Of a stretch of 64,000 bases of DNA, positions 1 through 64,000 are shown one piece after another (positions within the stretch are counted from its first letter, which is position 1; each line of letters opens with the position of its first letter). This stretch comes from Actinomyces slackii (lineage in GTDB: Bacteria > Actinomycetota > Actinomycetes > Actinomycetales > Actinomycetaceae): positions 2,480,001-2,544,000 of the forward strand of contig NZ_LR134363.1 of assembly GCF_900637295.1 (NCBI RefSeq). Reading direction: 5' to 3'. The notes beneath the pieces are model-generated. The model worked only from the letters and a program-made list of their open reading frames with translations, made no database searches and had not been told where the DNA came from. Both the position numbers and the translations under genes were made by a program.

Positions 1-788
1 AGGTCCGCGTGGTCTCCGCGGTGGGCTGGACGCTGCTGCTGACCTTCATGGCGATGTTCATCGGCATCATCCTGGCGGTGACCACGGCCATCATGCGCCA
101 GTCCTCCAACCCGGTGCTGCGGGTGGTCTCCCTGGCCTACCTGTGGTTCTTCCGCGGCACCCCGATCTACACCCAACTCGTGTTCTGGGGGGCGCTGTCC
201 GCCCTCTACCAGAATCTGAGCCTGGGGGTGCCCTTCGGCCCCGAGCTGCTGACCTTCAAGACCACCACCGTCTTCACGCCCTTCGTGGCCGCCGTGCTGG
301 GCCTGGGGATCAATGAGGGCGCCTACCTCTCGGAGATCGTGCGCTCGGGCCTGAACTCGGTGGACCGGGGCCAGTCGGAGGCGGCCCGGGCCCTGGGGAT
401 GTCCAAGGGCCAGATCCTGCGGCGCATCATCATCCCCCAGGCCATGCGCGTCATCGTGCCGCCCACCGGCAATGAGACGATCTCCATGCTCAAGACCACC
501 TCCCTGGTGCTGGCGGTCCCCTTCACCCTGGACCTGACCTTCGTGACGAACTCCTACGCCTCGTGGACCTACCAGACGATCCCCCTGCTCCTGGTGGCGG
601 CGATCTGGTACATCATCATCACCTCGATCCTCATGGTCTGCCAGCACTACATCGAGCGCTACTACGGCAAGGGATTCGACTCCGACTCCCCGGGCAAGGG
701 CGCCAAGCGCTCCCTGTCCGCGCGCCAGCAGGCGATCCTCGATGCCCACACCACCAAGGACGATCCCTTCCGGGAGGTCACCCCATGA
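1..788 (+). CDS. Amino-acid ABC transporter permease (5' partial)
   Basis: Inner-membrane permease of a polar amino-acid importer of the HisM/GlnP type. The frame is open to the left edge of the window, so the true start may lie outside; the first visible start codon is GTG at 9. Several hydrophobic segments are visible, as is the cytoplasmic EAA loop ([18 protein letters not shown]), which docks on the ATPase. The C-terminus is a short charged tail. The stop overlaps the start of the ATPase gene (ATGA), so the two are translationally coupled. A substrate-binding protein gene is expected upstream, outside the window. Substrate is not readable from the sequence. Confidence 0.9.
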
Positions 789-1606
789 GCGCACGCAACG
801 ACTCCCCCGCCACCTCCTCCCCTGCCGCGCCGGGCACGCCGAAGGTCGAGATCACGGGCCTGCACAAGTTCTTCGGCGAGCTGCATGTGCTGCGCGGCGT
901 GGACATGACGGTGGCGCCCGGATCGGTGACGGTGCTCGTGGGCCCCTCCGGATCGGGCAAGTCGACCCTGCTGCGCTGCATCAATGAGCTGGAGACCATT
1001 GATGCCGGGCGGGTGCGGGTCGACGGCGAGCTGATCGGCATGCGCGAGGTGGTCAAGGACGGGCGCACCGTGCTGCATGCGCTCTCCGACCGCGCCGCCG
1101 CCGCCCAGAGGGCCAAGATCGGCATGGTCTTCCAGCGCTTCAACCTCTTCCCGCATATGACGGCGCTGGCCAATGTCATGGAGGCACCGATCCATGTGCG
1201 CAAGATCCCCAAGGCGCAGGCCCGCAAGCGCGGCATCGAGCTGCTGGAGCGGGTGGGCCTGGGCGATCGCCTGGACCACTACCCCTCTCAGCTCTCCGGC
1301 GGCCAGCAGCAGCGCGTGGCCATTGCCCGGGCCCTGGCCATGGACCCCGAGCTCATGCTCTTCGATGAGCCGACCTCCGCCCTGGATCCCGAGCTGGTGG
1401 GCGAGGTCCTCCAGGTGATGAAGGACCTGGCGGCCTCGGGCATGACCATGGTGGTGGTCACCCATGAGATGGGCTTCGCCCGGGAGGTGGGCGACCAACT
1501 CATCTTCATGGACGGCGGCGTCATCTGCGAGTCCGGCCTGCCCACCGAGGTCCTCGACAACCCCCAGGCCGAGCGCACCAAGACCTTCCTGTCCTCGGTG
1601 CTCTAG
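785..1606 (+). CDS. Amino-acid ABC transporter ATP-binding protein
   Basis: ATPase of about 273 residues that powers the importer encoded just upstream. Walker [10 protein letters not shown] is at residues 53-61, the LSGGQQQR signature at 170-177, Walker B ends at D194-E195 (FDEPTSALD), and the switch histidine is in VTHEM. It matches the GlnQ/HisP polar amino-acid class, including a short insertion between the Walker A helix and the Q-loop. The ATG at 785 overlaps the permease stop. A longer reading frame runs upstream, but the ATG in the overlap is the natural start. The N-terminal Ser/Pro/Ala-rich 20 residues are probably disordered. Confidence 0.93.
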
Positions 1607-1705
1607 GCACCGGGCGCAGGGCGGGCGGAGTCCTGTTTCAGCGACCGCCTCCAGGCGATCCGAGATAAACCATGTCACACGGCACATGACTATGGCGATG
1701 GTGGG

Positions 1706-1711
1706 TAGGAT
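1706..1711 (+). promoter_or_regulatory. Candidate -10 box for the conflict operon
   Basis: TAGGAT lies 29 bases before the GTG start of the Trypco1-like gene, and a good AGGAGG ribosome-binding site follows at 1729-1734. An imperfect inverted pair CATGT/ACATG lies just upstream at about 1672-1688. No convincing -35 box is seen. Confidence 0.4.
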
Positions 1712-1740
1712 GCGCGGGAAGCCATCCCTAGGAGGTCTCC

Positions 1741-2118
1741 GTGGCATTCCCCACCACGATCACAACGAGAATCGGCAGGCAGGACGTTGAGATCGAGGCG
1801 GTTCCCGCGCGCCGCAGCGGTACGGAGCAGACCTCTGCGGCCAGCAGGGCCCGTGATCGGGCGGAGGATGCCTTTGAGGCGGTGCGCTCGGTCATCGGGG
1901 CCGTGGCCAGTGACCTGTCCCAGACCCTGGACGATCTCGGTGCCGCTGGCCCCGCTCCGGCCGAGGTGACGGCGACGATCGGTCTGAAGATCACGACGGC
2001 GGGGACGGTCGTCGTGGCTTCCTCCACTGCCGAGGTCTCCATCGCGGTGTCCATGACCTTCCGCCCCGAGTCCTCGGCGTCCTCGGCGAGGACCGCGAGG
2101 CGCGGCGAGCAGGCGTGA
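1741..2118 (+). CDS. Trypco1-like (trypsin-co-occurring domain 1) small protein
   Basis: A 125-residue protein with a strong AGGAGG ribosome-binding site, starting at GTG. The sequence shows an N-terminal beta segment, an amphipathic helix (residues about 35-65) and the strand-rich core EVTATIGLKITTAGTVVVAS followed by SIAVSMTF. This fits the family called trypsin-co-occurring domain 1 (CU044_2847 type), small proteins encoded beside trypsin-like and STAND proteins in bacterial conflict loci. Its stop overlaps the next start, so the two products are probably made in fixed ratio and act together. The molecular role is unknown; it could be an adaptor, substrate or effector of the protease. The last 20 residues are low complexity. 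Confidence 0.7.
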   Translation: MAFPTTITTRIGRQDVEIEAVPARRSGTEQTSAASRARDRAEDAFEAVRSVIGAVASDLSQTLDDLGAAGPAPAEVTATIGLKITTAGTVVVASSTAEVSIAVSMTFRPESSASSARTARRGEQA

Positions 2119-5100
2119 TGCGCATGGCGGCGCCGGAATTCCTTGGCAGGGTGCTCGGCTCTGCGGGCACCGCGGTGGGGACGTGCTGGCTGGCGGCCCC
2201 CGGCCTGGTGGTCACGGCGGCGCATGTCATCAGGGATGCCACCGGAGAGGTCATCGCCCCAGGTGCTGAGCACGAGGCGCCCGAGGTGACCGTCGAGCCG
2301 ATGCGGGGCACGGCGATTGCCGCGCGTCTGACCAGGCTCGACCCGGTTCTTGATATCGCCTCCCTGGAGGTCGATGCCGACCGTTGGCCGGCCGCACCGC
2401 CGCCACTGGGCGACGCTGCCATGCACGCCGAGGTGGAGGTGCATGGCATGGCGATCATGGAGGATCGCGGTCGAGACCGCTCCTTCGAGTACTACTCGAC
2501 CACTGGGCACTGGGACGGCACGAGTCTGGAGCAGGGGGTGCCTCTGGCCCGCATCGACTGCAAGAGTCTGCATCCCGGGATGTCCGGCGCACCGGTCCTT
2601 CTCAGCGGCACCTCTTGCGACTCCTCCGGGGTGACCGCTCCCGCGGTCGTGGGCATGGTGCTCTCCCGCTACAACGCCCCCGACTCCTGGGGCAGGGATA
2701 CCGTGTGGCTGGCCCCGGTGGAGGAGCTTCGGCGTTTCATTGATCCCAGCGGCAGCCTCCTACCGGATGCCACGGGGCCCTGTGCCGCCCCAGCGCGGGT
2801 GAGTCTGCGCATTGACGATCACCGGGTGCATCTGACCTGCGCGGAGCTGGGGATCGACCTGACGGCTGACCACGATGGGCCTGATGCGGATATCCGTTGG
2901 GCTCTGGAGGAGCTCGCGCGCAACCGGCATTCCACGCGTTACGGACATTCGCTCGCGGCCCGAGAGTCCAGTCAGGCGGTGAGCGAAGGCGTGGAGCGCG
3001 TCGGGCGGCGCTTGTCCGAGCTCTTCGTCTCCGGGGAGATGAGCGAGGCGCTGCGCGGCATTCTCAGGCAAGCCGAGGCTGGGCACCAACCGGTGCTCCT
3101 CGCCCTGGATCTCAGCGCCGCAGGCCAGGAGTTGCGCGCCCTGCCCTGGGAGTCCTTATGGCTTGCCGGGGAGTCGGAGCCCGTGGCGCTGCACTATCTG
3201 GTCGCGCTCTTCCGCCGCGCGGGCTCAGGCGCCGAGCCTCATGCGGTGGAGGGGCCTCTGACCATTGTTGTTGCCATCGCCTCGCCGATTGAGGGCGGTG
3301 GCGCACCGCTGGACTACCAGTCCGAGCTGCGCAACATCCTCGAGGCAGTGCATTCGGCACGCGGTGCCGGCGCTCGGGTGCGGATCATCCACTTCGCCAC
3401 CACTGAGGCCATCCGCAGGGCGCTGGATGAGGGCGATGTCCATGTTCTTCACATCTCGGCGCACGGCTCGGCGGGCCATCTGCTGCTGGAGGATGAGGAC
3501 TCCCGTGCCCGGAAGGTGACCGCCGCTGAGTTCGTCAGGGAGGCCATCCCTGCCGGCATGATGCCGCCGGTCATCTGCCTGGCCGCCTGCGAGACGAGCC
3601 TGAGCGGTCAGGCGGAGATCGGCTCCTTCGCTGATGGCTTGGCCGATGCCGGGGCTCCCGCGGTGGTGGGCACGACGAGCGCGATCTCGGACCGCTACGC
3701 GACGCTTGTCTTCGCCAGTCTCTACCGGGAGCTGGCCAGTGCGAGCAGACCTGAGACGATCACCGCTCTGGCCCACGCTCGCCGCAGCACCGTCAAGGAG
3801 CTCGACCGCAGTAAGGACCCGCGCAACCAGGATGATCAGGTTCGCGGGGACTGGAGCGTTGTCACCGCCACAACGGCGCGTTGGGAGAATCCTCTGCCCA
3901 TCACGCGCAGCAGCGGGCCAAGTCTTCCTTCCTGGGGGTCACCGTCGCGCTCTCGGCGCATCGGAGAGCTTCTCACCCTGGAGCCTGGGGATTTTGTGGG
4001 ACGGCGGCGCGAGCAGCATGAGGTGCCCAGACTGCTCCTATCCCCGCAGTGCTCGGGCGTGGTCCTCCAGGGGATCGGCGGAGTGGGAAAGACCACCCTG
4101 GCAACAGAGGTCATCCGGCGCCTCACGGAGATCGACCCCTCGACCATCATCGTGCCCTTGAAGGGAATGGTGACGGCCGATCAGGTGCTTCAGGCCACCG
4201 CATCGGCTCTGTGCAAGGCCTTCCCCGGGCAGGAGGACACTGGCTTCAACCAACTTCTCAATCACTTGCGGAGCGGAGATCTACGCTGGCAGGACCGGCT
4301 CGAAGTGCTGAGCGAGCAGGTACTGGATGAATACCCGGTGATCCTGGTTCTCGATAACGCGGAGGACAACCTGCTCGAGCCGGGCGAGGGCTCGTCACAC
4401 CGCGAGCTGCGTGATTCGCAGTTGGCCGAGTTCCTCACCGCCTGGGGCAGTGATCCCGGGCGCGGCGGAATGCTCATCACCTGCCGGTATCCCTTCGAGC
4501 TGACTGGGCTGACGGGTATGGAAACCAGGCAGGTTCCCCCGCTGTCCTGGCCCGAGACTCTCCACATGGTCTGGGCGCTGCCGCAGTTGGCCTGGCTGCC
4601 CTGGGAGGACCTGCACACCCTCTGGTCGTCGGTGGGCGGGCACCCGCGAACCCTGGAGACGGTGGATGCCCTGCTTGTTCACGGAGCAGGACGACTGAGG
4701 CATGTGACCGACAGGCTCCGCACTGCCCTGGACACTGTTCTGGCGGGATCGGACACCACCCCGGCGCAGTGGCTGGCACAGGAGCGCACCCTGGATTCCG
4801 CCCTGGCCGATGCCGTGACCGTGGCCGCCGATGACATCATTCTTCCCGAGCTGCTAGAGACGCTGACGGCGGAGGCCCACCGTCTCCTGGCGGCGGTCTC
4901 GGTCTTCACCGAGCCCATCCCCTTGGAGGCCATCGCCTTCGTCTCTCGACCACAGGCAGCGTCCGCTGGCACCGATGAGGATGCGCAGTGGCTCACCCAG
5001 TGGAGACAGACACCGGAGTCCGATTCCCTCATCGCCCAGTTAGATGAGCTGTGTCGCTCCTCTTTGCTCACTGAGATAAAAAGCTCCAAGGATTCAGCCG

Positions 5101-6656
5101 CGCCCCCTCAGTGGTTCGTGCATCGTTGGACTGCGACGGCCCTGGAGAGGGTCTGGGAGCAGGCCGAGGAGTCGATGCCCTCCTCCGCATCTCGTCATGA
5201 GCGTGCCGCACGCTACTGGCTCACGAGATTCCGCGTGACCCAGCAGGGGCAGGAAGCGGATGCCCATGATCTCTTGCTCGTACGGGATCATCGACTGGCT
5301 GCGGGAGACGTCGAAGGAGCCGATTCTGTATCCCAGAAGGTAGTCTCCCGGATGATCACTAGTGGAATGTGGGATGACGCGGCATCCCTGGCGCGCCAGC
5401 AGTTGAACGCTGCGGCCCCAGGCAGCGTCGCGGCGGCTGAATGGTCGCAGCGGTTAGGGGATGTCTTCCAGAAACAGGGCTATTATCAAGTCGCCCAGGA
5501 CCACTACCACCAATCCCTCACCACCTTCCGCGAACTCGACGACAAGCAAGGCGCCGCACAAACTTTCGGTAACCTGGGGAGAATCGCCCAACTCCAGGGT
5601 GAGTACTCCACTGCCGAGGACCTCTACCACCAATCCCTCACCACCTTCCGCGAACTCGGCGACAAGCAAGCCGCCGCACAAACCCTCAACAACCTGGGGA
5701 ACCTCACCCAACTCCAGGGCGAGTACTCCAAAGCCCAGGACCTCTACCACCAATCCCTCACCACCTTCCGCGAACTCGGCGACAAGCAAGGCGCCACACG
5801 AGCCCTCGGTAACCTGGGGAAAATCGCCCAACTCCAGGGTGAGTACTCCACTGCCGAGGACCTCTACCACCAATCCCTCACCACCTTCCGCGAACTCGGC
5901 GACAAGCAAGGCACCGCACAAATCCTTCGCCAACTGGGAATCCTCGCCCGACTCCAGGGCGACTATCCCACTGCCGAGGACCTCTACCACCAATCCCTCA
6001 CCACCTTCCGCGAACTCGGCGACAAGCAAGGCGCCACACGAGCCCTCGGGAATCTTGGGAACCTCGCCCACGACCAGGGCGAGTACTCCAAGGCTCAAGA
6101 CCTCTACCACCAATCCCTCACCACCTTCCGCGAACTCGGCGACAAGCAAGGCGCCACACGAGCCCTCGGGAATCTTGGGAACCTCGCCCACGACCAGGGC
6201 GAGTACTCCAAGGCTCAAGACCTCTACCACCAATCCCTCGCCATCTTCCGCGAACTCGGCGACAAGCACAGCACCGCAACAACCCTCCATAATCTAGGAA
6301 CCCTCGCCCATAGCCAGAGCGAACACTCTGTCGCCCATGAGTGCTTTAAGGAAGCGCTCATGATTTCAGAGGAGATCAATTATCTCCTTTTGATGAGGAT
6401 GATTCTTCAAGATCTGGCCATCCTCATTGTTGACCACCCGCAGGACGAGTATGTTCTTCTCCTCCACTCGCACACTCTGAGCTATGCGCTCCTCACCCAG
6501 GATGAGGAGATGGCGAAAGAGTCCTGCCGCGCGCTGCACGAACTGGCGCGGACTGGCAACCGCGATGTTGTACGGGAGTATCTCAATGACGCCCTGCGCT
6601 TCCTTGATGAGGAGAGCCGTGAGCGCCTGATCGCGGGCATCCTCAACGAGGAGTGA
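2115..6656 (+). CDS. Trypsin-CHAT-STAND NTPase-TPR multidomain conflict protein
   Basis: A 1513-residue protein that appears to hold four modules. A trypsin-like serine protease comes first, with candidate triad H37 (TAAHVI), D80 (LDIASL) and S157 (GMSGAP). A CHAT caspase-like protease follows, with dyad H450 (ISAHGS) and C492 (LAACETS). Next is a STAND/NB-ARC-type NTPase with Walker A GIGGVGKTT at 653-661 and Walker B ending at D747 (ILVLDNAED). Residues about 1122-1420 are tetratricopeptide repeats of 40 residues, followed by a helical tail. STAND proteins usually stay inactive until their repeat sensor binds a ligand, then oligomerise; here two protease modules would be the output (inference). 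No signal peptide or membrane segment is seen. GTG 2115 overlaps the preceding stop; ATG 2118 or 2124 are alternatives. Phage defence or self-killing is the best guess, not shown. Confidence 0.85.
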   Translation: MMRMAAPEFLGRVLGSAGTAVGTCWLAAPGLVVTAAHVIRDATGEVIAPGAEHEAPEVTVEPMRGTAIAARLTRLDPVLDIASLEVDADRWPAAPPPLGDAAMHAEVEVHGMAIMEDRGRDRSFEYYSTTGHWDGTSLEQGVPLARIDCKSLHPGMSGAPVLLSGTSCDSSGVTAPAVVGMVLSRYNAPDSWGRDTVWLAPVEELRRFIDPSGSLLPDATGPCAAPARVSLRIDDHRVHLTCAELGIDLTADHDGPDADIRWALEELARNRHSTRYGHSLAARESSQAVSEGVERVGRRLSELFVSGEMSEALRGILRQAEAGHQPVLLALDLSAAGQELRALPWESLWLAGESEPVALHYLVALFRRAGSGAEPHAVEGPLTIVVAIASPIEGGGAPLDYQSELRNILEAVHSARGAGARVRIIHFATTEAIRRALDEGDVHVLHISAHGSAGHLLLEDEDSRARKVTAAEFVREAIPAGMMPPVICLAACETSLSGQAEIGSFADGLADAGAPAVVGTTSAISDRYATLVFASLYRELASASRPETITALAHARRSTVKELDRSKDPRNQDDQVRGDWSVVTATTARWENPLPITRSSGPSLPSWGSPSRSRRIGELLTLEPGDFVGRRREQHEVPRLLLSPQCSGVVLQGIGGVGKTTLATEVIRRLTEIDPSTIIVPLKGMVTADQVLQATASALCKAFPGQEDTGFNQLLNHLRSGDLRWQDRLEVLSEQVLDEYPVILVLDNAEDNLLEPGEGSSHRELRDSQLAEFLTAWGSDPGRGGMLITCRYPFELTGLTGMETRQVPPLSWPETLHMVWALPQLAWLPWEDLHTLWSSVGGHPRTLETVDALLVHGAGRLRHVTDRLRTALDTVLAGSDTTPAQWLAQERTLDSALADAVTVAADDIILPELLETLTAEAHRLLAAVSVFTEPIPLEAIAFVSRPQAASAGTDEDAQWLTQWRQTPESDSLIAQLDELCRSSLLTEIKSSKDSAAPPQWFVHRWTATALERVWEQAEESMPSSASRHERAARYWLTRFRVTQQGQEADAHDLLLVRDHRLAAGDVEGADSVSQKVVSRMITSGMWDDAASLARQQLNAAAPGSVAAAEWSQRLGDVFQKQGYYQVAQDHYHQSLTTFRELDDKQGAAQTFGNLGRIAQLQGEYSTAEDLYHQSLTTFRELGDKQAAAQTLNNLGNLTQLQGEYSKAQDLYHQSLTTFRELGDKQGATRALGNLGKIAQLQGEYSTAEDLYHQSLTTFRELGDKQGTAQILRQLGILARLQGDYPTAEDLYHQSLTTFRELGDKQGATRALGNLGNLAHDQGEYSKAQDLYHQSLTTFRELGDKQGATRALGNLGNLAHDQGEYSKAQDLYHQSLAIFRELGDKHSTATTLHNLGTLAHSQSEHSVAHECFKEALMISEEINYLLLMRMILQDLAILIVDHPQDEYVLLLHSHTLSYALLTQDEEMAKESCRALHELARTGNRDVVREYLNDALRFLDEESRERLIAGILNEE
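5481..6320 (+). repeat. Seven tandem 120-bp TPR-encoding repeat units
   Basis: Seven consecutive 120-bp units begin at 5481, 5601, 5721, 5841, 5961, 6081 and 6201, each encoding one 40-residue TPR with the core DLYHQSLTTFRELGDKQ. The stretches 6001-6119 and 6121-6239 are identical base for base, including silent positions, which indicates a very recent unit duplication. Variation between units is concentrated in the first helix (for example QGEYSTAE, QGEYSKAQ, QGDYPTAE). Confidence 0.95.
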
Positions 6657-6661
6657 TGCCG

Positions 6662-7390
6662 TTAGGAGCCGGCCCGCCAGGCGCCCTCGTTCCAGTCCAG
6701 GAGGCGCCAGCCGGAGGCGGGACCGCCCTCGACCACGGCGATGCCCGTGTTGGGCAGGGGCGAGTTGGCGATCCAGGCCGGGTCCACGCCGGAGGCCTTC
6801 GCCGCGGCCAGGGCCGTCCACAGGCGCAGGATCGTGCCATGGGCCACCAGCAGGGCGGTTCCACCGCCCGCCGCAGCAGCATCCTTCCCAGTGGTGCCCC
6901 TCCCAGCGGCACCCTGCCCGAGCACGGGGTTCTCCTGCGCGCTGGTCTGAGTGCCCTGGTCTCCGGCGATCTCCTCGACCACGGCGTTGAAGCGCTCGAA
7001 GGTGGACTGACCGTCCTCGTGGGAGCCAGGGATGCGGGCCGCGGTACGCCCCACCATCCAGGAGCGGGTGGTGTCCATGTAGCAGCGCATGGAGCGCGCA
7101 TCCGTGTTCATCTCCAGCTCCCCGGCCAGGACCTCGCGCAGCCCACTGGCGATGCGGGCGGTGATCCCCGTGGCGGCCTCCAGTGGGGCGATGGTCTGGC
7201 GGGCGCGCAGGATCGGGGAGACCCACAGGGAGGAGATGCCCTCCAGGTGCCCGGCGGCCTCCAGGCGCCCCGGCAGGGCCCGGGCCTGGGCCTGGCCCTC
7301 ATCGTCAAGGGGGTTGCCGGGGAAGGCGGTGTCCAGGGCGTTCATGACATTGGCGATGGTGCGGCCGTGACGGACCAGGAGGAGTTTCAC
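6662..7390 (-). CDS. Histidine phosphatase family protein (phosphoglycerate-mutase fold)
   Basis: A protein of about 242 residues that begins KLLLVRHGRT with the phospho-accepting histidine at residue 8; the second histidine lies in LLVAHGTILRLW. These are the marks of the phosphoglycerate mutase/acid phosphatase superfamily. Residues about 155-190 form a Gly/Ala/Thr-rich insertion that is probably a disordered loop. GTG at 7390 is chosen because the motif starts there; a weak -10-like CAGACT lies 7 bases before it. It is downstream of glnE on the same strand. The substrate cannot be told; many relatives are broad-specificity phosphatases rather than mutases. Confidence 0.85.
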   Translation of the reverse strand: MKLLLVRHGRTIANVMNALDTAFPGNPLDDEGQAQARALPGRLEAAGHLEGISSLWVSPILRARQTIAPLEAATGITARIASGLREVLAGELEMNTDARSMRCYMDTTRSWMVGRTAARIPGSHEDGQSTFERFNAVVEEIAGDQGTQTSAQENPVLGQGAAGRGTTGKDAAAAGGGTALLVAHGTILRLWTALAAAKASGVDPAWIANSPLPNTGIAVVEGGPASGWRLLDWNEGAWRAGS

Positions 7391-7436
7391 GGACCCAAGT
7401 CTGCCAGCCGCCCGCGCCACCTGGCCCCTCACCCGC

Positions 7437-10400
7437 TCAGCTCCAGGGGTAAGGCCCCTCACGGCGCCTGCGGGGCCGGGCCGCTCCCCCGCGCCTAGCG
7501 CCACCCGGGGCCGGCCGGCGCGCCTGACCGCCAGGGGCTCCAGTGCCGCCGGGGCTACCGGCACTGTGCCTCTGCTGGCCCCTCGCCTCCCCCGAGCTGC
7601 CCGCCTCATCAGGGCGCTCGCCCGCATCGGCGGCGGGCCGGCTCCCCCTGTCACTGTCCGGCCCCGGCCGGCCCGGGACAGCCGACCGGCGTCCTGCCGC
7701 GCTTCGCCTGCTGCGCGCCTGCGGCACGGCCTCCTCATCGCGCAGGGCGGCGCGACTGATCGGCTCCCGGGCGGGGACTGCCAGAGCCTCGTCCTCCTCC
7801 CCCGAGGCATCGGCGTCCGCGGCCTCCGCGCCGAAGATGAGGTGCTCGGCGGCGCTGCGGGCGTGGCGGGCGCTGCGCCGGTAGAGGTCCTCCAACTCGC
7901 GCTCCCGCCCGGCGGACAGGCCGATGAGCCGACCCACCAGGCGGATCTCCCTGATGGCATCTGGCAGGACCTGGTTGCGGGGGGCGGAGGTCCGCGCTGT
8001 GCCCAGGACAATGGCGGCGCGCAGGCGGCTGGCCATCACCCAGGCGGCCGCGAGCGCTCCGCCCTCCTCGGCGCTGAGCAGCCCCGCGCTGACGGCGGCG
8101 CGCAGGGTCTCCAGGGTGGAGGTGGTGCGCAGGCCCTCATGCTGGCCGGCGTGGCGCAGCTGGAGGATCTGGGCACTCCACTCCACGTCGCTCAGCCCCC
8201 CGGGGCCGAGCTTGAGGTGGCGGGCGGGGGCGATGCCGCGGGGCAGGCGCTCGGTCTCCACGCGCGCCTTGATGCGGCGGATCTCCCTGAGCTCATCACG
8301 GCTCAGGCCCTGGGGGGCCCAGCGCAGGGGGTTGATGAGCGCCTCGAATCGGCGGCCGAGCCCCGGGTCCCCGGCGCATGCCCGGGCGCGCAGGAGGGCC
8401 TGGCGCTCCCACACCTGCGCCCAGCGCCCGTAGTAGTCGGCGTAGGCCTGGAGGGATCGGCTCATGGCGCCCTGCCGTCCCTCCGGGCGCAGATCGGCGT
8501 CGACCTCCAGGGGGTGGGGGCGGGCGGCGGCCAGCAGGCGGACGGTGGTGCGGGCCACGGCCTCGGCCTCGCCGGCGGCCCGACCCTCCTCGACCCCGGG
8601 GGCGGGCTCGTGGACGAAGAGCACGTCGGCATCCGAGGCGTAGCTGGTCTCCGCCCCGCCCAGGCGCCCCATGGCGATGATGGCGTGCCTGGCCAGGGGG
8701 CCCTGCGGATCCTGCGGGTCCTGTGCGGGGTGACCGTCCGGGTCCTGGCCGCTGCGCTGGGCGGCCACCAGGGCGGTGGCCACGCTCAGCGCCCCGGCCA
8801 GGACGGCGTCGGTGGCGCTGGTGAGGATGGCGGCGGTGCGGCGCGGGTCGATGCCGTCGAGGCAGTCGGCCAGCAGGGCGCGCACCTCCTCGCGGGCGCG
8901 CACCCGCACCACGGCCTGGACGGCCTCCAGGGCCTGGGCCTCCAGGGCGGTGGCCTCGGTGGCGTCCAGGGGACGGCGGCGCAGGACGGAGGCGATCTCC
9001 TCGGCCAGGGCCTCGGGCGTGCGGGGGGCGAGCTCGGCGTCGTCATCGAGCCAGGCGATGGACTCGGGGAACTCGGTGAGGCGCTCGGTGGCCCAGTGGG
9101 AGCCGGACAGGACCTGGCACAGTCGCTGGGCCGCCACCGGGGAGTCGCGCAGCATGGCCAGGTACCAGTGGGAGCCCCCGATGGTCTCGGAGAGCTTGCG
9201 GAAGGACAGCAGCCCGGCGTCGGGGTCGGCCCCCTGCCCGATCCATCCGATGATGACCGGCAGGAGCTGTCGCTGGATGGCCGCGCGCCGGGAGACCCCC
9301 TCGGTCAGGGCCTGGATGTGGCGCAGGGCGCCCTCGGCGTCGAGGTAGCCCACGGCCTGGAGGCGCTCGCGCGCGGCCTGGGGGCTCAGGGCCATCTCGT
9401 CGGCACTCAGGCTGGCGGCGGCGCCCAGGAGGGGGCGGTAGTAGATCTCCTCGTGCAGGGCACGCACGCGGCGGCGCAGCTCGCGGAAGACGGTCCACAG
9501 GGAGGGGGCGTCGGCCAGGGATCGGTGCAGGCTGCGGCCGATGCGCCGCAGGTCCTCGGGCCGGGAGGGCAGCTCGTGGGTGCGGCGCAGGCGGTGGAGC
9601 TGGGCGCGGTGCTCCAGGACGCGCAGGGCCTTGTAGCAGTCGGCCAGGGCGGCGGCGTCCTGCCGGCTGACGTAGCCGCCGTCGGACAGGGCCCTCAGGG
9701 CCTCCAGGGTGGCGGGGGCGCGCAGGGCAGGGTCGCCGCGGCCGTGGACGAGCTGGAGGAGCTGGACGGTGAACTCGACGTCCCGCAGGCCTCCCGGCCC
9801 CAGCTTGATGCGCCGGTCGGTGCCGGCCCGCTCCGAGGCGCGCTCCACGCGCTGGCGCATGGCGCGCGCGTCCTCCACGAAGTTCTCGCGGCTGGAGGCC
9901 TGCCACACCAGCGGGGTGATGGCCTGGGAGTAGGCCGCGCCCAGCTCAGCGCTGCCGGCGGCAGGGCGCGCCTTGAGCAGGGCCTGGAACTCCCAGGACT
10001 CGGCCCAGCGCTGGTAGTAGCTCAGGTGGGACTCCAGGGTGCGCACCAGGGCGCCGTCCTTGCCCTCGGGGCGCAGCGCCGTGTCCAGGGGCCACAGGGC
10101 GGGCTCGGGCCCGGTGGCGGAGGTGATGCGGGCCAGCTCTGTGGCGATGAGGGTGCCGGTGGCCACGATCCGCTCCTCGGTGAGCCCGGCCTGGGGGTCG
10201 GTGGGGGCGACGACGTAGACGACGTCGATATCCGAGATGTAGTTCAGCTCTCCGGCCCCGGTTTTGCCCATGGCGATGATGGCCAGCTCGACCTCCTGGG
10301 CCCGGGGGCCGACGGCGGCCCGGGCGATGAGCAGGGCGGCCTCCAGGGCGGCGTCGGCCAGGCGGGTCATGCGCTCCCCCACGGTGGCCATGTGCTCAAC

Positions 10401-11150
10401 GGGGTCGCCGCTGAGCAGGTCGTCGGCGACGACGGCGGCCAGGCGGTCCCGGTAGGCGCAGCGCAGGGCCGCGGTGGCGCGGGCGATCCGGGGCTCGGCG
10501 CCGTTGCGGGCCTCGGTGACGGTGGGGGCCGCCGGCTCCTGATCCTCGGGGGCCTCCAGGGCCTGGCGGGCGGCCTGGATGAGCATGCGGTGCGCCTCGC
10601 CCCTGCCACTGGCCTCCCAGGCATTGGCCGGGCTCAGGGCGGTGATCCTCCAGGGGTGGGAGACCAGGAAGTCGCCCAGGGCCTGGGAGTAGCCGATGAC
10701 TGCCAGGAGCCTGCGCCAGTGCTGGGCCCGGGCGCCGGGATCGTCCCCGTCGTTGGCCTGGAGGTCGGCGCCGGCATGCGGAGAGTCCTGGGCTGCCTGA
10801 GCCGCCCGATCGGTGGCGGTGGCCATGAGGCTGGCCAGGAGCGCCGCGGGGCGGGGGCCGTGGGGGGTCTCCTGGCGGCAGGCCTGGGCCAGGCGCACCA
10901 GGGTCAGCAGGCCCAGGTCGGGGTCGGCGCACTGGGACAGGTCGGTGATGAGCGCCTGGACGGGGTCCCCGGGGCCGGGGCGCTGGCCCAGCAGGGCGCG
11001 CAGGTCGGGGTCGGTCAGCAGGGAGGCGGCCCGGTCGGTGTCGGCGAATCCGGCCCGGAAGAGGCGGGCGCGCGGCGAGGATCGGCGCGCGCCCGCGGGC
11101 GCCTGGCCCGCGGGCCGAGGCGGCTCATCGTCCTGATGCTCCACGGCCAC
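7437..11150 (-). CDS. glnE: Bifunctional glutamine synthetase adenylyltransferase/deadenylase
   Basis: GlnE switches glutamine synthetase activity by adding or removing AMP. Two nucleotidyltransferase half-domains are visible, one with GAGELNYISDIDVVYV (deadenylylase half) and one with GGAETSYASDADVLFV (adenylylase half), in the usual order. At 1237 residues it is longer than typical GlnE proteins of about 950-1000. The last ~120 residues, after the helical end ERELEDLYRRSARHA, are a Gly/Pro/Arg-rich, probably disordered tail. The GTG start is 15 bases after the glnA2 stop, so the two are co-transcribed. This glnA2-glnE order is the same as in mycobacteria. Confidence 0.95.
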   Translation of the reverse strand: MAVEHQDDEPPRPAGQAPAGARRSSPRARLFRAGFADTDRAASLLTDPDLRALLGQRPGPGDPVQALITDLSQCADPDLGLLTLVRLAQACRQETPHGPRPAALLASLMATATDRAAQAAQDSPHAGADLQANDGDDPGARAQHWRRLLAVIGYSQALGDFLVSHPWRITALSPANAWEASGRGEAHRMLIQAARQALEAPEDQEPAAPTVTEARNGAEPRIARATAALRCAYRDRLAAVVADDLLSGDPVEHMATVGERMTRLADAALEAALLIARAAVGPRAQEVELAIIAMGKTGAGELNYISDIDVVYVVAPTDPQAGLTEERIVATGTLIATELARITSATGPEPALWPLDTALRPEGKDGALVRTLESHLSYYQRWAESWEFQALLKARPAAGSAELGAAYSQAITPLVWQASSRENFVEDARAMRQRVERASERAGTDRRIKLGPGGLRDVEFTVQLLQLVHGRGDPALRAPATLEALRALSDGGYVSRQDAAALADCYKALRVLEHRAQLHRLRRTHELPSRPEDLRRIGRSLHRSLADAPSLWTVFRELRRRVRALHEEIYYRPLLGAAASLSADEMALSPQAARERLQAVGYLDAEGALRHIQALTEGVSRRAAIQRQLLPVIIGWIGQGADPDAGLLSFRKLSETIGGSHWYLAMLRDSPVAAQRLCQVLSGSHWATERLTEFPESIAWLDDDAELAPRTPEALAEEIASVLRRRPLDATEATALEAQALEAVQAVVRVRAREEVRALLADCLDGIDPRRTAAILTSATDAVLAGALSVATALVAAQRSGQDPDGHPAQDPQDPQGPLARHAIIAMGRLGGAETSYASDADVLFVHEPAPGVEEGRAAGEAEAVARTTVRLLAAARPHPLEVDADLRPEGRQGAMSRSLQAYADYYGRWAQVWERQALLRARACAGDPGLGRRFEALINPLRWAPQGLSRDELREIRRIKARVETERLPRGIAPARHLKLGPGGLSDVEWSAQILQLRHAGQHEGLRTTSTLETLRAAVSAGLLSAEEGGALAAAWVMASRLRAAIVLGTARTSAPRNQVLPDAIREIRLVGRLIGLSAGRERELEDLYRRSARHARSAAEHLIFGAEAADADASGEEDEALAVPAREPISRAALRDEEAVPQARSRRSAAGRRSAVPGRPGPDSDRGSRPAADAGERPDEAGSSGEARGQQRHSAGSPGGTGAPGGQARRPAPGGARRGGAARPRRRREGPYPWS

Positions 11151-11165
11151 TGGCTGTCCCGGGCC

Positions 11166-12506
11166 TTAGGAGCGGGGGAAGAACTGGTCGAGCTCGAAGG
11201 CGGTGACCTGAGCGTCGTAGGCCTGGTACTCGCGGCGCTTGTTGCGCAGGAAGTACTCGAAGGTGTCCTCCCCGAAGGTGTCCGCCACCAGGTCCGAGCC
11301 CTGCATGGCGGCCACGGCGCTCTTCAGGGAGGTGGGAAGGGCGTGGATGCCCAGGGCCTTGCGCTCCAGGGGGGACAGCGCCCACACGTCGTCCTCGGCC
11401 TCCGGCGGCAGCTCGTAGCCCTCCTCGATTCCCTTCAGGCCCGCGGCCAGGATGACGGCGTAGGCCAGGTAGGGGTTGGCCGAGGAGTCGATGCCGCGGT
11501 ACTCCACCCGCACCGACTGGGCCTTGCCGGGCTTGTGCATGGGCACGCGCACCAGGGCGGAGCGGTTGTTGTGGCCCCAGCACACGTAGCTGGGGGCCTC
11601 ATCGCCGCGCCCCCCGCCCCACAGGCGCTTGTAGGAGTTGACGTGCTGGTTGGTCACCGCGGTGATCTCCGAGGCGTGGTGGAGCAGCCCGGCGATGAAG
11701 GCCCGCCCGGTGGCGGAGAGCTGGTACTGGCCCGAGGGGTCGAAGAAAGCATTGCGGTCCCCCTCGAACAGGGAGAAGTGGGTGTGCATGCCCGACCCGA
11801 ACTGGTCGGCGAAGGGCTTGGGCATGAAGGTGGCCATGCTGCCCTCCTGGAGGGCGACCTCCTCGACCACCGCCCGGAAGGTCATGATGTTGTCGGCCAT
11901 GGACAGGGCGTCGGCGAACCGCAGGTCGATCTCGTTCTGGCCGGGGCCGCCCTCATGGTGGGAGAACTCCACGGAGATGCCCATCTGCTCGAGCATGAGG
12001 ATGGCCCGGCGGCGGAAGTCGTGGGCGGTGCCCCCGGGGACGTGGTCGAAGTACCCGGCGTAGTCGGTGGGGCGGATACGGCCCTGCTCATCGCGCTTGA
12101 CCAGGTAGAACTCGATCTCGGGGTGGATGTAGCAGGTGAATCCGGCCTCGGCGACCCGGGCGATCTGGCGCTCGAGAACCGCCCGCGGGTCGGTGCGGGC
12201 GGGCTCGCCGTCGGGGGTGCGCACATCGCAGAACATGCGGGCCACGCCGTTGGCGCCCTCGCGCCAGGGAAGCATCTGGAAGGTGGAGGGGTCGGGGGCC
12301 AGGAGCATGTCGGACTCGAAGACCCGGGTCAGGCCCTCGATGGCCGAGCCGTCGAAGCCGATGCCCTCCTCGAAGGCGCCCTCGACCTCCGCCGGGGCGA
12401 TGGCCACGGACTTGAGCTGGCCGGACACATCGGTGAACCACAGGCGCACGAAGCGGATGTCCCGCTCCTCGATCGCCCGCAGAACGTACTCCTGCTGCTT
12501 GTCCAT
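11166..12506 (-). CDS. glnA2: Glutamine synthetase, GlnA2-type
   Basis: ATP-dependent ligation of ammonia to glutamate. The 446-residue length and position beside glnE and panB match actinobacterial GlnA2. Typical GS motifs are seen: FTDVSGQLKSV near the N-terminus, GFDGSAIEG, the glutamate-binding loop GQNEIDLRF, and HTHFSLF. Where adenylylated enzymes have a tyrosine in a NLYDLP-like loop, this protein has DDVWALSPLE, so the usual AMP-acceptor tyrosine is missing. The second of two adjacent ATGs is chosen because it sits 4 bases from the GGAGG ribosome-binding site; ATG 12509 would add one residue. Confidence 0.93.
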   Translation of the reverse strand: MDKQQEYVLRAIEERDIRFVRLWFTDVSGQLKSVAIAPAEVEGAFEEGIGFDGSAIEGLTRVFESDMLLAPDPSTFQMLPWREGANGVARMFCDVRTPDGEPARTDPRAVLERQIARVAEAGFTCYIHPEIEFYLVKRDEQGRIRPTDYAGYFDHVPGGTAHDFRRRAILMLEQMGISVEFSHHEGGPGQNEIDLRFADALSMADNIMTFRAVVEEVALQEGSMATFMPKPFADQFGSGMHTHFSLFEGDRNAFFDPSGQYQLSATGRAFIAGLLHHASEITAVTNQHVNSYKRLWGGGRGDEAPSYVCWGHNNRSALVRVPMHKPGKAQSVRVEYRGIDSSANPYLAYAVILAAGLKGIEEGYELPPEAEDDVWALSPLERKALGIHALPTSLKSAVAAMQGSDLVADTFGEDTFEYFLRNKRREYQAYDAQVTAFELDQFFPRS

Positions 12507-12676
12507 CATCCCTCCGCGGTCGCTGGGCACAGTGTGGCGGGCCGCTCGCCCCGGACGAGCCCCGTGCCACGAGCCTAGCCGCTGTTCCCCCTCAGGTGGG
12601 GCCAGGGCACGAGCCGCCTGACGACCACCGACCGGGGCAGCGGGGCCACGACCGCGGGGCGGCGATGGGCAGGGGA

Positions 12677-12682
12677 TAGACT
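12677..12682 (+). promoter_or_regulatory. -10 box of panB, leaderless layout
   Basis: TAGACT ends 7 bases before the ATG at 12690 and there is no ribosome-binding site between them, so transcription should begin at or next to the start codon. Confidence 0.55.
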
Positions 12683-12689
12683 CCCGGGC

Positions 12690-13541
12690 ATGAGCGATGT
12701 CTCCCCCGGCGCGCCCTCTGGCGCCCCAGACCTGATCGGCGGCGGCAGGCCGGTGCGCGTCCACCACCTCCGGCAGGCCAAGGCCAGCGGAGCCCGGCTG
12801 ACGATGATCACCGCCTACGACGCCCTGACCGCCCGGATCTTCGATGAGGCCGGGATGGACATGCTCCTGGTGGGCGATTCCATTGGCAACGTCATGCTGG
12901 GGCACTCCTCGACCCTTCAGGTGCGCCTGGAGGAGATCGAGGTCGCCACCCGCGCGGTGGCCAGCGCCGTCACGCGCGCCATGGTGGTGGCCGACCTGCC
13001 CTTCGGCACCTATGAGGCCGGCCCCGCCCAGGCCCTGGACAGCGCCGCGGCCCTCCTCCGAGCCGGGGCCAACGCCGTCAAGCTCGAGGGCGGGGCGCCG
13101 CGCGCCCAGAGCGTGCGCGCCCTGAGCCAGGCGGGCATCCCGGTGGTCGGGCACCTCGGCTTCACCCCGCAGTCCGTCAACTCCCTGGGGGGCTTCCGCG
13201 TCCAGGGCCGCGGGCAGGAGGCCGGTGACAAGCTCCTCCAGGACGCACTGGCCCTGGAGGAGGCCGGGGCGATCGGCCTGGTGCTGGAGATGGTGCCCTC
13301 CGATCTGGCGCAGCGCGTCACCCAGGCCCTGAGCGGAACGACCATCGGCATCGGGGCCGGGCCCCACTGCGACGCGCAGGTCCTGGTCTGGGCGGATATG
13401 GCCGGCATGACCGACTGGCGGCCGCGCTTCGCCAAGCAGTTCGGCCAGGTGGGCCAGGCGCTGCACCAGGCGGTCCAGGACTACGGCCAGGCCGTCCGCG
13501 AGGGCTCCTTCCCCGCACCGGAGCACGGCTTCGAGCAGTAG
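12690..13541 (+). CDS. panB: 3-methyl-2-oxobutanoate hydroxymethyltransferase
   Basis: First committed step of pantothenate (vitamin B5) synthesis: transfers a hydroxymethyl group from methylene-tetrahydrofolate to 2-oxoisovalerate. The 283-residue protein shows the family's ITAYDALTARIFDEAG, the metal-binding LLVGDSIGNV, VVADLPFGTYE, VKLEGG, VVGHLGFTPQSV and GIGAGPHCDAQVLV. Length and order of motifs are normal for PanB. It is transcribed away from glnA2 and is the only pantothenate gene in this window. The start is fixed by the leaderless promoter 7 bases upstream. Confidence 0.97.
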   Translation: MSDVSPGAPSGAPDLIGGGRPVRVHHLRQAKASGARLTMITAYDALTARIFDEAGMDMLLVGDSIGNVMLGHSSTLQVRLEEIEVATRAVASAVTRAMVVADLPFGTYEAGPAQALDSAAALLRAGANAVKLEGGAPRAQSVRALSQAGIPVVGHLGFTPQSVNSLGGFRVQGRGQEAGDKLLQDALALEEAGAIGLVLEMVPSDLAQRVTQALSGTTIGIGAGPHCDAQVLVWADMAGMTDWRPRFAKQFGQVGQALHQAVQDYGQAVREGSFPAPEHGFEQ

Positions 13542-13563
13542 GCCGCCCTGAGGACCGGGGGCC

Positions 13564-14205
13564 TCATGCCCGGGCGTCCAGGGCGAGCCGCACCCCGAAG
13601 GCCACCAGCACTCCCCCGGTCAGGCCGTCCACGGCCCGCATCACGCGCGGGGAGCGCAGGCGCTCCCCCAGGCGGGAGGCGCCCAGGGCCACGAGGCCGA
13701 ACCACGCCCCGCACAGCGCCACATGGACCCCTGCCAGCAGGACCCCCATGACCAGGGGGCTGACGCCGTCGGCCATGAACTGGGGGATCGTGGCCAGGTA
13801 GAACACTCCCGCCTTGGGGTTGAGCAGATCGGTGGCGACCCCGGTCAGCCAGGCGCGCCACAGCCCACCGCGCTGGGGCGCCCCGGGCCCGCGGCGGGCG
13901 GGCGCCGGCTGGGGGCGCCAGGCGCGCCGCAGCATCACCGCCCCCATCCACGCCAGGTAGACGGCCCCACCGGCGGACAGGACCCGGTAGGCGCCCTGGG
14001 AGGCCGCCAGCACCGCGGTGGCCCCTGCCCCCGCGGCCGCGCCCCAGGCCAGCAGTCCGCACTGGATGCCCAGGATCGTGGCCACGGCATGGCCCCGACC
14101 CCGGGTCAGGGACTGGCGCAGCACGATGGCCAAATCCAGGCCCGGCGCCAGGGTCAGCAGCAGGGCGACGACGGCGAAGCCCGCCAGGGCCTGTGCCAGG
14201 GTCAT
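13564..14205 (-). CDS. LysE/RhtB family amino-acid exporter
   Basis: A 213-residue membrane protein with about six hydrophobic segments. It has the N-terminal LTLAPGLDLAIVLRQSLTRGRG block and the central WLTGVATDLLNPKAGVFYLA block that mark the LysE/RhtB exporters, which pump out amino acids or homoserine lactone-like compounds. The reading frame is open further upstream, but the extra residues are charged and unlike the family, so ATG 14205 (MTLAQALAGF) is chosen. It converges with panB, with only 22 bases between their stops. Substrate unknown. Confidence 0.9.
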   Translation of the reverse strand: MTLAQALAGFAVVALLLTLAPGLDLAIVLRQSLTRGRGHAVATILGIQCGLLAWGAAAGAGATAVLAASQGAYRVLSAGGAVYLAWMGAVMLRRAWRPQPAPARRGPGAPQRGGLWRAWLTGVATDLLNPKAGVFYLATIPQFMADGVSPLVMGVLLAGVHVALCGAWFGLVALGASRLGERLRSPRVMRAVDGLTGGVLVAFGVRLALDARA

Positions 14206-14355
14206 GACGCGCTCCCGCCGATCGCATCCCAGCACGCGCCCGATCGCGCGCCGACCCTGCCTCGCTGCGGGCGCGCCGCGCCTGTGGCCTGCGCGCGCGA
14301 CGTCCTCACCATGGGGCACATCCTAGGATGAGTGCGCCGCGCCGTCCTCGACTCC

Positions 14356-14361
14356 TATGCT
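14356..14361 (+). promoter_or_regulatory. -10 box of map, leaderless layout
   Basis: TATGCT ends 7 bases before the ATG at 14369, which argues for that start over the in-frame ATG at 14357 that lies inside the -10 box itself. Confidence 0.5.
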
Positions 14362-14368
14362 GGGGGTC

Positions 14369-15265
14369 ATGACGTCACCGGTTTCCGCCTCGTCCCTCGC
14401 CGACCGCGCCCCCCGGGGCACCCTGGTTCCCGGGACCATCGGCCCCGAGCGCCAGGTCCCCAGCGCCATCGCCCGCCCGGAGTACCTCTTCCATGACGGG
14501 CCCGAGCGGGTCACCGCCCCGGAGGTCAAGAGCCCCGAGACCATCCAGCGCATCCGCGTGGCCGGCAGGATCGCCGCCCGGGCCCTTGAGGAGGCCGCCA
14601 AGGCCATCGCCCCGGGGGTGAGCACCGATGAGCTGGACCGCATCGCCCACGAGTACCTGTGCGATCACGGCGCCTACCCCTCCTGCCTGGGGTACATGGG
14701 CTTCCCCAAGTCCATCTGCACCTCCGTCAACGAGGTGATCTGCCACGGCATCCCCGACTCCACCGTCCTGGCCGAGGGCGACATCATCAACCTCGACGTC
14801 ACCGCGTACATCGGGGGCGTCCACGGCGACACCAACGCCACCTTCGCCGTCGGTGAGATCGATGAGGAGTCGGCGCTGCTCATCGAGCGCACGCGCACCG
14901 CAATGGAGCGCGGCATCCGCGCGGTCATGCCCGGCCGCGAGATCAATGTCATCGGCCGGGTCATCGAGGCCTACGCCAAGCGGTTCAACTACGGGGTGGT
15001 TCGGGACTTCACCGGTCACGGCGTGGGCGAGGCCTTCCACTCCGGCCTCATCATCCCCCACTACGACGCCGCGCCCCTTCACTCCGAGATCATCGAGACC
15101 GGCATGGTCTTCACCATCGAGCCGATGCTCACCCTTGGTAGCATCGAGTGGGAGCAGTGGGAGGACGGCTGGACCGTGCTGACCAAGGACCGCTCGCGCA
15201 CCGCCCAGTTCGAGCACACCCTGGTGGTCACCGAGGACGGCGCGCAGATCCTGACCCTGCCCTGA
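14369..15265 (+). CDS. map: Type I methionine aminopeptidase
   Basis: Removes the N-terminal methionine from new proteins. The 298-residue enzyme has an N-terminal extension of about 40 residues, as in the MetAP1c class of actinobacteria. Metal ligands are visible in order: D in [12 protein letters not shown] in [11 protein letters not shown] in [12 protein letters not shown] in FTIEPML and the last E in FEHTLVV. CHGIPD supplies the substrate-pocket histidine. Position alone, with def about 27 kb away, says nothing about regulation; the promoter is of the leaderless kind. Confidence 0.95.
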
Positions 15266-15433
15266 GGGGCCCTGAGGGGCGCCCACACGGACTCAGGCGG
15301 CTTCCAGGTGCCCTCCTCCCCATCTCTTGGGTCAGACCGCTGGTCACATCCCGGGCACGGGCGTGTACATTTTGACTCGACAGCAACGCTTCTTGCCGAG
15401 CGCACCCCGCTCTTTCCATCTCCGGAGGTACAT

Positions 15434-16546
15434 ATGGCACTGCGCTTCAACCCGCCGCCGAACTGGCCAGCGCCGCCCGAGGGCTTCGAGCCCCCGGCGG
15501 GCTGGCAGCCCGACCCAGCCTGGGGCCCCGCGCCCGAGGGATGGCAGCTCTGGGTCGATGACTCCGCCCCCTCCGCCGGCTCTCCCCAGACCACCGGATC
15601 GGCTGCCGAGTCCTCAGAGGCCGACGCCGCCTGGGCCCCCACCCAGGCCGTGGGCACGGGCCCGACGGCGCCGGTGGCCGACCCCACGGGTGCCTCCGCA
15701 TCCGCTCCCACGGGCGACTACGCCTCCGGCGACTACGCCCAGGCCCCCACCCCCTACCAGGGGCAGGCCTCCCAGCCCATGCCGGGCGCCCCCGGGGTCC
15801 CCAGCGCGCCGGGCGTGCCCAGCGCACCGGGAGCAGGCGGCGGATGGCAGCCGGTGGACGTCGGCGCGGGCTATGCGGCCGCGGCCGCCAAGCCGGTGAC
15901 CAAGCAGTGGTGGTTCTGGACCATCATCGCCGTCGTCCTGGTCGTCGTCCTGGTCATCGCCGTCGCCGCCTTCAGCGCCATGTCCTCGGGCGGCAGCGAC
16001 AACGCCGACGGGACCTCAACGAAGTCGAGCAGCAGCTCCAGCGCCAAGTCCGGTGACTCCGGCGGGGACAGTGGGGACACCTCCGGTGAGCGCGGATCGA
16101 GTCCGAGCGACCCGCTGGACCCGGACAGTGACGTCGTGACCATCAAGGCCAGCAAGTACTCCTCCAACCCCGACTCCTCCATCGATGTCCAGATCGATGA
16201 GGTCCAGTGGGATGCGACCTCGGATGTCCAGGCCAACACCTCGAAGTACAGCTACGAGGCCCCGCCGGAGGGCTCGGTCTACGTCCGCGTCAAGGTCACG
16301 GTGACCTATCACGGCTCAGGGCAGTTCAGCGAGTACGACCTGAGCGTCGACTACGACAAGGACGGCAACTCCGTCGAGGCCACGCGGTTCTACGACCTGA
16401 AGGACGAGTTCTCCCAGCAGACCATGCCTCGCGATGGCGGCTCTGCCTCGGGCTACTACACCTTCGCCATCCCCTCGGAGAACGCGAACTCCGGCACCTG
16501 GGTCGTGACCTTCGGCCAGACGGAGCGGTACTTCGCCGCCAAGTGA
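15434..16546 (+). CDS. Membrane-anchored protein with Pro/Trp-rich N-terminus and DUF4352-like domain
   Basis: A 370-residue protein. Residues 1-40 are a Pro/Trp repeat (PPNWPAPPEGFEPPAGW and WGPAPEGW) found at the N-terminus of many actinobacterial membrane proteins. A long Ala/Pro/Gly linker leads to one transmembrane helix (WWFWTIIAVVLVVVLVIAV, residues about 158-178). A Ser-rich linker follows, then an outside beta-rich domain (VQWDATSDVQ to the C-terminus) resembling the DUF4352/telokin-like fold. The start is set by a GGAGG ribosome-binding site 6 bases before ATG 15434. Function unknown; probably surface-exposed. Confidence 0.75.
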   Translation: MALRFNPPPNWPAPPEGFEPPAGWQPDPAWGPAPEGWQLWVDDSAPSAGSPQTTGSAAESSEADAAWAPTQAVGTGPTAPVADPTGASASAPTGDYASGDYAQAPTPYQGQASQPMPGAPGVPSAPGVPSAPGAGGGWQPVDVGAGYAAAAAKPVTKQWWFWTIIAVVLVVVLVIAVAAFSAMSSGGSDNADGTSTKSSSSSSAKSGDSGGDSGDTSGERGSSPSDPLDPDSDVVTIKASKYSSNPDSSIDVQIDEVQWDATSDVQANTSKYSYEAPPEGSVYVRVKVTVTYHGSGQFSEYDLSVDYDKDGNSVEATRFYDLKDEFSQQTMPRDGGSASGYYTFAIPSENANSGTWVVTFGQTERYFAAK

Positions 16547-16592
16547 GCGCCTGGCCCCGCGCGCTGAGCGCGGATGCCACGGGCGAGCATGA

Positions 16593-16632
16593 CAGGGGCG
16601 CCCCGCCAGTGATCACTGGCGGGGCGCCCCTG
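16593..16632. terminator. 40-bp perfect palindrome between CDS and rnpB
   Basis: A perfect 20+20 palindrome with centre TGATCA that can form a very stable hairpin on either strand. It sits between the 3' end of the membrane-protein gene and the 3' end of the convergent rnpB, as a bidirectional terminator would. No T-run follows. Confidence 0.65.
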
Positions 16633-16633
16633 C

Positions 16634-17036
16634 GCGCACGAGCCGACCTGTACGCCGGGTTCTGTTACCGCCCGCCGTTACCGGCCTGGGCGGCGGCGAC
16701 CATTCATCTTGGGCCACCGTTGCCGATGGCCTCGAGCGACCTACCCGCCGGCTCGGGCGAGCAGCCCTCGGGCGCCGGCTGTGCGGTCTTGCTCCGGGCG
16801 GGGTTTACCGAGCCGCGACGGTCACCCGCCGCGCTGGTGGGCTCTTACCCCACCCTTTCACCCTTACCGGCCATGGGCCGGCGGTCTTCTCTCTGTGGCA
16901 CTGTCCCGCGGGTCACCCCGGGTGGCTGTTAGCCACCGCCCTGCTCTGTGGAGCCCGGACGTTCCTCAGCCCGGCGCCCGGCCCCGAAGGGGCCTGGCAT
17001 ACCGGTACCGCGGCCGCCCGGTCGGCTCGTCCGCGG
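16634..17036 (-). ncRNA. rnpB: RNase P RNA, bacterial class A
   Basis: Catalytic RNA that matures tRNA 5' ends. The minus strand carries the conserved GAGGAACGTCCGGGCTCC block (at 16950-16967), the universal ACAGAA-type element near the 3' end (ACAGAACCCGGC at 16656-16667), and complementary ends ACGAGCCGAC/GTCGGCTCGT that form helix P1. The length of about 400 nt is normal for a high-GC class A RNA. End coordinates are accurate to a few bases only. Confidence 0.95.
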
Positions 17037-17091
17037 GCACAGCATAGCCCGACGTAGCCCGACCAGCAGCATTGCCGCCCAGGAGCTCACC

Positions 17092-17097
17092 TAGCAT
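17092..17097 (+). promoter_or_regulatory. -10 box of yaaA, leaderless layout
   Basis: TAGCAT ends 6 bases before the GTG start at 17104, with no ribosome-binding site between. Confidence 0.5.
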
Positions 17098-17103
17098 AGG
17101 CCC

Positions 17104-17916
17104 GTGCTGATCCTCCTGCCTCCCTCTGAGGGAAAGTCCGCGCCCGAATCGGGACCCCGCCTGGACATGAGCGGCCTGCTGGGCGCGAGCAGACTCTCGC
17201 CGGCGCGCCAGCGGGCGATGGAGGCGCTCAAGGAGGTCAGCGCCTCTCCTCAGGCCGCCTCCTTCCTCGGGCTGGGCCCCCGCAGCGCCGCCGACGCCGC
17301 CCTCAATCTGAGCCTGGAGAGCTCGGCCTGCGCCCCCGCGCACGATCTGTTCAGCGGGGTGCTCTATGAGGCGGCCCGGCTGAGTGCCCTTGCCCGCCAG
17401 GACGCGGCCGGTGGCGCACTGGCGAAGCACGCGGTCATCCTGTCAGGGCTGTGGGGCGCCGTCAGGGCCACCGACCTGCTGCCCGACCACCGATTGTCCA
17501 TGGGCCGGGCTCTGCCGGGCCTGGGACGGATGTCGGCCTACTGGAAGGCCCCTCTGGCCCCGGTCCTCGACAGCCTGGCCGCGGGGCGCACGGTGGTCGA
17601 CTGCCGCTCGGCGGCCTACGCCGCCGCATGGCAGCCCCTGGCCTCACTGGGGATCACTCTGCTGCGCGTCAAGGCCGTCGCGATCGATGACCAGGGCGGC
17701 AGGGCCGTCATCTCCCACCAGGCCAAGCACACGCGCGGCCTGCTGACCGGCGCGCTACTGGGCGCCGTGGCCGGCGGATCCCTCGACCCTGAGTGCCAGG
17801 CCGAGGACGTGGCCCGGATCGCCGCGGGGATCGACGGGGTTGAGGACGTGGAGCTGGGCCGGGCCGACAGGCGGGGCCGGCGCGATCTGACGGTGCTGAC
17901 CCGCCCCGGTGCCTGA
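17104..17916 (+). CDS. yaaA: YaaA family peroxide-stress protein (UPF0246)
   Basis: A 270-residue protein that opens with MLILLPPSEGKS and carries LFSGVLYEAARL, LSGLWGAVRATDLLPDHRLSMG, YWKAPLAPVL and VVDCRSAAYAA, the ordered motifs of the YaaA/UPF0246 family. In Escherichia coli YaaA lowers free iron during peroxide stress and binds DNA; that role is assumed here by family only. It is divergent from rnpB and convergent with the coiled-coil gene downstream. Confidence 0.9.
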   Translation: MLILLPPSEGKSAPESGPRLDMSGLLGASRLSPARQRAMEALKEVSASPQAASFLGLGPRSAADAALNLSLESSACAPAHDLFSGVLYEAARLSALARQDAAGGALAKHAVILSGLWGAVRATDLLPDHRLSMGRALPGLGRMSAYWKAPLAPVLDSLAAGRTVVDCRSAAYAAAWQPLASLGITLLRVKAVAIDDQGGRAVISHQAKHTRGLLTGALLGAVAGGSLDPECQAEDVARIAAGIDGVEDVELGRADRRGRRDLTVLTRPGA

Positions 17917-17951
17917 GCGCCGAGCCTGAGCGCTCAAAGGACCAGCCCGTC

Positions 17952-18686
17952 TCAGATCTCCATGCGCACGACGATGACGTCGTTCTCCTCTGCCTGAACG
18001 ATGGCATCGCGGGGCGCCGCGGCGATGCGGGCGAGCTCGTGGGGGCTGATCTCCAGTGAGCCGCCGTCGATGCGCCGCCCGTGAAGGGCGACGGCGCCCA
18101 GCCCTCCCGTCCGAGCGCGCACCTGGTCGTAGATCTCCAGCAGGGCGGCATCGATGGAACCGGCCAGGTCTGCCCGCTGGTCCTCCGCCGAGGAGATCTG
18201 GGCGTCGAGTCGGGAGAACTCCGCGTCGCGCTGGGCCGTCAGCTCGCGACCCGCGGCCCGGATCTCCTGCTCCTGGCCAGCCAGGCGCTCAACCTCCTGC
18301 TGGGCGGCGTCGAGCTCCTCCATGGCCTGGATCTGGGCCTCCTCCAGCACGCCCTGGCGCACGCCCAGATGATCGATCTCGCTTTGGATCGCGCCCAGGT
18401 CCCGGGCCCCGGCACTGCCGGAGTGGAGCCGCTCGCGCAGGGTCTGGGCGCGCCGCACCACCTGGGCCACCTCATCCTCGCGGCGCGTGGCCGCGGCCCG
18501 GGCCTCGACCAGGGCGGCGTCGGCCAGGACGGCCTGCCGCTTATTGGCCTTCAAGCGCTCAACAGTGGCCTCGATGCGGGACAGCACGGGCAGGCTGGCG
18601 CGCTCGTGGCGCAGCCGGGCGAGCCGGGAGTCAACGGACTGCAGGTCGATGAGCAGGCGCTGCTGGGCGATGGGGGCGCTGTTCAC
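17952..18686 (-). CDS. Coiled-coil protein of the C4 zinc-ribbon family, ribbon cysteines lost
   Basis: A 244-residue protein that is almost all long coiled coil (residues about 10-180, rich in Glu, Ala, Arg and Leu), with a C-terminal GGGSLEISPHELARIAAAP block. That layout is the actinobacterial family with a C-terminal C4 zinc ribbon, usually encoded beside the Nif3-like gene, as here. In normal members this tail has two CxxC pairs around the PxxLxxI helix; here the tail (residues 195-244) contains no cysteine at all, so zinc cannot bind in the usual way. It starts at GTG 71 bases downstream of the Nif3-like gene. Function unknown. Confidence 0.75.
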   Translation of the reverse strand: MNSAPIAQQRLLIDLQSVDSRLARLRHERASLPVLSRIEATVERLKANKRQAVLADAALVEARAAATRREDEVAQVVRRAQTLRERLHSGSAGARDLGAIQSEIDHLGVRQGVLEEAQIQAMEELDAAQQEVERLAGQEQEIRAAGRELTAQRDAEFSRLDAQISSAEDQRADLAGSIDAALLEIYDQVRARTGGLGAVALHGRRIDGGSLEISPHELARIAAAPRDAIVQAEENDVIVVRMEI

Positions 18687-18756
18687 GGCGGGGGTCCTTC
18701 GCTGCTGGGAGGGTTGAGAGCAGGTGGAGCCGGTGCGGCCGGCTGCGCAGATCCTC

Positions 18757-19617
18757 TCACGGACTGTCCGGGCCCGTGGGCAGACGCATCACCCAGGGAT
18801 CGGTGACGATCCGCGAGACCGTGGCTTCCAGCCGTGCTCCCCGAGCGGCGGCGGCGCGCTCCAGGCGCTGCGCCAGAGGCGCCAGCCCCACCCACTCGGT
18901 GGCCCAGTGGGTTCCGCACAGCAGGTAGGGCCGCCCGGCCTCCAGGTGCTCCGAGGCGGGGTGGTGGCGCAGGTCCGCGGTCAGGAAGACATCGGCGCCC
19001 GCCTGCCGGGCGGCCTCCAGGAGTGAGTCCCCCGCGCCCCCGCTGACGGCCACGGTCTCCACGGTCGCCTCCAGGTCCCCGCCCACCAGGAGCCCGGGGG
19101 CGGAGTCGGGCAGGGCCGCGGCCACGACGGCCGCCAGGTCCCTCAGGCGCGTGGGCCGCTCCAGCGCCCCGATCCTGCCGATGCCCTGAGTGGGGTCCTG
19201 GGAGTCGGGCTCCAGGGGCACCGCCGCGCGCAGGCCCACGGCCGCCGCCAGGGCGGCCGCGACTCCCCCGTGGGCGGCATCCAGCGTCGTATGCGCATTG
19301 AGCAGGGCGATCCCGTTGCGGATGAGTCGGTGCACCAGCCTCCCCTTGGGGTCGGCGGCCGAGACATGGTCGGTCCCCCGCAGGTAGAGGGGGTGATGGG
19401 TGATGAGCATGTCGGCCCCTGTCTCGATGGCCTCCTGGACAACGGAGGCCACAGGGTCCACGGCGAGGAGAACCGAGGCCACGGCCTCGTCGGGGTCCCC
19501 GCAGATCAGGCGGTTGGAGTCCCAGGGCGCCGCCAGATGCGGCGGTGCGGCCGCCTCCACCATGGCGACGACGTCGGCAACGGTCAGTGCGGGGGCCTTG
19601 GCGCCAGACTGGTTCAT
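18757..19617 (-). CDS. Nif3-like dinuclear metal centre protein (YbgI/YqfO family)
   Basis: A 286-residue member of the Nif3/YbgI family, hexameric proteins with a two-metal site; relatives are annotated as GTP cyclohydrolase 1 type 2, but the true reaction is unsettled. Metal-site motifs are visible: ADMLITHHPLYL near residue 80, LLNAHTTLDAA near residue 115, and the C-terminal LLCGTHWATEW. The start at ATG 19617 is supported by a leaderless promoter 7 bases upstream; a longer open frame upstream is less likely. The downstream coiled-coil gene is its common partner in actinobacteria. Confidence 0.88.
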   Translation of the reverse strand: MNQSGAKAPALTVADVVAMVEAAAPPHLAAPWDSNRLICGDPDEAVASVLLAVDPVASVVQEAIETGADMLITHHPLYLRGTDHVSAADPKGRLVHRLIRNGIALLNAHTTLDAAHGGVAAALAAAVGLRAAVPLEPDSQDPTQGIGRIGALERPTRLRDLAAVVAAALPDSAPGLLVGGDLEATVETVAVSGGAGDSLLEAARQAGADVFLTADLRHHPASEHLEAGRPYLLCGTHWATEWVGLAPLAQRLERAAAARGARLEATVSRIVTDPWVMRLPTGPDSP

Positions 19618-19624
19618 GGCGCCC

Positions 19625-19630
19625 AGGCTA
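19625..19630 (-). promoter_or_regulatory. -10 box of the Nif3-like gene, leaderless layout
   Basis: TAGCCT on the minus strand ends 7 bases before ATG 19617. Confidence 0.5.
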
Positions 19631-19931
19631 GCGCCGCCTCCTGGCGGCAGCGGGACCGCTGGGTCGGGCATGCCGCTGGCACCGGCGCCGGGACTGCCAG
19701 CGCCAGCGGCGCGCTCGACATCAGAAAATTGCCAAAGAATAAGGGCCTTCATATGTTCTCTATCGCAATCACAGTCTGATAAATTCCTGATAACATTCAG
19801 GGAAGAACATAAGAGCGCGCCTCCCGCACAACCCTTGACCTGCAGTTTCTCCGCAACCCACACAACCCACCCCCATCCTCTGCCGTAAGTCACAAGAGCA
19901 TCACATTTAGGACTCACGTTGAATACGGACC
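19631..19931. other. AT-rich intergenic region upstream of ugd
   Basis: No gene is seen. From about 19720 the DNA becomes clearly richer in A and T than its surroundings, as expected for a regulated promoter of the polysaccharide genes. It contains the direct repeats described separately and a TTGACC hexamer at 19835-19840 without a clear -10 partner. Confidence 0.6.
19776..19793 (+). promoter_or_regulatory. Two direct CTGATAA repeats, 11 bp apart
   Basis: CTGATAA occurs at 19776-19782 and again at 19787-19793, one helical turn apart, about 140 bp before the ugd start. The spacing suggests a protein binding to one face of the DNA; the binder is unknown. Confidence 0.3.
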
Positions 19932-21254
19932 GTGAAAATTTCAGTAACTGGATGCGGATACCTCGGAGCGGTTCACGCGGCCGCAATGGCCGACATCGGC
20001 CACGAGGTTGTTGGGATTGACATTGATCAGGAGAAGGTCGACTCCCTATCGGCCGGCAACGCTCCATTCTTCGAACCGGGCCTGTCCACGCTCCTGAGGC
20101 GGAACGTGTCCTCAGGGCGCTTGTCATTCTCCACAGACTCCTCGGCGATCCGTGGCGCCCAGGTCCATTTCATCGGGGTCGGCACGCCCCAGTCCTCCAA
20201 TGGCGCCGCGGATCTGACCTACGTCGACAAGGCCGTGGAGCAGATGCTGCCCCATCTGGGCGCATGCGAATCGGGAGCCGAGATCGTCGCGGGCAAGTCC
20301 ACCGTCCCGGTGGGAACGGCCTCGCGCCTATCGCAGCGGATCGCCGCAACCGGGGCCACCCTGGTGTGGAACCCCGAGTTCCTGCGGGAGGGCTTCGCCG
20401 TCAAGGACACCCTGGAGCCCGACCGCCTCGTCTACGGGCTGCCCGACGACCCCAGGGACGCCCAGGAGGCCCAGGACGTGCTCGACGCCGTCTACGCCCC
20501 GGTGATGAGCTCGGGCACGCCCCGCCTGTGCATGGACTACGCCACCGCGGAGCTGGTCAAGACCGCAGCCAACGCCTTCCTGGCCACGAAGATCTCCTTC
20601 ATCAACGCCATGGCCCGCATCTGCGACACGGTCAAGGCCGACGTCACCGACCTGGCTGACGCGATCGGGATGGATGAGCGGATCGGCCACCGATTCCTGC
20701 GCGCCGGGATCGGATTCGGCGGAGGATGCCTGCCCAAGGACATCCGCGCATTCCAGGCCCGAGCCGACCAGCTCGGGGAAGGCGAGACGCTGGCCTTCCT
20801 GGCCGAGGTCGACAGGATCAACGACTGGATGCGGGCGAGTGTCATCGACACCGCCGCCGAGCTCCTGGGCGACGACCTGCCCACATCCCGCATCGCGATC
20901 CTGGGGGCGACCTTCAAGCCCGACAGCGATGACATGCGCAACTCCCCCGCCCTGGAGATCGCCACCGACCTGGCCCGGCGGGCGGGCAGCGTCGTCGTCA
21001 CCGATCCGCAGGCTGCCCCGATCCTGGCGGTCAATGACGACCTCCCCTATGAGGTCACCACCGAGGCCCAGGACGCGCTGGCCGACGCCGACCTGGCCAT
21101 CCTGGGCACTGAGTGGCATGAGTACACCCAGCTGGACCCCCATCGCGCGGCCCGTCTCATGCGCCACGCCCGGGTCATCGACGGCAGGAACGCCCTGGAC
21201 CCCCAGGCGTGGAAGGCCGCCGGATTCACCTACATCGGCATCGGCCGGCGCTGA
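19932..21254 (+). CDS. ugd: UDP-glucose 6-dehydrogenase
   Basis: Oxidises UDP-glucose to UDP-glucuronate with two NAD. The 440-residue protein has the N-terminal Rossmann motif GCGYLGAVHA (residues 7-16), the substrate-binding VWNPEFLREGFAV, the catalytic cysteine C266 in GFGGGCLPKD, and the C-terminal UDP-binding GATFKPDSDDMRNSPAL. It starts at GTG. Two hyaluronan-synthase-like glycosyltransferases follow at 21330 and 23221, so the product is probably used for a glucuronate-containing surface polysaccharide (inference). Confidence 0.95.
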   Translation: MKISVTGCGYLGAVHAAAMADIGHEVVGIDIDQEKVDSLSAGNAPFFEPGLSTLLRRNVSSGRLSFSTDSSAIRGAQVHFIGVGTPQSSNGAADLTYVDKAVEQMLPHLGACESGAEIVAGKSTVPVGTASRLSQRIAATGATLVWNPEFLREGFAVKDTLEPDRLVYGLPDDPRDAQEAQDVLDAVYAPVMSSGTPRLCMDYATAELVKTAANAFLATKISFINAMARICDTVKADVTDLADAIGMDERIGHRFLRAGIGFGGGCLPKDIRAFQARADQLGEGETLAFLAEVDRINDWMRASVIDTAAELLGDDLPTSRIAILGATFKPDSDDMRNSPALEIATDLARRAGSVVVTDPQAAPILAVNDDLPYEVTTEAQDALADADLAILGTEWHEYTQLDPHRAARLMRHARVIDGRNALDPQAWKAAGFTYIGIGRR

Positions 21255-21329
21255 CACCCACCCGCATCCCACCCGCATCCCACCGGCATCACTGTCCTAG
21301 AGACCGAGATCATCCAAGGAGCCCCCACC

Positions 21330-22853
21330 ATGAGCTGGTCCTTCGGAGTGTTCGTCGTCCTGGTCTGCGTGCTCATGCTGTTCGCCTGCCTGGCGATCAA
21401 GCTGTGCTTCAAACGCGGCCTGGACCTCACGCCCTCCCGCACCCCGCGCCGTCAAGCGCTGCGCACCACCAGGCGTCGGGTGACCACCCCCGAGCACGCC
21501 CAGGAGTTCGCCGATCGCACCAAGCTGCCCCGCGCACTGCCGGCCCCGTCCGTCTTCTGCCCGTTGCTCATCATCGTCGTCATCGGCCTGGGGCTGTGGC
21601 TGTACTGGCGAATCGCGGTCACCCTCCGGGACACCATCGACCCGTGGCTGATCTGGACCTTCAACATCGTCTTCGCGGCCGTGGCCGCCCAACTGCTCAT
21701 CGCCTTCTTCGAGCGGCGAATCGTGGGAGAGGAGCACGACCACCGCACCGCGGTCCTGGTCCCCCTCTACAACGAGGACCCGGAGGTGGTGCGCAGCATG
21801 CTGGAGGCGCTGCTGGTGCAAAGCGCCCCGCCCTCCGAGATCCACGTGGTCGACGACGGCTCCACGCAGGGCGCCTACCCCGAGGTCAGGAAGTGGTTCC
21901 ACGCCGAGGCCATCAACCGCGGGATCCACGTGACCTGGCAGCGCACGCCCAATCGGGGCAAGCGCCACGCCCAGGCCCAGGCCTTCCGGCAGATCCGCAG
22001 GGCGGACCTGTTCGTCACTGTGGACTCCGACTCCATGCTCGACGCCGAGGCCCTCAAGGAGATCACCAGCCCCTTCTCGGACCCCAGCATCATGTCCGTG
22101 GCCGGGATCATCCTGGCCACCAACAACAGGACCAATCTGCTGGCGCGCATCACGGACATGATCTTCGTGGGCCAGCAGCTGACCGACCGCTCCTCCATGT
22201 CCCGCCTGGGAACCGTCATGGTCAACTCCGGCGGCCTGGCCGCGTACCGCTACTCCATCCTGGCGGACAACATCGAGATCTATATGAATGAGAATTATGT
22301 GGGTCGTCATGTGGAGTTCTCCGATGACTCGATGCTCACGCTCTTCGCCATGCTGCGCGGGCGCACCGTCCAGCAGCCCTCGGCCTTCGCGTTTGCCTGG
22401 ATGCCCGACCGGTTCAGCCATCACTACCGCCAGCAGGTGCGCTGGTTCCGCGGCTCCTTCATCCGCGGGCTGTGGCGCATCCGCTTCCTGCCGATCCTCT
22501 CGTGGGGCTGGTGGCGCCAGATGCTGGGGTGGGCCCAGCTGTGGGTGGTCTCCTCGGTGTTCGTCTACCTGGCGGTCTGGCGCCCCCTGTTCACCGACTA
22601 CGGCATCCCCATCGAGGTCCTCTTGGTCCCCATCCTCATCGGACTGGCGCAGAACGCGAGGTATGTCAGCGTGTGGCGCTCCGATGTCTCCGACCGCGCC
22701 CGGCGCCTGTCACTGCTGCTCTCGCCACTGGCGACCCTGTGGACCACCTTCCTGCTGCGGCCCCTGCGCCTGTGGGGGATGGTCACCAGCACCAAGATGG
22801 GATGGAACACCCGCCAGAGCGTTGAGGTGACCACCCAGGCGGCATCCGCGTAG
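21330..22853 (+). CDS. Processive family 2 glycosyltransferase, hyaluronan/chitin synthase-like (copy 1)
   Basis: A 507-residue membrane glycosyltransferase. One N-terminal membrane helix (residues about 5-25) and a further pair near 75-125 precede the GT2 catalytic core; several helices follow it. Catalytic motifs: DD at 175-176 (VVDDGST), DSD at 232-234 (VTVDSDSM), the acceptor-side DD at 332-333 (FSDDSML) and QxxRW as QQVRW at 368-372. This set defines processive beta-glycan synthases such as hyaluronan, chitin and cellulose synthases. The start ATG has an AAGGAG site 10 bases upstream. It lies 75 bp after ugd, suggesting one operon. The sugar polymer is not proven. Confidence 0.85.
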   Translation: MSWSFGVFVVLVCVLMLFACLAIKLCFKRGLDLTPSRTPRRQALRTTRRRVTTPEHAQEFADRTKLPRALPAPSVFCPLLIIVVIGLGLWLYWRIAVTLRDTIDPWLIWTFNIVFAAVAAQLLIAFFERRIVGEEHDHRTAVLVPLYNEDPEVVRSMLEALLVQSAPPSEIHVVDDGSTQGAYPEVRKWFHAEAINRGIHVTWQRTPNRGKRHAQAQAFRQIRRADLFVTVDSDSMLDAEALKEITSPFSDPSIMSVAGIILATNNRTNLLARITDMIFVGQQLTDRSSMSRLGTVMVNSGGLAAYRYSILADNIEIYMNENYVGRHVEFSDDSMLTLFAMLRGRTVQQPSAFAFAWMPDRFSHHYRQQVRWFRGSFIRGLWRIRFLPILSWGWWRQMLGWAQLWVVSSVFVYLAVWRPLFTDYGIPIEVLLVPILIGLAQNARYVSVWRSDVSDRARRLSLLLSPLATLWTTFLLRPLRLWGMVTSTKMGWNTRQSVEVTTQAASA

Positions 22854-23220
22854 AACCCGGCAGAACGCATCACGAGATCTCACGGGGTGGGAGGACACAA
22901 GTCTCCCACCCCGTGAATGTGTCTCGAATCACATTGGCGGGTCCGTCGTTACCCACAAGCCAGCAGCCGCATCATCGTGCGGTTTCCACACAATCGCGCC
23001 ACTGTCGAGGGTGGCGTGTCACGATTCCATATCATTTGGCACTGAGGTTGAATGCGGGTGCAGGACTTCGGGAGCGCACGGAGGGCGCCTGCCGCCGCCC
23101 GAGGCCGCTGCGCTTCAAGGTCGCCGCAGGGCGTCGCTAGCAGCGGCCTGCGTCCCCTTCGGGGAGCACCGGGGCGTCAGCCCAGCCAACTGCATCCTTA
23201 CCACTCCCCACGAGGTCTCC
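22854..23220. other. 367-bp gap between the two glycosyltransferase genes
   Basis: It holds the hairpin terminator of the first gene and then about 300 bases with no recognisable coding sequence. That stretch can form several GC-rich hairpins, for example CGCCAC/GTGGCG near 22996-23014, and could be a long 5' leader of the second gene. No known riboswitch was recognised. Confidence 0.5.
22880..22916 (+). terminator. Hairpin terminator after glycosyltransferase copy 1
   Basis: Perfect 14-bp stem (22880-22893 with 22903-22916) and a 9-base loop, 27 bases after the stop codon. No T-run follows, which is common in high-GC actinobacteria. Confidence 0.7.
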
Positions 23221-25476
23221 ATGGTCACCCCACTGAGCACGCTTCCGGGCATGCCCTTCGGCATGTTCGTGGTGCTCATGTGCGGGGTCATCCTCCTGGC
23301 GGCGATTGGGGTCAAGCTCCTGTTCAAGCCCGACGTCTCCCTGGGCTCGGGCAGGGGGCGCTCGTCGCGAGCCACGTCGAGCCGGGGACCGCGGGCCGCC
23401 GAGGACGACCCCCAGGAGCGGCAGGCCTCCATCGATGACGCCCAGGAGTTCGCCGATCGCACGGGCCTGCCCCGCGCTCTTGCCACCTCCTCGCGCTACT
23501 CCCCCGCCCTGCTCCTGGTCGCCGCGTTCCTGGTGATCTGGCTGTACTGGCGCATCACGGTGACGTGGAGAGGGCACTTCGATCCGTGGCTGATCTGGAC
23601 CTTCAACATGATCTTCGCCCTGGTGGCGCTCCAGCTCGCACTGGCCTTCTCCGAGCGGCGCATCGTCGGGGGCGGGGAGGGGCCCCGCAGGGTCGCGGTG
23701 CTCATCCCGCTGTACAACGAGGATCATCAGGTGGTGCGCCGCATGCTGGGAGCGCTGCTGGCCCAGAGCCAGCCGCCTGAGGAGATCCACGTGGTCGACG
23801 ACGGCTCCACGCAGGGCGCCTACCCCCAGGAGAGGCAGTGGTTCCTGGCCCAGGCGGCCAATCAGGGGATTCAAGCCACCTGGCAGCGCACGCCCAATCG
23901 GGGCAAGCGCCACGCCCAGGCCCAGGCCTTCCGGCAGATCCGCAGGGCGGACCTGTTCGTCACCGTGGACTCCGACTCCATGCTCGACGCCGAGGCCCTC
24001 AAGGAGATCACCAGGCCCTTCGCCGAGCAGCGGGTGATGTCGGTGGCCGGGATCATCCTGGCGATGAACAATCGCGTCAACCTGCTGGCGCGCATCACGG
24101 ACATGATCTTCGTGGGCCAGCAGCTGACCGACCGCTCCTCCATGTCCCGCCTGGGAACCGTCATGGTCAACTCCGGCGGCCTGGCGGCCTACCGCTACTC
24201 CATCCTGGCCGACAACATCGACATCTACATGAACGAGACCTACATGGGTCGTCATGTGGAGTTCTCCGATGACTCGATGCTCACGCTCTTCGCCATGCTG
24301 CGCGGGCGCACCGTCCAGCAGCCCTCGGCCTTCGCCTTCGCCTGGATGCCCGACCGGTTCAGCCATCACTACCGCCAGCAGATGCGCTGGTTCCGCGGCT
24401 CCTTCATCCGCGGGCTGTGGCGCATCCGCTTCCTGCCGATCCTCTCGTGGGGCTGGTGGCGCCAGGTCACCGGTTGGCTGCAGTTGTGGGCGGTGTCCTC
24501 GGTGTTCGTCTACCTAGTGGTCTGGCGCCCCCTGTTCACCGACTACGGCATCCCCATCGAGGTCCTCTTAGTCCCCATCCTCATCGGACTGGCCCAGAAT
24601 CTGCGCTATGTGGGGGTGTGGCGCTCCGATGTCTCCTCGCGCCAGCGCTACGGCTCCCTGGTGATCTCGCCCCTGGCGACCCTGTGGACCACCTTCCTGC
24701 TGCGGCCCCTGCGTCTGTGGGGGATGGTCACCAGCACCAAGATGGGCTGGAACACCCGCCAGCAGGTCGAGGTCAAGGAGAACTCCCAGGAGCAGGACCT
24801 CCTGGTGGTCGCGCCCGCAGGCCCTGTCCCGGTCCGCTCCTCCATCAAGCCCCAGGCGACCCCGGTCCGAGCGGCATCGACGCGCCCGGTCTCCCGGCCG
24901 CCTGCTCCCCGGCCGGGCGTGCTGGGCTCACAGTCGGCTCACGCCGGAGCCGCTCCGCCGCCCCCTCCTCCGCCCCCCTCGGCCGCGGACCTCCTTGTCC
25001 CACCGCCCAGCAAGCGGCCCAGGACCACGTCGCCGGCGCGCCTGGGCCATTCGCCGCTTCCGCCTCCCCCGGCCAAGCCCTTGACCGCCTGGGCGGCCAA
25101 CTCGCCCTCCGCGTCGTCGCCGGCGCCCGTCCCTGCGCCGGCACCCGCCCCTCCGCCCCCTCCGCCGGCCGAGAGGGACGAGGCGGACGTCGCTTCTGCC
25201 GCCCCCGTCGATCACCTCGACCGTGCTGATCCGACCGAGCAGGCCGCACAGGCCGAGCACGCCAGCCAGGCCGAGCAGGTCGAGCGCGCCGATCAGGCGG
25301 GCCAGGCGGGCCACTCCGGTCACGGGCACCTTCCTCCCCCACCGGAGAAGTCGCCGACCGCACGCGTGAGCAACTCCGCCTCCACGCCGTCGTCGGCTCC
25401 TGGCAAAGGGGCGGCGATGCATCGCAAGTCGCGCACCTACCCCACAGGCAACATCCCCGCCGGCTCCTGGCAGTAG
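23221..25476 (+). CDS. Processive family 2 glycosyltransferase, hyaluronan/chitin synthase-like, with proline-rich tail (copy 2)
   Basis: A 751-residue paralogue of the gene at 21330 with the same motifs shifted by 18 residues: DD 193-194, DSD 250-252, DD 350-351 and QQMRW 386-390. The catalytic core is nearly identical in DNA to copy 1, while the first ~130 residues differ. After residue ~520 it carries a 230-residue cytoplasmic tail not present in copy 1, rich in proline and alanine with runs of prolines, then a heptad-like AEHASQAEQVERADQAGQAG stretch. ATG 23221 is chosen because of a GAGGTCTCC ribosome-binding context also seen before two other genes here; the frame stays open 210 bases upstream. 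Confidence 0.85.
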   Translation: MVTPLSTLPGMPFGMFVVLMCGVILLAAIGVKLLFKPDVSLGSGRGRSSRATSSRGPRAAEDDPQERQASIDDAQEFADRTGLPRALATSSRYSPALLLVAAFLVIWLYWRITVTWRGHFDPWLIWTFNMIFALVALQLALAFSERRIVGGGEGPRRVAVLIPLYNEDHQVVRRMLGALLAQSQPPEEIHVVDDGSTQGAYPQERQWFLAQAANQGIQATWQRTPNRGKRHAQAQAFRQIRRADLFVTVDSDSMLDAEALKEITRPFAEQRVMSVAGIILAMNNRVNLLARITDMIFVGQQLTDRSSMSRLGTVMVNSGGLAAYRYSILADNIDIYMNETYMGRHVEFSDDSMLTLFAMLRGRTVQQPSAFAFAWMPDRFSHHYRQQMRWFRGSFIRGLWRIRFLPILSWGWWRQVTGWLQLWAVSSVFVYLVVWRPLFTDYGIPIEVLLVPILIGLAQNLRYVGVWRSDVSSRQRYGSLVISPLATLWTTFLLRPLRLWGMVTSTKMGWNTRQQVEVKENSQEQDLLVVAPAGPVPVRSSIKPQATPVRAASTRPVSRPPAPRPGVLGSQSAHAGAAPPPPPPPPSAADLLVPPPSKRPRTTSPARLGHSPLPPPPAKPLTAWAANSPSASSPAPVPAPAPAPPPPPPAERDEADVASAAPVDHLDRADPTEQAAQAEHASQAEQVERADQAGQAGHSGHGHLPPPPEKSPTARVSNSASTPSSAPGKGAAMHRKSRTYPTGNIPAGSWQ

Positions 25477-25696
25477 AGCCAGTCCGCGCGCAGCCTCCCG
25501 GGCCCCTCCCCACGGCGCGAGACCGACTCTGGCGGGCCTCCGCTCACCGATGGCACGGGCCCCGTAGCGGCTATGTGGGAGATGTACAGAACTCCCCACG
25601 AGAACGGTCAGGAGCAGGCCTCTGACTGGGGTAGCCTTCAGGCGTTGCCACTCCCCGGCATCGCCCGGCGCAGCCCTGCGCCGGACTCCAGTCACC

Positions 25697-25788
25697 GCCC
25701 CCATAGCTCAGCGGTTAGAGCAGCGAGCTTATACCTCGTTTCGTGCCTGATAAGCACAAGGTCCTGGGTTCGAATCCCAGTGGGGGCA
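25697..25788 (+). tRNA. Unusual tRNA-Ile with two anticodon-like arms (TAT and GAT)
   Basis: Acceptor GCCCCCA/TGGGGGC, D-arm GCTC/GAGC, T-arm CTGGG-TTCGAAT-CCCAG and discriminator A are all regular. A first anticodon arm GCGAG-CTTATAC-CTCGT has anticodon TAT (25730-25732). The usual 5-base variable loop is replaced by 24 bases that include a second arm GTGC-CTGATAA-GCAC with anticodon GAT (25749-25751), followed by the AAGGTC normally found after the anticodon arm of tRNA-Ile(GAT). Both anticodons are for isoleucine. CCA is not encoded. It may be a functional tRNA with a long variable arm, or a chimera of two isoleucine tRNAs. Confidence 0.7.
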
Positions 25789-25817
25789 CCGGTACCCCGG
25801 TGGATGCCGGGCTCCGA

Positions 25818-25899
25818 GCCTCCGTGGTGGAATCGGTAGACACCGCGACCTTAAAAGTCGCTGCCTACGGGCGTGCGGGTTCGAGTCCCGCCGGAGGCA
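25818..25899 (+). tRNA. tRNA-Leu (TAA)
   Basis: Acceptor GCCTCCG/CGGAGGC, anticodon arm GCGAC-CTTAAAA-GTCGC with anticodon TAA, a long variable arm typical of leucine tRNAs, and T-loop TTCGAGT. CCA is not encoded. It lies 29 bp after the isoleucine tRNA and marks the left edge of the accessory zone. Confidence 0.95.
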
Positions 25900-26060
25900 C
25901 AATGTCGATGGTCTGGGACCGACGCCGGGCCCGCGGGGCAATGCGTGCCGATCCGCCATTCCTCTAGACCCAGCCGTCCGGAGAGCGCAGCATGAGCGGG
26001 TTGACGATGGCAAGCCCGAGGTGAACGAGGAAGACCGTCAAGGCGGGGCTGGCGCATGGC

Positions 26061-28301
26061 TCACTCGGACAGGCCGAGTCTCCCGTGCAGACGCGCCAGC
26101 GGGCGGGGCGCCCACCAGTTGGCCTCGCCGGCGATTCGCATGAACACGGGCACCAGCACCGCCCGGATGAGAGTCGCATCCACGATGATCACCGCGGCCA
26201 TGCCGATCGCGAGCATCTTGAGGTACAGCACCTCGGAGACCGCGTAAACCGCGAAGGAGGCCGCCAGGATGCCCGCGGCCGCCGTCACGAGCGGGCCGCT
26301 GCGCTGGAGCCCGGCGGCAACCGCCTCCGCAGTGGCGGCGCCGCGGTCGTGCTCCTCCTTGATCCGGGACAGCAGGAACACCTCGTAGTCCATGGACAGC
26401 CCGAAGGCGATGCAGAACATGAGGATCGGGAAGGTCGCCTCCAGAGTGCCGTTCGCGGTGAAGCTCAGCGGCCCGGAGAGGTGCCCTTCCTGGAAGATCC
26501 ACACCATCACCCCGAACATGACCGCGATGCTCAGCACGTTCAGCACGATCGCCTTGAACGCGAGCAGCAGGCTTCCCGTCATCAGCAGGAGCAGCACGAA
26601 GGTGGCCACCAGGATCAGGCCGAAGACCAGCGGGACGGCTCCCAGCAGCGCGGTCCGGAAGTCGTGCAGATCCGCCGGGTAGCCGCCGACGGCCGCGGAG
26701 GCGGGGGCGGGGGTCCGTGCGATCTCGTCGAGTAGCTCTTCGGCATCCGCCAGAGCGGATGCCTCGGGCACGACGGACAGCCAGGTGGCGTTCGGGCCGG
26801 CGTAGCGCTCCGCGCCCGGCTCGGGTCCAGCCAAACGCTGCCCGTTCGCGAAACGCCCGGTCAGGGCGTCGACCTGATCCACACCCGGGATGCGGGAGAG
26901 CCGCGTCGCATACTCGGAGACCTCGGCGGCCCGGTCCGCGCCGTCGGGCAGATCGACGAGGACGAATACCGCATCCATCTGCTCCTGGTCAAAGCCCCGC
27001 TCGATCCGGTCTTGCACGTCCCGGCTGCTGGTCCCCTGCGGCAGGACCCTCGCATCGGGCAGACCGACGCTCAGAGTGAGTGCGGGAGCGGCCAGCAGCA
27101 GCACCAGCGCGAGGGCTGGCAGCCCGAAGAGCAGGGGCCGGCGCATCATGCGCAGCGCCGTCGTGCGCCACCAGCCGCTCTCGGGCTCCAGCCCGCGACG
27201 CGGCAGCACCCGACGGCCGGCCTTCGCGAGTGCGGCGGGCAGGATCACGAGAGCCGCGAAGACTGAGGTGAGGACCGCACCGATGCCCGCGTAGGCGAAG
27301 GACTGCAGGAACGGGAAGGGGAACAGCAGCAGGCACGAGAGCGAGACGGCCACGGTCAGGCCGCTGAACGCGACAGTGCGGCCCGCCCGCCGCACCGCCA
27401 CCTGCACGGCCGGGCCGGGATCGGCTCCGGAGGCCAGCTCTTCCCGGAAGCGGCTGATGATGAAAAGGCTGTAGTCCACTCCCAGTCCGACGCCCATGAC
27501 CAGGACGAGGTTGGCGGCGAAGGTCGATACATCCGTCAAATACGTGATCGCCCGCAGCAGCGCGAGCGTCGTGACCACCGAGAGCAGTCCCATGCCCAGG
27601 GTCAGGGCGGCCACCGCGAGCCTTCGGAACAGCAGCAGGAGCAGGAGGAGGATGAGAGGGAAGACGATCGCCTCGGCCAGAAGAAAGTCGGCTCTCGCCT
27701 GAGCGGCCGCCTGTCGGAAGATCTCGTCCCCGCCGCCGACCTGCACCGAGATCAACTCATCCTCGCGGCTGAAATCGGTCGAGACGTCGGCCAGCGCGGT
27801 GCGCGCCTCGGTCACCGTGCCGGCCAGCCGCGCGGTGATGATCGCCTGCGAGCCGTCCCGGGAACGCATGGTGGGCGACTCGCCTCGGCTCCAGTACGAG
27901 GCGGTCTCCAGGATCTCCGGGCGCCGGGCGAGCTCGGTCTCCAGCCGCTCCGCCGCCCAGGCCACCGCCGGGTCGTCCACATCGCCCGAGCGGGCGGTCA
28001 CCAGCAGCAGGAAGTGGTGCTTGCCGGTCCCGAACTCCTCCCCCAGGCGCTGCTCGACCGTCGCCGACTCGGTGCCGGGGCTCTCGAAACGGCTCAGCAG
28101 CAGCCGGTCCATCGTGCCCGTGGCGGCCACCGCCCCGAGGATCAGGAGAAGCAGGCCCAAGAGGATGCCGTGCCATGGCCGCCGCGCGGCGTGCTCCGCG
28201 AGCCCGGCGAGCGGTCCCGCCTGCCGGCGTCGCGTTCCTGATTCGGGGGCAGACCGCACCGGAACCAATGCTTCGTTCCTCTCGCCGCTTAGTTGCTTCA
28301 C
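26061..28301 (-). CDS. MMPL/RND family exporter
   Basis: A 746-residue transporter of the MMPL class: two repeats, each with one helix, a large outside domain and a five- to six-helix bundle. Conserved proton-relay motifs GVDYSLFIISRF (first half) and GLSMDYEVFLLSRIKEE (second half) are intact. MMPL proteins export lipids, siderophores or drugs. It starts at GTG. Codon choice is a little less extreme than in neighbouring core genes, and it stands alone between tRNA genes and decayed sequence, so it was probably acquired. Substrate unknown. Confidence 0.9.
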   Translation of the reverse strand: MKQLSGERNEALVPVRSAPESGTRRRQAGPLAGLAEHAARRPWHGILLGLLLLILGAVAATGTMDRLLLSRFESPGTESATVEQRLGEEFGTGKHHFLLLVTARSGDVDDPAVAWAAERLETELARRPEILETASYWSRGESPTMRSRDGSQAIITARLAGTVTEARTALADVSTDFSREDELISVQVGGGDEIFRQAAAQARADFLLAEAIVFPLILLLLLLLFRRLAVAALTLGMGLLSVVTTLALLRAITYLTDVSTFAANLVLVMGVGLGVDYSLFIISRFREELASGADPGPAVQVAVRRAGRTVAFSGLTVAVSLSCLLLFPFPFLQSFAYAGIGAVLTSVFAALVILPAALAKAGRRVLPRRGLEPESGWWRTTALRMMRRPLLFGLPALALVLLLAAPALTLSVGLPDARVLPQGTSSRDVQDRIERGFDQEQMDAVFVLVDLPDGADRAAEVSEYATRLSRIPGVDQVDALTGRFANGQRLAGPEPGAERYAGPNATWLSVVPEASALADAEELLDEIARTPAPASAAVGGYPADLHDFRTALLGAVPLVFGLILVATFVLLLLMTGSLLLAFKAIVLNVLSIAVMFGVMVWIFQEGHLSGPLSFTANGTLEATFPILMFCIAFGLSMDYEVFLLSRIKEEHDRGAATAEAVAAGLQRSGPLVTAAAGILAASFAVYAVSEVLYLKMLAIGMAAVIIVDATLIRAVLVPVFMRIAGEANWWAPRPLARLHGRLGLSE

Positions 28302-28634
28302 TCAGGCCGGATTCCAGCCGAGATCGGCCTCATCCACTCAAAGTCACGCGCCGGACCCTGACCCCCGCTAACGCATGAGATGGAGGCATCCACGGGGATG
28401 CCGCGCAGGTCGACGCCGTGGTGGGCCAGGAGTGCGTCACGGGTGCAGCATCCCAGTGCAGTGAAACGAAGTCAAGCAGTTTCGTAATATGAGGATCGGG
28501 TGTCGTACCCCTCATGACCTGCCAATCAGAGCCGCCGTCATCGAGGAAACGAGGAGAACAGCGCGGATCATCGCGAGATGAGACCCGCTTCCACGCCTTA
28601 AGCCCTACGAAGCGCAGCACCCCACAGTTGTCGC
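28302..28634. other. Non-coding stretch, possibly decayed sequence
   Basis: No gene with a credible start and ribosome-binding site is seen on either strand. The GC content is lower than average and short coding-like fragments appear on the minus strand, as expected for gene remnants in an island, but none can be identified. Confidence 0.4.
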
Positions 28635-29022
28635 ATGAGCACCACACTGGAGGTTCTTCACACCGGCACGGTCATTCCCGGGGCTGTGCGCAACGATCGT
28701 GCGCGGGCACCAGGCGCCCGACGGCGCCGGCACAGCCTGCGCCGGCTGGGTCAAGGGCGTGGACACCCCAGGTTCCGAGGACCCGCGCAGCTTCTACCTG
28801 CTGACCTCCGACGCGGGCTACGGCCGCCCGTCCTTCGACGAGGGCCTTCGCCCCGGCGTGGTCGTCAACGCCTCGCAGGCGGAGACCTCCTTGGCGTGGG
28901 TGCGCGCCGTCGAGCATGATCCGCGATGCCTGGGTCTCATCGCCAATCATGACCCCGAGATCGCCCCCGGCGCGCTCAGCCTTCCACCCTCATCCTCCTC
29001 ACCCGCCGCTCCGGTGGATTAA
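28635..29022 (+). pseudogene. Decayed metallo-beta-lactamase-fold (N-acyl homoserine lactonase-like) gene
   Basis: The 5' end reads MSTTLEVLHTGTVIPG, like the first strand of AHL-lactonase-type proteins. About 60 bases later the matching frame changes, and the other frame reads FYLLTSDAGYGRPSFDEG, ETSLAWVRAVEHDPRCLG and LIANHDPEIAPG, like their C-terminal end. The central part with the HxHxDH zinc motif is missing, so there has been both a frameshift and a large internal deletion. No function can remain. Relationship judged by eye. Confidence 0.55.
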
Positions 29023-29245
29023 GCCGATTGAGCGCGCTGCCTCGCTGCCGGCGAGCGGATGCCACACGCCTCACAGCGAAGACAGACGCATCAGGACTGG
29101 AACGATAGGAGGTCCCAGGAGCTGGCCCACACCCGTGCGCGAGACGCGCCTCTCCCTATCCTCCCAGCGATCATCCAGGTCAAGCTCCGATCCAGGCGAG
29201 ACAACCTCGATGCCACGGACCTGAGAGTCGAGGTGGGCAAAGAAC

Positions 29246-29701
29246 TCAGATCGCTATGAACAGGCGGTGCGTCGTATTATAGTTCTTGAGCTCATCATCG
29301 AAATCATCCGATGAATAGGGAGCAAAATCGAAGGACATCCACGTGAACTCACCAACAGGACCAGAGGTGTGAACCGACACATCGAATTTGCTGTTATTCA
29401 CAATGGACTCAGCATTGTTCTTGATGCACTCCCCCCGCCCTGCGCCCGGGCTGATGAACTTGTAGCAGTCGTCCCGGGAATCGCCATAGTCATCAACAAA
29501 GGTATTCACAGAGAAATCAGATAATGATCCGCGATTACCACTGCCGTAGTAGAGGCAGATCTCATTCTTCTCGCAGATGCCATTCTGCTCCGTGGATTGC
29601 GGTGGCGCGGCAGCAGCCGGAGCGGTCAGGGCGCCGGCCGCCAGCACTGCGGCGGAGGCCAGGCCGATGAGGCGCGGGCGGATGTTGACACGGATGGACA
29701 T
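29246..29701 (-). CDS. Secreted peptidase-inhibitor I36-like protein
   Basis: A 151-residue protein with a clear signal peptide (RPRLIGLASAAVLAAGALT followed by AAAAPP, cleavage near residue 33). The mature part has GICEKNEICLYYGSGNRG, DDCYKFISPGAGRGECI and NNAESIVNNS, the pattern of inhibitor family I36 from streptomycetes: four cysteines, a crystallin-like beta fold and an NxxxSxxN turn. Such proteins inhibit metalloproteases or act as small secreted structural proteins. A GAGGAG ribosome-binding site precedes ATG 29701. It is isolated in the island and of lower GC than core genes. Confidence 0.7.
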   Translation of the reverse strand: MSIRVNIRPRLIGLASAAVLAAGALTAPAAAAPPQSTEQNGICEKNEICLYYGSGNRGSLSDFSVNTFVDDYGDSRDDCYKFISPGAGRGECIKNNAESIVNNSKFDVSVHTSGPVGEFTWMSFDFAPYSSDDFDDELKNYNTTHRLFIAI

Positions 29702-30163
29702 GAGCGGGACTCCTCTCAGAGAGTGAGCACCTCAACGGAAGTGCTCGCGGGGTTTGGGAACGTACTGGGGGCCTGTCCATGCGCCCCCGTCATGCCGAGA
29801 TTACTCACGGATGCTCGACCACTCGACCGTATGACTGCACCAGACAGCGAGCCCATGGGGAGTACTCCCCACGTCATCCACCAGGATCTGCCGGAGAACC
29901 CGAGTCCCACCATAGAGCAGTGGCCAGTAGAGAGGCGCATCCGCCGGCGCCCGGATCTCCGGGGCACGGACGGGCTCACCACTGGGGTGGCCTCAGCGCA
30001 GGCCCTGACATGCCCTAGGACATACCCTGGCCCCACCAAATGATCCTCTGCCGGCCCTGGAGCCCGGCCAGGCCGCGCCACTCCTCGGCCCACTGACCCA
30101 CTCTTCGGCTCTGCAAGCCGCAATACGCCTGGGTTCAAACAACATCTCAAGTCTGCTCTTGCT
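29702..30163. other. 462-bp gap upstream of the I36-like and orphan membrane genes
   Basis: No convincing gene. A hairpin GAGCAC/GTGCTC lies at about 29724-29745 in the leader of the I36-like gene. The rest should hold the divergent promoters of the two flanking genes, but no clear boxes are visible. Confidence 0.4.
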
Positions 30164-30748
30164 ATGATGACCATTATGAGGCCGATCAGCAGAATGCTTG
30201 GTTTGAGGTTGAAAATCACTGGATTCCACGTATTGATCCTTGGATTGATTTTCGTCGTCTCCATGTTGATTGTGCGCCATGCCGCCGGGCAAGTTGCGGA
30301 GACTACTGGCGGAGTCTCCATTCTGGACTTGAATATCGGCAACTCACCAGGCTTCATTCGCGAAACCATTGTAGCGCTTGGCGAGAATGGCAGAGTCGCC
30401 TATTTGAGATTCTATCTGGTCGACACGTTTTACCCACTGACGTATGCGATATTCTACTCGAGCTGGATGGTCATACTGCTTCGGCACTGTCGCACCGGCC
30501 ACAATTTTCGCCACCTCAAAGCGTTGCCGGCCTTGCCATGGATTGCCGCAGTGTTTGACTGGCTAGAAAATATCACGATCAGCAGTTTGCTGCTTCTGTT
30601 CCCGAGAGATTGGCAGCCGCTTTATGTCGCGGCCAGTTTTGCGACTATCGCTAAATTTAGTGCGATCGCACTGGCAGTTGGAGGTATCGTTATCCTGCTT
30701 GGCAACTATCTTGTTCAAAAAATTATGCATCACAGGGCGCCGCGATAG
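30164..30748 (+). CDS. Orphan integral membrane protein, lower GC
   Basis: A 194-residue protein not recognised by family. Four hydrophobic segments are visible: about 17-38, 85-105 (YLVDTFYPLTYAIFYSSWMV), 124-148 and 160-186. The motif FYLVDTFYPLTYAIFY and WIAAVFDWLEN place acidic residues at membrane borders. Codon use (many A/T third positions such as ATT, TTT and AAA) and GC near 50% are very different from the 70% GC surroundings, a strong sign of horizontal transfer. Start ATG 30164 is not certain; ATG 30176 is an in-frame alternative. Confidence 0.65.
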   Translation: MMTIMRPISRMLGLRLKITGFHVLILGLIFVVSMLIVRHAAGQVAETTGGVSILDLNIGNSPGFIRETIVALGENGRVAYLRFYLVDTFYPLTYAIFYSSWMVILLRHCRTGHNFRHLKALPALPWIAAVFDWLENITISSLLLLFPRDWQPLYVAASFATIAKFSAIALAVGGIVILLGNYLVQKIMHHRAPR

Positions 30749-31290
30749 CCCGGCAGGCCTGATTGCCGCCCATCCGCGCCGAAGCGCCCACCACCACTCC
30801 CCCGAGCGACCCGGTCGCTGCGCAGGCGAGCGCCGCGAAGAAGGGCGTAACTGACCGGCGAAGGAAGACAGTCTTGAGACACCGCATGTGATTGTGGTCG
30901 CAGGCGACCGGCGGCGTCATACTCAGCTCGGCGTCCCTCGCTTCGCGGATGAGACAGGTCACGCAATCGATTCGCCCGCGACGCCGTCGTCGGCCCTCCG
31001 GCCGCACCGGGACCCGCCACTCCTGACACCCAAGGATTGCGTGAGCCACAGGAGGGCACCTGGCCCAGCCCCACGCGCTTCGCTCATAGCGGTGCATACT
31101 CACGGCGACGCTGCCCCACGGCGGGTCGCTCAGCGCGCTGCCCGGCGATCCCGCCACCCATAACATCCTGGTAACGACGCCTTTGAAGCCCTCTGCCATC
31201 TCCCGACACCTGGGAGTCTTATCTCCCATCTGGCCTGCTGTGACGCGGATCGCTGGGCATGGACTCCCCGACGACACTGGTAACGTGCCC
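30749..31290. other. 542-bp gap before the methyltransferase gene
   Basis: No supported gene. Open frames exist on the minus strand, but lack ribosome-binding sites and recognisable motifs. The right end carries the methyltransferase promoter. Confidence 0.4.
31281..31286 (+). promoter_or_regulatory. -10 box of the methyltransferase gene, leaderless layout
   Basis: TAACGT ends 7 bases before ATG 31294, which supports that start over the in-frame GTG at 31291. Confidence 0.45.
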
Positions 31291-31293
31291 GTG

Positions 31294-31917
31294 ATGAACC
31301 ACGTCCCCGGCGCCCACCCCCCGCGCGCCTACTGGAACCACAACACGGCTTACCACCCGTGGATCCTGGGCGTGGCACGTGAGCGCCGGCGCCGCGTGGT
31401 CCTGGACGTCGGCTGCGGCGAGGGACTGCTTCTGGAGCGCCTCGCCCCTTACGCGGACAGCCTGTCAGGCATCGACCCGGACGACTTCGCCCTGGCACGG
31501 GCCCGTGCGCGCCTCGAGGGAGTCCCCGAGGCCCGGCTCTACAAGCTCCCCTTCGACGAGTTCAACTCCGGCGGCGTGCGCTTCGACCTCATCACCTTCG
31601 TCGCCACGATCCACCACATGCGCCTGGAGAGGGCACTGCTGCGCGCCCGCAATCTATTGGCGCCGGGCGGCGATCTGCTCATCGTGGGCATCCCCGCCAA
31701 CCGGGGCCCAGTGGAGTCCCTCGTCGCCGGGATGCAGAAGCCATGGGCGCGACTCGGCTCAGCATTCCACGGCGAGCAGGCCGACATCGGCGTCGTCGAG
31801 GCAGAGCCCGTGCACACCTTGGCCCAGGTCCGCCGCGCGGCGCGCACCATCCTGCCCGATGCCCAGATCCGCCGCGGCCTGTACTACCGCTATCTGCTGC
31901 GCTGGACGGCGGACTGA
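31294..31917 (+). CDS. Class I SAM-dependent methyltransferase
   Basis: A 207-residue protein with the SAM-binding glycine motif VLDVGCGEGLLLERL (residues about 32-46), the acidic end of strand 2 at SGIDPDD, and post-motif strands FDLITFVATIHHM and LLAPGGDLLIVGIP. This is the Methyltransf_11/25 type of small-molecule methyltransferase. Substrate unknown. The frame is open upstream for 37 codons, but the leaderless promoter and normal family length favour ATG 31294. It closes the accessory zone before tRNA-Val. Confidence 0.85.
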   Translation: MNHVPGAHPPRAYWNHNTAYHPWILGVARERRRRVVLDVGCGEGLLLERLAPYADSLSGIDPDDFALARARARLEGVPEARLYKLPFDEFNSGGVRFDLITFVATIHHMRLERALLRARNLLAPGGDLLIVGIPANRGPVESLVAGMQKPWARLGSAFHGEQADIGVVEAEPVHTLAQVRRAARTILPDAQIRRGLYYRYLLRWTAD

Positions 31918-32047
31918 CGCTCCACGGCGGTCGGCCATCGCGTAGGCCGCTCCACCTCCCCCAGCTTCCCCAACACCCACAGCCATGCGCGCGAGCTGAT
32001 CGCGCTCCTCCCTACTCCCGTCGGACTCCCGTCGGATAAGGACATCG

Positions 32048-32123
32048 TGGTGGACCCGGCCGGACTCGAACCGACGACCGACGCGGTGTAAACGCGTTGC
32101 TCTACCAGCTGAGCTACAGGTCC
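32048..32123 (-). tRNA. tRNA-Val (TAC)
   Basis: Minus strand: acceptor GGACCTG/CGGGTCC, D-arm GCTC/GAGC, anticodon arm ACGCG-TTTACAC-CGCGT with anticodon TAC, T-loop TTCGAGT, discriminator A and an encoded CCA (32048-32050). Of the four tRNA genes in the window it is the only one with CCA in the DNA. Confidence 0.95.
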
Positions 32124-32182
32124 ATGCTGGGCGACGCCCCGGCTGCCGACGGGCCCTCGCGCCCCGGCGCGGTCAGGGCCGC

Positions 32183-32587
32183 TCAACGCCCCCGGGAGGA
32201 CACGCGGATCCCGCTCCAGCGCGACCCCATCGACGCCGCCGAGGTGGCATGCATGCCCGCGGTGGCCGCCGCCTCCTCAATCTCGGAGGTGGGAACCGAG
32301 CCGGTGGTGCGGGCCTTGGGAGTCAGAACCCAGATGACGCCGGCACCATCGAGATTCGCCTGAGCATCCACAAGAAGATCGGTCAGATCGTCGACATCGC
32401 CGTCGTCGTCGCGCCACCACACGATGGCCGAGTCGGCCACATCCTCGTAGTCCTCGTCGACCAGCGCCGTGCCGGTCTCAGTCTCAGCGGCCTCGCGCAG
32501 AGCCTGGTCGGCATCCTCGTCATACCCGAACTCCTGAATGATCAGGCCCGAGGCGAAGCCGAAGGCCCCGCCTGGTGTGCTCGCCAC
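32183..32587 (-). CDS. DUF3052 family protein
   Basis: A 134-residue protein with the family's IIQEFGYDEDADQALREA, IVWWRDDDGDVDDLTDLL and GVIWVLTPKA blocks. DUF3052 proteins are found throughout actinobacteria and are very often encoded next to aceE, as here, in divergent orientation. Function is not established. It starts at GTG with a GGAGG ribosome-binding site 7 bases upstream. The C-terminal WSGIRVSSRGR is the usual basic end. Confidence 0.88.
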   Translation of the reverse strand: MASTPGGAFGFASGLIIQEFGYDEDADQALREAAETETGTALVDEDYEDVADSAIVWWRDDDGDVDDLTDLLVDAQANLDGAGVIWVLTPKARTTGSVPTSEIEEAAATAGMHATSAASMGSRWSGIRVSSRGR

Positions 32588-32930
32588 GTCTGTCCTCCAT
32601 TCCTGCGGGCCGCGGCCCGTGCTCGCAGCGCCCGGGGTTGGGCGCTTGGCCTAGCCCATCGCACCAGGCGCCCCCGGCGCAAGTGAACACGCTCCCATCT
32701 GCCCGGCCAGCTCCGACAGCCCCATCGCCTCACCAGTCACAGTGCCCCACCTCACACGTGACATGGGACCTTCCTCCCGTCGCAGCACACTGCTGGAGCG
32801 CAGAAGGCCGTATGTTAGGGCTGTCAATCATCGCGGCCTGACTCACCGGGCGCACCGCCGATCCCGAGTCGGCTCCGCGGCCCTGTGCCGGCCGGTCCCC
32901 AACCGCTTCGATGCCAGGAAGAAGGATTCC
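32588..32930. other. 343-bp divergent promoter region of DUF3052 and aceE
   Basis: No gene is seen. A -10-like TATGTT at 32811-32816 would give aceE a leader of about 110 bases. The -35 region is not clear. Confidence 0.45.
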
Positions 32931-35690
32931 GTGAGCCCTACAAGCGACTCCACGCCTCTCATCGACGGCCTCCTGACCAAGGTCGCCGACAATGACCCCG
33001 ATGAGACCAGCGAGTGGCGCGAATCCCTCGACGCCCTCATCGAGGAGAAGGGCGGTCCCCGGGCGCGCTTCATCCTCTTGTCGATGCTCGCCCAGGCCCG
33101 CAAGAAGAATGTCACCGTCCCCGGGCAGACCACCACCGCCTACGTCAACACGATCCCGGTGGAGGACGAGCCCTACTTCCCCGGTGATGAGGCCCTGGAG
33201 CGCACCTACCGCCGCTGGCTGCGCTGGAACGCCGCGGTCATGGTCACACGCGCCCAGCGCCCGGGGATCGGGGTGGGCGGCCACATCTCCTCCTACGCCT
33301 CCACCGCCACGCTCTACGAGGTGGGCTTCAACCACTTCTTCCGCGGCAAGGACCATCCCGGCGGCGGGGACCACCTCTTCTTCCAGGGCCACGCCTCCCC
33401 CGGCAACTACGCGCGAGCCTTCATCGAGGGGCGCCTGAGCGAGGCCGATCTCGACGGCTTCCGCCAGGAGGTCTCCCACCCCGCGCGCGGCGAGGGCCGC
33501 GGCATCCCCTCCTACCCGCACCCGCGCCGCATGGAGGACTTCTGGGAGTACCCCACCGTGTCCATGGGCCTGGGCCCGGCAGAGGCCATCTACCAGGCCT
33601 GGTTCGACAAGTACCTCACCGGTGCCGGCATCAAGGACACCAGCCAGCAGCACACATGGGCCTTCCTGGGCGACGGCGAGATGGACGAGCCCGAGTCCCG
33701 CGGCATGCTGCAGCTCGCCGCCCACCAGCAGCTGGACAACCTGACCTTCGTCGTCAACTGCAACCTCCAGCGGCTCGACGGCCCGGTGCGCGGCAACGGC
33801 AAGATCGTCCAGGAGCTCGAGGCCTTCTTCAAGGGCGCGGGCTGGAACGTCATCAAGGTCCTGTGGGGCCGCGGCTGGGATCAGCTGCTGGCCGCGGACA
33901 AGGACCACGCCCTGGAGCACCTCATGATGGAGACGCTCGACGGCGACTACCAGACCTTCAAGGCCAATAACGGCGCCTACGTGCGCGAGCACTTCTTCAA
34001 CCGCGATCCGCGCACCGCCGAGCTCGTCAAGGACTGGACCGATGACGAGATCTGGGCCCTGCAGCGCGGGGGCAACGACTACCGCAAGATGTACGCCGCC
34101 TACAAGGCCGCCACCGAGCACAAGGGCCAGCCCACCGTCATCCTGGCCCACACCGTCAAGGGCTACCTGCTGGGCGAGCACTTCGCCGGGCGCAACGCCA
34201 CCCACCAGATGAAGAAGCTCACCCTCGACGACCTCAAGGCGCTGCGCGACCGCCTCCACATCCCGATCACGGATGAGCAGCTCGAGGCCAACCCGAAGAT
34301 GCCGCCGTACTACCGGCCCAACCAGGACGACCCGGCCCTGCTCTACATGCTCGATCGCCGTCGCCAGCTCGGCGGGTTCCTGCCCGAGCGCCGCGACTCC
34401 GGCAAGCAGCTCGAGCTCCCCGGGGACAAGACCTATGAGGTGCTCAAGGCCGGATCGGGCAAGCGCGAGATCGCCTCGACCATGGCCTTCGTCCAGCTGC
34501 TCAAGGAGCTCATCAAGGACAAGGGCATCGGGCGCCGCATCGTGCCGATCGTTCCCGACGAGTCGCGCACCTTCGGCCTGGAGTCCCTCTTCCCCACCAA
34601 GAAGATCTTCAACACCCAGGGCCAGAACTACACGCCCGTGGATGCCGACATGATGCTGTCCTACCGGGAGTCCACCTCCGGCCAGCTCATGCACACCGGC
34701 ATCAACGAGGCCGGCTCAGCCGCCCTGTTCCAGGTGGTGGGCACCAGCTACTCCACCCATGACGAGCCGATGATCCCGGTCTACATCTTCTACTCGATGT
34801 TCGGCTTCCAGCGCACGGCCGACCAGTTCTGGGCGGCCGGGGATCAGCTGGCGCGAGGCTTCATCATCGGGGCCACCGCCGGGCGCACCACCCTGACCGG
34901 TGAGGGCACCCAGCACATGGATGGCCACTCCCCCATCATCGCGGCCACCAACGACGCCGTGATCACCTACGACCCCGGCTACGCCTACGAGATGCGGCAC
35001 ATCGTGCGCGACGCCCTGGAGCGCTGGTACGGGCCGGACTCGGGCCGCAACCGGGATGTCATGTACTACCTGACGGTCTACAACGAGCCCATCCACCAGC
35101 CCGCTGAGCCGGAGGATGTCGACGTCGAGGGCATCATCCGCGGCCTGCACCGCCTTCAGGCGGCCCCTGAGGGCGAGGGACCGGTGGTCCAGCTCCTCGC
35201 CTCCGGCGTGGGGCTGCCCTGGATCGAGGAGGCGCGCCGCCTCCTGGCCGAGGACTGGGGCGTGCGCGCAGGGACCTGGTCGGTCACCAGCTGGAACGAG
35301 CTGCGCCGCGAGGCCCTGGAAGTGGAGAGGGCCAACTTCCTGGCTCCCGACGCCGAGCAGCGCGTCCCCTATGTGACCTCCCGGCTCTCCGAGGCCCAGG
35401 GCCCCTTCATCGCCACCAGCGACTACGACCACCTCATCGCCGACCAGATCCGCCCCTGGGTCCCGGGCGACTACCGCACCCTGGGCGCCGACGGCTACGG
35501 CTTCTCCGACACCCGCGCCGCGGCGCGCCGCCACTACCTCATCGACGCCCAGTCCGTCGTGGTCAAGGCGCTCCAGGCGCTGGTCGATCAGGGATCCCTG
35601 GGCCGCCACGTGCTGTCCGAGGCCATCGGCCGCTACGACCTCCACAATGTCAACGCCGGAACCTCCGGCGGTCAGGGCGGGGAGGCCTGA
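32931..35690 (+). CDS. aceE: Pyruvate dehydrogenase E1 component, homodimeric type
   Basis: Decarboxylates pyruvate on thiamine diphosphate and passes the acetyl group to the E2 lipoyl domain. The 919-residue length is normal for the single-chain AceE class. The thiamine-diphosphate motif GDGEMDEPE...N is present, together with [36 protein letters not shown], and the transketolase-like [22 protein letters not shown] 32931 is chosen because an AGGAAGAAGG site precedes it and the text upstream is not protein-like. E2 and E3 genes are not in the window. Confidence 0.97.
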
Positions 35691-35708
35691 GCAGGACTCA
35701 TCGCAGCG

Positions 35709-35750
35709 CTGACGGCGTCATCCGGGATTGGCCTAGGATGGCGCCGTCAG
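35709..35750 (+). terminator. Hairpin terminator after aceE
   Basis: A 15-bp stem (35709-35723 with 35736-35750, one G-U pair) and 12-base loop, 18 bases after the aceE stop. A TAGGAT at 35734-35739 inside it could be the -10 box of the lipoprotein gene that follows. Confidence 0.65.
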
Positions 35751-35802
35751 TCAGTTGTGGCGCGACCCTCCCCAGCGCCAGCACTTGAGAGACGAGGTCT
35801 CC

Positions 35803-36534
35803 ATGTCCCATGGCCCCATGCGCCGATCACTGCCCCAGATGCTCCTGGCCGCCGTCGGCTGCCTGTGCCTGAGCGCCTGCAGCCTGGTGGGCCTGCCCGG
35901 GGGCCGGACCGGGACCTCGGCCGACGGCGCCCCCGCCTCCCAGCAGGAGGCGGCCTCCCAGGATGAGGCCGATGACTCGGAGCCCGAGGACCAGGACTCC
36001 GAGGACCGGCCGGATCAGCCGCTGTCGCCTATGGAGTACGGCAACTGCACGGCCGACGAGGTCGCCGAGTTCGAGGCCACGGGCGACGACGACAGCGACG
36101 AGCCCGACCCTCTGACGGATCGAGCGGCAGCCGATGCCCAGACCGAGCATGTCCACGTCATCCCCGGCGCCCCGGAGGTCACCGTCGGCTCCGATGCCAC
36201 GCTCAGCTCCTACATCGTCAGGATCGAGTCCGGCGCGCAGCACGTCACGATCGAGGCCTCGGACCTCATCTACGTCATCGACTCGGACCTGCAGACCCTG
36301 ACCATCAAAGGCTCCAACAACACGGTCTGGGTCAACTCCGTGCGCGAGGTCGTCTTCGAGGAGGGCATGGTGGCCAACTGGGCCGGCATGGAGGTCGAAT
36401 CCGGGTACTACAACCAGGTGTACTGGCGGGATCAGGGACCAGCCTCGGAGAAGGATGACGCCGATAGCAGCATCATCGCCAAGGACGTCCACCAGGGCAT
36501 CGTCAGCCAGTGCCCGATGCACTCCGACCTGTGA
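35803..36534 (+). CDS. DUF3060 lipoprotein
   Basis: A 243-residue lipoprotein. The signal peptide ends in lipobox LSAC with the lipidated cysteine at residue 26. An acidic linker (residues about 50-85, rich in Asp and Glu) leads to a DUF3060-like beta domain with VTVGSDATLSSYIVRIESGA, LIYVIDSDLQTLTIKGSNNT and WVNSVREVVFEEGM, repeated short strands resembling a beta-helix. The start is set by the GAGGTCTCC context before ATG 35803. It would sit on the outer face of the membrane; function unknown. Confidence 0.8.
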   Translation: MSHGPMRRSLPQMLLAAVGCLCLSACSLVGLPGGRTGTSADGAPASQQEAASQDEADDSEPEDQDSEDRPDQPLSPMEYGNCTADEVAEFEATGDDDSDEPDPLTDRAAADAQTEHVHVIPGAPEVTVGSDATLSSYIVRIESGAQHVTIEASDLIYVIDSDLQTLTIKGSNNTVWVNSVREVVFEEGMVANWAGMEVESGYYNQVYWRDQGPASEKDDADSSIIAKDVHQGIVSQCPMHSDL

Positions 36535-36547
36535 GTCGGGGCGCTGA

Positions 36548-38017
36548 TCAACTGCCCTCAGCGGCACCGTCGTCGGGAGCCGAGGGATCAGTTCCCGAGT
36601 GGGCGCCCATATCGCGGTAGTGAGGCTGAAGCAGGTTCTCGGGGCTGAGGAGCTCGTCGAGGACGGCCTCCTCCAGGAGGCCCATCTCCAGGACCACCTC
36701 GCGCACATTGCGACCCGAGCGAGCGCACTCCCGACCCACGCGGTCACCGTTGTGGTGCCCGATCACCGGATTGAGGTAGGTGACGATCCCGATGGACTCC
36801 AGCACGTTGCGCCGGCACACCTCCTCATTGGCCTCAATGCCCACCACGCACAGCTCGCGCAGTGAGGCCATGGCCCGCTCCAGCAGGTTGAGGGACTCGA
36901 AACTCGCCTGGGCGATGACCGGCTCCATGACATTGAGCTGAAGCTGACCGGCCTCGGCGGCGAAGGTCAGCGCGACGTCATTTCCAATCACCTTGAAGCA
37001 GACCTGATTGACCACCTCGGGGATCACCGGATTGACCTTGGCCGGCATGATCGATGAGCCCGCCTGCCGCTCAGGCAGTCGGATCTCCCCCAGCCCGGCG
37101 CGCGGGCCCGAGGAGAGCAGACGCAGATCATTGCAGATCTTGGAGAGCTTGACCGCCAGGCGCTTGATGGCGGCATGCATGGAGACATAGGCACCGGTAT
37201 CACTGGTGGCCTCCAGCAGGTCACGGGCCCCATGGATCTCCAGCCCGCAGACCTCGCGCAGATGGCGCACGACAGCGTCCTGGTAGCCAGGAGGGGTGTT
37301 GAGTCCCGTGCCGATGGCCGTCGCCCCCAGGTTGACCTCCAGCAGGAGGGCGGAGTTGTTGCGCAGGCGCGAGACCTCCTCATCCAGCAGCACCGCGAAG
37401 GCCTCGAACTCCTTGCCCAGGCTCATGGGCACGGCGTCCTGGAGCTGAGTGCGGCCCATCTTAAGGACCCCCTGGAACTGCGCGCCCTTATCACGAAACG
37501 CGGCGATCAGACGCTCAAGCTCGCCGACGAGCTCCTCCACAAGGGTATGAAGTCCTAACCGAAAACCCGTCGGATAGGCATCATTGGTGGATTGAGACTT
37601 GTTAACATGATCATTGGGGTTGACGATGTCGTAGCGGCCTTTGGCATAGCCAAGATGCTCGAGCGCCAGATTCGCCACAACCTCGTTGGTGTTCATGTTG
37701 ACGCTTGTACCAGCACCGCCCTGGAACGGATCGACCGGGAACTGGTCGAGACAGCGCCCACCCTCCAGGATCTGCCCGCAGGCCCACACGATGGCCTCGG
37801 CGATCCGCGGATCCAGGGTCCCCAGTTCCGCATTCGCCAGGGCGGATGCCTGCTTGACCTGCACCATCCCCCGCACGAAGGCGGGCTCGTCGCCGATCGC
37901 GGCGCCGGAGATGCGGAAGTTCTCCAACGCCCGCAGGGTGTGGATCCCCCAGTACGCCTCCAGCGGCACCTCCCTGGGCCCCAGGAGATCCTCCTCCGTC
38001 CGCGTGGCCTGCAGCAT
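36548..38017 (-). CDS. aspA: Aspartate ammonia-lyase
   Basis: Reversible deamination of aspartate to fumarate. The 489-residue protein shows the superfamily signature [12 protein letters not shown], with the catalytic serine loop, and [28 protein letters not shown] and [10 protein letters not shown]. The sequence is closer to AspA than to fumarase C (for example [21 protein letters not shown] at the start). ATG 38017 has a GAGGAG ribosome-binding site. It is divergent from the FasR-like regulator across a 254-bp region. Confidence 0.93.
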
Positions 38018-38258
38018 CGTCGCTCCTCTCGCATGTCATGCGCTTCTAGGATGATTGACACCTGCACGGTAGCGCATGTCCGGCCGCTCAGGATGAAACG
38101 ACTATGGGAAGCCGACAATAGGTCACAACTTTATCACATGTCTCAACCCGCCACATCAAGCCAATCCGGACCTATTTCCCCAGATCTCGCGGGAAACCGG
38201 CGCCGCACCGCTCGCCATGCCGGAGGTGACATTGCTGTGATCGAGGTTTTCCATTATG

Positions 38259-38264
38259 TAGCAT
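38259..38264 (+). promoter_or_regulatory. -10 box of the PucR/FasR-like gene, leaderless layout
   Basis: TAGCAT ends 7 bases before ATG 38272, with no ribosome-binding site between. Confidence 0.5.
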
Positions 38265-38271
38265 CTCCGCC

Positions 38272-39471
38272 ATGGATGAGTTGAGCACTCCGGCCGTGAC
38301 TGCGCTGCGAGAGGCGCAGGACACGATTATTGAACATTCCTTGGATCGCATCAGCTCCGCACATGATTTCTATCGCACCCTCCCCGAGGGCGATCGTGAG
38401 CAAATCGCCGCCGTCGCGCGCCTGGGCGTGACCCTGTTCGTGGATACCGCGGAGAACCCCCGTTCCACGACCTCCCCATCTCAGATCTTCTCCGATGCTC
38501 CCGCGGCCCTGACCGGCGTCATCTCCCTGGAGCAGACCCTGGCCCTGGTGCGCACCGTCCTGGACGTCGTCGTCGACGAGGCCCCCCGCGCCGTCCCCCA
38601 GGAGGATCACGATGCCGTGAGGATCCTGGTGCTGACCTTCGGGCGGGACGTCGGCTTCGCGGCCGCCGAGGTCTATGCCCATGCCGCCGAGGCCAGGGGC
38701 GCCTGGGACGCTCGTCTGGAGTCCGTGGCCGTGGACGCCATGCTCCACGACAGCCCCCAGGACGCCTCGACCCGTGCGGGCTCAGCCGGGTGGACCGGTG
38801 CCGGCCCCGTGGTCGGCATCGCCGCGCGCACCTCCCTGGACGCGCTGGGCATCTCGCGCCTGCGCCACGACTGCAGGGCCCTGACCTCGGACTGCCTGGT
38901 CTCGGTGCGCGGCGATTCGGTGCTCATCGTCCTGGGCGGCTCCAGCCGGACCGAGGACCAGGCAGGGCAGGCCGGCGGCAGCGGTGAGACGCCCGAGCGG
39001 CTCATCGATGAGGCCGCCATGCAGATCGCGGGCGGCCTGGGCGGATCAGCCGTTGTGGGCCCGGTGGTCCCGGGCATCGGCCTGGCCGGGCGCTCCCTGC
39101 GCTCGGCGCTGGCCGGCCTACGCGCCCTGCCGGGGTGGCGCGAGGCGCCCAACCCCGTGCACGCCGACGACCTCCTGCCCGAGCGACTCCTGGCAGGCGA
39201 CGAGCTGGCCACCGAGCAGATCCTCGACCTGGTCCACGCCCCGCTCCACGAGATGGGCGACCCCTTCGAGAGCACCGTGGCCACCTACCTGGCGCTGGGC
39301 GGCAGCCTGGAGGCCACGGCCCGCAGCCTGTTCGTCCACGCCAACACCGTGCGCTACCGGCTGGGCCGGGTCAGCGAGCAGGTCGGCTGGGACGCGACCG
39401 ACGCTCGCGACGGGCTGATGCTCCACATGGCTATCATCATCGGGCGCCTGGCGGCTCATCGCCAGGAGTGA
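38272..39471 (+). CDS. PucR family transcriptional regulator, FasR-like
   Basis: A 399-residue regulator with the PucR C-terminal helix-turn-helix: YLALGGSLEATARSLFVHANTVRYRLGRV in two parts, residues about 340-368. The N-terminal part contains a helical sensor region. In streptomycetes a PucR-type protein (FasR) sits just upstream of the fatty-acid synthesis genes and activates them; this one is directly upstream of acpP and fabF, so the same role is likely. Promoter is leaderless. Name withheld because orthology is inferred from position only. Confidence 0.85.
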   Translation: MDELSTPAVTALREAQDTIIEHSLDRISSAHDFYRTLPEGDREQIAAVARLGVTLFVDTAENPRSTTSPSQIFSDAPAALTGVISLEQTLALVRTVLDVVVDEAPRAVPQEDHDAVRILVLTFGRDVGFAAAEVYAHAAEARGAWDARLESVAVDAMLHDSPQDASTRAGSAGWTGAGPVVGIAARTSLDALGISRLRHDCRALTSDCLVSVRGDSVLIVLGGSSRTEDQAGQAGGSGETPERLIDEAAMQIAGGLGGSAVVGPVVPGIGLAGRSLRSALAGLRALPGWREAPNPVHADDLLPERLLAGDELATEQILDLVHAPLHEMGDPFESTVATYLALGGSLEATARSLFVHANTVRYRLGRVSEQVGWDATDARDGLMLHMAIIIGRLAAHRQE

Positions 39472-39576
39472 GCGGCCCGCCCCACCCGATTCCCCACTGG
39501 GCGCCGACCGCGGGACAATGGCTCGCGGCTGCGGCGCCGGCCCGCCTGCGCCACCACCGACAGGAAGGAGACCCCT

Positions 39577-39825
39577 ATGAGCTCGCCCGACCCAGAGATC
39601 CTGGAGACGATCACCCAGATCGTGGCAGAGGAGGCCGGCCAAGAGCCCTCCCGGATCACCACCGAGAGCCGCTTCGCCCAGGACCTGGACATCGACTCCC
39701 TGGGGCTGCTGACGATCGCCACCCAGGTCGAGGAGCGCTTCGGGGTGACGCTGGACGACTCCCTCATCCCCACCCTGCCCACTGTGGGCGCACTGGTCGA
39801 TCTCGTTGCCGCCCAGCGGTCCTGA
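39577..39825 (+). CDS. acpP: Acyl carrier protein
   Basis: An 82-residue acyl carrier protein that holds growing fatty acids on a phosphopantetheine arm. The attachment serine is residue 41 in DLDIDSLGLL. Helix I (ILETITQIVAEEAG) and the acidic helix II region are typical. The AGGAAGGAG ribosome-binding site lies 5 bases before ATG 39577. It is followed after 4 bases by fabF, and the PucR-type regulator precedes it. Confidence 0.95.
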   Translation: MSSPDPEILETITQIVAEEAGQEPSRITTESRFAQDLDIDSLGLLTIATQVEERFGVTLDDSLIPTLPTVGALVDLVAAQRS

Positions 39826-39829
39826 GCCG

Positions 39830-41086
39830 ATGCCGCCTGCCCACCAGGCCGTCGTCACCGGCCTGGGCACGGTCAACCCCCTGGGCGGCGATGCCGCCTC
39901 CACCTGGCAGGCGCTGCGGGACTCGCGCTGCGCCGTCGGCCGTCTCGACGCCGACTGGGCGCAGGACCACGGCCTGGCGGTGCGCCTGGCCGCGCTCCTG
40001 GCCATCGATCCGGCGCAGACGCTGAGCCCCCGCCAGATGCGCCGTCTGGACAGGTCCTCCCAGTGCGCGGTGCTCGCCGCCCGCCAGGCCTGGGAGCACG
40101 CAGGCTCCCCCGAGGTCAGCGGCGATGAGCTGGCGGTGTCGATCTCCCCGGGCATGGGGCCCGTGCTCTCGGTGATGCAGACCTGGGACGATCTTCGCGG
40201 CAAGGGGCCGCGACGGGTCCTTCCCACCGCCGTCCCCGCTCTTATGCCCAACGCCCCTGCCGCAGGGGTCGGCATCGAGCTGGGAGCGCGCGCCGGCATC
40301 CACGCGCCGGTCTCGGCCTGCGCCTCGGGCGCCGAGGCCATCGCCTACGGCGCCGATCTCATCGCCCTGGGACGAGCCGAGGTGGTGGTGGCCGGCGGCA
40401 CGGACGCGGCCCTGCACCCCATGACCGTGGCCGCCTTCGCAGCCATGCGCGCGCTGTCCACCCGCAACGAGGACCCGTCCACGGCCTCCCGCCCCTTCGC
40501 ACCCGACCGCGATGGATTCGTCCTGGGCGAGGGGGCCGGCGTCCTGGTCCTGGAGTCCGCCGAGCACGCCGCCTCCCGGGGCGCGCGCGTCCTGGCCGTG
40601 CTGGCCGGGGCCGCCGTCACGGCCGACGCCTATGACGTGGCCCGCCCCGAGCCCAGTGGCGCCCAGCAGGAGCGAGCCCTGCGCCTGGCGCTGCAGCGCG
40701 CCGAGGTGCTCCCCCAGCAGGTCGGGCATGTCAACGCCCACGCCACCTCCACCCCGGCGGGCGACGCCGTCGAGGCCGCCGTCCTGGCACGGGCACTGCC
40801 CCGGGCGGCGATCAGCGCCACGAAGTCCTTGACCGGCCACCTCCTGGGCGGTGCGGGCGGCCTGGAGGCGGTTGTCACGGTCCTGGCGCTCCAGGAGCGC
40901 TGGGCGCCCCCGACCCTGCTTCCCGCCGGCCTTGATCCGGAGATCGCCGCACTGGGCATCGATGTGGTCGGCCCCCGCGGACGGGATCTGCCCGGCCTGA
41001 CAGCCGCCGTGTCCACCTCCTTCGGATTCGGCGGCCATAACGCAGCCCTGGTCTTCACCAGCCCGCACGGGTCTGAGCGGGGCTGA
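39830..41086 (+). CDS. fabF: 3-oxoacyl-ACP synthase II
   Basis: Elongating condensing enzyme of type II fatty-acid synthesis. The 418-residue protein has the full Cys-His-His triad: C164 in VSACASGAEA, H304 in VNAHATSTPAGD and H337 in LTGHLLGGAGG. The C-terminal VSTSFGFGGHNAALVF is also standard. ATG 39830 lies 4 bases after the acpP stop, so the genes are coupled. fabD and fabH, often in this cluster in other actinobacteria, are absent here. Confidence 0.95.
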   Translation: MPPAHQAVVTGLGTVNPLGGDAASTWQALRDSRCAVGRLDADWAQDHGLAVRLAALLAIDPAQTLSPRQMRRLDRSSQCAVLAARQAWEHAGSPEVSGDELAVSISPGMGPVLSVMQTWDDLRGKGPRRVLPTAVPALMPNAPAAGVGIELGARAGIHAPVSACASGAEAIAYGADLIALGRAEVVVAGGTDAALHPMTVAAFAAMRALSTRNEDPSTASRPFAPDRDGFVLGEGAGVLVLESAEHAASRGARVLAVLAGAAVTADAYDVARPEPSGAQQERALRLALQRAEVLPQQVGHVNAHATSTPAGDAVEAAVLARALPRAAISATKSLTGHLLGGAGGLEAVVTVLALQERWAPPTLLPAGLDPEIAALGIDVVGPRGRDLPGLTAAVSTSFGFGGHNAALVFTSPHGSERG

Positions 41087-41153
41087 GCAGGGCTGAGCGG
41101 GGCTGAGCCCAGGGCCGACTTCCCGCCACTGCGGTTCTCACCGGGGGCGCAGG

Positions 41154-41159
41154 TAGCCT
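41154..41159 (+). promoter_or_regulatory. -10 box of the gene at 41166, leaderless layout
   Basis: TAGCCT ends 6 bases before ATG 41166. Confidence 0.5.
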
Positions 41160-41165
41160 GGCGGC

Positions 41166-41708
41166 ATGCCGATCTTCACCCGCCGCTCGCGCCCGACGGT
41201 CCCGACCACCCTGCTCGCCGGCGTTGACGAAGAGGTCCTGGGCGCCGTCCCCCTGGCCGAGGACGACTCGTCCTGGGCGGTGGCCACGGCCGGGCGGCTG
41301 ATCATCCTGTCCCAGGCGGCGCCGGCCACCGCCCACCCATGGACCGGGGTCGAGCGCGCCTCCTGGGAGGCTGAGACCCGGACCTTCACCGTGACCTGGA
41401 CCGATGAAGCTGCTGATCCGCTGATCCTTCGCGTCGTTGCCGGGGTGCGCCGCCACGGCGAGTTCGTCTCCTGGGATGTGGCACCCTTCGCCCGGGCACT
41501 GCGCCAGAGGGTCGAGGCCGCCATTGTCCATGCCGTCACCGCCACCCTGCCCAGCGGCCTGCCGGCCTCGGCCAGCGTCAGGCGCGCCGAGGACTCCAGT
41601 CTCTACATCGTCACTCGCCCGGCCAGTGGCCAGGGTGAGGCCGATGAGGCGGCGCTGCGCGCCCTGCGCCGTCGGGCCGCGGACGGTGTGGGTCTGCCCA
41701 CAGACTGA
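41166..41708 (+). CDS. Conserved actinobacterial hypothetical protein
   Basis: A 180-residue soluble protein not assigned to a named family. It contains alternating beta strands (WAVATAGRLIILS, RTFTVTWTDEAADPLILRVVAG), a conserved-looking Trp-rich centre (HPWTGVERASWEAE), then a helix (FARALRQRVEAAIVHAVTATL). It ends in an Arg-rich helix. There is no signal peptide. The setting between fabF and tRNA-Asn/def suggests a core gene of the genus. Function unknown. Confidence 0.75.
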   Translation: MPIFTRRSRPTVPTTLLAGVDEEVLGAVPLAEDDSSWAVATAGRLIILSQAAPATAHPWTGVERASWEAETRTFTVTWTDEAADPLILRVVAGVRRHGEFVSWDVAPFARALRQRVEAAIVHAVTATLPSGLPASASVRRAEDSSLYIVTRPASGQGEADEAALRALRRRAADGVGLPTD

Positions 41709-41799
41709 CATTTCCCGAGGATTCAGCCATTCGGCGCGCCCGGGGGGATTCGACGCAGGCACGGGATCGTTGCTACAGTTCAACCCGCGCAACACGCAT

Positions 41800-41871
<72 letters not shown>

Positions 41872-41966
41872 CCCACCACGAGCCCCGGCCCCCACAGCCG
41901 GGGCTTCGTCGTCGCCGCGCGCCCCTGCTTGCATCGCCGGGCCGGAGGCGTGCGAGGATTGGCGCC

Positions 41967-42458
41967 ATGGCTTATCGCGACATCCGCATCATCGGCGACC
42001 CGGTCCTGCGCACCGAATGCGACTGGATCACTGATATCGACGACTCGGTCAAGGCCCTGGTCGAGGACCTGCTGGAGACTGTCGACGATGAGGGGCGGGC
42101 GGGCCTGGCCGCCAACCAGATCGGCGTCGGCCTCAGGGCCTTCTCCTGGAACATCGACGGCGAGATCGGCTACATCCTCAACCCCAGGCTGGTGGAGTCC
42201 TCCCAGGACGAGTACCAGGACGGCGATGAGGGCTGCCTGTCGGTCCCCGGGCTGTGGTACCCCACCGAGCGGGCCTGGTACGCCCGCGCCGAGGGCACGG
42301 ATCTGGACGGGAGGACGGTCGTGGTCGAGGGCGAGGAGCTCATGGCGCGGTGCATCCAGCACGAGCTTGACCACCTCGACGGGCACCTCTACCTGGATCG
42401 CCTCGACCGCAAGAACCGGGCGCACGCCATGAAGGAGCTGCGCGCCAAGGGCCTGTAG
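41967..42458 (+). CDS. def: Peptide deformylase
   Basis: Removes the formyl group from new polypeptides. The 163-residue enzyme has all three motifs: GLAANQIG (residues 46-53), EGCLS with metal ligand C90, and HELDH with H132, catalytic E133 and H136. The frame is open upstream through the tRNA-Asn gene, which cannot be coding; ATG 41967 gives the normal N-terminus ([10 protein letters not shown]). It works before methionine aminopeptidase (map at 14369). Confidence 0.96.
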
Positions 42459-42478
42459 GACACCCCGTCCCCTCTGTC

Positions 42479-42550
42479 ACTCCGCCAATTTGCGTGAGTT
42501 CGTGCTTTTCCGGGCCCGGAAAAGCACGAACTCACGCAAATTGGCGGAGT
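42479..42550. repeat. 72-bp perfect palindrome between def and DUF3145
   Basis: Positions 42479-42514 are the exact reverse complement of 42515-42550, with no loop and centre GGGCCC. Each arm includes AATTTGCGTGAGTTCGTGC and CTTTTCCGGG. It lies between two convergent genes. It could act as a bidirectional terminator, but arms of 36 bp without mismatch are far longer than needed, so a REP/MITE-like repeat element is possible. Confidence 0.85.
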
Positions 42551-42556
42551 CAGGGG

Positions 42557-43057
42557 TCAGCCCACGCGGTGCAGCCAGCGCACGGGGGCGCCGGCGCCGG
42601 CGTAGCGGAAGGGCTCCAGCTCGTCATCCCAGGCCTGCCCCAGGGCCAGGTCCAGCTCACGGCGCATGCGCTCGGGGTCGGCGGCGTGCAGCAGCGCCGC
42701 CCTGATCCGATCCTCAGGCACCACGACATTGCCGTGGACATCGGTCTGCGCATGGAAGATGCCGAGGTCGGGCGTGTGGGACCAGCGCCCGCCGTCGATG
42801 CCAGCGCTGGCCTCCTCGGTGACCTCGTAGCGCAGGTTCGCCCAGCCGCGCAGCGCTGAGGTCAGATTGGACCCTGTTCCCGCGGGACCCACCCAACTCG
42901 TCTCGGCGCGCATCATCCCCGGCGCTGCGGGCTGCTCCGTCCAGTCCAGGCGGACACGCGAATCGAGCACCTCGGCGGCGGCCCATTCGACATGGGGGCA
43001 CAGCGCCCGGGGTGCTGAGTGCACGAAAAGTACACCGCGGGTGTAGGCACCGATCAT
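42557..43057 (-). CDS. DUF3145 family protein
   Basis: A 166-residue protein beginning with TRGVLFVHSAPRALCPHVEW, the hallmark of DUF3145, and containing LRYEVTEEASAGIDGGRW, HAQTDVHGNVVVPEDRIR and WDDELEPFRYAG. The family is restricted to actinobacteria and is commonly found near the fatty-acid synthesis cluster, as here. Function unknown. A GGAGG site lies 8 bases upstream of ATG 43057. Confidence 0.9.
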   Translation of the reverse strand: MIGAYTRGVLFVHSAPRALCPHVEWAAAEVLDSRVRLDWTEQPAAPGMMRAETSWVGPAGTGSNLTSALRGWANLRYEVTEEASAGIDGGRWSHTPDLGIFHAQTDVHGNVVVPEDRIRAALLHAADPERMRRELDLALGQAWDDELEPFRYAGAGAPVRWLHRVG

Positions 43058-43234
43058 GATGAACGCCTCCTAGATGGTCCGAGATTCGTCTTCCCCAACG
43101 GTCTCGACCCAAACGGGACGCATTCACGACGCACGCGGCATGCAGAGACATTGTGCCCCAGGCAAGCATGGAAATCCAGTGAGGCGCCGGTCGCATCGCA
43201 GAGCATCAGCACTGCGCGCGGGCGGGCGGCGAGC

Positions 43235-45232
43235 TCACAGCCGCTGCTTGATGCGCATGCGGCGCTGCTCCAGGGAGGTGATCTCGCCCAGCAGCTCGCG
43301 ATAGCCCTCCTGCTCGGCGGACATGCGCCGGTGGCGGGAGCGCAGATCCGCCAGGCGCCGATTGATCCCCATGACGGCCAGGGAGCTGAGCACCCCTGCG
43401 GCGTAGCGCTCCAGGGCGCCAGGATCGATCTCGGTGCCGCGACCGCGGATGGTGGGCAGCGGCAGGGGCGCCACCGCCAGCTCGGTGATGGCGGCGTCGA
43501 TGAGGCCGACGGCCCCGTCGCGGACCTGCTCGATCCAGCGCTGGGTCGCCCTGCGACTGGCCTCCGGCTCTGCCAGCCCGGCCTGAGTGGCGCGCTGGAT
43601 GAGGCTGAGGGCCTGGGCGGTGCCGCCGGCGGCCTCGATGGCCTCGTAGACGGCCCGATGCGTGGGCTGACTGAAGGAGTCGGCCCCGATCTCATCGGCG
43701 GCCGCGGCACCGGCGGGACCGGGGAGCTGGATGATGACGGCCAGGGCCTCGCGCTCGAGGCGCTCGACCGGGTCGCTGACCGGGGGCAGGCCGCGGGGCC
43801 GGGCCTGACCTCCCTCCCCATCGATGGGCCACTGCTCGGCCTGGCCGCGGTGACTGCGCCGCTCCGCGCCCTGGACGGCGCTGACGACCTCGCGATCGGG
43901 CAGGCCCAGCCATCCGGCCAGGCGGCGGGTGTACTCGCGCTTCAGGGCACGATCCTTGATGCCGGCCACCACGGGGGCGGCGGCGCGCAGCCCCTGGACG
44001 CGCCCCTCGGAGGTGTCCAGGTTGAGGCTGGCCAGGCTGGCCCGGATGACGAACTCGAAGAGGGGAACGCGCCGCCCCAACAGCCGGGGAATGCCCTGGT
44101 CGCCCTCCTTCATGCGCAGGTCGCACGGGTCCATCCCGCCGGGGTCGACGGCGACGAAGGTCTGGGTGGCGAAGCGCTGGTCCTCGGCGTAGGCGCGCAG
44201 GGCCGCCTTCTGCCCCGCGGCGTCACCGTCGAAGGTGAAGATGACCTCCCCACCGCGAGCCTGCTGCCCCCTGCCGGTGACCACTCCGGCCGCCGGATCC
44301 GCCACATCCCCGAGCAGGCGCCGCACGATCCGCGCATGATCGGCCCCGAAGGCCGTGCCGCATGTGGCCACGGCCGTGGTGACCCCGGACAGGTGGGCGG
44401 CCATGACATCGGTGTAGCCCTCGACCACGACGATGCGGTGGGACCTGGCGATCTCCTTCTTGGCCAGGTCCAGCCCGTAGAGGACCTGGCTCTTGTGGAA
44501 CACGGCGGTCTCGGGGGTGTTGAGGTACTTGGGCCCCTTGTCCTCCTCGGACAGACGCCGGGCCCCGAATCCCACCGTGGCGCCGGTGACGTCCCGGATG
44601 GGCCAGATGAGACGGTCGCGGAAGCGGTCGTAGACGCGGGCGCCGTCGGCTCCCCCACGGCTGCACAGGCCCGAATCGACGAGCTCGGCCTCGGTGTAGC
44701 CGGCTGATCGCAGGTGGCGGGCGAGGTTGTCCCAGCCGGCCGGGGCGTAGCCGACTCCGAAGTGCGCGGCGGCGTGCCGGTCGAATCCGCGCGAGGTCAG
44801 GAAGTCGCGGGCGGCCTGGGCCCCGGGGGTGGCCAGCTGCTCGGCGAACCAGGACTGGGCCAGGCGGTTGGCGTCCATGAGCCGCTGGCGGGTGCCGGGC
44901 TCGACTCCCCGGCGGACCTGCCCGCCCTCCTCATAGCGCAGCTGGACCCCGGTGCGGTCGGCCAGGTACTCCACGGCCTCGGTGAAGCCCAGGTGGTTGA
45001 TGCGCTGGATGAAGCTGATGACATCCCCGCCCTGGCCGCAGCCGAAGCAGTGCCAGTAGCCCAGCTGGGGGCGTACATGGAAGGAGGGGGTGCGCTCATC
45101 GTGGAAGGGGCACAGCCCCTTCATGGATCCCACGCCGGCGCTCTTGAGCGTGACGTGCTCGGCGACGACGTCCTCGATCTGGGCGCGCTGGCGCACCGCC
45201 TCGATGTCCTCGCGCTTGATCAGTCCCGCCAC
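43235..45232 (-). CDS. dnaG: DNA primase
   Basis: Makes RNA primers for DNA replication. The 665-residue protein has the N-terminal zinc-binding domain with C41, H44, C62 and C65 (GLCPFHDERTPSF, HCFGCGQGG). It also has the primase core with GFGARRL, and the Toprim metal motifs VVVEGYTDVMAAH and DGDAAGQKAAL. The C-terminal helicase-binding region is divergent, as usual. It starts at GTG with a -10 box 6 bases upstream. It is co-oriented with dgt upstream. Confidence 0.96.
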   Translation of the reverse strand: MAGLIKREDIEAVRQRAQIEDVVAEHVTLKSAGVGSMKGLCPFHDERTPSFHVRPQLGYWHCFGCGQGGDVISFIQRINHLGFTEAVEYLADRTGVQLRYEEGGQVRRGVEPGTRQRLMDANRLAQSWFAEQLATPGAQAARDFLTSRGFDRHAAAHFGVGYAPAGWDNLARHLRSAGYTEAELVDSGLCSRGGADGARVYDRFRDRLIWPIRDVTGATVGFGARRLSEEDKGPKYLNTPETAVFHKSQVLYGLDLAKKEIARSHRIVVVEGYTDVMAAHLSGVTTAVATCGTAFGADHARIVRRLLGDVADPAAGVVTGRGQQARGGEVIFTFDGDAAGQKAALRAYAEDQRFATQTFVAVDPGGMDPCDLRMKEGDQGIPRLLGRRVPLFEFVIRASLASLNLDTSEGRVQGLRAAAPVVAGIKDRALKREYTRRLAGWLGLPDREVVSAVQGAERRSHRGQAEQWPIDGEGGQARPRGLPPVSDPVERLEREALAVIIQLPGPAGAAAADEIGADSFSQPTHRAVYEAIEAAGGTAQALSLIQRATQAGLAEPEASRRATQRWIEQVRDGAVGLIDAAITELAVAPLPLPTIRGRGTEIDPGALERYAAGVLSSLAVMGINRRLADLRSRHRRMSAEQEGYRELLGEITSLEQRRMRIKQRL

Positions 45233-45238
45233 GGCCCT

Positions 45239-45244
45239 ATCGTA
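45239..45244 (-). promoter_or_regulatory. -10 box of dnaG, leaderless layout
   Basis: TACGAT on the minus strand ends 6 bases before GTG 45232. Confidence 0.45.
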
Positions 45245-45324
45245 GGCGAGGGCCGCGACATCACCAGTCCTGCCCCGGCTCCCCTGCCGGGCGGCGGCGC
45301 GCAGCGGGGATCAGACAGCGGGTA

Positions 45325-46716
45325 TCAGACCTGGGAGAACAGCCCGCACAGGCGGGCGTGCCAGGCCCGGGCGGAGGTGTCGGTCAAGGAGGCGAGCTGG
45401 TCGACCACCACGCGCAGCCGGCCCCGGTCGTCGGCGGCCTCGTTCCAGTCGGCGGCGAAGGACTGATCGAGGTGCTGGCCGTCGGAGGCCAGCAGGGCGT
45501 CGGCCAGGTCGAACAGCACCGTGCGCTGGCGCATGTAGACGGGCTCGTGCTCGCGGGGCGCCATGACGTAGCGCACGGCCGCCCCCTTGAGGATCTGGAT
45601 CTCGGCGGCGGTGTCCTTGGGCAGGACGACGTCGCCCTGGTAGCGGGTCAGCCTGCCCTGGCCGTGGATCTGGCGGGTCGCCCGGGCCACCGAGGACACG
45701 AAGCGCCCGATGAGCTCGCTGGTCAGGTTCTTCAGCACCGCGGCATCGGCGCGCGATCCGCTGTAGGAGGCGATCCAGTAGGGCTGGGAGACCAGGCGGT
45801 CCCACGCCGCCCCGAGCTCGTCGGCATCCAGGGCGCTGCCGTACCACTGGCGCGTGGCCTCGACCAGGGCCTGGGCCTCCTGGGGGTCGGTGAGGCGCTC
45901 AGGGTCCATGCGCCCCAGGGCGATGGCGTCCTCGACGTCGTGGACCGAGTAGGCGATGTCATCGGACAGGTCCATGATCTGGGCCTCGATGCAGCGCCGG
46001 CCCGCCGGTGCGCCGCGGCGCATCCAGGAGAAGATCTCGGCGTCCTCCTCATAGGCGGAGTACTTGCGCAGGCTCTTGGCCCTGTTCTCGCCGTTGCCGC
46101 CGCTGCCCTGCCCCTTGCCCCAGGGGTACTTGGCCACGGCATCCAGGCTGGCCCGGGTCAGGTTGACCCCCACCGGTCGTCCCTGGTGCCCCAGGGCCTT
46201 GGGCTCCAGTCGGGTCAGGATCCTGAATGTCTGGGCATTGCCCTCGAATCCGCCGATGTCGGCGGCCACGATGTCCAGCGCGCGCTCCCCGTTGTGGCCG
46301 TAGGGGGGATGGCCCAGGTCATGGCTCAGGCAGGCGGCGTCGACGACGTCGGGGTCGCAGCCCAGCTCCTGGCCCAGGGCCCGCCCCACCTGGGCGACCT
46401 CCAGGGAGTGGGTCAGGCGGGTGCGAACGAAGTCATCGGCCGCCGGCCCCAGGACCTGGGTCTTGGCCCCCAGGCGGCGCAGGGCGGAGGAGTGCAGGAC
46501 GCGGGCCCGATCGCGCTCGAAGTGGGTGCGCCGGGGGTCCTTGGCGGGCTCGTCGACGAATCGCTCGACGTCGTGGGCCCCGTAACCCCCCATGCCTTCC
46601 ATGCCCTCCATGCCCTCCAGGGCCTGGGTGCCGGGCGCGGCGGGATCATCGGCGGGGGCGACCAGGACGAGCCGGAGCCGGCTGGCCGCATCGTCGTCGG
46701 GCTGCTCGTGGGACAT
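45325..46716 (-). CDS. dgt: Deoxyguanosinetriphosphate triphosphohydrolase family protein
   Basis: HD-domain enzyme that cleaves dNTPs to nucleoside and triphosphate. Metal-binding residues are visible in RTRLTHSLEVAQVGR and ACLSHDLGHPPYGHNGE, and D in MDLSDDIAYSVHD. The N-terminus contains a short GMEGMEGMG repeat from a 9-base tandem repeat. ATG 46716 (MSHEQPDD) is preferred over upstream starts because a leaderless promoter lies 6 bases before it. The gene pair dgt-dnaG is a conserved actinobacterial arrangement. Confidence 0.93.
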   Translation of the reverse strand: MSHEQPDDDAASRLRLVLVAPADDPAAPGTQALEGMEGMEGMGGYGAHDVERFVDEPAKDPRRTHFERDRARVLHSSALRRLGAKTQVLGPAADDFVRTRLTHSLEVAQVGRALGQELGCDPDVVDAACLSHDLGHPPYGHNGERALDIVAADIGGFEGNAQTFRILTRLEPKALGHQGRPVGVNLTRASLDAVAKYPWGKGQGSGGNGENRAKSLRKYSAYEEDAEIFSWMRRGAPAGRRCIEAQIMDLSDDIAYSVHDVEDAIALGRMDPERLTDPQEAQALVEATRQWYGSALDADELGAAWDRLVSQPYWIASYSGSRADAAVLKNLTSELIGRFVSSVARATRQIHGQGRLTRYQGDVVLPKDTAAEIQILKGAAVRYVMAPREHEPVYMRQRTVLFDLADALLASDGQHLDQSFAADWNEAADDRGRLRVVVDQLASLTDTSARAWHARLCGLFSQV

Positions 46717-46722
46717 GGTCAC

Positions 46723-46728
46723 AAGGTA
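46723..46728 (-). promoter_or_regulatory. -10 box of dgt, leaderless layout
   Basis: TACCTT on the minus strand ends 6 bases before ATG 46716. Confidence 0.5.
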
Positions 46729-46795
46729 GCGCAGGTGGAGGTTAAGATGGCTGGAATGCCCGGGCGCCCGCCCGGGCCGAAGGGAGACGCGCCCT

Positions 46796-48028
46796 GTGCC
46801 AACCACCACGACGCTTGTCCACCGCCCTGATGAGGCGCCACAGGAATGGTGGCGCCACGGGCTGGTCTACGAGCTCGCCTCCCCGAGCCTGTCGGCCCAG
46901 GACCTCTTGGACAGTGACCAGGTGCTCGACCATATCGTCTCCCTGGGCCTGGGAGGGGTGCTGGCGCGCCCGAGCCTGGTGGATACCGCCTCACGCGGGG
47001 ACATGGATGCCGTGCGCGCCTTCATCGCCCGCGCCCATGAGCGGGATCTACGAGTGGTCATGCGCATATCCGGCGCCCTGGGCCCCGTCACGGGCCCCCT
47101 TGCCGGGCGGCACACGGCGTACCTCACCGGGCTGGAGGGCAAGGGCGAGGACCTCATGCGCAGGGCTGAGGCCTATCTGCGGGCCGGTGCCGAGGGGATC
47201 GATCTGGGCACGATCATCCCGCCGGAGGTGACCGATGAGACGGACCTGTCGGCGCTGAGCACCTACTTCGCGCGCCTGCAGGCCCTGGTGGCGGCGCACT
47301 GCGACGAGGGCTTCGTGGGCGCCGATGTCACCGCCGACTACCCCGACTCCTTGCGTCACCATCTTCAGGAGGACTGGATCCACCACCTGCGCGATGACTG
47401 CCTGACCCTGGTGCGCTGGGATGCGGTCTCGATCACCACGCACCTGACCCAGTCCCTGGCCGAGCACGCCCGCTTCGGCGCTCCTCCCGCCTGGAGGCTC
47501 CTGCCCTCCCACTCGCTCCTGGCCGAGCTCGACCCGGGTGACGGGATGCGCTGGTACTCCACGGATCCTGAGGCCCGCGTGACTCGGGGCGGCGCCCTTC
47601 AGGCCATGATGCTGGCCCTGCCCGGCGTGCTCTACCTGCGCCAGGGCGATGAGATCGCCATGGTCGACGCCGACAAGCCCACCGCGCCGCGCGAGCTCGC
47701 CGACCTGGTGGCCGAGCACGCCCGCACCCAGTCCTCGCATCTGGGCTCATCCGTGGCCACGATCCGCCATGCCGCCCACGTGCGCCGTGATCACGCCCTG
47801 GCCACGGCACCGCTGGCCTTCGTCACCGGGCTTGACTGGTGCCCGCCCGAGGCCCTGACGCTGCTGGCCCGTGACGTCCTGGTGGTGGTCAACCTGTCCA
47901 CCAGCCCGATACTGCTGCCCCCTGAGGCCCGTCCGCTGCTGGCCTCAGGGCCGCTGGGACAGGATGAGGGACGGATCGTGCTGCCGGAGACGACGACGAT
48001 CTGGCTGGAGGCCTCGACCGTCGCCTGA
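46796..48028 (+). CDS. Degenerate alpha-amylase-family (GH13-like) protein
   Basis: A 410-residue protein whose overall plan resembles a GH13 barrel: EWWRHGLVYELASPSL at the start, VLDHIVSLGLGGVLARP, a GAEGIDLGTI segment where the catalytic-strand GFRID would be, GDGMRWYST, MLALPGVLYLRQGDEI near the end, and a C-terminal beta domain. The nucleophile and acid/base motifs and the NHD motif are not recognisable (LLPSHSLL stands where NHD is expected), so it is probably not a hydrolase. The next gene is a LacI regulator. Role unknown; it could be a carbohydrate-binding or regulatory homologue. Confidence 0.6.
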   Translation: MPTTTTLVHRPDEAPQEWWRHGLVYELASPSLSAQDLLDSDQVLDHIVSLGLGGVLARPSLVDTASRGDMDAVRAFIARAHERDLRVVMRISGALGPVTGPLAGRHTAYLTGLEGKGEDLMRRAEAYLRAGAEGIDLGTIIPPEVTDETDLSALSTYFARLQALVAAHCDEGFVGADVTADYPDSLRHHLQEDWIHHLRDDCLTLVRWDAVSITTHLTQSLAEHARFGAPPAWRLLPSHSLLAELDPGDGMRWYSTDPEARVTRGGALQAMMLALPGVLYLRQGDEIAMVDADKPTAPRELADLVAEHARTQSSHLGSSVATIRHAAHVRRDHALATAPLAFVTGLDWCPPEALTLLARDVLVVVNLSTSPILLPPEARPLLASGPLGQDEGRIVLPETTTIWLEASTVA

Positions 48029-48045
48029 ACTCGGCAACCGCGCGA

Positions 48046-48082
48046 GTGCAAGCCGCTGCATGTTTTCTTGCATTCGTTGCAC
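48046..48082 (+). promoter_or_regulatory. Candidate LacI operators
   Basis: Two similar sites, GTGCAAGCCGCTGCAT (48046-48061) and CTTGCATTCGTTGCAC (48067-48082), each hold two TGCA cores. They lie about 100-130 bp before the lacI-type gene, overlap its likely -35 box, and may serve for autoregulation. Confidence 0.45.
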
Positions 48083-48096
48083 GATTGGTTTACCTT
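48068..48096 (+). promoter_or_regulatory. Candidate promoter of the LacI-family gene
   Basis: TTGCAT at 48068-48073 and TACCTT at 48091-48096 are separated by 17 bases, the ideal spacing for a housekeeping sigma factor. The -35 box is inside the candidate operator. Confidence 0.45.
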
Positions 48097-48179
48097 CGGA
48101 CCGTCGACCATCGACGCACCATCTCGATTCGAAGGAGAATCACTTTGGCCCGCACCCGCCGCGAAGAGGATGAGCCCCT

Positions 48180-49208
48180 GTGCCCCAGCGCCTGACCCTC
48201 GCAGACATCGCCGATCAGGCAGGCGTCTCCACCGCCACGGTATCGCGCGTGCTCAACGGCAAGTCCAATGTGGCGGAGTCGACCCGCCACCAGGTCCTGG
48301 CCGCCCTCGACGTGCTGGGGTACGAGAGGCCCGAGTCGCTCCACCAGGCCTCCAAGGGGCTGATCGGGCTCATCGTCCCCGAGCTGTCCAACCCGGTCTT
48401 CCCGCTCTTCGCCCAGGAGATCGAGCAGCTCCTGGCGCCCACGGGGCGCACTCCCCTGCTGTGCACCCAGACACCCGGGGGGATCAGCGAGGACGAGTAC
48501 ATCGAGATGCTCGTGGACCGCGGCGTGGACGGCATCATCTTCGTGTGCGGCCGCCATGCGGACACCACCAGCGATGTCACCCGCTACCACCGCCTGCGGG
48601 AGCGCGGGGTGCAGGTGGTGACGATCAACGGCAATGCCCCCACCATCACGGCGCCCGGCTTCACCACCGATGACTCGGCGGCGGCGCGCATGGCGGTGGA
48701 GCATCTGATCTCCCTGGGCCATCGGCGCATCGGCCTGGCCATGGGGCCCACCCGCATGGTGCCGGCCCAGCGCAAGCGCTCGGGCTACGGCGACGCGATG
48801 CGAGCCGCACTGCCTGACGAGCCCCTGCGCATCGCCGAGGCCCTGTTCACCTATGAGGGAGGGCTGACCGCCGGGGCACGGCTCGTGGAGCAGGGCTGCA
48901 CCGCCGTGTTCTGCGGCTCGGACATCATGGCCCTGGGCGTGGTCCAGGCGGTGCGCAACGCGGGCCTGAGCGTTCCTAAGGACGTCTCAGTGGTCGGCTA
49001 CGACGACTCCCCGCTCATCGCCCTGACCGACCCGCCCCTGACCACGGTGCGCCAGCCGGTCTCAGCGATGTGCCGGGCCGCGGTCAGCACGATCCTGAGC
49101 GCCATCGACGGCGGGGAGCCGGCCGATGCGGAGATGTCCTTCATCCCCGACCTCATCGTGCGCTCCTCCACCGCCCCGGCGCCCTCCTCGCCCCACGAGG
49201 GCTCCTGA
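48180..49208 (+). CDS. LacI family transcriptional regulator
   Basis: A 342-residue repressor. The DNA-binding head is LTLADIADQAGVSTATVSRVLNGKSNV (residues 5-31), followed by the hinge and a periplasmic-binding-protein-like sensor domain (GLIVPELSNPVFPLFAQEIE to SVVGYDDSPLIALTDPPLTTVRQP). The effector is presumably a sugar. It starts at GTG with a GAGGATGAG site upstream. A 16-codon leader frame with its own GAAGGAG site starts at TTG 48145 and ends inside the first codons of this gene, so coupling is possible. Confidence 0.92.
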   Translation: MPQRLTLADIADQAGVSTATVSRVLNGKSNVAESTRHQVLAALDVLGYERPESLHQASKGLIGLIVPELSNPVFPLFAQEIEQLLAPTGRTPLLCTQTPGGISEDEYIEMLVDRGVDGIIFVCGRHADTTSDVTRYHRLRERGVQVVTINGNAPTITAPGFTTDDSAAARMAVEHLISLGHRRIGLAMGPTRMVPAQRKRSGYGDAMRAALPDEPLRIAEALFTYEGGLTAGARLVEQGCTAVFCGSDIMALGVVQAVRNAGLSVPKDVSVVGYDDSPLIALTDPPLTTVRQPVSAMCRAAVSTILSAIDGGEPADAEMSFIPDLIVRSSTAPAPSSPHEGS

Positions 49209-49236
49209 CGGTCCGCCGGCCCGGTGCGCCAGGCGA

Positions 49237-50418
49237 TCAGCGCGACCATGAGCGTGCCAGGCGCGCTCCGAGCCCCGTCAGGCGCTCGGCGATGGCCCCG
49301 GGCCCTCCGGCGTCCCACTCGGCGTCCCCGGCATGGGGCTGCTCCAGGCTGTAGACCGCGGAGATGCCCGCGGCCGCCATCTCCCCGCGGGGCAGGCTGG
49401 AGCGCCCGGCGACCAGGACCGCGGGCAGTGCCAGCGCGCCGGCGGCCTGCCCGGCCAGGGCGACCACCGAGTCGGCCACGATGTCGTAGACCTCGCCATG
49501 GGCCGTGACCACGAGGTCCTGGCCCTTGACGGCCTGCGCCAGCCCGGTCAGGGAGGCCATGACCCTCGCCCCGGGGGCGGCCCAGGCGCCCAGGGCGCGC
49601 AGTGCCAGCGCCCCTCCCCCGCAGGCTCCTGTCCCCCAGGTCGTGACCGTGATCCTCTCGGGCTGACCGCCTCCCACCACCGGCAGGCTTCGCGGAGCGC
49701 TCCGCCGGGCTCGGTCCAGCAGCTCACCGCCGCGGGCGCAGGCCGCCCTGTCCAGCTCCTGGGCCTCCTCGGGGGCGATCCCGCTCACCGAGGCCAGGGC
49801 CGCGCCCGCGCCGCCCAGGCCGCCCAGGGGAAGATCATCGGCCAGTGCCAGGCCCAGGGAGCGGCCGTGCAGCAGCTGGCGCGCTGCCCTGAGACCTCCC
49901 AGGGCCTCGATCGCGCCCGCCCCGCCGTCGTGAAGCGCGGAGCGTGACAGGCCCACCACCAGGGTGTCGGCGGGCTGCGTGCGCGCCAGGGCCTGTGCCA
50001 CGACCTCCCCCAGACCGGCCGATGAGCCCTGGCGGGCCTCCCTGGCCGCCTGGAGGGGATCGGTGGGCAGTGCCATGAGGCGCGCGGCATCGAGGAACCA
50101 GGTTCGCCCTGCACCGCTGCGGTCATCCTCCGCCCGGGGCGCCAGCTGCAGCAGGTCGACCTCCCGCACCTGGCCCAGCGGACCGGGGGCCTGCAGCGCC
50201 TCTCGCCCCAGGACCAGCGAGTCGGGGAGGCACTGGGCCGAGCCGGGCCCGCCGTCGGCCAGGGGCAGTGCCCGCAGCGCATCCCCGCCCCGGGCACTGC
50301 CCCATCCCGTGGCCAGGGCCCTGGCCACGCGAGGTGCGGGCAGGCCGTGCCGCGGGCCGACCAGGGCCACGCCGGCCGGCTCGGGGCGCATGGCGCCGAC
50401 GGCGAGGAGGACCTTCAT
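49237..50418 (-). CDS. Divergent glycerate kinase family protein
   Basis: A 393-residue protein of the GarK-type glycerate kinase fold: LPLADGGPGSAQCLPDSL, VVGLSRSALHDGGAGAIEALG and the C-terminal AYSLEQ-like region. The family's N-terminal phosphate-binding APDSFKGSL is replaced here by AVGAMRPEPAG, so catalytic competence is doubtful. If active it would phosphorylate D-glycerate. ATG 50418 (MKVLLAV) aligns with the family N-terminus. It is 46 bases downstream of the M20 peptidase gene on the same strand. Confidence 0.72.
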   Translation of the reverse strand: MKVLLAVGAMRPEPAGVALVGPRHGLPAPRVARALATGWGSARGGDALRALPLADGGPGSAQCLPDSLVLGREALQAPGPLGQVREVDLLQLAPRAEDDRSGAGRTWFLDAARLMALPTDPLQAAREARQGSSAGLGEVVAQALARTQPADTLVVGLSRSALHDGGAGAIEALGGLRAARQLLHGRSLGLALADDLPLGGLGGAGAALASVSGIAPEEAQELDRAACARGGELLDRARRSAPRSLPVVGGGQPERITVTTWGTGACGGGALALRALGAWAAPGARVMASLTGLAQAVKGQDLVVTAHGEVYDIVADSVVALAGQAAGALALPAVLVAGRSSLPRGEMAAAGISAVYSLEQPHAGDAEWDAGGPGAIAERLTGLGARLARSWSR

Positions 50419-50464
50419 CGCCGGGCTCCGCCCGCACCGGCACCGCTCCTGGCTACCGGGGCCC

Positions 50465-51862
50465 TCATTCCTCGATGTCCTCGATGGCGCCGCCCAGGCG
50501 CGCAAGCAGCAGCGCCTCGGCCACGACGATCCGCTCCAGCTCGCCCAGGTGCATGGACTCGTTCTCGCTGTGAGCGCGGGTGTCGGGGTCCTCAATGCCG
50601 GTGACCAGGACCTCCGCCTGGGGGAAGGTCTCCTTGAGGATGGCGATGAAGGGAATGGACCCGCCCTGGCCGATCCCCACCGAGGGCTGGCCCCAGGCCT
50701 CGGTCAGCGCCCAGTGGGCCGCCTGGGTGGCCGGCGTCTGATCGCCGCCGTCGAAGGCCGGGCCGGCCTCGCGCCCGGAGACGGTCAGGCGGGCCCCGAA
50801 GGGCACATGGGCGTGGAGGTGATCGCTCAGGGCCTCCAGCGCCTGCTGGGGATCCTGGCCGGGGGCGATGCGCAGGGACAGGCGGGCCGTGGCCGAGGGG
50901 GCCAGCACGTTGCCGGCTAGGTGCAGGGGCGTGATGTCCGTGCCGATCAGCGTCAGGGAGGGCTTGGTCCACAGCCTGGCGGTCAGGTCGCCGGTTCCCG
51001 TCAGCTCCACGCCGTCGAGCACTGCGGCATCGGCGCGGAAGTCCTGCTCGGTGTACTCAGGGGCCCCGGGCTCGGCCTGGGGGCGAGTGACCAGGCCGGC
51101 GATGGCCACATCCCCCGCCTCGTCGTGGCAGGAGGCCACCAGGCGGCAGATGGCGGTGGCGGCGTCCAGGACCGGGCCGCCGTACTGGCCGGAGTGCAGG
51201 GCATGATCCAGGACCTCCAGGCGGGCGTCGACCTGGACCACCCCGCGCAGCGTCGTGGTCAGGGCGGGGATGCCCACCTTCCAGTTCATGGAGTCGGCCA
51301 CGATGATGATGTCGGCATCCAGGCGCTGGCGGTGCTCGGCCAGGAAGGCCTCGAAGGCGGGACTGCCGACTTCCTCCTCGCCCTCGATGAAGACGGTCAC
51401 CGAGCAGGGCAGCTCGCCTCCGCCCAGCTCGGCCAGGAGGCGGCAGGCGTGGGCATGGGTGACGACCCCGGCCTTGTCGTCGGCGCTTCCTCGGCCGAAG
51501 AGCCTGTCGCCGCGCTGCTCGGCGCGGAAGGGGTCGGCCTGGTCCCAGCCGGAGGGGTCGCCCACGGGCTGGACGTCGTGGTGGGCGTAGAGCAGGACGC
51601 GCGGGGCGCCCTCGGGGCCGGGGCGGTGAGCCAGGACCGCGGGCCTGGAGACCGTGCCATCGGGCGCCTGGGCGGTGAGGATCTCGGCCTCCAGCCCGGC
51701 CCGGCCCAGCAGCTCGACGACGGCCTGCGCGGATCGCAGGACCTGGGACTGGTCGTGGCTGGATGCTGACACAGAGGGGATGGACACCAGGTCGGTTAGG
51801 TCGGCAACGATGTCGGGGAAGGAGGAGTGGACGGCGGTGCGCACGGTATCGACTGTGATCAT
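50465..51862 (-). CDS. M20 family dipeptidase
   Basis: A 465-residue zinc peptidase. Metal and catalytic motifs: YAHHDVQP (residues 92-99), GRGSADDKAG, EGEEEVGSP and the last metal ligand region AHSENESMHLGELE. This is the M20 dipeptidase group that also includes acetylornithine deacetylase-like enzymes; the long lid domain fits dipeptidases. The promoter is leaderless and lies back to back with that of the DUF3043 gene, a pairing seen in many actinobacteria. Confidence 0.9.
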   Translation of the reverse strand: MITVDTVRTAVHSSFPDIVADLTDLVSIPSVSASSHDQSQVLRSAQAVVELLGRAGLEAEILTAQAPDGTVSRPAVLAHRPGPEGAPRVLLYAHHDVQPVGDPSGWDQADPFRAEQRGDRLFGRGSADDKAGVVTHAHACRLLAELGGGELPCSVTVFIEGEEEVGSPAFEAFLAEHRQRLDADIIIVADSMNWKVGIPALTTTLRGVVQVDARLEVLDHALHSGQYGGPVLDAATAICRLVASCHDEAGDVAIAGLVTRPQAEPGAPEYTEQDFRADAAVLDGVELTGTGDLTARLWTKPSLTLIGTDITPLHLAGNVLAPSATARLSLRIAPGQDPQQALEALSDHLHAHVPFGARLTVSGREAGPAFDGGDQTPATQAAHWALTEAWGQPSVGIGQGGSIPFIAILKETFPQAEVLVTGIEDPDTRAHSENESMHLGELERIVVAEALLLARLGGAIEDIEE

Positions 51863-51869
51863 GGTTTTC

Positions 51870-51875
51870 AGGGTA
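51870..51875 (-). promoter_or_regulatory. -10 box of the M20 peptidase gene, leaderless layout
   Basis: TACCCT on the minus strand ends 7 bases before ATG 51862. Confidence 0.5.
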
Positions 51876-51890
51876 TCGCGCCGCTGCGGC

Positions 51891-51896
51891 TAGTCT
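51891..51896 (+). promoter_or_regulatory. -10 box of the DUF3043 gene, leaderless layout
   Basis: TAGTCT ends 7 bases before GTG 51904. Only 15 bases separate it from the divergent -10 box of the M20 peptidase gene. Confidence 0.5.
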
Positions 51897-51903
51897 GTGC
51901 TTC

Positions 51904-52503
51904 GTGGATCTGTTCAAGAAGCGCCGCGCGCAGTCCGAGCCCGAGCCGGCCGTCGTCGAGGACCAGCCGGTGGTCGGCAAGGGGCGCCCCACCCCCAAGC
52001 GCAAGGCGGCCGAGGCCAAGGGCCTGAGGCCGGTGGTCCCCGCTGACCGCAAGGCGGCCAAGCGCGAGGCCCAGGCCGCCCGGGACGCCGCCTGGGAGCG
52101 CCAGCGCGAGGCCATGCGCACCGGGGACGAGCGCTACCTCCCCGCACGCGACAAGGGCCCGATCAAGCGCTACGTCCGCGACTACATCGATGCGCGCTTC
52201 TGCATCGGCGAGGTCTTCATGCCGCTGACACTGGTCCTCATGCTGCTCATGTTCGCCTTCTCCTCCTGGCTGGGCAACACGGGCATCTACGTGATGCTCT
52301 CGGTCTACGCCGTCTTCTTCCTGGCCATCGCGGACTCCGTCCTGTGCTGGCTGCTGGTGCGCCGGCGCCTGGTGGCGGCCTTCGGCGCCGAGGAGGTCAG
52401 GAAGGCCGGCGGGATCTTCTTCTACGTCTTCATGCGCTGCATGCAGGTGCGCCGCTGGCGCCAGCCCTCCCCCCTGGTGGCGCGCGGCGACTACCCCTCC
52501 TGA
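51904..52503 (+). CDS. DUF3043 family membrane protein
   Basis: A 199-residue protein. A charged, Lys/Arg-rich N-terminal half with GRPTPKRKAAEA and GPIKRYVRDYIDARF precedes two transmembrane helices (about 101-120 and 126-148) and a basic C-terminal part. This matches the actinobacterial DUF3043 family. The DNA strand starts at GTG. It is divergent from the M20 peptidase gene. Function unknown; the basic N-terminus must face the cytoplasm. Confidence 0.88.
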   Translation: MDLFKKRRAQSEPEPAVVEDQPVVGKGRPTPKRKAAEAKGLRPVVPADRKAAKREAQAARDAAWERQREAMRTGDERYLPARDKGPIKRYVRDYIDARFCIGEVFMPLTLVLMLLMFAFSSWLGNTGIYVMLSVYAVFFLAIADSVLCWLLVRRRLVAAFGAEEVRKAGGIFFYVFMRCMQVRRWRQPSPLVARGDYPS

Positions 52504-52593
52504 GCCTGCAGGCCGGCAGTCCCTTCGACGTCCGCGCAGCGCGGACACCGACCAGGTGGTGGGCAGCCGCCTCCCGCCCGTCCGCCCCGGTCC

Positions 52594-52599
52594 TAGAAT
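52594..52599 (+). promoter_or_regulatory. -10 box of the aldo/keto reductase gene, leaderless layout
   Basis: TAGAAT, close to the consensus, ends 6 bases before ATG 52606. Confidence 0.55.
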
Positions 52600-52605
52600 C
52601 GCGCT

Positions 52606-53613
52606 ATGGTCGCATATCGTCATCTCGGCTCCTCAGGCCTGAAAATCACTGAGATCACCTACGGCAACTGGCTGACGCACGGCTCCCAGGTGGAGGCGGA
52701 CACCGCCACCGAGTGCGTCCACACCGCGCTTGACCTGGGCATCACCAGCTTCGACACGGCGGATGTCTACGCCAATACCGCGGCAGAGGAGGTCCTGGGC
52801 AAGGCACTGGCCGGCCAGCGCCGCGAGTCCCTGGAGATCTTCACCAAGGTCTACTGGCCCATCGGCCCCAAGGGCCCCAATGACGTGGGCCTGTCGCGCA
52901 AGCACATCATGGAGGCCATCAACGGCTCCCTGACACGCCTGGGCACGGACTACGTCGACCTCTATCAGGCGCACCGCTACGACTACGCCACCCCGCTGGA
53001 GGAGACCATGCAGGCCTTCGCCGACGTGGTGCGCTCGGGCAAGGCCCTCTACATCGGCGTCTCGGAGTGGACGGCCCAGCAGATCCGGGCCGGCCAGGAG
53101 CTGGCCTCCCAGATGGGCTTCCGCCTGGTGTCCAACCAGCCCCAGTACTCGGCGCTGTGGCGCATCATCGAGGACGAGGTCGTGCCCGCATCCACGGAGC
53201 TGGGACTGGGGCAGATCGTGTGGTCCCCCATGGCCCAGGGCGTCCTGTCCGGCAAGTACCTTCCCGGTGCCCAGCCCCCGGCCGGCTCACGGGCCACCGA
53301 TGCCAAGGGCGGCAAGGACATGATCTCGCGCTGGATGCGCGACGAGGTCCTCACCGCCGTCCAGGGCCTGGTACCCGTGGCCGAGCAGGCGGGGCTGACC
53401 ATGCCCCAGCTGGCCATCGCCTGGGTGCTGCAGAACCCCGCGATCTCCGCCGCCATCGTGGGCGCCTCGCGCCCCGAGCAGCTGCGCGACACCGTCAAGG
53501 CCTCCGGGGTGGTCCTTGACGAGGATGTCCTCACTGCCATCGACGCCGCCCTGGAGGGCGTCATCGAGCGCGACCCGGCGCTGACGGTCTCCCCCGAGCA
53601 GCGTCCGGCCTGA
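52606..53613 (+). CDS. Aldo/keto reductase
   Basis: A 335-residue NADPH-dependent oxidoreductase with a TIM-barrel fold. The catalytic tetrad is visible: D and Y in SFDTADVYANTAAEEVLG, K in IFTKVYWP and H in LYQAHRYD. The sequence resembles the potassium-channel beta-subunit/YghZ branch (VSNQPQYSALWRIIEDEVVP, QIVWSPMAQGVLSGKY). Substrate unknown; aldehyde detoxification is typical for the branch. A strong hairpin follows the stop. Confidence 0.92.
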   Translation: MVAYRHLGSSGLKITEITYGNWLTHGSQVEADTATECVHTALDLGITSFDTADVYANTAAEEVLGKALAGQRRESLEIFTKVYWPIGPKGPNDVGLSRKHIMEAINGSLTRLGTDYVDLYQAHRYDYATPLEETMQAFADVVRSGKALYIGVSEWTAQQIRAGQELASQMGFRLVSNQPQYSALWRIIEDEVVPASTELGLGQIVWSPMAQGVLSGKYLPGAQPPAGSRATDAKGGKDMISRWMRDEVLTAVQGLVPVAEQAGLTMPQLAIAWVLQNPAISAAIVGASRPEQLRDTVKASGVVLDEDVLTAIDAALEGVIERDPALTVSPEQRPA

Positions 53614-53638
53614 GCGCCGCACACCCACTCTGAAGAGG

Positions 53639-53682
53639 CGAGGCCCTCGGCCGGCGCTCCAGCGCGCCTGCCGAGGGCCTCG
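53639..53682. terminator. Hairpin terminator between aldo/keto reductase and pyrD
   Basis: Perfect 13-bp stem (53639-53651 with 53670-53682) and 18-base loop between two convergent genes; probably works in both directions. Confidence 0.7.
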
Positions 53683-53698
53683 GCGCGTGACAGGCTCC

Positions 53699-54745
53699 TC
53701 AGCGCGCCGGGCGGAGCAGGGACAGCGCCCGATTGATGCGGCCCGGCCAGGCCGGGCCGTTGTAGACGAAGGCGGAGTAGGCCTGGAGCAGGTCCGCCCC
53801 GGCGTCGAGCATGAGCTCGGCATCCATGATCGAGGAGATGCCGCCCACGCCGATGATGATGGGCCCCTCCCCCAGGCGCCGGCGCAGGCGGCGCACCACC
53901 TCCAGGGCGCGGGGCAGCAGCGGAGAGCCCGACAGACCGCCCTCCCCCAGATCGTGGTCGATGGTGGTGTTGGTGGCCACCACGCCCTCCAGGCCCATCT
54001 CGAGCACGAGGTCAGCCACGGCATCGATGTCCTCATCGGCCAGGTCCGGGGCGATCTTGACCAGCAGGGGCACTCGCCGTCCCGCCGCCGCATCCCCGGC
54101 CTGGCGCACGGCCGCCAGGATAGGGCGCAGGGCCTCGACCGACTGCAGGCTGCGAAGCCCGGGGGTGTTGGGGCTGGAGACGTTGACCACGAGGTAGTCG
54201 GCCCAGCGCGCCACGCGGGAGGCGGAGTAGCGGTAGTCCTCCACCGCCCCCTCAAGGGGCGTGGTCTTGGTCTTGCCGATATTGGCGCCCACGACGATGG
54301 AGCGCCCGCGCACGGTGGAGCGCAGCCGCCTCAGGCTCTCGGCAGCCTCATCAGCCCCGGCGTTGTTGAATCCCATGCGGTTGCGGATGGCGCGCATCTG
54401 GGGGTGGCGCCACATGCGGGGAGGCTCATTGCCCTCCTGGCCGCGAGCGGTGACCGTGCCCACCTCGATGAAGCCGAATCCGAGCATGTCCAGGCCCTCG
54501 ATCGCCTCCCCGTCCTTGTCCATGCCCGCGGCCAGGCCCAGGAGCCCGGGAACCGGTCGGGCCAGGGGCCCGCCCTGGCCGCTGGAGGGCACGGGGAAGG
54601 CAGGACGACGCCCCCACGCCTGGCGCACGACATCCCGCAGGATGGGGACCCTGCTGGTGGTCCTGATGGCCCTCAGGCACACGTCATGGATGAGCTCGGG
54701 GTCGATGCGGGTCAGTGTCGTCTTGTAGAGAAGGTCGTAGAGCAC
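53699..54745 (-). CDS. pyrD: Dihydroorotate dehydrogenase (quinone), class 2
   Basis: Oxidises dihydroorotate to orotate in pyrimidine synthesis and passes electrons to quinone. The 348-residue protein has the membrane-associating N-terminal helices of class 2 (MLYDLLYKTTL...IHDVCLRAI), GLAAGMDKDGEAI, the FMN-binding NRMGFNNAGAD, the catalytic serine loop VNVSSPNTPGLRSLQ, VVATNTTI and GVGGISSIMDA. It starts at GTG with a leaderless promoter. No other pyrimidine gene is nearby. Confidence 0.96.
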   Translation of the reverse strand: MLYDLLYKTTLTRIDPELIHDVCLRAIRTTSRVPILRDVVRQAWGRRPAFPVPSSGQGGPLARPVPGLLGLAAGMDKDGEAIEGLDMLGFGFIEVGTVTARGQEGNEPPRMWRHPQMRAIRNRMGFNNAGADEAAESLRRLRSTVRGRSIVVGANIGKTKTTPLEGAVEDYRYSASRVARWADYLVVNVSSPNTPGLRSLQSVEALRPILAAVRQAGDAAAGRRVPLLVKIAPDLADEDIDAVADLVLEMGLEGVVATNTTIDHDLGEGGLSGSPLLPRALEVVRRLRRRLGEGPIIIGVGGISSIMDAELMLDAGADLLQAYSAFVYNGPAWPGRINRALSLLRPAR

Positions 54746-54751
54746 GGGTTC

Positions 54752-54757
54752 AGGCTA
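54752..54757 (-). promoter_or_regulatory. -10 box of pyrD, leaderless layout
   Basis: TAGCCT on the minus strand ends 6 bases before GTG 54745. Confidence 0.5.
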
Positions 54758-54842
54758 CCCTGACAGCATTGCGCCATCGCCCTGAGCCGCCGGCCCGCCG
54801 ATCCCGGCACCGGGGCAGGGGCCACGATCACCGAGGTAGCCC

Positions 54843-55751
54843 GTGTCCTTCAACCGCGACATCCAGCTCGATCCCAACCGCGTGTCCACCCGCTCCGGCG
54901 GGGGCAGGCGCGGGGCCGCCATTGGTGGCGGATCGATTCTGACGGTGATTGCCGTCGTCCTGATCTCCCAGTTCACCGGAGTGGATCTCAGCGGCCTGCT
55001 CAACCAGCAGCAGGGGGCCTCGACGGCCTCGACCTCCTCGACCATCGACACCTCGATGTGCACCGATGGCGCCGCGGCCAACGAGCACACCCAGTGCCGC
55101 ATGATCGCGACCGCCGAGTCCCTGGACGCGGTGTGGGGGGACCAGCTCCCCTCCCAGGGCGGGCCGGCCTACCGGCGCCCCGAGTTCGTGCTGTGGGACG
55201 GCACCGCGGTCAACTCGGCCTGCGGGACGGCCTCCAGCTCAGTGGGCCCCTTCTACTGCTCGGGCGACGAGAGCGTCTACCTGGACATGGGCTTCTTCTC
55301 CGACATGGAGCGCACCCTGGGCGCCAAGGACACTCCCCTGGCCCAGGAGTACATCGTGGCCCACGAGTTCGGTCACCACGTCCAGCACCTGACCGGGACC
55401 ATGGCCGCCGCGGACCGCTCGGGGGCAGGCGCCACCTCGGACTCGGTGCGCCTGGAGCTCCAGGCCGACTGCTATGCGGGCCTGTGGGTCCACTACGCCT
55501 CGACCACGCCCGACCCCGAGACGGGCAAGCCCTTCCTCGTGCGCCCTTCGGCCGAGGAGATCACCGGGGCCATCAACGCGGCCGAGGCCGTGGGGGACGA
55601 TCACATCCAGGAGCGCCACGCCGGTCAGGTCGACTCCGACACCTGGACGCACGGCTCCTCCGAGCAGCGCGTGCGCTGGTTCACCACCGGGATGGAGTCG
55701 GGCTCGGTGCACACCTGCGACACCTTCGCCGTGGACGCCTCCCAGCTGTGA
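54843..55751 (+). CDS. Neutral zinc metallopeptidase, YpfJ family
   Basis: A 302-residue membrane-anchored peptidase. A short basic N-terminus, one transmembrane helix (about 26-45) and a Ser/Thr-rich linker precede the outside catalytic domain. The zinc-binding HEFGH has ligands H174 and H178 and catalytic E175, and the distal ligand region is LELQADCYAGLW. Four or more cysteines suggest disulfides outside the cell. This is the putative neutral zinc metallopeptidase family (YpfJ). It starts at GTG. Substrate unknown. Confidence 0.9.
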   Translation: MSFNRDIQLDPNRVSTRSGGGRRGAAIGGGSILTVIAVVLISQFTGVDLSGLLNQQQGASTASTSSTIDTSMCTDGAAANEHTQCRMIATAESLDAVWGDQLPSQGGPAYRRPEFVLWDGTAVNSACGTASSSVGPFYCSGDESVYLDMGFFSDMERTLGAKDTPLAQEYIVAHEFGHHVQHLTGTMAAADRSGAGATSDSVRLELQADCYAGLWVHYASTTPDPETGKPFLVRPSAEEITGAINAAEAVGDDHIQERHAGQVDSDTWTHGSSEQRVRWFTTGMESGSVHTCDTFAVDASQL

Positions 55752-55849
55752 TCCTCAAGGCCATGAGCGCTCCCGGGTCCGCGCCCGCGAGCACTCGGGG
55801 CTGAGACGCGGCCCACAGCGCCAGCGGACGCGCCTGGCAGACTTGCCCC

Positions 55850-56665
55850 ATGCGAGTCGCGGAGATCGCCCGGCTGACGGGTACCACGGTGCGCACGGTG
55901 CGCTATTACCACTCCCTGGGACTGTTGCCCGTGCCCGCCGAGCGCGGCGGCTGGCGGGACTACGACTTGAGCCATGTGGCGCGCCTGTCGCGCATCCGCT
56001 GGCTGGTGCGGGCCGGGGTGCCGCTCAGTGCCGTCGCCCGGGTGCTTGATGGCGCTGAGCCGACGACGGTCCCCGACGACGGCGCGCCCGACGGAGCATC
56101 AGTGACCCAGGACCTCGCTGCCGCACTGGCCTCGGCCGAGGCCCACCTGGAGGAGGTCACCGCCCAGCGGGACATGCTCGCCTCGCTCCTGGAGCGCTCA
56201 CGGGCCGGGATGGCAGTGAGCCCCATGCCCCCGCGCATGGCCGCCTTCTTCGACCGCATGGAGGCCGCGGCCTCCGATGAGCGGACCCGGGCCGCCGTGC
56301 GGGCCGACCGGGACGCCGTCGACCTGGCCTGCTACCGGGGCCAGATGCCCGCGGAGGCCGAGCTCCTCTTCCCCGATCCCGACGCCGGGGATGACGCCGC
56401 CACGCTGGCCGCCTATGGCAGGGCCGGCGCGGGACTGAGCCAGGAGGAGACCGAGGCAATGGCCGCCGCGATGGTCGAGCGCCTCGTCCGCCGCGTGGAG
56501 CCCGAGCGCTTGCGCGCCCTGGCCCGGGAGGCGGACCGGGAGGCCATCCACGCGGTCTTCCAGTTCTTCGCCTCCTTCGAACAGCTGGGATCCGCCTACG
56601 CCCGGGCCATGGAGGCTCGCCTCCTCGAGGCGATCGATCACTGGGCGGTATCGGAGGAGTCCTGA
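55850..56665 (+). CDS. MerR family transcriptional regulator
   Basis: A 271-residue regulator with the N-terminal MerR winged helix (VAEIARLTGTTVRTVRYYHSLGLLPVPA, residues 3-30 in two helices, then WRDYDLSHVARLSRIRWL). A long helical linker and a C-terminal all-helical domain of about 150 residues follow, without cysteines for metal sensing, so the ligand is probably a small organic molecule. A -10-like CAGACT lies about 7 bases upstream. The ABC exporter downstream is the likely target. Confidence 0.88.
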   Translation: MRVAEIARLTGTTVRTVRYYHSLGLLPVPAERGGWRDYDLSHVARLSRIRWLVRAGVPLSAVARVLDGAEPTTVPDDGAPDGASVTQDLAAALASAEAHLEEVTAQRDMLASLLERSRAGMAVSPMPPRMAAFFDRMEAAASDERTRAAVRADRDAVDLACYRGQMPAEAELLFPDPDAGDDAATLAAYGRAGAGLSQEETEAMAAAMVERLVRRVEPERLRALAREADREAIHAVFQFFASFEQLGSAYARAMEARLLEAIDHWAVSEES

Positions 56666-56714
56666 CACTCCCGGGCCTTGCGTGCGACGCCACGTCACAC
56701 CCGATCGTGGAGGC

Positions 56715-57671
56715 ATGAGCACTCCTGACTCCCCCGCCATCGAGGTGACGGGCCTGGTCAAGACCTTCGGGGGCCTGCGGGCACTCGACGGGCTCGACCT
56801 GACGATCCGCGCCGGCCAGATCCACGGCTTCCTGGGCCCCAACGGAGCCGGGAAGTCCACCGCCATCCGGGTCATGCTCGGCATGTACCGCCGCGACGCC
56901 GGCGCGGTGAGCGTCCTGGGCCTCGATCCGGCCCGCGATGCCGCCACCATCACCAGGCGCACCGCCTACGTGCCCGGCGACGTGGCCCTGTGGCCGGCCC
57001 TGACCGGAGGCCAGACGCTCGATGCCCTGGCAGGCCTGCGCGGCGCCCGCGACCCCCGCCGCGAGGCCGAGCTCATCGAGGCCTTCAGCCTCGATCCCTC
57101 CAAGCCGGTGCGCTCCTACTCCAAGGGCAACCGCCAGAAGGTCATGCTGGTCGCCGCTCTGGCGGCGCCCTGCGAGCTCCTCATCCTCGATGAGCCGACC
57201 TCCGGGCTCGACCCCCTCCAGTCCGAGACCTTCGTCGCCGCCGTTCGCGATGCCGCCGATCACGGCCGGACAGTCCTCATGTCCAGTCACATCATGGCCG
57301 AGGTCGACAGGCTCTGCGAGGCAGTGACCATCATCAAGGACGGCCGGGCCGTCGAGTCCGGGTCCATGGCCGCGCTGCGGCACCTCAGGGCCTCGCGCCT
57401 GACCTGCCAGCTTCCCCCGGGAGCACGACTGGGGCGCCACCGCCGCGGGCTCGGCGGGCTCCTCCCCCACAGGTGGTCCGCGTCTTCCGCGAATCAGGAC
57501 CCCGCCTGGCCCCAGCCCGACGCCGAGGGCCGCTTCCGCGCCTCCGTGCCCGCCGAGCAGGTGCCCGCGGTCCTGGCCGCCCTGCTCGACGCCGGGGCGC
57601 GCGAGCTCACCTGCGCTCCCGCCTCCCTCGACGAGGTCTTCCTCGAGCACTACCGGGCGGAGGCACGATGA
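56715..57671 (+). CDS. ABC-2 type exporter, ATP-binding protein
   Basis: A 318-residue ATPase with Walker A GPNGAGKST (41-49), a divergent signature YSKGNRQKV, Walker B LLILDEPTSGLD and switch histidine in MSSHIMAEV. The C-terminal ~90 residues are the extra domain of the drug/antibiotic exporter branch. GTGGAGG is the ribosome-binding site before ATG 56715. The permease gene overlaps its stop (ATGA). Regulation by the MerR protein upstream is likely. Confidence 0.92.
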   Translation: MSTPDSPAIEVTGLVKTFGGLRALDGLDLTIRAGQIHGFLGPNGAGKSTAIRVMLGMYRRDAGAVSVLGLDPARDAATITRRTAYVPGDVALWPALTGGQTLDALAGLRGARDPRREAELIEAFSLDPSKPVRSYSKGNRQKVMLVAALAAPCELLILDEPTSGLDPLQSETFVAAVRDAADHGRTVLMSSHIMAEVDRLCEAVTIIKDGRAVESGSMAALRHLRASRLTCQLPPGARLGRHRRGLGGLLPHRWSASSANQDPAWPQPDAEGRFRASVPAEQVPAVLAALLDAGARELTCAPASLDEVFLEHYRAEAR

Positions 57672-59335
57672 GCCCCGGCGATGGCGCGCTGCGCCCGTGG
57701 CTCATCGACATGCGCCTGCGCCTGCGCTGCGAGCGCGCATGGCTGATCGCCCTGCCCATGGGGGTCCTCCTGCTCACCGCCGCCCTATCCCCCTCCTACG
57801 GCAGGACCTTCGCCTCGAGGGCGGATCAGCAGCAGGTCGTGGCCCAGGCCCGCGCGAACGACACGATGATGCTCCTGTACGGCCGCTTGGACAGCGAGGC
57901 GGACGCCGTTGAGATCGCGGTGTGGGAACTGGGCGCCATGACCTGCCTGGTCCTGGGCATCGTCATCGTCCTGCGCGCTGCGGCCGTCTCCAGGGGCGAG
58001 GAGGACCAGGGCCGTGCCGAGCTCCTGCACGCCGCCTGCGCGGGACCGGTGCCCCGGGTGATCGCACAGGCCGCCCTCCTGGGGATCCTCAGCGCGCTGG
58101 TCGGGGCGGCCGCGGGCGCGGGCCTGCTCGCCCTGCAGGGCGCCGGCGCCGCCGACGCCTGCTCCTACGGGGTGGCCGTGGGACTGACCTGCCTGCTGCT
58201 GGCCGCCACCACCCAGGTGGGCGCCCAGCTCGCCGCGGATGCCGCGGGCACCCGCGCCGTGGGGATGACCGTGCTGGCGGCGAGCTTCCTCTCCTACGGG
58301 CTGGACTGCGCCAAGGACTGGCGGTGGTCCGGCCTGGCCGCGGCGGCCTCGCCCTTCCGGCTGCGTGAGGAGCTGGCAGCGGGTGAGGGCCATGACTGGA
58401 CGCCCTGCCTGTGGGCGCTGGCCGCCTGGATCCTCCTGACGGGAGTGGCCGCCGTGATGGCGCGCCGTCGGGATCTGGGGCAGGGCCTCGTCTCAGTGCG
58501 CCCGCCCTGGATGCGGATGCCACTGCGCGCGCCTGGGCCCGCCGCGCTGGCCCTGTGGCTCTCGGCGCGCAGCATGATCACCTGGGCGCTCGCGGTGGGC
58601 GCGACCGCGGGACTGTTCACAGATATGGGCAGGAGCCTGGTGGAACTGGCCCAGCAGGGCGGCTTGAGCTCTGACAGCGAGATGGGGTCGCTTCTGGGCA
58701 GCAGCAGTGATCCCGGGGAGGCCTTCCTGGCCTACCTCGGCTCCCTCCTGGGGGTGCTGGCCGCGTGCCAGGCCGTGTCCCTGGCCTCGAGTGCGGGAGC
58801 CGAGGAGCTCAGCGGGAGGATCGAGGCGGTGTCCGCCACCGGTGTCACGACGGTGCGCACCATCCTGGCGTGGTGGATGACGGCGCTGGTGAACTCCGGC
58901 CTGACCCTCACCTGCGCGGCCGGGGCAGCGGCGACCGTCGGGGAGGATGCCCTGGGGACAGACTCCTGGGATGCGCTCCGGCTCGTGGCCGGGCAGTGGC
59001 CCGCAGCGATCGCGGCGGCCGGCCTGGCCTCCTTCGTGTGCGCGGCCCGGCCCCGGTGGCGAGGGCTGGCCTGGATCCCCGTACTCGCGAGCCTGGGCAT
59101 CACGCAGTTCGGGGCGAGCCTGGACCTGCCCGAGGGGATCCGTGACGCCAACCCTGCGGCCCAGGCCGGCCAGAGCGGATCGTGGTGGCTGCTCGGCATG
59201 GCCGTCGTCCTCATCGCCTCAGGCATCCTCCTCCACCGACGGCGCGACCTCATGCTGGCCGGCACCACCCGCCCGGGACTGCCTCATCCGGGCCTCTCAC
59301 CGATCCACCCTCAACCCGCACCATCGAGAGGATGA
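57668..59335 (+). CDS. ABC-2 type exporter, large duplicated permease
   Basis: A 555-residue membrane protein with about twelve hydrophobic segments in two similar halves, the plan of polyketide/drug exporter permeases (tetronasin-resistance type) in actinobacteria. In-half motifs include RGEEDQGRAELLHAACAGPVPR and SAGAEELSGRIEAVSATGVT, a repeated E-E-x-G-R pattern at the same place of each half. ATG 57668 overlaps the ATPase stop. Substrate unknown; an antibiotic, lipid or peptide is possible. Confidence 0.85.
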   Translation: MSPGDGALRPWLIDMRLRLRCERAWLIALPMGVLLLTAALSPSYGRTFASRADQQQVVAQARANDTMMLLYGRLDSEADAVEIAVWELGAMTCLVLGIVIVLRAAAVSRGEEDQGRAELLHAACAGPVPRVIAQAALLGILSALVGAAAGAGLLALQGAGAADACSYGVAVGLTCLLLAATTQVGAQLAADAAGTRAVGMTVLAASFLSYGLDCAKDWRWSGLAAAASPFRLREELAAGEGHDWTPCLWALAAWILLTGVAAVMARRRDLGQGLVSVRPPWMRMPLRAPGPAALALWLSARSMITWALAVGATAGLFTDMGRSLVELAQQGGLSSDSEMGSLLGSSSDPGEAFLAYLGSLLGVLAACQAVSLASSAGAEELSGRIEAVSATGVTTVRTILAWWMTALVNSGLTLTCAAGAAATVGEDALGTDSWDALRLVAGQWPAAIAAAGLASFVCAARPRWRGLAWIPVLASLGITQFGASLDLPEGIRDANPAAQAGQSGSWWLLGMAVVLIASGILLHRRRDLMLAGTTRPGLPHPGLSPIHPQPAPSRG

Positions 59336-59341
59336 TCCCCC

Positions 59342-59845
59342 ATGACCGCAGTGATCGTCGTCGAGTCCTGCTTCGGCTCCACCCGGGCGGCCGCCCAGGA
59401 GATCGCGCGGGGACTACAAGATGCCGGAGTCCCCGCCCGGGTCCTGTCCCCCGGCCAGGCCACCGGCGAGGCGCTGGCCGGGGCCGGGCTCGTCGTGCTG
59501 GGCGCGCCCACCCACAACCGGGGGCTGCCGACCACCGCCAGTCTGGCCAAGGCCGCAGCGGCAGGGGGCGACGACGGCGCGGAGCGCGCAGGCGGTCCTG
59601 CGGGTCGGAGCATGCGCGAGTGGCTGGCCACCGCCCCGATCCCCCCGCAGGCTCGCGTGGCGGCCTTCGACACCGTCACCGGGCGCTCCTGGCTCCACGG
59701 CTCAGCGGCCAGGCAGATCCTCAAGGCCCTCGGGCGCCGGCGAGCCCCGATGCGCAGCCTCGTGGTCACCGGCACCCAGGGGCCCTTGGCCCATGGCGAG
59801 GCCCAGGCCGCCCGCGCATGGGGCGCCGAGCTCGCCCGGCCCTGA
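59342..59845 (+). CDS. Flavodoxin-like protein
   Basis: A 167-residue flavodoxin-fold protein. The phosphate-binding loop ESCFGSTRAAAQEIARGL (residues 8-25), the second-loop VVLGAPTHNRGLP and FDTVTGRSW fit FMN-binding flavodoxins. Its start follows the permease stop by 6 bases, so it is probably the last gene of the MerR-ABC operon, which is an unusual partner for an exporter. It may carry electrons or act as a small oxidoreductase. Confidence 0.8.
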   Translation: MTAVIVVESCFGSTRAAAQEIARGLQDAGVPARVLSPGQATGEALAGAGLVVLGAPTHNRGLPTTASLAKAAAAGGDDGAERAGGPAGRSMREWLATAPIPPQARVAAFDTVTGRSWLHGSAARQILKALGRRRAPMRSLVVTGTQGPLAHGEAQAARAWGAELARP

Positions 59846-59863
59846 CCCGGCGGCCCGGGGGCC

Positions 59864-60232
59864 TCAGACGTTGAAGCCCAGCGCCCGCAGCTGCTCGCGG
59901 CCCTCGGGGGTGATCTTGTCCGGGCCCCACGGCGGCAGCCACACCCACTGGATGCGCACCTGGTCGGCGATGCCCACCAGGGCCTGCTGGGCCTGCTCCT
60001 CGATGACATCGGTCAGCGGGCAGGCGGCCGTGGTCAGGGTCATGTCCAGCACCACGGTGCCATCAGGGTCGATGGACACCCCGTAGAGCAGGCCCAGGTC
60101 CACGACGTTGATGCCCAGCTCGGGGTCGATGACGTCGCGCAGCGCCTCCTCGACTGCGGCGGCGTCCACCTGCTCGACGGGCGCTGGGCTGTGCTGTGCC
60201 GCCATCGGATTGGCGGCGGTGCTCTCACTCAT
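59864..60232 (-). CDS. sufT: SufT-type metal-sulfur cluster assembly factor (DUF59/MIP18 family)
   Basis: A 122-residue protein with the DUF59 core: VEEALRDVIDPELGINVVDLGLLYGV, LDMTLTTAACPLTDVIEEQ (with the conserved cysteine) and WLPPWGPDKITPEGREQLRALGF. The family helps mature Fe-S proteins and ends the suf operon in many actinobacteria. It starts at ATG 60232 with a GGAGAA site 5 bases upstream, 29 bases after the sufU stop. Symbol follows operon position. Confidence 0.88.
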   Translation of the reverse strand: MSESTAANPMAAQHSPAPVEQVDAAAVEEALRDVIDPELGINVVDLGLLYGVSIDPDGTVVLDMTLTTAACPLTDVIEEQAQQALVGIADQVRIQWVWLPPWGPDKITPEGREQLRALGFNV

Positions 60233-60261
60233 GGGTTCTCCTTGATCGCGGAATGCGGCAC

Positions 60262-60735
60262 TCAGGTGGTCCGGGGCTCGACGTCGGGCAGCGCCACACC
60301 GGACTTGGCCAGGGCGTCTTTGAGGGCCATCCAGCCCAGCAGGGCGCATTTGACACGGTTGGGATACTTCGAGACCCCCTCGAAGGCGGCGGCGTCCTGG
60401 AGCTCGTCGAGGACCTCCTCATCGACGCCCTTGCCGCGCGAGTGCATGAGGATGTCGAAGTCGGCCTCCAGGCGGGCGACGGTGGCCAGGTCGGCGCCGT
60501 CGACCAGATCGTGCATCACCGAGATGGAGGCCTGGGAGATGGAGCACCCCTGCCCCTGCCAGCCCACGGCCTCGATCCGCCCGTCCTGGACGCGCACGCC
60601 CAGGGTCACCTCATCCCCGCAGGTCGGGTTGACCTGGTGGCTGGTGGCGTCAGGGGCCTCAAGAGCGCCGCATCCGTGGCGCTCGCGGGAGTGGTCGAGG
60701 ATGACCTGCTGGTAGAGCTGGTCGAGTTCGTTCAT
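60262..60735 (-). CDS. sufU: Fe-S cluster assembly protein SufU
   Basis: A 157-residue zinc-dependent sulfur acceptor that takes persulfide from SufS. Conserved residues C39, D41 (VNPTCGDE), C64 (GQGCSIS) and C130 (RVKCALLGW) are all present. ATG 60735 is chosen because the GGAGG site that overlaps the sufS stop is 5 bases from it; the GTG at 60741 is too close. It starts 2 bases after the sufS stop, so the two are tightly coupled. Confidence 0.95.
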   Translation of the reverse strand: MNELDQLYQQVILDHSRERHGCGALEAPDATSHQVNPTCGDEVTLGVRVQDGRIEAVGWQGQGCSISQASISVMHDLVDGADLATVARLEADFDILMHSRGKGVDEEVLDELQDAAAFEGVSKYPNRVKCALLGWMALKDALAKSGVALPDVEPRTT

Positions 60736-60737
60736 GC

Positions 60738-62063
60738 TCACCTCCGGAAGTAGCGGCGGACGTCCTGGACGGCGTCCAGTAGGCGGTCGATGTCCTCGGC
60801 CCTGGAGCAGGGCCCGAAGGAGGCGCGCGATGTGGCGTGGACGCCGAAGTGGGCGTGAATCGGCTGAGCGCAGTGATGGCCGGTGCGCACCGCGACCCCA
60901 GCGGCATCCAGGACCTGGCCCACGTCGTGGGGGTGGACCCCCTCAATGGTGAAGGCCACCACGCCCAGGCGGTCGCGGGAGTCCTGCGGCCCGATGAGCC
61001 GCAGCCCCTCGATGCCCCCCAGGCCCTCCAGGGCCCGCTCCAGCAGGGCCATCTCGGTGGCGTGGAGGCGGTCCATCCCCACCGCGCCCAGGTAGTCCAC
61101 GGCCGTCTGCCACCCCGCTGCCTGCGCCAGGGGCTGGCTGCCGGCCTCATAGCGCGCCGGACCGGACATGTAGGTCGAGGACTCCATGGTCACGACCTCG
61201 ATCATGGATCCGCCGGTCAGGACCGGTGGCATGGACCTCAACAGCTCCTCGGTGGCCACCAGGGCCCCGATCCCGGTGGGCCCGCACATCTTGTGGCTGG
61301 ACAGGACCATGGCATCGACGCCCGCCGCGCTCAGGTAGGAGAAGTCCAGCGGAAGGTGGGCGGCGGACTGGCAGGTGTCCAGGACCACCAGGGCCCCGAC
61401 CGCCTGAGCCCGCGGCAGGATCTGCTCCAGGGGGCTGATGGCCCCGGTGACATTGGAGGCGTGAGTCAGGGCCAGCACCCGGGTGCGCTCGGTGATGACC
61501 TCGAGGGTCTCCAGGTCGATGCGCCCGTCATCGCTGAGATCCAACCAGGTCAGGCGCGCCCCCGTGCGGGCACACAGCTCCTGCCAGGGCACCAGGTTGG
61601 CATGGTGCTCGGCACGGGTGACCACCACCTCGTCGCCGGCGCCGATGGCCAGGCGGGAGGAGGGGTCGTGGGGCGCTGCCCGGCCCTCGCCATGGGAGGC
61701 GGGCCTGCCGGCGCTAGCATGGCCGATGGCCAGGGCCACCAGGTTGATCGCCTCTGTGGCGTTCTTGGTGAAGACCAGCTGGTCGCCTCGGGCCCCCACG
61801 AAGGCGGCCACGGCCTGGCGGGCGTCCTCCCAGGTGGCTGTGGCCTCGTCGGCCAGCTGGTAGGTCGAGCGGCCGGCGGCACCGTTGGACAGGCGGTAGA
61901 AGCGCTCCTCGGCCTCGATGACACAGGCGGGCTTCTGGCTGGTCGCGGCCCAGTCCAGGTACACCAGCGGCTCGCCGTTGCGGGCCGGGCGCGCCAGGTA
62001 GGGGAAGTCGGCGCGGATCGCGTCGACCTCCCGGTCACTGAGGGCGGTGGCGGTGGGTGTCAT
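60738..62063 (-). CDS. sufS: Cysteine desulfurase SufS
   Basis: PLP enzyme that removes sulfur from cysteine for Fe-S clusters. The 441-residue protein has YLDWAATSQKP, the PLP-side TRAEHHANLVPW, DTCQSAAHLPLDF, the PLP lysine in SSHKMCGPTGIG and the persulfide cysteine in VRTGHHCAQP. A Gly/Pro-rich insertion (residues about 108-130) interrupts a loop near the N-terminal third. ATG 62063 gives the standard N-terminus. The reading frame runs far upstream without protein-like sequence. Confidence 0.95.
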   Translation of the reverse strand: MTPTATALSDREVDAIRADFPYLARPARNGEPLVYLDWAATSQKPACVIEAEERFYRLSNGAAGRSTYQLADEATATWEDARQAVAAFVGARGDQLVFTKNATEAINLVALAIGHASAGRPASHGEGRAAPHDPSSRLAIGAGDEVVVTRAEHHANLVPWQELCARTGARLTWLDLSDDGRIDLETLEVITERTRVLALTHASNVTGAISPLEQILPRAQAVGALVVLDTCQSAAHLPLDFSYLSAAGVDAMVLSSHKMCGPTGIGALVATEELLRSMPPVLTGGSMIEVVTMESSTYMSGPARYEAGSQPLAQAAGWQTAVDYLGAVGMDRLHATEMALLERALEGLGGIEGLRLIGPQDSRDRLGVVAFTIEGVHPHDVGQVLDAAGVAVRTGHHCAQPIHAHFGVHATSRASFGPCSRAEDIDRLLDAVQDVRRYFRR

Positions 62064-62119
62064 GAGCTGCCTTCCGGGCGATGGGGCGTGGCACGGTCTG
62101 CTCACGGTGAGTCTGGGAC

Positions 62120-62150
62120 CGTCCCGGGGCGCGCGGTGCGCCCCGGGACG
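62120..62150 (-). terminator. 13-bp hairpin between sufC and sufS
   Basis: Perfect stem 62120-62132 with 62138-62150 and a 5-base loop, just after the sufC stop on the transcribed strand. It may be a partial terminator or mRNA stabiliser inside the operon. No T-run follows. Confidence 0.5.
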
Positions 62151-62155
62151 AGCGC

Positions 62156-62905
<750 letters not shown>

Positions 62906-62942
62906 GGATGTGCTTTCGGCTTGTACGGTTCGTGGGGTGGGC

Positions 62943-64000
62943 TCAGCCCTGCTGGTCGGTGCGCGCGGCGATGACGCCGGTGAGCTGGAGCTCGTGCTCG
63001 ATGGCGCTCATGAGGCGCTCCTCGACCTCGGGCACGCCGATCTCGGCGACGATCTCGTTGAAGAAGCCCAGGACCACCAGCCGGCGGGCCTCGGTCTCGG
63101 TGATGCCGCGCGAGCGCAGGTAGAACAGCTGCTCGTCGTCGAATCGCCCGGTGGCGCTGGCGTGGCCCGCCCCCTCGATATTGCCGTTCTGGATCTCCAG
63201 ATTGGGCACGGAGTCGGCCTTGGCCCCAGGGGTGAGCACCAGGTTGCGGTTGAGCTCGTAGGTGTCGGTGCCCCGGGCCCCTGCCCCGATGAGGCAGTCC
63301 CCCACCCACACGGCATGGGCCCCCTCGCCCTGAAGGGCGCCCTTGTAGGTGACGCGGGAGTAGCAGTGGGGCTCGGTGTGCGCCACGTAGGGGCGGTGCT
63401 CCTGGTGCTGGCCGGCGTCGGTGAAGTAGACGCCGTAGGCGTCGATGCGCCCGCCCTCGCCGGCATAGCCCAGGTCGGGGCAGATCCGCACGTCCCCGCC
63501 CAGGGAGACCACGACATGCTTGAGCACGCCCCGGCCCTGGACCCGCACGCGGTGGTTGGAGGCGTGGACGGAGCGGTGCTGCCAGCCCTGGATGCTGACC
63601 ACGGTCAGCTCGGCGCCATCGGCGACGTCGATCTCCACGCCCTGGGTCAGGGCGGCGGTCCCGGTGTGGTCCAGCACGACGGTGCCGACCGAGCCCGCCT
63701 GCGCGGCGATGTGGAGGTGCTGGGCGGTGGGGTGGGCCAGCTCCTCATCCTGGCCGATGATGTCCAGGCGCGCGGCCCGCTCCAGGCGCGCTCCGGCGCT
63801 CAGGGTCACGACGGTGGCGCTGGTGAAGGCGGCCCAGGCGGTCACGCCGCTGCGGTCGACGGGGGCGCCGATGGTGCCCAGGCGGGGGTCGTGGCGGTCC
63901 ACGACCTCCACCATGGCCCCGGCGGGCAGGTCGGTCTCCACGCGCAGGGCGTCGGCCGCGGTGCCGATGGCCACGGCATCAAGGTCGAACAGGGGCGCGA
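62943..64000 (-). CDS. sufD: Fe-S cluster assembly protein SufD (5' partial)
   Basis: Scaffold subunit paired with SufB and SufC. The frame is open to the right edge (reading APLFDLDAVAIGT at the border), so the N-terminus is outside the window. The visible 350 residues contain the beta-helix core and the family end LFYLRSRGITETEARRLVVLGFFNE, with the conserved GRFDDEQLFYL and HASATGRF upstream. SufB is expected next, outside. The terminal helix ends at the stop near 62943. Confidence 0.95.
   Translation of the reverse strand, partial: APLFDLDAVAIGTAADALRVETDLPAGAMVEVVDRHDPRLGTIGAPVDRSGVTAWAAFTSATVVTLSAGARLERAARLDIIGQDEELAHPTAQHLHIAAQAGSVGTVVLDHTGTAALTQGVEIDVADGAELTVVSIQGWQHRSVHASNHRVRVQGRGVLKHVVVSLGGDVRICPDLGYAGEGGRIDAYGVYFTDAGQHQEHRPYVAHTEPHCYSRVTYKGALQGEGAHAVWVGDCLIGAGARGTDTYELNRNLVLTPGAKADSVPNLEIQNGNIEGAGHASATGRFDDEQLFYLRSRGITETEARRLVVLGFFNEIVAEIGVPEVEERLMSAIEHELQLTGVIAARTDQQG

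Follow-up and report, generated by a model that had tools for sequence, protein, structure and literature searches.

In isoleucine tRNAs, a single anticodon ordinarily has to suit the ribosome as well as the synthetase, and for the AUA codon bacteria meet this difficulty with lysidine, which TilS makes. What, then, is the role of an isoleucine tRNA gene that carries two anticodon arms? We analyzed such a gene in a 64,000-nt stretch (hereafter the window) of the Actinomyces slackii genome, a single contig of 3.22 Mb. An initial annotation, made from the letters of the sequence, had described a 92-base tRNA with two anticodon-type loops, CTTATAC and CTGATAA, and we confirmed this description with ARAGORN, Rfam and a predicted fold (Table 1). 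ARAGORN calls a tRNA-Ile(tat) at 25697-25790, and the Rfam tRNA match spans 25697-25788 with 64 bits (cut-off 29). The minimum-energy fold (-37.5 kcal/mol; z = -2.96 relative to shuffles) comprises an acceptor arm, a D arm, two anticodon-type arms and a T arm. All three agree on a cloverleaf with a 7-bp acceptor stem, a D arm, a 5-bp anticodon arm and a T arm, and the acceptor/T geometry of the fold is 7/5. The adjacent 7-nt loops present UAU (CUUAUAC) and GAU (CUGAUAA), the latter on a stem of 4 bp rather than 5. The tRNA-Ile(GAT) of the same genome has exactly this second loop as its anticodon loop and also shares the AGGTC variable loop. No Rfam intron family matches in the window, so the gene does not class as an intron-containing tRNA; bacteria are not expected to splice tRNAs in the archaeal manner.

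Table 1. Features of the two-arm tRNA-Ile locus (positions in the window)
Feature	Sequence	Position	Strand	Remark	Basis
Whole two-arm tRNA-Ile gene		25697-25788	+	Discriminator A at 25788, then CC, no CCA	ARAGORN, Rfam, fold
Acceptor stem	5' strand GCCCCCA; 3' strand TGGGGGC	25697-25703; 25781-25787	+		Sequence, fold
D arm		25706-25721	+		Sequence, fold
First anticodon arm	GCGAG-CTTATAC-CTCGT	25723-25739	+	Loop 25728-25734; UAU 25730-25732; proposed AUA-decoding arm	
Linker	TTC	25740-25742	+	Sequence and length differ between species	
Second arm	GTGC-CTGATAA-GCAC	25743-25757	+	Loop 25747-25753; GAU 25749-25751; proposed isoleucine identity arm	
One base plus class-I-type variable loop (44-48 = AGGTC)	AAGGTC	25758-25763	+	Between second arm and T stem	
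T arm	CTGGG-TTCGAAT-CCCAG	25764-25780	+		Sequence, fold
tRNA-Leu(UAA)		25818-25899	+	29 nt downstream of the two-arm tRNA	ARAGORN, Rfam

A tRNA-Leu(UAA) gene follows the two-arm gene in many further species as well, and the two are probably co-transcribed. In several species of the A. oris group unrelated sequence takes its place, possibly an integration site. The window also encodes a bacterial class A RNase P RNA (Rfam; 16635-17029, minus strand). At 39807-39889 on the minus strand, a tRNA-Val(gac) called by ARAGORN has no Rfam match and lies inside open frames; it is probably a false positive. Outside the window, a tRNA-Leu(CAA) of the same genome (locus L066, G000:C1:2113720-2113793) has a short class-I-type variable loop, not the usual long arm.

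To follow the gene through related genomes, as the initial annotation had advised, we used a pattern that fixed the first loop and left the second free. The two-arm tRNA was found with both loops unchanged in all 49 Actinomyces species searched, including, in a collection of named genomes, A. oris, A. bovis, A. dentalis and A. urogenitalis. The same pattern search found it in none of 164 genomes from the rest of the family (35 genera), where four short pattern matches were not tRNAs. The first stem is likewise invariant in 49 of 49 species, in contrast to the variable linker and flanking bases. At the closing pair of the second loop, C-G gives way to T-A between species, with both sides altered. 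The retention of both loops together with this compensated change indicates more than chance, and it excludes the sequencing or assembly error, or freely varying gene, that had been named as grounds for refutation. Most Actinomyces copies (L003-L031 and L077-L083) have a G1-U72 pair, compared with G1-C72 in this genome. Across 396 genomes of the order, UAU tRNAs occurred only in Actinomyces and in two genomes with a short-variable-loop form (loop CTTATAA; L514 and L515). These two tRNAs lack a second arm and keep A38, whereas the Actinomyces tRNA has the GAU-loop arm and C38 and does not have their short class-I variable loop.

A check for separate tRNA-Ile(GAT) and tRNA-Ile(CAT) genes, also suggested at the outset, proved decisive. 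The tRNA list of the genome contains tRNA-Ile(GAT) and the initiator and elongator tRNA-Met, and tRNA-Ile(CAT) is absent from it. Of CAU tRNAs whose D stem is GAGC, each Actinomyces species has a single one (the elongator Met), and the other genera of the family usually have two, the second being Ile2-like. The tilS gene scored above the cut-off in 0 of 49 Actinomyces genomes and in 155 of 164 genomes of the other genera. The A. slackii genome gives one weak tilS match, below the cut-off, in a reading frame that we take from its sequence to be GMP-synthase-like (GuaA). Because tilS has no match above the cut-off and tRNA-Ile2(CAU) has none, the UAU arm is the only apparent reader of AUA, and we strongly infer that AUA is decoded by it.

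AUA is rare, with 7 of 645 isoleucine codons in the open reading frames of the window. The residues aligned at 86 Actinomyces AUA positions are I (34%), V (28%), L (12%) and M (11%); an IleRS comparison across 30 genomes was used for codon identity only. Judged by these alignments, the pattern is that of isoleucine with drift rather than of leucine, serine or methionine. Since AUA aligns mainly with isoleucine and valine, the two-arm tRNA most likely carries isoleucine. With its UAU anticodon and with neither tRNA-Ile(CAU) nor a tilS match above the cut-off in the genome, the gene resembles the tRNA-Ile3(UAU) that replaces tRNA-Ile2(CAU) and TilS in Mycoplasma, Bifidobacterium and Neorickettsia (PMC8450103), where UAU likewise stands in for a lysidine-modified CAU and TilS was not found.

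Used as a direct query against phages, the Actinomyces tRNA gave partial matches only, and it was pattern searches that found a family, which we define here as the phage two-arm tRNA-Ile(UAU) family. The same two-arm tRNA is present in at least about 100 phage contigs and in scattered bacteria. The Actinomyces tRNA shares the defining features: UAU in the first arm, GAU at 34-36 of a 7-nt second loop, and a class-I-type variable loop thereafter. Viral contigs contain at least 120 UAU tRNAs with a long variable region, most of them two-arm among the matches listed. A second scan of these contigs that left the anticodon free returned UAU in 21 of 36 well-formed new loci, again among the matches listed, so UAU is the anticodon that mostly accompanies this D arm when the variable region is long. 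The initial annotation had argued that two isoleucine readings in one gene speak against chance, and the phage family upholds that argument.

Some members are annotated simply as tRNA-Ile, for instance in Vibrio phages Achelous and henriette 12B8, Synechococcus phage SynMITS9220M01 and Acinetobacter phage vB_AbaS_qsb1. The bacterial members are scattered over Planctomycetota, Acidobacteriota, Sphingopyxis, Pseudoxanthomonas and others, and the Sphingopyxis copy is identical to one copy on a viral contig. A phage member had no counterpart in the E. coli genomes and plasmids searched. Some phage UAU tRNAs form a second class, in which the variable region is likewise long and the loops, CTAGCAA for instance, do not contain GAU (L240, L306, L308, L320, L330 and L341). 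We also noticed phage tRNA-Lys(TTT) genes that combine a class-I D arm with an extended variable region (L354, L374, L382, L385, L391 and L418). Numerous DPANN archaeal matches (L122, L130, L162 and many others) resemble tRNA-Ile(UAU) genes interrupted after position 37 by a short intron; we excluded them on visual inspection.

The family allows the conservation of the second loop to be assessed. Hairpins were picked in the variable region by pairing alone in 130 distinct long-variable-region UAU tRNAs among the matches listed. Positions 34-36 of the second loop read GAU in 114 of them and GAC in 3. The two triplets together persist after clustering, with 67 and 3 of 82 sequences at 90% identity, and 34 and 2 of 47 at 80%. 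About 11 of the long-variable-region UAU tRNAs lack GAU, and these mostly belong to the second class. In ARAGORN structures, a central GAT occurs in 71 of 96 variable-arm UAU tRNAs and in 4 of 164 other variable-arm tRNAs. In members <85% identical that were selected for GA at 34-35, the four pairs of the second stem are standard in 95.8% of cells and show 57 double-sided changes, whereas slid pairings reach 24-47% and 10-18, respectively.

The two loops are conserved differently. In 117 members the first loop always has U33 and UAU (117 of 117) and nearly always A37 (113 of 117), as decoding requires. In the second loop of the same members, position 33 is A in 82 and T in 26, and position 37 is T in 62 and A in 44. 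These members were chosen by GAT or GAC, so the invariance of G34 and A35 is partly true by selection; the selection-free figure is 117 of 130. A33 and U37 of the second loop would not be tolerable in a decoding loop, yet GAU is kept: the second loop conserves the isoleucine anticodon and not the features for codon reading. Across the family the second arm is followed by 5-6 nt ending in GGTY, like the class-I variable loop of the A. slackii tRNA-Ile(GAT).

We favor, with some reserve, a division of labor in which UAU decodes AUA and GAU acts as an IleRS identity mimic in place of lysidine. The first arm would read AUA on the ribosome. The second, with its 7-nt GAU loop, would imitate the anticodon arm of tRNA-Ile(GAU), and IleRS would thereby accept a tRNA whose UAU, lacking lysidine, might otherwise be charged poorly. 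Isoleucine identity depends strongly on the anticodon, and in E. coli tRNA-Ile2 lysidine 34 is one of the determinants (PMC9976931). The gene is presumably transcribed, and charging through the second arm would be feasible in one of two ways. As a variable arm, the GAU hairpin might reach the anticodon-binding domain of IleRS. Alternatively, the five-arm junction might switch which hairpin is stacked under the D stem, so that the second arm would occupy the anticodon position during charging, with GAU presented when the tRNA is charged and UAU when it decodes. Because a variable loop of class-I type comes after the second arm, either hairpin could stack under the D stem, and such a switch is possible. 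In Actinomyces the two-arm tRNA would have taken over from the tRNA-Ile2(CAU)/TilS pathway, and phages would gain from it a means of decoding AUA that does not depend on the TilS of the host. We are evenly divided on the wider reading, namely a new tRNA architecture with decoding and amino-acid identity on separate anticodon arms, possibly with a stacking switch, that spread among phages and in Actinomyces replaced TilS and lysidine, a modification pathway almost universal elsewhere.

One counterpoint is that bacterial-type IleRS relies strongly on t6A37 as a determinant (PMC9976931), and many second loops carry U37. The Actinomyces IleRS is eukaryote-like, and such enzymes may take UAU tRNAs unaided. 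The GAU hairpin could thus be kept for another reason, such as a modification enzyme, protection against tRNA-cleaving defense enzymes or folding, with IleRS charging the tRNA via the UAU arm and the body. The many second loops without A37 would fit this, as would the class-I UAU tRNAs without a second arm in genomes of the order and elsewhere (PMC8450103), which suggest that UAU alone can serve some IleRS; the two genomes of the order indicate that the arm is not indispensable in principle. Nevertheless, we consider this explanation unlikely, because the part of the loop that is conserved at its core is precisely the anticodon for isoleucine, GAU is tied to UAU tRNAs rather than to variable arms in general, and the GAU loop is absent from the CAU tRNAs of the same phages.

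It is considerably less probable that the second arm, reading AUC and AUU, is the real anticodon arm and the first an inserted hairpin. In its favor stand the class-I-type variable loop after the second arm and one alignment with the tRNA-Ile2(CAU) of a sister genus that puts the insertion before the second arm, although this alignment does not settle which arm was inserted. The resulting tRNA would, however, duplicate tRNA-Ile(GAT) and leave no reader of AUA, and it is the first loop that keeps U33, UAU and a purine at 37, whereas the second often lacks both U33 and purine 37.

Very improbable, and rejected, is that AUA is recoded by a tRNA with a long variable arm that carries leucine or serine. 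A long variable region combined with UAU is known from the nematode nev-tRNA-Ile(UAU), which the accessible part of its description reports to be leucylated in vitro and redundant, with no GAU loop described there (PMC4300185). It is also known from some allo-tRNAs (Mukai et al. 2017, as far as summarized in PMC7609411), and UAU is the commonest anticodon of those with 8/4 geometry (PMC7609411). According to that summary, allo-tRNAs have 8/4 or 9/3 acceptor/T-stem geometry and serine identity, whereas the Actinomyces tRNA is 7/5 with isoleucine-like usage, and AUA aligns with isoleucine and valine, not with leucine or serine. Least probable of all is a spliced precursor (including a group I intron), pseudogene or sequencing or assembly artifact, for which only the unusual length speaks and which we rejected given the same gene in 49 independent genomes, the compensatory changes, the phage relatives, the lack of another AUA reader and the lack of an Rfam intron family in the window.

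The initial annotation had left a choice between a class-II-like tRNA and a chimera of two isoleucine tRNAs, and each holds part of the answer. Class II tRNAs (Leu, Ser and Tyr) likewise have an additional arm between their anticodon arm and T arm. Theirs is a long arm joined closely to the T stem with a free loop sequence, whereas the extra arm of the Actinomyces tRNA carries a conserved anticodon triplet in its loop and is separated from the T stem by 5-6 unpaired nt, as in class I (AGGTC in A. slackii); it is therefore not an ordinary class II tRNA. The chimera is plausible because the body resembles the tRNA-Ile2(CAU) of sister genera and the center resembles the phage two-arm tRNAs. For instance, the acceptor stem is the same as that of the tRNA-Ile2(CAU) of a sister genus (L506), and the center of an A. 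oris copy almost matches that of phage member L323, with the same first arm, second loop and AAGGTC. We infer an exchange between a resident gene and a phage tRNA, which would account for the Ile2-like acceptor stem and the phage-like center, and independent insertion is a possible alternative origin.

An anticodon-like hairpin bound by a synthetase outside a normal anticodon arm also has precedent in mRNA mimics such as the thrS leader (PMC9976931), but those are regulatory mRNA elements, whereas the second arm in Actinomyces lies inside a tRNA. We found no description of a two-arm tRNA-Ile(UAU) in the open-access literature; key papers lie outside it, so the novelty is provisional.

If the proposed division of labor is true, placing the two demands on two arms is a different solution to the AUA problem from the one that relies on lysidine. 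It would make clear how an entire genus can do without TilS, and why phages carry the two-arm tRNA, which would let them decode AUA independently of modification by the host. It would also suggest a design rule for engineered tRNAs.
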